DNA of 13,153 nucleotides from an uncultured Lacticaseibacillus sp. Its GTDB lineage: Bacteria; Bacillota; Bacilli; Lactobacillales; Lactobacillaceae. The notes under the pieces were generated by a model, which was given only the letters and a program-made list of their open reading frames with translations, was not told the origin of the DNA and did not search any database. This document shows, one piece after another, positions 1-13,153 of the stretch (its first letter is position 1; every line of letters starts with the position of its first letter). Location: contig CAKQZO010000036.1 in assembly GCA_934293835.1 (NCBI GenBank), positions 1-13,153 on the forward strand, given 5' to 3'. The translations under genes were made by a program, and so were the position numbers.

Positions 1-86
1 GGACTGCGCAAGCAAGCTTGCTCCGTCAAGTACACCCGTTACGCTACGCCCTAAGTACGGCCACGCTCCGCTCTGGTTTCTTCGTC

Positions 87-198
87 GAGCTACGTGGCGC
101 AACGGTGGGCTGGATAAGCTGTCCCGGTCACGCACTGGCTGCGCCAGCACGAGCCCAGGCCATCTTCTCCTCCCACCTAAAAGCGCGCCACTTCGCCC
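87..198 (-). repeat. Hairpin module, GTGGCGC stem type
   Basis: Left arm: GAGC (87-90), TAC (91-93), GTGGCGC (94-100). Right arm: GCGCCAC (185-191), TTC (192-194), GCCC (195-198). The 7-bp inner stem is perfect. Inside it GGTGGG pairs with CCCACC, and a small CTGGC/GCCAG hairpin sits near the centre. The outermost tetrad is GAGC/GCCC, with one mismatch compared with the other modules. Confidence 0.8.
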
Positions 199-211
199 TG
201 GTTTCTTCGTC

Positions 212-321
212 GAGCTACGCTGAGCAATGCTGGGCTGTCTAAGTCATGCCGCCTTCGCGATGCTTCACATCTCTGCGGTGCCCTGCCTTAGACTCCCAGC
301 ATAAACCGCTCAGCTCCGCTC
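212..321 (-). repeat. Hairpin module, GTCTAAG core type
   Basis: Left arm: GAGC (212-215), TAC (216-218), GCTGAGC (219-225), ATGCTGGG (227-234), GTCTAAG (237-243). Right arm: CTTAGAC (287-293), CCCAGCAT (295-302), GCTCAGC (308-314), TCC (315-317), GCTC (318-321). All four named stems pair perfectly. The GTCTAAG/CTTAGAC core is shared with module 2427-2538, while the outer stem is not. The argB stop codon lies 5 bp beyond the right arm. Confidence 0.85.
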
Positions 322-326
322 TGGTT

Positions 327-1070
327 TTATCCTGCTATCGCGGCTTCGACGATCGTTCCGGCGTGCTCTAGCGCGTCGGTGATGACGACTTCGTTCACGA
401 CCTGCGCGGTGTGGGCCGCGGCTTCAATCTTCGGCTGCATGCCCTTGGTGATCACGTTGGTGGCGATCAGTTGCGCGGCCTTTTGTGGTGTCAACTTAGG
501 TACGACACTCCCCGCTTCCAATACGCCTGGCACGTCAGTCAGCAAGACCAGCTTCGCAGCGTGCATCGCCGTGGCGACCGCCGCGGCTGCCATGTCCGCA
601 TTCACGTTCAACAGTTGGCCGGCTTCGGTTTGCGCCAGCGGCGCCAAGACGCCGATATGATTTTCCAAGAAGCCTTCCAAGGCTTGTGCGTTCACTCCGG
701 TGACGGCGCCGACTTGGCCGTAAATCGTCGCATCGAGAAAATCGCCGACCAGCAAGTGCTCGTCGCTCGTATTCAGCCCCAATGCCGGCAGGCCGTGCTG
801 GTTCAGCGCTAAGCACAGTTGCGGTTGCACCAATCCGAGCAAAACGGCTTGAGTAACTTGCAAAGTTGCTGCATCGGTGACCCGAATCCCCGCCTTTTTC
901 ACCGGTGTCAGCCCAAACTTCTGGCTCCAGGCATTGATCTGCGGCCCGCCACCATGAATCAAGAGGACGCGGTTGCCAGCCTCACGCCAAGTATGCAATT
1001 GTGCGAAAAATGCCGGGGATAGCTGAGTCGCGGCATTGCCGCCTAATTTGACGATAATTAATTCTGACAT
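327..1070 (-). CDS. argB: Acetylglutamate kinase
   Basis: ArgB phosphorylates N-acetylglutamate with ATP, the second step of the acetylated ornithine/arginine pathway, in the cytoplasm. The 247-residue protein has the amino-acid-kinase fold signatures in order: VKLGG with Lys8, HGGGPQIN (39-46), GIRVTD (61-66), NVNAD ending in Asp159, LLTDVPGV and KGMQPKIEAA with Lys214. Lys8, Asp159 and Lys214 correspond to the catalytic residues of the E. coli enzyme. The ATG follows AGGAGG at 6 bp spacing. It lies 21 bp downstream of argJ and is surely co-transcribed with it. The catalytic strand begins almost at residue 1, so the N-terminal helix typical of arginine-inhibited, hexameric family members is missing. 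The stop codon is the first triplet of hairpin-repeat block 1. Confidence 0.96.
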   Translation of the reverse strand: MSELIIVKLGGNAATQLSPAFFAQLHTWREAGNRVLLIHGGGPQINAWSQKFGLTPVKKAGIRVTDAATLQVTQAVLLGLVQPQLCLALNQHGLPALGLNTSDEHLLVGDFLDATIYGQVGAVTGVNAQALEGFLENHIGVLAPLAQTEAGQLLNVNADMAAAAVATAMHAAKLVLLTDVPGVLEAGSVVPKLTPQKAAQLIATNVITKGMQPKIEAAAHTAQVVNEVVITDALEHAGTIVEAAIAG

Positions 1071-1091
1071 AAGGTCCTCCTGCGGGGTGCT

Positions 1092-2276
1092 TTAGCTCCG
1101 GTAACTGGCATTGATTTTGACGTAGTTATAAGTGAGGTCACAACCCCAGGCTTGCCCAGTGGCATCGCCGGCATTGATATCGACATCGATCACGATTTTC
1201 TTGGCACCCATCGCCTTTTTGACTGCGTCTTCGTCGAAAGGCAATTCCAGAGAATCGGCTACCAGCTGATAGCCATTCAAGGTGATGGCCACGTGATCGA
1301 CATCGATTGCAACATCGGTTTGGCCTAAGGCGCTGATGATGCGGCCCCAGTTCGGGTCTTCCCCGAAGATTGCAGCCTTGACGAGGTTTGAACCGACGAT
1401 TGCTTTGGCCGCGTGCTGACCTTGCTGACGGTTGAGCGCGTGATGCACGTTGACCTCCACGAGCTTCGTCGCCCCTTCGCCATCGGCCGCGATGCCTTGG
1501 GCCAAGGCCGCCAGCACTTCGTTGAACGCCTGGGCGAACGCCTCGTAATCCGGATGCTTGGCCGTCAGGAGCTGGTTGTCGGCCAAGCCGTTGGCCATCA
1601 CCGTCACCATGTCGTTCGTCGACGTATCGCCATCGACAGTGATCTGGTTGAAGGTCTCATCGACCCCTTGCGACAGCAACCCTTGCAGTTGCAGACCCGA
1701 GATGTTGGCATCGGTGAAAACGAAGCCGAGCATCGTCGCCATCTTCGGATGAATCATCCCCGAGCCTTTGGCAAAACCTGTGATCGTCACCGGCTTGTGA
1801 TCGATGACGAGCTTCGCCGATGCAATTTTCGCATGCGTGTCGGTCGTCATGACCGCCGTCGTCACGCCGGTATCTTGCTTCAACGCCAGCGCGTCGATGC
1901 CCGCGTGAATCTTGGCCATCGGCAGCTGGGCGCCGATCAATCCAGTCGATGCGACCCCGACCAGATCAGGTTCGATCTCGAGTTTTTCCGCAACTTGCGC
2001 CTGCTCGCTGAGCGCGTTATCCCACCCCAACTGGCCGGTGCAAGAATTGGCCACCACGCTATTCATGACGATTGCCTGCAAGCGATGGTTGGTGCTGATG
2101 AGTTGCTTGCACAGCTTCGTCGGTGCGGCGACGAACTGGCTAGTCGTGTACGTGCCCGCCGCAGCGGCTGGGACGCTGGAAACCAACCAGCCCATGTCGT
2201 TCTTATCGCGCAAGCCCGCCTGCACCCCATCGGTGTAGAAGCCCTTAGGCCAAGCAAATTCATTCGTGATCGTCAT
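1092..2276 (-). CDS. argJ: Glutamate N-acetyltransferase / ornithine acetyltransferase ArgJ
   Basis: ArgJ moves the acetyl group from N-acetylornithine to glutamate, releasing ornithine and regenerating acetylglutamate; some members also use acetyl-CoA. The 394-residue protein is of usual length. The self-cleavage site is clear in GSGMIHPKMATMLGF: family knowledge places the cut before Thr181, which becomes the nucleophile of the beta subunit. STGLIG (110-115) carries the expected oxyanion-hole Thr-Gly. NWGRII and the C-terminal YNYVKINASY are also family signatures. The usual NSGNAN segment reads NSVVAN here (72-77). Whether this enzyme is mono- or bifunctional cannot be read from sequence. 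The ATG is preceded by AAGGAGG at 8 bp spacing. Unlike most argCJ pairs, it is separated from argC by 519 bp of mainly hairpin repeats. Confidence 0.96.
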   Translation of the reverse strand: MTITNEFAWPKGFYTDGVQAGLRDKNDMGWLVSSVPAAAAGTYTTSQFVAAPTKLCKQLISTNHRLQAIVMNSVVANSCTGQLGWDNALSEQAQVAEKLEIEPDLVGVASTGLIGAQLPMAKIHAGIDALALKQDTGVTTAVMTTDTHAKIASAKLVIDHKPVTITGFAKGSGMIHPKMATMLGFVFTDANISGLQLQGLLSQGVDETFNQITVDGDTSTNDMVTVMANGLADNQLLTAKHPDYEAFAQAFNEVLAALAQGIAADGEGATKLVEVNVHHALNRQQGQHAAKAIVGSNLVKAAIFGEDPNWGRIISALGQTDVAIDVDHVAITLNGYQLVADSLELPFDEDAVKKAMGAKKIVIDVDINAGDATGQAWGCDLTYNYVKINASYRS

Positions 2277-2388
2277 GTGCGTGTCCTCCTTGATGATGTT
2301 TTTTTCTATTGGTTAGTAAGTTTCTGGTTTGAGATTTTCATGTGGCTCGCCCAACATTGCTGAGGATAAATCGGATTCGTCTTTCGTA
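2277..2388 (-). other. argJ leader between repeat block and argJ
   Basis: In the argJ direction this is a 112-bp stretch running from the distal end of the repeat block to the argJ start. It holds the strong AAGGAGG ribosome binding site (2285-2291) and an A-run. I see no convincing promoter or terminator in it, so argJ is presumably read from the argC promoter through the repeat block. Confidence 0.5.
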
Positions 2389-2426
2389 GGCAGTTAGGCG
2401 GATCCGGGCACGCCACTCTTTTCGTC

Positions 2427-2538
2427 GAGCTACACAGGACAACGCGGTTGCGTCTAAGTCATCTCGGACGTCCACCGGCGGTGCCAGCTCCCGTCCAAGC
2501 TACCTTAGACACACCGCTAAGCCCGTCCTGTTTCGCTC
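2427..2538 (-). repeat. Hairpin module, GTCTAAG core with ACAGGAC stem
   Basis: Left arm: GAGC (2427-2430), TAC, ACAGGAC (2434-2440), GCGGTTG (2444-2450), GTCTAAG (2452-2458). Right arm: CTTAGAC (2504-2510), ACACCGC (2511-2517), GTCCTGT (2525-2531), TTC, GCTC (2535-2538). Near the tip GGACG (2466-2470) can pair with CGTCC (2492-2496). It shares the GTCTAAG core with module 212-321 but has an entirely different, fully paired outer stem. Confidence 0.85.
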
Positions 2539-2551
2539 TGGGTTTATCGTC

Positions 2552-2664
2552 GAGATGCGCGTGGCCAACGGGCTAGGCCTAACGGTACACTGGACTGCGC
2601 AAGCAAGCTTGCTTCGTCAAGTGCACACGTTACGCTACGCCCTAAGTGCGGCCACGCTCCGCTC
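2552..2664 (-). repeat. Hairpin module, CTTG-loop type with GCGTGGCC stem
   Basis: Left arm: GAGA (2552-2555), TGC (2556-2558), GCGTGGCC (2559-2566), GGGC, GCCTAACG, GTACACTGGAC. Right arm: GTCAAGTGCAC, CGTTACGC, GCCC, GGCCACGC (2650-2657), TCC (2658-2660), GCTC (2661-2664). The 8-bp GCGTGGCC/GGCCACGC stem is perfect. The tip is the palindrome GCAAGC-AA-GCTTGC, which in the minus-strand RNA gives a CUUG loop closed by G-C. Confidence 0.88.
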
Positions 2665-2679
2665 TGGGTTTCTTTCGTC

Positions 2680-2790
2680 GAGCTGCGCTGAGCAACAGGC
2701 TAGGCATAGCGGAATTATCAGCTACGCAAGCAAGCTTGCTTCGCCGATAATCCACACTATGCTACGCCTTAAGTGCGCTCAGCTCCGCTC
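2680..2790 (-). repeat. Hairpin module, CTTG-loop type with GCTGAGC stem
   Basis: Left arm: GAGC (2680-2683), TGC, GCTGAGC (2687-2693), GGC, GCATAG, GAATTATCAGC. Right arm: GCCGATAATCC, CTATGC, GCC, GCTCAGC (2777-2783), TCC, GCTC (2787-2790). The tip again is GCAAGC-AA-GCTTGC. Compared with module 2552-2664 the loops and linkers are the same but nearly all stems differ in both arms. The argC stop codon is 5 bp beyond the right arm. Confidence 0.88.
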
Positions 2791-2795
2791 TGGGT

Positions 2796-3827
2796 TTATG
2801 GTAATGCCACGGTTGTTGGGAGGCCTGCCAGCGGATCTAGGTTGAACATCTGGTTGAAGTTTTGAATCGCCTGACCACCCGCGCCTTTGATGACGTTATC
2901 GATCACGCTGACGACCAGCACCGTGTTCGTAACCGGGTTGTATACCGCACCGATATCGGTGAAGTTGCTACCGACGACTTGTTTGAGCGTCGGCAAGTTG
3001 GTGCCGGTGAAGCGGACGAAGAAGTCATCTTGATAGGTGTCCGCGTATGCCTTGGCGATCGCTTCGCCGTCGACTCCCGGCGCGACTTTCGCATAAATCG
3101 TCGCCATCAGGCCGGTGGTCACCGGCAACAGCGTCGTGGTGAATTGAAGCGCTGGCACCTCAGGATCCCACTGCTGGAGCTCCTGCATGATTTCTGGAAT
3201 GTGCTTGTGGGTGTTGATGCCATATAACTGCAAGTTCTCGTTCGTCTGGCTAAAATGCGTCAGCGCCGTTAATTTCTTCCCCGCACCGGAAGTCCCTGAC
3301 TTCGCGTCAACGATGATCGAATCCTTCTGAATCAGGTGCTGTTGTACCAGCGGCGCCAGCCCTAGGAGCGTGGCCGTCGCGTAACAGCCAGGGTTGGCAA
3401 CATACTTATGTGCACCAACCGTGGCGAATTCGGCGAGGCCAAAATGCGCCTGCTGCAGCGCGGCTGCCGGAGCTGCTGGTTTGTGGTACCACTTCTCATA
3501 AGTGGCCGGATTCTTCAGTCGATAATCACCGGAGAGATCGATGACTGGGAAGGCTGCGGCGATGAACGGTTCTGCGAGTGTGTTCGTGATTCCGGCGCTT
3601 GTGGCGAAGAACAACACGTCGTTGTCTGCCATGATCGCCTGTGGGTCATAAGGAAGCAACAAGTTGTCCTCGGTCGGGCCGAACTGAGGAACGGCCTCAT
3701 ACAGTGGCACCGCGGTCGTTTGGTCGTGACCATAGAGGTTGATGACATCGACACTCGGATGTCCTTTGAGAAGTTGATACAAGACCATGCCGGCATAACC
3801 GGTGACGCCCACTAACGCTACTTTCAT
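2796..3827 (-). CDS. argC: N-acetyl-gamma-glutamyl-phosphate reductase
   Basis: ArgC reduces N-acetylglutamyl phosphate to the semialdehyde with NADPH, the third step of ornithine synthesis. The 343-residue protein starts with the dinucleotide-binding loop GVTGYAG (7-13). It carries the active-site Cys148 in NPGCYATA and a downstream HKHIPEI segment containing the family His. Length is normal and the C-terminus (GLPTTVALP) looks natural, so the adjacent repeat has not truncated it. The ATG is preceded by AAGGAG at about 9 bp spacing. It is the first gene of the minus-strand arginine operon and diverges from carA across a control region with ArgR-box-like sequences. Its stop codon TAA is directly continuous with hairpin-repeat block 2. 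Confidence 0.96.
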   Translation of the reverse strand: MKVALVGVTGYAGMVLYQLLKGHPSVDVINLYGHDQTTAVPLYEAVPQFGPTEDNLLLPYDPQAIMADNDVLFFATSAGITNTLAEPFIAAAFPVIDLSGDYRLKNPATYEKWYHKPAAPAAALQQAHFGLAEFATVGAHKYVANPGCYATATLLGLAPLVQQHLIQKDSIIVDAKSGTSGAGKKLTALTHFSQTNENLQLYGINTHKHIPEIMQELQQWDPEVPALQFTTTLLPVTTGLMATIYAKVAPGVDGEAIAKAYADTYQDDFFVRFTGTNLPTLKQVVGSNFTDIGAVYNPVTNTVLVVSVIDNVIKGAGGQAIQNFNQMFNLDPLAGLPTTVALP

Positions 3828-3908
3828 AAATCATTGCTCCTTATGCAAAATATTGAATGACAGTAGCTTACCCCCTTCTGTGAAAAAATACAAGCTTTTA
3901 GCGATTTT

Positions 3909-3927
3909 TATTCAGTATTTATTCATA
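3909..3927. promoter_or_regulatory. Candidate ArgR operator (ARG box) in argC/carA region
   Basis: On the minus strand this reads TATGAATAAATACTGAATA, resembling the Bacillus-type ARG box CATGAATAAAAATKCAAK (13 of 18 positions by hand) and containing two TGAATA half-sites. It lies about 80 bp upstream of the argC start, in an AT-rich stretch unlike the G+C-rich genes around it. I could not assign a clear -35/-10 pair for argC; a weak TTGTAT-17 bp-TAAGCT exists at 3893-3865 (minus). ArgR control is inferred from gene content and this motif. Confidence 0.5.
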
Positions 3928-3962
3928 TTTTGCGTCAAAATAGCCGTTTTTCTCTATAATCT

Positions 3963-3974
3963 CTGAATATTCTG
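3963..3974. promoter_or_regulatory. Second candidate ARG half-box pair, abutting carA -35
   Basis: CTGAATATTCTG contains the palindrome GAATATTC and matches the inverted TGAAT/ATTCA core of ArgR sites. It ends one base before the carA -35 hexamer, a position where a bound repressor would block carA transcription. It is short and could be chance in AT-rich DNA. Confidence 0.4.
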
Positions 3975-4003
3975 TTGACATTCTCACGAGATTGCCGTTA
4001 AAT
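3975..4003 (+). promoter_or_regulatory. carAB promoter
   Basis: A perfect -35 TTGACA (3975-3980) is followed after 17 bp by TTAAAT (3998-4003). Transcription would start near 4010, leaving a leader of about 45 bases before the carA start. This is the best sigma-A promoter in the window. An ArgR-like palindrome lies directly upstream. Confidence 0.75.
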
Positions 4004-4055
4004 ATGAACAACAGATAATGAATATACGTTGTATAAAATTACGAGGTGGCGCAAC

Positions 4056-5126
4056 ATGAAAAAATATCTCTATTTACAAGACGGGACTCACTTCGAAGGA
4101 ACGGCCTTCGGCGCAGACCTTGAGATCGCCGGCGAAGTGGTATTCAACACGAGCATGGTCGGCTACCAAGAGGCCTTGACCGACCCTAGTTACGCTAACC
4201 AACTGCTGACTTTTACCTATCCATTAATAGGAACTTACGGCATTGATCAAAGCCGCAACCAAAGCGCCGGCATCTTGGCCCAATGCGCGATCGTGCATAC
4301 CCTAGAGAACGAGCCCGGCCCCACCGGCATCACCCTCGACCAGTTTCTCAAGGCCAACCACACCCCAGGCATCGCCGGTGTCGACACGCGGGCGTTGACC
4401 AAACACATCCGCCAGAGCCACACGATGCAGGCGGTGCTGTTGAATCAGCCGCTGGCCGGTGACTTCGAGACGACCTTCCAGACCCTTTTTGCCCAATGCA
4501 AGAAGCAGCCGCAACTCGGCCACAGCACCTATCATTCCGACGCGACGAACGCCAAGCACGTGGTGATGATCGACTTCGGTACCAAACAAGCGATCATCGA
4601 CTCGCTGGTCGCGTCTGGCATCGATGTCACCGTCGTACCTTACACGGCAGACCTGGCGATGATCCAAAACTTCCAACCAGACGGCATCTTGTTGTCTAAC
4701 GGCCCTGGCGACCCGACCGATTATGATGTGTTGCCGTTGATTCAGGCGCTCGAGCACCTCTATCCCACCGCAGGCATCTGCTTGGGCCACCAGATTCTCG
4801 CCTTGGCCAACGGCGCCAAGACGAAGGCGATGGCTTATGGTCATCGCGGCATCAACCATCCCGTCCATGGCGTCGATTCGTTGCACGCCATCATCACCAG
4901 CCAGAACCACGGTTACGTGGTCGATGCCGACAGTCTCAGGGCCACCGACCTAGTCGTCACCGAGCTTGAAGGCGACGACGGCACCGTCGAAGGCCTCGCG
5001 CACAAGTGGTTGCCGATGTTTTCCGTTCAATATCACCCAGAAGCCAACCCCGGTCCTCATGACGCGGTGAACTTCTTCACCCAATTCAAACAGCTCATGG
5101 AAAAGAAGGTCGCTGCCCATGCCTAA
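4056..5126 (+). CDS. carA: Carbamoyl-phosphate synthase small (glutaminase) subunit
   Basis: CarA hydrolyses glutamine and channels ammonia to CarB for carbamoyl phosphate synthesis. The product has 356 residues. The N-terminal half is the CPSase small-chain domain ([11 protein letters not shown] onward, [14 protein letters not shown]). The C-terminal half is a class I glutamine amidotransferase with the triad Cys242 in GICLGHQ, His327 and Glu329 in QYHPEA. The start is placed at 4056 because GAGGTGG lies 6 bp upstream and [10 protein letters not shown] matches the family N-terminus. An in-frame upstream codon at 4029 would add nine residues without family similarity. The divergent arrangement with argC favours an arginine-specific rather than pyrimidine-specific synthase. 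Confidence 0.96.
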
Positions 5127-8100
5127 GAACCTCAATATTCACAAAATTGCCGTGATCGGAAGCGGCCCGATCATCATCGGCCAAGCCGCCGAATTCGATT
5201 ACTCCGGCTCACAAGCCTGCCTCTCGCTACGTGAGGAAGGTTATTCTGTCGTCTTGATCAATTCCAACCCGGCGACGATCATGACTGATTCAGAGATTGC
5301 CGATAAGGTCTACCTCGAACCACTGACCGTCCCATCCGTCACCGCGATTCTTGAAAAAGAACGCCCGGACGCCTTGCTGCCGACGCTTGGCGGTCAGACG
5401 GGATTGAACCTCGCCGTCGCCTTAGACGACGCAGGGGTGCTCCAGCGTCTGCACATCGACCTGCTCGGCACCGGATTACGCACGATTCACCAGGCCGAAG
5501 ACCGCCAAGAATTCAAGCAGCTGATGGAAGACCTTCACCAGCCGGTGCCTGAATCACTCACCGTGCACGACTTAGATACTGCACTGAACTTCGCCAAGCG
5601 TTGTGGCTACCCGGTCATCGTTCGCCCGGCCTTCACGCTCGGCGGCACCGGTGGCGGGATTGCCCACGATGAAGCCGAACTGCGTAAGATCGGCCAACGC
5701 GGCCTAGAACTGTCGCCGAACACCGAATGCCTGATCGAAAAATCGATCGCCGGCTACAAAGAAATCGAATTCGAAGTGATGCGCGACGCGGCCGGCACCG
5801 CGATTTCGGTTTGCTGCATGGAAAACCTCGACCCGGTCGGCATTCACACCGGCGACTCGATTGTCGTGGCGCCTAACCAGACGCTCGACGACCCGACCTT
5901 CCAGCGGCTACGCTCGGCTTCCTTGCAGATCGTCGAAGCGTTGAACATCCAAGGCGGCTGCAACGTGCAGCTCGCCCAAGATCCTAACAGCGATCACTAC
6001 GACATCATCGAGGTCAACCCGCGGGTCAGCCGGTCATCGGCCTTGGCAAGCAAGGCGACCGGCTATCCAATCGCCAAGATCGCCGCGAAGATTGCCGTCG
6101 GCCTGACCCTCCAAGAGATTCAAAATCCGGTGACGAAGACGACCTTCGCCGCCTTCGAGCCAACGCTGGATTACGTCGTCGCCAAGATTCCGCGTTTTCC
6201 ATTCGACAAGTTCATCACCGCCGATCGGCACCTCGGCACGCAGATGAAGGCGACCGGCGAAGTCATGGGTATCGGCACGACGCTGGAAGAGGCCTTGATC
6301 AAGGCCGTCCAGTCGCTTGAGTTGGACGACACGATGCAGACGACCCTGCTGCCCAAGACCACCCCAACCGAAGCTGAACTGGTAGATGCCCTCGAACACC
6401 CAACTGACCTGCGCTTGTTCTACCTTTTTGAAGCCTTAAATCAAGGCTGGTCCCTTGCCAAGATCCAGGCGCACACCCAAATCACGATGTTTTTCTTGAA
6501 CAAGCTTCAACACATCTGGGAGACGTTGGCGGCCTTACACACCGGCAAACTCACCGCGGCCAAGGCCGTGGCCGCTGGACAACTCGGCTTCACCGCCAAG
6601 ATGATCAGCGCTGCGGCTGATGCCGACGAAGATGTCGTCGCAGCCTTGTTACCGCAGCCGGTTTACAAGATGGTCGACACCTGCGCCGGGGAGTTTGCCT
6701 CTGAGACGCCGTATTTTTACTCGACGAACTTCCCCGGTGAGAACGAATCACAGCCGCTGGGCAATTCGATCGTCGTCATCGGCTCCGGCCCGATTCGTAT
6801 CGGCCAAGGAGTCGAATTCGACTACACCACCGTCCATTGCGTCCAAGCGATTCAGGCGGCGGGCTATTCCGCGATCATCGTCAACAACAATCCCGAGACG
6901 GTGTCGACCGACTTTTCCATCTCCGACAAGCTCTATTTCGAGCCGCTGACCGCCGAATCGGTCATGCACATCATCGACCTCGAAAAGCCACTCGGTGTCA
7001 TCGTGCAGTTCGGTGGCCAGACCGCGATCAACCTCACCGCTCAGCTGGCGGCCAAAGGCGTGCAGATCCTCGGCACCAGTCTGGACGGCATCAATCAAAC
7101 CGAAGACCGCCACGAATTCGAGTCCCTGTTAGCGAAGCTCCACATCAACCAGCCACAAGGCGCAACGGCGATGAATCTAGAAGAGGCGCACACGATCGCC
7201 GCACAAGTCGGCTATCCGGTCATGGTGCGGCCAAGCTACGTCTTAGGCGGTCGTGCCATGGCGATTGTCGAATCCGCCGACGAGCTCGAAGAATATGTCC
7301 AAAAGGCCATCGCCGCTTCACCCCACCAGCCGATTTTGATCGACCATGACGTCCACGGCATGGAATGTGAAGTCGATATTCTATCCGACGGCCAAGACGT
7401 CTTCATCCCCGGCATCATGGAACATCTCGAAGGCGCCGGGGTGCACTCCGGCGATTCGATCGCCATCTACCCGCCGCAACACCTGTCTCCGGCCCAAGAA
7501 GCCGAGATCATCGCCACGGCCACTGCGATCGGCAAAGCCGTGCACTGCGTCGGGATGATGAACGTCCAATTCATCGTCGCAGACAAGCTCTATGTCATCG
7601 ACGTCAACCCGCGCGCCAGCCGCACCGTGCCGTTCATGAGCAAGGTCACCGGCTACCACCTCGCCAAGCTCGCCACCGACCTGATCTTGGGCCAATCTCT
7701 GGCCGCCTTACACCTGCCGATCGGCTGTCCGCAGCCCCAACCAGGCGTGGCCATCAAAGCCCCGGTCTTCTCCTTCACCAAGCTGCCGGGAATGGCCACC
7801 GCCTTGGCCCCAGAGATGAAGTCCACCGGCGAGACGATCGGCCTCGGCACCACCTATCAAGAGGCGCTGCAAAAGGCCTTGAGCGATAGCTATCACTGCC
7901 CGCTGCCTGAACCCGGGGATGTGTTAATCCTTAGCGCCACCCCAGACGCGGCGCTGAGCGCTTTGCTCGCCCAAGCAGGCTTGAAGCCCAGTCTGTGGAC
8001 GGGCGATGCGCCGGCAAACAAGCCTTGGGCGGTCTTGAATCTCGACGACCACCAAGATACTGCCAGTCCCCTGAACTACTACGCTTTGAGCCACCAAGTG

Positions 8101-8163
8101 CCATTACTCACCAGCGCTGCAACGCTCACCGGCCTGCTTCAGGCCAGCAAGGCGCTCGTTTAG
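5119..8163 (+). CDS. carB: Carbamoyl-phosphate synthase large subunit, arginine-type with short C-terminus
   Basis: CarB makes carbamoyl phosphate from bicarbonate, ammonia and two ATP. Two homologous ATP-grasp halves are evident. The first starts at GSGPIIIGQ (about residue 14), with the carboxyphosphate-domain loop LGGTGGG near 175 and [18 protein letters not shown]. The second starts at GSGPIRIGQ (about 555), with LGGRAM and [18 protein letters not shown]. The gene overlaps carA by 8 bp, with AGAAGG about 10 bp before the ATG. At 1014 residues it is shorter than pyrimidine-linked enzymes (about 1,060-1,070). The loss is in the MGS-like regulatory domain, about 85 residues here (from about 930) against roughly 140 usually, which fits enzymes not controlled by UMP or PRPP. 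A terminator follows directly. Confidence 0.97.
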
Positions 8164-8170
8164 CCAAATA

Positions 8171-8216
8171 AATAGAGGAGGAACTGTGACATACGTCACA
8201 GCGCCTCCTCTATTTT
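8171..8216. terminator. Bidirectional terminator between carB and nox
   Basis: AATAGAGGAGG (8171-8181) pairs perfectly with CCTCCTCTATT (8204-8214). Inside, after a 3x3 internal loop, TGTGAC (8185-8190) pairs with GTCACA (8195-8200) around a 4-base loop. A TATTTT tract follows on plus and TATTTATTT on minus, so it can serve both convergent genes. Confidence 0.88.
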
Positions 8217-8225
8217 CGTTCCTGT

Positions 8226-9581
8226 CTACTTCCCAGCTTCCTCCGCCTGGGCGACCGCCATTTGGGCGACGAGGTTGAGGTAGTTGAACGGTTGGTCATA
8301 ATGCGGATTGAACAGCATGTCCACATACGCCAGGTCGTCGATCGTGTTGTGATTTTGAATCGCGATCGACACGGCATTGGCGCTTTGCGTGATTTCGTGA
8401 CTACTGATGAGTTGCGCGCCGAGAATCCGGCGGTTCTCAGGATTGTATACCAACGTAATGCGCACGTCGGCGTGTCCCTTCATGAAGGCCGGGCGATACG
8501 GGCCGACATACGTCACACTTGCGGCCGGGATATTCTCTCGCTTCGCGCCGACCAGCGTCAGCCCTGTCATCGCCAGGTTCTCGTCGAACAAGCGCATCGC
8601 TGTGGTCGCCTGGGTGCCGAGGTCTTCTTGGAGATTGCCAAAGACGTTGCGCCCGACGATGTACCCTTGGCGAACTGCGTTACTTGCCAGTGGCACATAC
8701 GCTGCCTTGCCGGTCGGATTGAAGTGCACCGTGCGGGCATCGCCGGCCGCGTAGATGTTCTCATCGCTGGTTTGCATCCACTGATTCGTCAACAGCGCGC
8801 CGTGGCGATCCATAGCGACCTGCCCGCGCAGCAAGGCGGTGTTGGCCAAGAAGCCGGTGCAGACGATTGCGACATCGGCGACGTATTGGTCTTCCGCGGT
8901 TTCCACGGTGACGGTTTGGCCGCCGAGCTCTCCGGAAAACGCCTCGACGCGCGCATCAAGGTGCACCTCCACCCCGTGGTGCTCGAGCACTTCGGCAACA
9001 TGCGCCGACATCCCCGGGTCGATGTAGTTGTTCAACAACTGCTGGTTGCCCTGTAGCAGCGTCACCTGATGGTTCGTGTTGGCAAACGCCTCGGCGAGCT
9101 CGACGCCGATATAACCCGCCCCGACGATTGCAATCTTCTGATCGGCCAGCGTGTTTTGGCGAATCAGCTCAGCCTGGCGCGCATCTTTGCACATCAAGAC
9201 GTGACTGTCGTCGATTCCCCAAAGCGGTGGCACCTGCACATACGAGCCCGTCGTCACGATCAGCTTGTCGTAGTGGTCTTCAAACACCGCATTGGAGGCG
9301 AGATCTTGCACCCTGAGCGTCTGCTTGTGGCTGTCGATCGCCAACACATCGTGGCGCACCCTGACCGTGACCCCGAGCGTCGCCAGGTGCTCAGGCGTCT
9401 CGTAGAACATGTCTTCGAGCTTGGCCACCTCTTGATCGAGATACAAGGCGATCCCACAAGACAAGAAAGAGACATTGTCGTCGCGCTCATACACGACCAC
9501 GTCTGCCTCTGGATGAAACGCCTTAATTGCCTTGATTGCTGCCACCCCGGCATGGGTACATCCCACAATCGCAATTCGCAT
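8226..9581 (-). CDS. nox: NADH oxidase (flavoprotein pyridine nucleotide-disulfide reductase family)
   Basis: This is an FAD enzyme that probably reduces O2 to water with NADH, regenerating NAD+ and removing oxygen in a fermentative cell. The 451-residue protein has the Nox-type start VGCTHAG (FAD loop, with His10), the single redox-active Cys42 in SFLSCGIALYL, a second Rossmann loop GAGYIG (154-159) and the second FAD motif ENIYAAGDA (274-282). The SFLSCGIALYL context fits water-forming Nox better than CoA-disulfide reductase. The residue after the second Rossmann strand, usually acidic in NADH-specific enzymes, is Gln177. AAAGGGAG lies about 12 bp upstream of the ATG, which is long. It follows the EAL gene by 24 bp and converges on carB. 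Confidence 0.9.
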   Translation of the reverse strand: MRIAIVGCTHAGVAAIKAIKAFHPEADVVVYERDDNVSFLSCGIALYLDQEVAKLEDMFYETPEHLATLGVTVRVRHDVLAIDSHKQTLRVQDLASNAVFEDHYDKLIVTTGSYVQVPPLWGIDDSHVLMCKDARQAELIRQNTLADQKIAIVGAGYIGVELAEAFANTNHQVTLLQGNQQLLNNYIDPGMSAHVAEVLEHHGVEVHLDARVEAFSGELGGQTVTVETAEDQYVADVAIVCTGFLANTALLRGQVAMDRHGALLTNQWMQTSDENIYAAGDARTVHFNPTGKAAYVPLASNAVRQGYIVGRNVFGNLQEDLGTQATTAMRLFDENLAMTGLTLVGAKRENIPAASVTYVGPYRPAFMKGHADVRITLVYNPENRRILGAQLISSHEITQSANAVSIAIQNHNTIDDLAYVDMLFNPHYDQPFNYLNLVAQMAVAQAEEAGK

Positions 9582-9605
9582 GAATTCTCACTACTCCCTT
9601 TTTCG

Positions 9606-10292
9606 TTAACGCTTCGGATCGCTTGGCGTCAGCTGCAACAAATGCGGCTTGCCGTAATAATAACCTTGGCGCAGGTCGATGCCCAGATTGGTTGCCACCT
9701 CATCGTCGTGGCGGTCTTCGATGCCTTCCAGAATGAATCGCAGGTTGCGCTCATGGGCGAGATCGCGCCAAAACTCGACGCGCTGGTGCAACCGCGGGTC
9801 TTCTAAGCCATCGGGGAAATTCTGAAGCGCGAACTTGATCTCGCGCGCGTATGGCAGAAGCGCCTTGACGTGTGCCAAGTCGTTGTCGCCACTATCGACA
9901 TCATCGAGGCTCAACTCCATACCGCGCTCGAGATACCGCTCAATCTGTGGTAACAGTTGCGCAAACTGAATGTCGCGGTCGACCTCCTCTTCCGTCAGCT
10001 CAACGACTAACCGTACCGGGCGCAGATAATTCTGTGCCTTGATCAGCGCCGTGTTCACCTCTGGATCGAGTAGCTGCGTCCGATTCAAGTTCACCGACAC
10101 TGACGGGACCTTCAAGCGCAGATGGCTGGTCGTCGCCACCAACACATCCGCGATCGTGTGCACGGGAATATCCCCGAAACACGCCGGCGGCCGCCAACCG
10201 TCAGCGGTATAGGCCTTCATCAGCAGCTCGTAGCCGATCAGGTTATTATTGACCATATTCACCTGGGGTTGAATGAAGTATCGATACATCAT
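9606..10292 (-). CDS. Stand-alone EAL-domain protein (putative c-di-GMP phosphodiesterase)
   Basis: EAL domains hydrolyse cyclic di-GMP to pGpG. The protein (228 residues from ATG 10292) is one EAL domain with no sensor domain, membrane segment or signal peptide. Family landmarks: Glu22 in YELL (the EAL motif), Asn68 in SVNLN, Glu98 in VELTE, Asp130-Asp131, Lys153 in EIKF, Glu189 and Glu192 in LEGIE, and Gln209 in QGYYYGKP. The metal- and substrate-binding residues are therefore mostly kept. Loop 6, normally DDFGTG or similar, reads DDVDSG, so activity may be low or the protein may act by binding. The ATG at 10292 is 7 bp after GAGG; a TTG at 10295 is too close. It is probably co-transcribed with nox. 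Confidence 0.85.
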   Translation of the reverse strand: MMYRYFIQPQVNMVNNNLIGYELLMKAYTADGWRPPACFGDIPVHTIADVLVATTSHLRLKVPSVSVNLNRTQLLDPEVNTALIKAQNYLRPVRLVVELTEEEVDRDIQFAQLLPQIERYLERGMELSLDDVDSGDNDLAHVKALLPYAREIKFALQNFPDGLEDPRLHQRVEFWRDLAHERNLRFILEGIEDRHDDEVATNLGIDLRQGYYYGKPHLLQLTPSDPKR

Positions 10293-10535
10293 CAAATTTC
10301 CTCATTTTCGTTCACTATCATCACCTTATTATCCCGCTATCCACAGGTAAGTACAAATGTGGTTTTTGCCAACCAAGGCACTGACGACAACCACTGGTCA
10401 AAATAATTATTCGATATTGACCGCGCTAGCATCACGACTGCACATTTCGGACGAATGCCGTTTTTTTAGCAACGATATTTTTATCAGAATGCTCGTGGCC
10501 TCCGCCCAAATTTTTTTGTGCACAATTTAATGCCG
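10293..10535 (-). promoter_or_regulatory. Intergenic region with promoter for EAL-nox
   Basis: In the minus direction TTGTAC (plus 10351-10356) and GATAAT (plus 10328-10333) are separated by 17 bp, giving a plausible promoter about 40 bp before the EAL start. GAGG at 10300-10303 is its ribosome binding site. The rest, 10360-10535, is A+T-rich and I see no gene in it. Confidence 0.55.
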
Positions 10536-10560
10536 AAAAAAAGACGCTGCCCTCAGCGCC
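10536..10560 (-). terminator. Terminator of the carbonic anhydrase gene
   Basis: In the minus direction GGCGCTG, the loop AGGG and CAGCGTC (10543-10560) form a G+C-rich stem, allowing one G-U pair, followed immediately by seven T residues (10536-10542). This is a textbook intrinsic terminator beginning 7 bp after the stop codon. Confidence 0.9.
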
Positions 10561-10567
10561 TTGGTAC

Positions 10568-11203
10568 TCAATTCTTCAATTCAAACTGCGCGATCGGCCG
10601 CTCGGCGCGCGGCTGCATAGCGCGGTTGTTCGCGCCGAATTGCGCAACGAACCACGCCGCTTGCGCCGGGCTGACCGTCAGCGCTGGCGCATCGATGACA
10701 TACCACAACACGCCTTCCGTCAGCGGCGGGGTCGTCAAGGAACCCAGATAGTGATACACGGTCCCCGTCGTCGGTACTAATGATGTGAGCGCGATGTCCG
10801 CGGTCACCTGTTGGCCAGGCGCGAAGGCCTCTATGACCTTTTGAATTGTCGGGTTTGCCGCGCCAGCGCCCAGCATCACCGCGACGACGCACAGCTGCCC
10901 GAGGCGCGTCTGATGCACCAGATGTAGCTCCATCGCGGCCGGGCGCGTCGTCTGATGTTCGGTCGGCACGTGGAAATGCGCCTGGACGCAATGGTAATGA
11001 CTGGCGCCGATCGCCAACTCGCCGGTCCCCAACAACTTGATCGTCGTCTCGTCATCTTTGACCTGCGTCATTCGGTAAGGCGTCACCACCGTTAATGGCG
11101 CCGCCGGTAACTTGATCATATCGGCCACCTTCAATTCAATTGGTGACTGTTGCTGGCCGAAACCATTCGGCCAATGTGCCTGATCTTGATAATTTAACGT
11201 CAA
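10568..11203 (-). CDS. Alpha-class carbonic anhydrase
   Basis: Interconverts CO2 and bicarbonate at a zinc site. In the 211-residue protein the zinc ligands are His76 and His78 in AHFHV and His94 in MELHLVH. Glu82 corresponds to Glu106 and Thr157 in SLTTPP to Thr199 of the human enzyme numbering. The N-terminal QSPIEL is also typical. The proton-shuttle position, usually NGH, reads TGE (Glu62), so catalysis may be slower or use another route. There is no signal peptide, whereas many bacterial alpha enzymes are exported, so this one is predicted cytoplasmic. It starts with TTG, supported by GGAGGAG 8 bp upstream; the nearby ATG at 11220 is out of frame and stops at once. It has its own terminator. 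The bicarbonate produced could feed CarB. Confidence 0.93.
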   Translation of the reverse strand: MTLNYQDQAHWPNGFGQQQSPIELKVADMIKLPAAPLTVVTPYRMTQVKDDETTIKLLGTGELAIGASHYHCVQAHFHVPTEHQTTRPAAMELHLVHQTRLGQLCVVAVMLGAGAANPTIQKVIEAFAPGQQVTADIALTSLVPTTGTVYHYLGSLTTPPLTEGVLWYVIDAPALTVSPAQAAWFVAQFGANNRAMQPRAERPIAQFELKN

Positions 11204-11332
11204 AAGTTATTCTCCTCCATTAAATACAAAATATAGACGACATCTGATTCATCAACACGGTTTCGGTTACATCCCGACAATACCAACCACAAGATCAACG
11301 AGCATTGAAGCTGATCGAATTTCCCGGCTGAA
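11204..11332 (-). promoter_or_regulatory. Leader of the carbonic anhydrase gene
   Basis: This A+T-rich stretch between repeat block 3 and the carbonic anhydrase start holds GGAGGAG (11211-11217) and a possible -10 TATATT in the minus direction (about 11231-11236). No good -35 is paired with it, so a separate promoter is possible but not shown. Confidence 0.3.
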
Positions 11333-11512
11333 GGCAGTTAGGCGCCCAGCAAAAACCGCTAAGCCCGCCCTGCTTCGCTCTGGTTCTTTCGTCGAGCTGC
11401 GCTGAGCAACAGGCTAGGCATAGCGGCACTAATGCCTGCGCGAACAAGTTCGCTCCGTCATTAGTACACGCTATGCTACGCCTTAAAACCGCTCAGCTTC
11501 GCTCTGGTTTTA
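11333..11512 (-). repeat. Hairpin-repeat block 3, downstream of the metal-binding lipoprotein gene
   Basis: In the sense direction the block begins with the lipoprotein stop codon (11510-11512) and continues AACCAGAGCGAAGC. It contains one complete module (11394-11504) and a right-arm-only remnant (11356-11380, CCGCTAAGCCCGCCCTG) similar to module 2427-2538. It ends at GGCAGTTAGGCG (11333-11344), the same 12-mer as the end of block 2. It accounts for most of the 306-bp gap between the lipoprotein and carbonic anhydrase genes. No U-run follows, so it is not an obvious intrinsic terminator. Confidence 0.9.
11394..11504 (-). repeat. Hairpin module, CTTG-loop type with changed apical stem
   Basis: Left arm: GAGC (11394-11397), TGC, GCTGAGC (11401-11407), GGC, GCATAGCG, ACTAATG (11428-11434). 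Right arm: CATTAGT (11459-11465), CTATGC, GCC, GCTCAGC (11491-11497), TTC, GCTC (11501-11504). The tip is GCGAAC-AA-GTTCGC (11440-11453), where the other modules have GCAAGC-AA-GCTTGC: the two arms changed together while the loop was kept. Confidence 0.88.
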
Positions 11513-12370
11513 TTGAATTTTCGCCAGTTCGTTGTATTGTTTCAGCATCCAGCTGGTATAGGTCAACCCCTTGGGCAAGGTTTCGGTCACATGCAGGATC
11601 GGTATCCCGTCGCGCTTGACTTCGGCCACGGCGCTATCGACAATTTTACTCTGCACCTGAGTATTCACGACGAAAAAGGCGATCTTACCCTCACGCAATT
11701 GGCGATTAAGCGTGCGTACATCTGCTGGGCTGGGGTCGGTGCCTTCCTCCACCGCCGAGGCAAAGTGTGGATTGGCGACCCGGTAACCCATATACTGCAA
11801 GGCATTGTCAAACACCGGTTCCGATACGGCCACCAAGCGGTGCTGGCTGTTGGCTTTGAGTGTATCGATCCGCGCCATCAACGGCTTTAGTCGGTGAATA
11901 TAGCGCCGCGCGTTGGTCCGATAGGCCTGCGCATGTTTGGGGTCTTGCTTAGCAAGCGTCGCGGCAAGCGCATTGGCCAGCTTTGGCATCGCCTGGGGCT
12001 TATACCAGATGTGCTCATTCTCACCGTCTTTGACCCCGACCACCTTGGCCGCCGACAACACCCGCACGTCTGGTTCGGCGGCGGTCAGCTTCGTCATCCA
12101 CGAATCATAACCCGCGCCGTTGGCTAACACGACATCGGCATTGGCGACCATCTTGCCCGTCGCGACCGTGGGGTCAAAATCGTGCAGATCGACGGCCGGA
12201 TCGTTGATGACACTGGCGACACTGCCATGCGTCCCGACCACGGCTTTGGCGACTTCGGCATAAAAATCTACACTCGTCACGACCCGCACCTTGTGATTGG
12301 CTGGCTTCGCCGCACAACTGGCCAGCACGATCACCAACCCAATAATGAACATCCCAAGTTTTTTGCGCAC
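11510..12370 (-). CDS. Metal-binding ABC transporter substrate-binding lipoprotein (ZnuA/PsaA family)
   Basis: A cluster A-I metal-binding protein anchored outside the membrane. The 286-residue precursor begins MRKK, then a hydrophobic segment and the lipobox LASC with Cys19 as the lipidated residue. Likely metal ligands are His63 (DLHDFDP), His120 (EHIWYKP), Glu184 (SEPVFDNALQYMGY) and Glu263 (VTETLPKG). A Glu in third place and no His-rich loop recall manganese-type PsaA/MntC more than zinc-type ZnuA, but the metal cannot be settled by eye. The start is GTG at 12370, 6 bp after AAGGGGG; the next Met would remove the lysine-rich signal start. No permease or ATPase gene is adjacent in this window. 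The stop codon is continuous with repeat block 3. It diverges from a LysR-type regulator. Confidence 0.88.
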   Translation of the reverse strand: MRKKLGMFIIGLVIVLASCAAKPANHKVRVVTSVDFYAEVAKAVVGTHGSVASVINDPAVDLHDFDPTVATGKMVANADVVLANGAGYDSWMTKLTAAEPDVRVLSAAKVVGVKDGENEHIWYKPQAMPKLANALAATLAKQDPKHAQAYRTNARRYIHRLKPLMARIDTLKANSQHRLVAVSEPVFDNALQYMGYRVANPHFASAVEEGTDPSPADVRTLNRQLREGKIAFFVVNTQVQSKIVDSAVAEVKRDGIPILHVTETLPKGLTYTSWMLKQYNELAKIQ

Positions 12371-12508
12371 AATGATCCCCCTTCGCTATTCCGCTATATT
12401 GTACCAATCAGGGTCCTGGATTGCACACCTCTAACGCGATTATGCTTGCGTCGATATACCATTATTGGCATACTGATCATTGACTAACTTGCATAGGAGG
12501 CTTACCGC
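12371..12508. promoter_or_regulatory. Divergent promoter region, lipoprotein / LysR-type regulator
   Basis: Minus direction: an extended -10 TGGTACAAT (plus 12398-12406) lies about 28 bp before the lipoprotein GTG. Plus direction: TTGCGT (12446-12451), 17 bp, CATACT (12469-12474) precede the LysR gene, with AGGAGG at 12495-12500. ATACCA (12456-12461) and TGGCAT (12466-12471) form an imperfect palindrome overlapping the LysR promoter, a candidate LysR-type binding site for autoregulation. Confidence 0.55.
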
Positions 12509-13153
12509 ATGGCAATGTTCGATCGTGAAAACCAACTGATCTCGATTCTCGACAGCCTGGCGCGCACGGGTAACATCTCCCAAACGGCTGCCGAATTATT
12601 CCTGACTCAACCGACCGTCAGCAAAATCATCCGTACCCAGGAGAAAGAATTCGGCTGCGATTTCATCGATCGCACCGTCCATCCGCTGAAGCTGACCTAC
12701 GCCGGCGAATACTACCTGACCAAGATTCGTCAGCTCGCCCAGTCCTATCAGACTTTAAGCAACAACCTCCAAGCCTATGCCAGCGAACAACGCGGCCAGA
12801 TCACATTAGGCATCAACTCCAGCTTGGCGCAAGTCATTCTCCCGCGCCTGCTGCCGCAATACCACCTACGCTACCCCCAAGTCGACCTTCAGCTGCGCGA
12901 ACGAGATTCACTCAGCTTGCAACAAAGCGTTCAAAACGGCGAGCTGGACTTGTACATTGGGGTCACGCCAGCTTACAACGCCGCGCTTGCCTACCGCCGC
13001 TTATACACCGATAACGGAGCGCTGGTCGTGCCGACGCGGATGTTGCCAGAGACGCTGCCGACACAACCGATCGTCGATATCTCGCCTTTGGTCAACGGCC
13101 AAGACTTCATCGCCGAAACGCAAGACTCGGACTTCCAACGCACGGTCGATGCC
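12509..13153 (+). CDS. LysR-type transcriptional regulator (C-terminus beyond window)
   Basis: The open reading frame runs from ATG 12509 to the last base without a stop, giving 215 residues of a protein that is usually about 290-300. Residues about 5-65 form the LysR winged helix-turn-helix (SLARTGNISQTAAELFLTQP, then TVSKIIRTQEKEFGCDFIDR). The linker helix follows, and from about residue 96 (GQITLGINSSLAQVILPRLL) the periplasmic-binding-like effector domain begins. AGGAGG lies 8 bp before the ATG. The effector is unknown. It diverges from the metal lipoprotein gene, and LysR regulators often control a divergent neighbour, but nothing in the sequence proves that here. Confidence 0.9.
   Translation, partial: MAMFDRENQLISILDSLARTGNISQTAAELFLTQPTVSKIIRTQEKEFGCDFIDRTVHPLKLTYAGEYYLTKIRQLAQSYQTLSNNLQAYASEQRGQITLGINSSLAQVILPRLLPQYHLRYPQVDLQLRERDSLSLQQSVQNGELDLYIGVTPAYNAALAYRRLYTDNGALVVPTRMLPETLPTQPIVDISPLVNGQDFIAETQDSDFQRTVDA

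Follow-up and report, generated by a model that had tools for sequence, protein, structure and literature searches.

The window, by which is meant the whole 13,153-nt stretch of DNA from an uncultured Lacticaseibacillus sp. that was analysed, carries the minus-strand genes argC, argJ and argB, the plus-strand genes carA and carB and further genes, among them a znuA-like one. The best relatives of its ArgJ were those of the Lactobacillus MAG represented by locus L001 (87%), L. porcinae (86%), L. manihotivorans (85%) and L. baoqingensis (84%), which makes a Lacticaseibacillus of this group the most likely source. Three arrays of hairpin units lie 3' of argC (2421-2793), argB (1-324) and the znuA-like gene (11388-11507 plus half a unit), and no gene lies between units in the window (Table 1). 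A covariance model, R1, built from modules of the window and of the five genomes G001-G005, found six full modules, all on the minus strand, and one further module cut by the window edge (1-76). The first module of the argC array begins 2 nt 3' of the argC stop codon TAA (2796-2798). The minus-strand 13-mer CGCCTAACTGCCT terminates both the argC and the znuA arrays (2388-2400 and 11332-11344), these being its two matches in the window, and positions 1-79 are 94% identical to positions 2592-2670. Elsewhere in the window a near-perfect 21-nt palindrome 3' of carB (8166-8219) is probably a terminator; a match of this palindrome to mir-6 fell below the curated score, was taken as chance and is unrelated to the modules. 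A gene for a eukaryotic-type (alpha) carbonic anhydrase (10568-11203) lies close to the znuA-like gene.

Table 1. Genes flanking the hairpin arrays and the units of each array, with the evidence for each assignment
Feature	Position	Strand	Evidence
argC	2796..3827	-	Pfam semialdehyde dehydrogenase domains; homologous to argC of L001-L003 and L057
argB	327..1070	-	Pfam amino acid kinase; gene order and homologues
znuA-like gene	11510..12370	-	Pfam ZnuA
argC array, module 1	2674..2793	-	R1 80.1 bits; -63.9 kcal/mol, z -5.9
argC array, module 2	2546..2667	-	R1 62.4 bits; -62.8 kcal/mol, z -4.8
argC array, module 3	2421..2541	-	R1 109.9 bits; -66.0 kcal/mol, z -6.2
argC array, distal tail, perhaps a decayed module	2388..2420	-	Sequence
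argB array, module 1 (2 nt 3' of argB stop)	206..324	-	R1 98.5 bits; -56.6 kcal/mol, z -6.0
argB array, module 2	81..201	-	R1 110.1 bits; -63.8 kcal/mol, z -4.4
argB array, module 3 (3' end cut by window edge)	1..76	-	R1 22.5 bits
znuA array, module 1 (2 nt 3' of stop)	11388..11507	-	R1 80.9 bits; -60.7 kcal/mol, z -5.6; sequence
znuA array, partial second module (one half only)	11332..11387	-	Foot-repeat family D2 copy at 11362-11389; 13-mer at far end

Each unit is one long hairpin of ~120 nt (117-125 nt across 52 aligned units), and successive units start 116-128 nt apart (107 intervals). Read on the minus strand the plan is CCA-GAGC-GNA-[7-8 bp]-GnnnTTA-[5 bp]-...-apex-...-[5 bp]-GTT-[7-8 bp]-GNA-GCTC-GACGAA, so that the GAGC/GCTC foot leads into a 3x3 loop, GNA/GNA, and then a stem of 7-8 variable bp, the asymmetric loop GnnnTTA/GTT and further variable stems. 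The minus-strand folds of the six complete modules ranged from -56.6 to -66.0 kcal/mol (z -4.4 to -6.2), with none of 200 shuffles as good for any of them, and the plus-strand folds were weaker (-44.5 to -54.9 kcal/mol, z -1.0 to -5.1). The functional strand is the minus strand, i.e. the coding strand of argC, argJ, argB and znuA. The modular hairpin family proposed from a sequence-only reading of this DNA is thus real, as all six complete modules fold beyond their shuffles and are recovered by R1. Seven of the arm pairs that it quoted, six from the outer stem and the mid-stem pair ACTAATG/CATTAGT, lie exactly where it had placed them, and the apical arms GCAAGC/GCTTGC and GCGAAC/GTTCGC are also present. 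Two other mid-stems are present with imperfect pairing: CACTGGAC/GTCAAGTG (2588/2616) has one central mismatch and AATTATC/GATAATC (2713/2746) pairs only with a one-base bulge. The arrays are not CRISPRs, in which near-identical repeats alternate with unique spacers, since here the tandem unit itself varies and the linkers are a few bases long; nor are the units intrinsic terminators, since the long hairpin runs into a GACGAA-type linker with no T-run. As to MITE-like terminal inverted repeats, each unit is itself one palindrome and some intergenic gaps contain two arrays facing in opposite directions. Such pairs, with their left ends outward, were seen in L095/L148, L096 and L128, the first of them being common to G001 and G004.

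To follow the variation among units, a two-foot regular expression was run on 60 fetched stretches, the window and locus L057, yielding 184 raw and 177 distinct modules; it requires both feet and badly decayed units are therefore missed. The sampled arrays came from 38 stretches of G001 and 18 of G004. Among the 177 modules there were 76 arm combinations of the outer stem, built on 45 left arms, and 95.4% of the cells of the 7-bp stem were paired, against a mean of 64.6% and a maximum of 68.8% in 500 right-arm shuffles that retained the kinship of copies. An alignment of 52 diverse modules (A2), the units behind R1, contained 37 pairs, of which 31 had changed on both sides. Its pairing (91.1% against 68.1% in column shuffles) and covariation (0.606 against 0.189) were reached by none of 500 shuffles, and structures slid along the alignment attained at most 47.6% paired and a covariation of 0.131, although both controls leave the relatedness of copies in. 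Covariation across five helices thus exceeded all 500 shuffles and all slid controls. ORFs within the arrays (e.g. 2555-2845, plus strand) were rejected as coding and are taken as by-products, because the underlying DNA covaries as a fold.

The mismatches that are tolerated differ between the strands. Among distinct arm pairs under a neutral filter the outer stem had 19 G-U and 3 A-C mismatches and the next stem 11 and 6, so that for both stems together G-U outnumbered A-C by 30 to 9 (p 0.001). Over all helices of A2, minus three columns of fixed G-U, the counts were 89 and 25, the cells not being independent; the outer-stem tally made alongside retained 168 of the 177 modules (67 of the 76 arm combinations). 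The 3x3 loop has GNA on both sides in 162/177 modules, which as a motif is confined to the sense strand, and the GNA/GNA and GnnnTTA/GTT loops are kept unpaired at fixed positions. If duplex DNA or arm copying alone mattered G-U and A-C would be expected in equal numbers; the G-U excess and the GNA loops therefore argue for selection on a single strand. It is the sense strand, in single-stranded form, on which selection appears to act; RNA is the simplest reading of this and single-stranded DNA the alternative. Selection on structure, as first proposed from retained pairing alone, is supported by covariation beyond all shuffles, by the G-U excess and by the kept loops.

Units within an array are probably related by descent and are also replaced from outside. 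Linkers were identical in 19% of within-array pairs as against 0.8% between arrays, and such array-specific linkers suggest that arrays grow through tandem duplication. Remnants were found at the far end of 35/66 arrays and at the near end of 13/66 (background 26/122), while the folding energies of first and last units did not differ (p 0.44, 49 arrays). Seven array sites were common to the sampled arrays of G001 (39) and G004 (20). For the 14 positional unit pairs at these sites the best match in the G004 sample was the counterpart once, a unit in a neighbouring slot once and a unit elsewhere 12 times; best matches had similarities of 0.80-0.95 and counterparts of 0.40-0.84, by a crude string ratio and with slots that may have shifted. 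At the shared sites 43 outer-stem cells had changed on both sides and still paired, 2 had changed on one side, 2 were broken and 51 were unchanged, which implies that the sites are retained while units are swapped as blocks. Compensation between modules in the window is therefore largely block exchange, and the divergence that kept the structure arose in the genome-wide pool. This qualifies the earlier appeal to several independent helices: since differences between modules at one site are largely due to the replacement of whole hairpins from the pool, the helices cannot be counted as separate evidence of stepwise compensatory mutation. Exchange cut mainly at the asymmetric GnnnTTA/GTT loop was ruled out, since the same inner hairpin was found under a different outer stem in only 3/147 cases. 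The change of arms in blocks, with so few singly changed cells, is also what would be seen if there were no selection and the arms were kept matched by mutational copying from one to the other (quasi-palindrome correction) together with recombination. That account is nevertheless very unlikely, for copying should erase the internal loops, yet both stay unpaired, and it is strand-symmetric, yet the mismatches are not.

Units of this kind were widespread. R1 matched 26 of 30 genomes of the L. baoqingensis genus at E<=1e-3, several of them with more than 100 units; the matches in G001-G005 arise partly by construction, because R1 was built on their modules. At least 120 units were counted in G001 and at least 111 in G004, with 120 candidates scored in each. 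Among 201 sampled Lactobacillaceae genomes, searched at E<=1e-4 with stricter filters, 20 matched, 13 of which were outside the 30 genus genomes. Forty-nine named genomes, comprising 33 Lactobacillaceae and 16 others, gave ten matches, all in Lactobacillaceae (eight Secundilactobacillus, Companilactobacillus halodurans and Paucilactobacillus suebicus) and none in the 16 outgroup genomes. Counts from these searches of more than 40 genomes are lower bounds, because S. odoratitofui scored zero despite having a unit at argJ. Around argJ, 80 loci yielded 15 R1 matches at E<=1, in seven loci, all of Lactobacillaceae. The foot, the GNA-type loop and the order of stems recur in the units of distant genomes. 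A search at the DNA level gave at least 79 matches in G001, the genome of L001 (40 of 56 candidates scored), 38 in G004 (L. baoqingensis), six in L. daqingensis, one each in L. porcinae and L. manihotivorans and none in L. pantheris. The L. casei-type unit was found on 15 plasmid records from Lacticaseibacillus and Pediococcus, 14 of which matched it over 80% or more of its length, with no annotated feature listed beneath these copies in an incomplete gene table; the window-type array had no plasmid match. Phage records gave no match to the element, nor did viral contigs searched with two exact patterns, and on these searches a phage origin was rejected.

In the window's group the arrays are placed asymmetrically. 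A sense stop codon was abutted by 37/61 array starts and an antisense stop codon by 1/66 array ends (p 2e-14). For arrays with a matching gene the left edge was on a stop in 37/52 and the right edge in 0/21, and among arrays without far-end remnants the right edge was on a stop in 1/31. T-runs were not enriched at left edges (left 3/61, right 4/66), Shine-Dalgarno complements showed no clear enrichment (4/61 and 3/66), and 17 of the 61 array starts were outside all three boundary classes. The raw tally of upstream genes was 48 sense and 15 antisense, with three arrays lacking one, but gene calls were ORFs of at least 70-100 aa made with no gene finder and some are mis-called. The flush placement may in part be survivorship, as the stop-codon side is the only harmless place in compact operons.

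The arginine genes provide filled and empty sites. The argC-argJ spacer, where the window carries an array, is 23-28 nt in L001, L002, L003 and L057 and 14 nt in L005, which have no array there. L001, L. pantheris and Secundilactobacillus odoratitofui carry units between argJ and argB that begin at the stop codon of argJ, and no unit is present there in the window, L002, L003, L005 or L057. The unit at L001:11184-11427 is of a second subtype (AGAGCGCGACC...GCGCGTTTA) which shares bases with the argJ stop codon, in a genome otherwise rich in the first subtype.

Other species showed other boundaries. Among 49 first units of G015, G028, G021 and G011, seven abutted a stop codon, 12 a T-run, six a Shine-Dalgarno complement and 24 none of these. 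The stop-codon contrast was absent (left 7/49 against 3/26 free right edges), that for T-runs was weak (12/49 against 1/26, p 0.03) and that for Shine-Dalgarno complements was not clear (6/49 against 7/87, the 87 including inner units). Orientation to the upstream gene had no overall bias in these four genomes (14 v 16, 14 v 16, 7 v 8 and 3 v 9), which rules out a universal sense orientation. The presence of both orientations in other species speaks more for a mobile element than for a device dedicated to mRNA. Some units adjoin a gene read in the opposite direction, on its Shine-Dalgarno side, which a role as mRNA stabiliser does not predict. Some units elsewhere sit behind the T-run of a terminator. 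In G011 (L178, L269) and G012 (L161) a sense unit lies between the 23S and 5S rRNAs, 2 nt past the end of the 23S model, with the 5S rRNA behind it observed in L178 and L161; G014 (L162) has a similar flank ahead of a unit and the 5S behind, 79 nt of the 23S side having been examined. Work by Chen et al. in 2000 on the 23S-5S spacers of L. casei-related strains may have met such an rRNA-linked copy.

Two multi-copy non-coding sequences were observed next to units. G004 has three copies of a 410-nt non-coding gene (L180:1501-1910, L182 and L183) with a promoter-like TTGAC-17-TATCTT, each carrying a unit at its 3' end, followed in one case by a terminator-like palindrome. By eye this gene contains hairpins with GGCAAC loops, and it had no match in Rfam; the copy in G001 (L181) is 75% identical and is followed by a decayed unit. 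The second sequence, of ~700 nt, occurs in G001 (L114:1399-2097, L126:1291-1992 and L108:1-179) with arrays behind it and nearly the same ending, GTCTTTGGTGTG(C/A)AAAAAA.

The search for a mobiliser gave no candidate common to the genomes with units. Y1_Tnp was found in 13 of the 30 genus genomes and was absent from 14 of the 26 hairpin-bearing ones, a count that does not distinguish RAYT from IS200 and in which drafts may miss a copy. Reverse transcriptase (RVT_1) was found in 11/30. Neither was found in 12 of the 26 hairpin-bearing genomes, including G005, G006, G015 and G020 with at least 72 units each, and three of the four genus genomes without units have one or the other. A RAYT/IS200 element or a reverse transcriptase as the general driver was rejected on the basis of these 12 genomes, though drafts could hide a copy. 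No target-site duplication was seen when filled and empty sites were compared by eye, between different species only.

We tentatively read the units, with a little less than even confidence, as a mobile EFAR/REP-like interspersed repeat of the Lactobacillaceae whose tandem units are putative RNA 3'-boundary hairpins. Units would be co-transcribed with the upstream gene, and their hairpins would act as a 3'-boundary barrier that shields the upstream RNA from 3'-5' exonucleases and, within operons, insulates it from the next cistron. New units would be made by tandem duplication, and ectopic recombination with the genome-wide pool would overwrite them; the first insertion may have followed a non-autonomous EFAR/MITE-like route. 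It is quite possible, though we give it distinctly less than even credence, that the repeat is selfish only, a MITE- or REP-like element whose RNA or single-stranded DNA hairpin serves its own spread and which does nothing for the host, being tolerated where genes end. The high and uneven copy number, the plasmid copies in two genera, the occurrence of both orientations in several genomes and the wholesale turnover of units at shared sites would all be consistent with this; set against it are the seven array sites shared by G001 and G004, the distribution of Y1 and reverse transcriptase genes, the lack of matches in the phage records and, for exact patterns, the viral contigs, and the absence of any readable target-site duplication. 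That the one-strand hairpin is instead a single-stranded DNA recombination site, recognised by a nuclease or recombinase in the manner of attC or IS200 and used to shuffle units between arrays, is quite unlikely: a strand-specific fold and the exchange of units between sites would suit it, but 14 of the 26 hairpin-bearing genomes have no Y1 (HUH) transposase, the units of the window have no gene between them, and sense placement behind stops in the window's group and behind 23S rRNA suits RNA better. A bolder form of the RNA reading, which we regard as unlikely, is that strand-specific hairpin cassettes land at RNA 3' boundaries (stops, terminator ends and the 3' end of 23S) by an RNA-level route targeted to 3' ends, with no known transposase or reverse transcriptase, and that units circulate among conserved sites across the family as an exchangeable 3' module.

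In many lactic-acid bacteria related to Lactobacillus casei, then, the element is found, often immediately past a gene's stop codon. It is a high-copy element with strong covariation, present in 26 of 30 genomes of one genus, yet has no Rfam match, and copies reach 23S-5S rRNA spacers and plasmids. If the putative 3'-boundary hairpins do set RNA 3' ends, gene expression from numerous operons of food and probiotic bacteria would be affected. Common sites, exchanged units and a conserved fold together make a countable system for the spread of palindromic repeats without a visible transposase.

Comparison with described elements gave likenesses rather than an identity. The modules of the window had no match in Rfam 15 even at E<=1, six array-bearing loci had none at the gathering score, and no description of the hairpin family in Lactobacillaceae was found in the full-text literature searched, which leaves subscription journals mostly outside; the earlier statement that this is not a named family holds as far as these sources reach. 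GOLLD, Lacto-rpoB, Lacto-usp and lactis-plasmid, which passages of PMC2864571 and PMC12286853 describe as structured RNAs of Lactobacillales, share the bacterial order and were not among the Rfam 15 matches of the window modules at E 1. The 23S-5S spacers of L. casei-related strains are covered by Chen et al. 2000, as cited in a section of PMC6160870. REP sequences are, in a section of PMC3733652, high-copy palindromes of 20-40 bp that lie 3' of coding regions and are plausibly transcribed. The units resemble REP/BIME (GTAG- or CGTC-tagged) in copy number, palindromy and position downstream of coding regions, but at ~120 nt they exceed the 20-40 bp given in that section, and the presence of Y1 transposases, to which RAYTs belong, does not follow that of the units. 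In the window's group the complementary strand has a CGTC at the foot of the hairpin, the complement of GACG; L. casei-type units lack it.

ERIC and BOX are alike in being long intergenic hairpins, and the units are set apart from them by description, not by sequence. ERIC is ~127 bp long and BOX is built on a plan of parts; neither is known to us to form tandem arrays that have strand-specific loops and covary between genera. ERIC is predicted to form one long stem-loop (in a passage of PMC2267715) and is co-transcribed in Yersiniae (in a passage of PMC1590033).

The closest known system, judged by description rather than by sequence, is EFAR/Efa of Enterococcus, which is also a large intergenic palindrome repeated in a genome of the order Lactobacillales, although R1 matched neither of two Enterococcus genomes (E. 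rivorum and E. dongliensis). EFAR has variable parts and inserts into stem-loops, deleting most of the target. The terminators ahead of some units here look intact by eye, and the empty argC-argJ sites, which bear on the question of an EFAR-style stem-loop target, are 14-28 nt long. PMC1590033 probably means EFAR by its 'Efa' elements, as PMC2267715 does by its Efa-1 family. Parts of these sources place Efa elements preferentially near the 3' ends of CDSs (PMC1590033), and EFAR is counted among MITEs in a passage of PMC3733652. Efa-1, as described in a section of PMC2267715, folds into two adjacent stem-loops, whereas here each tandem unit is one long hairpin.
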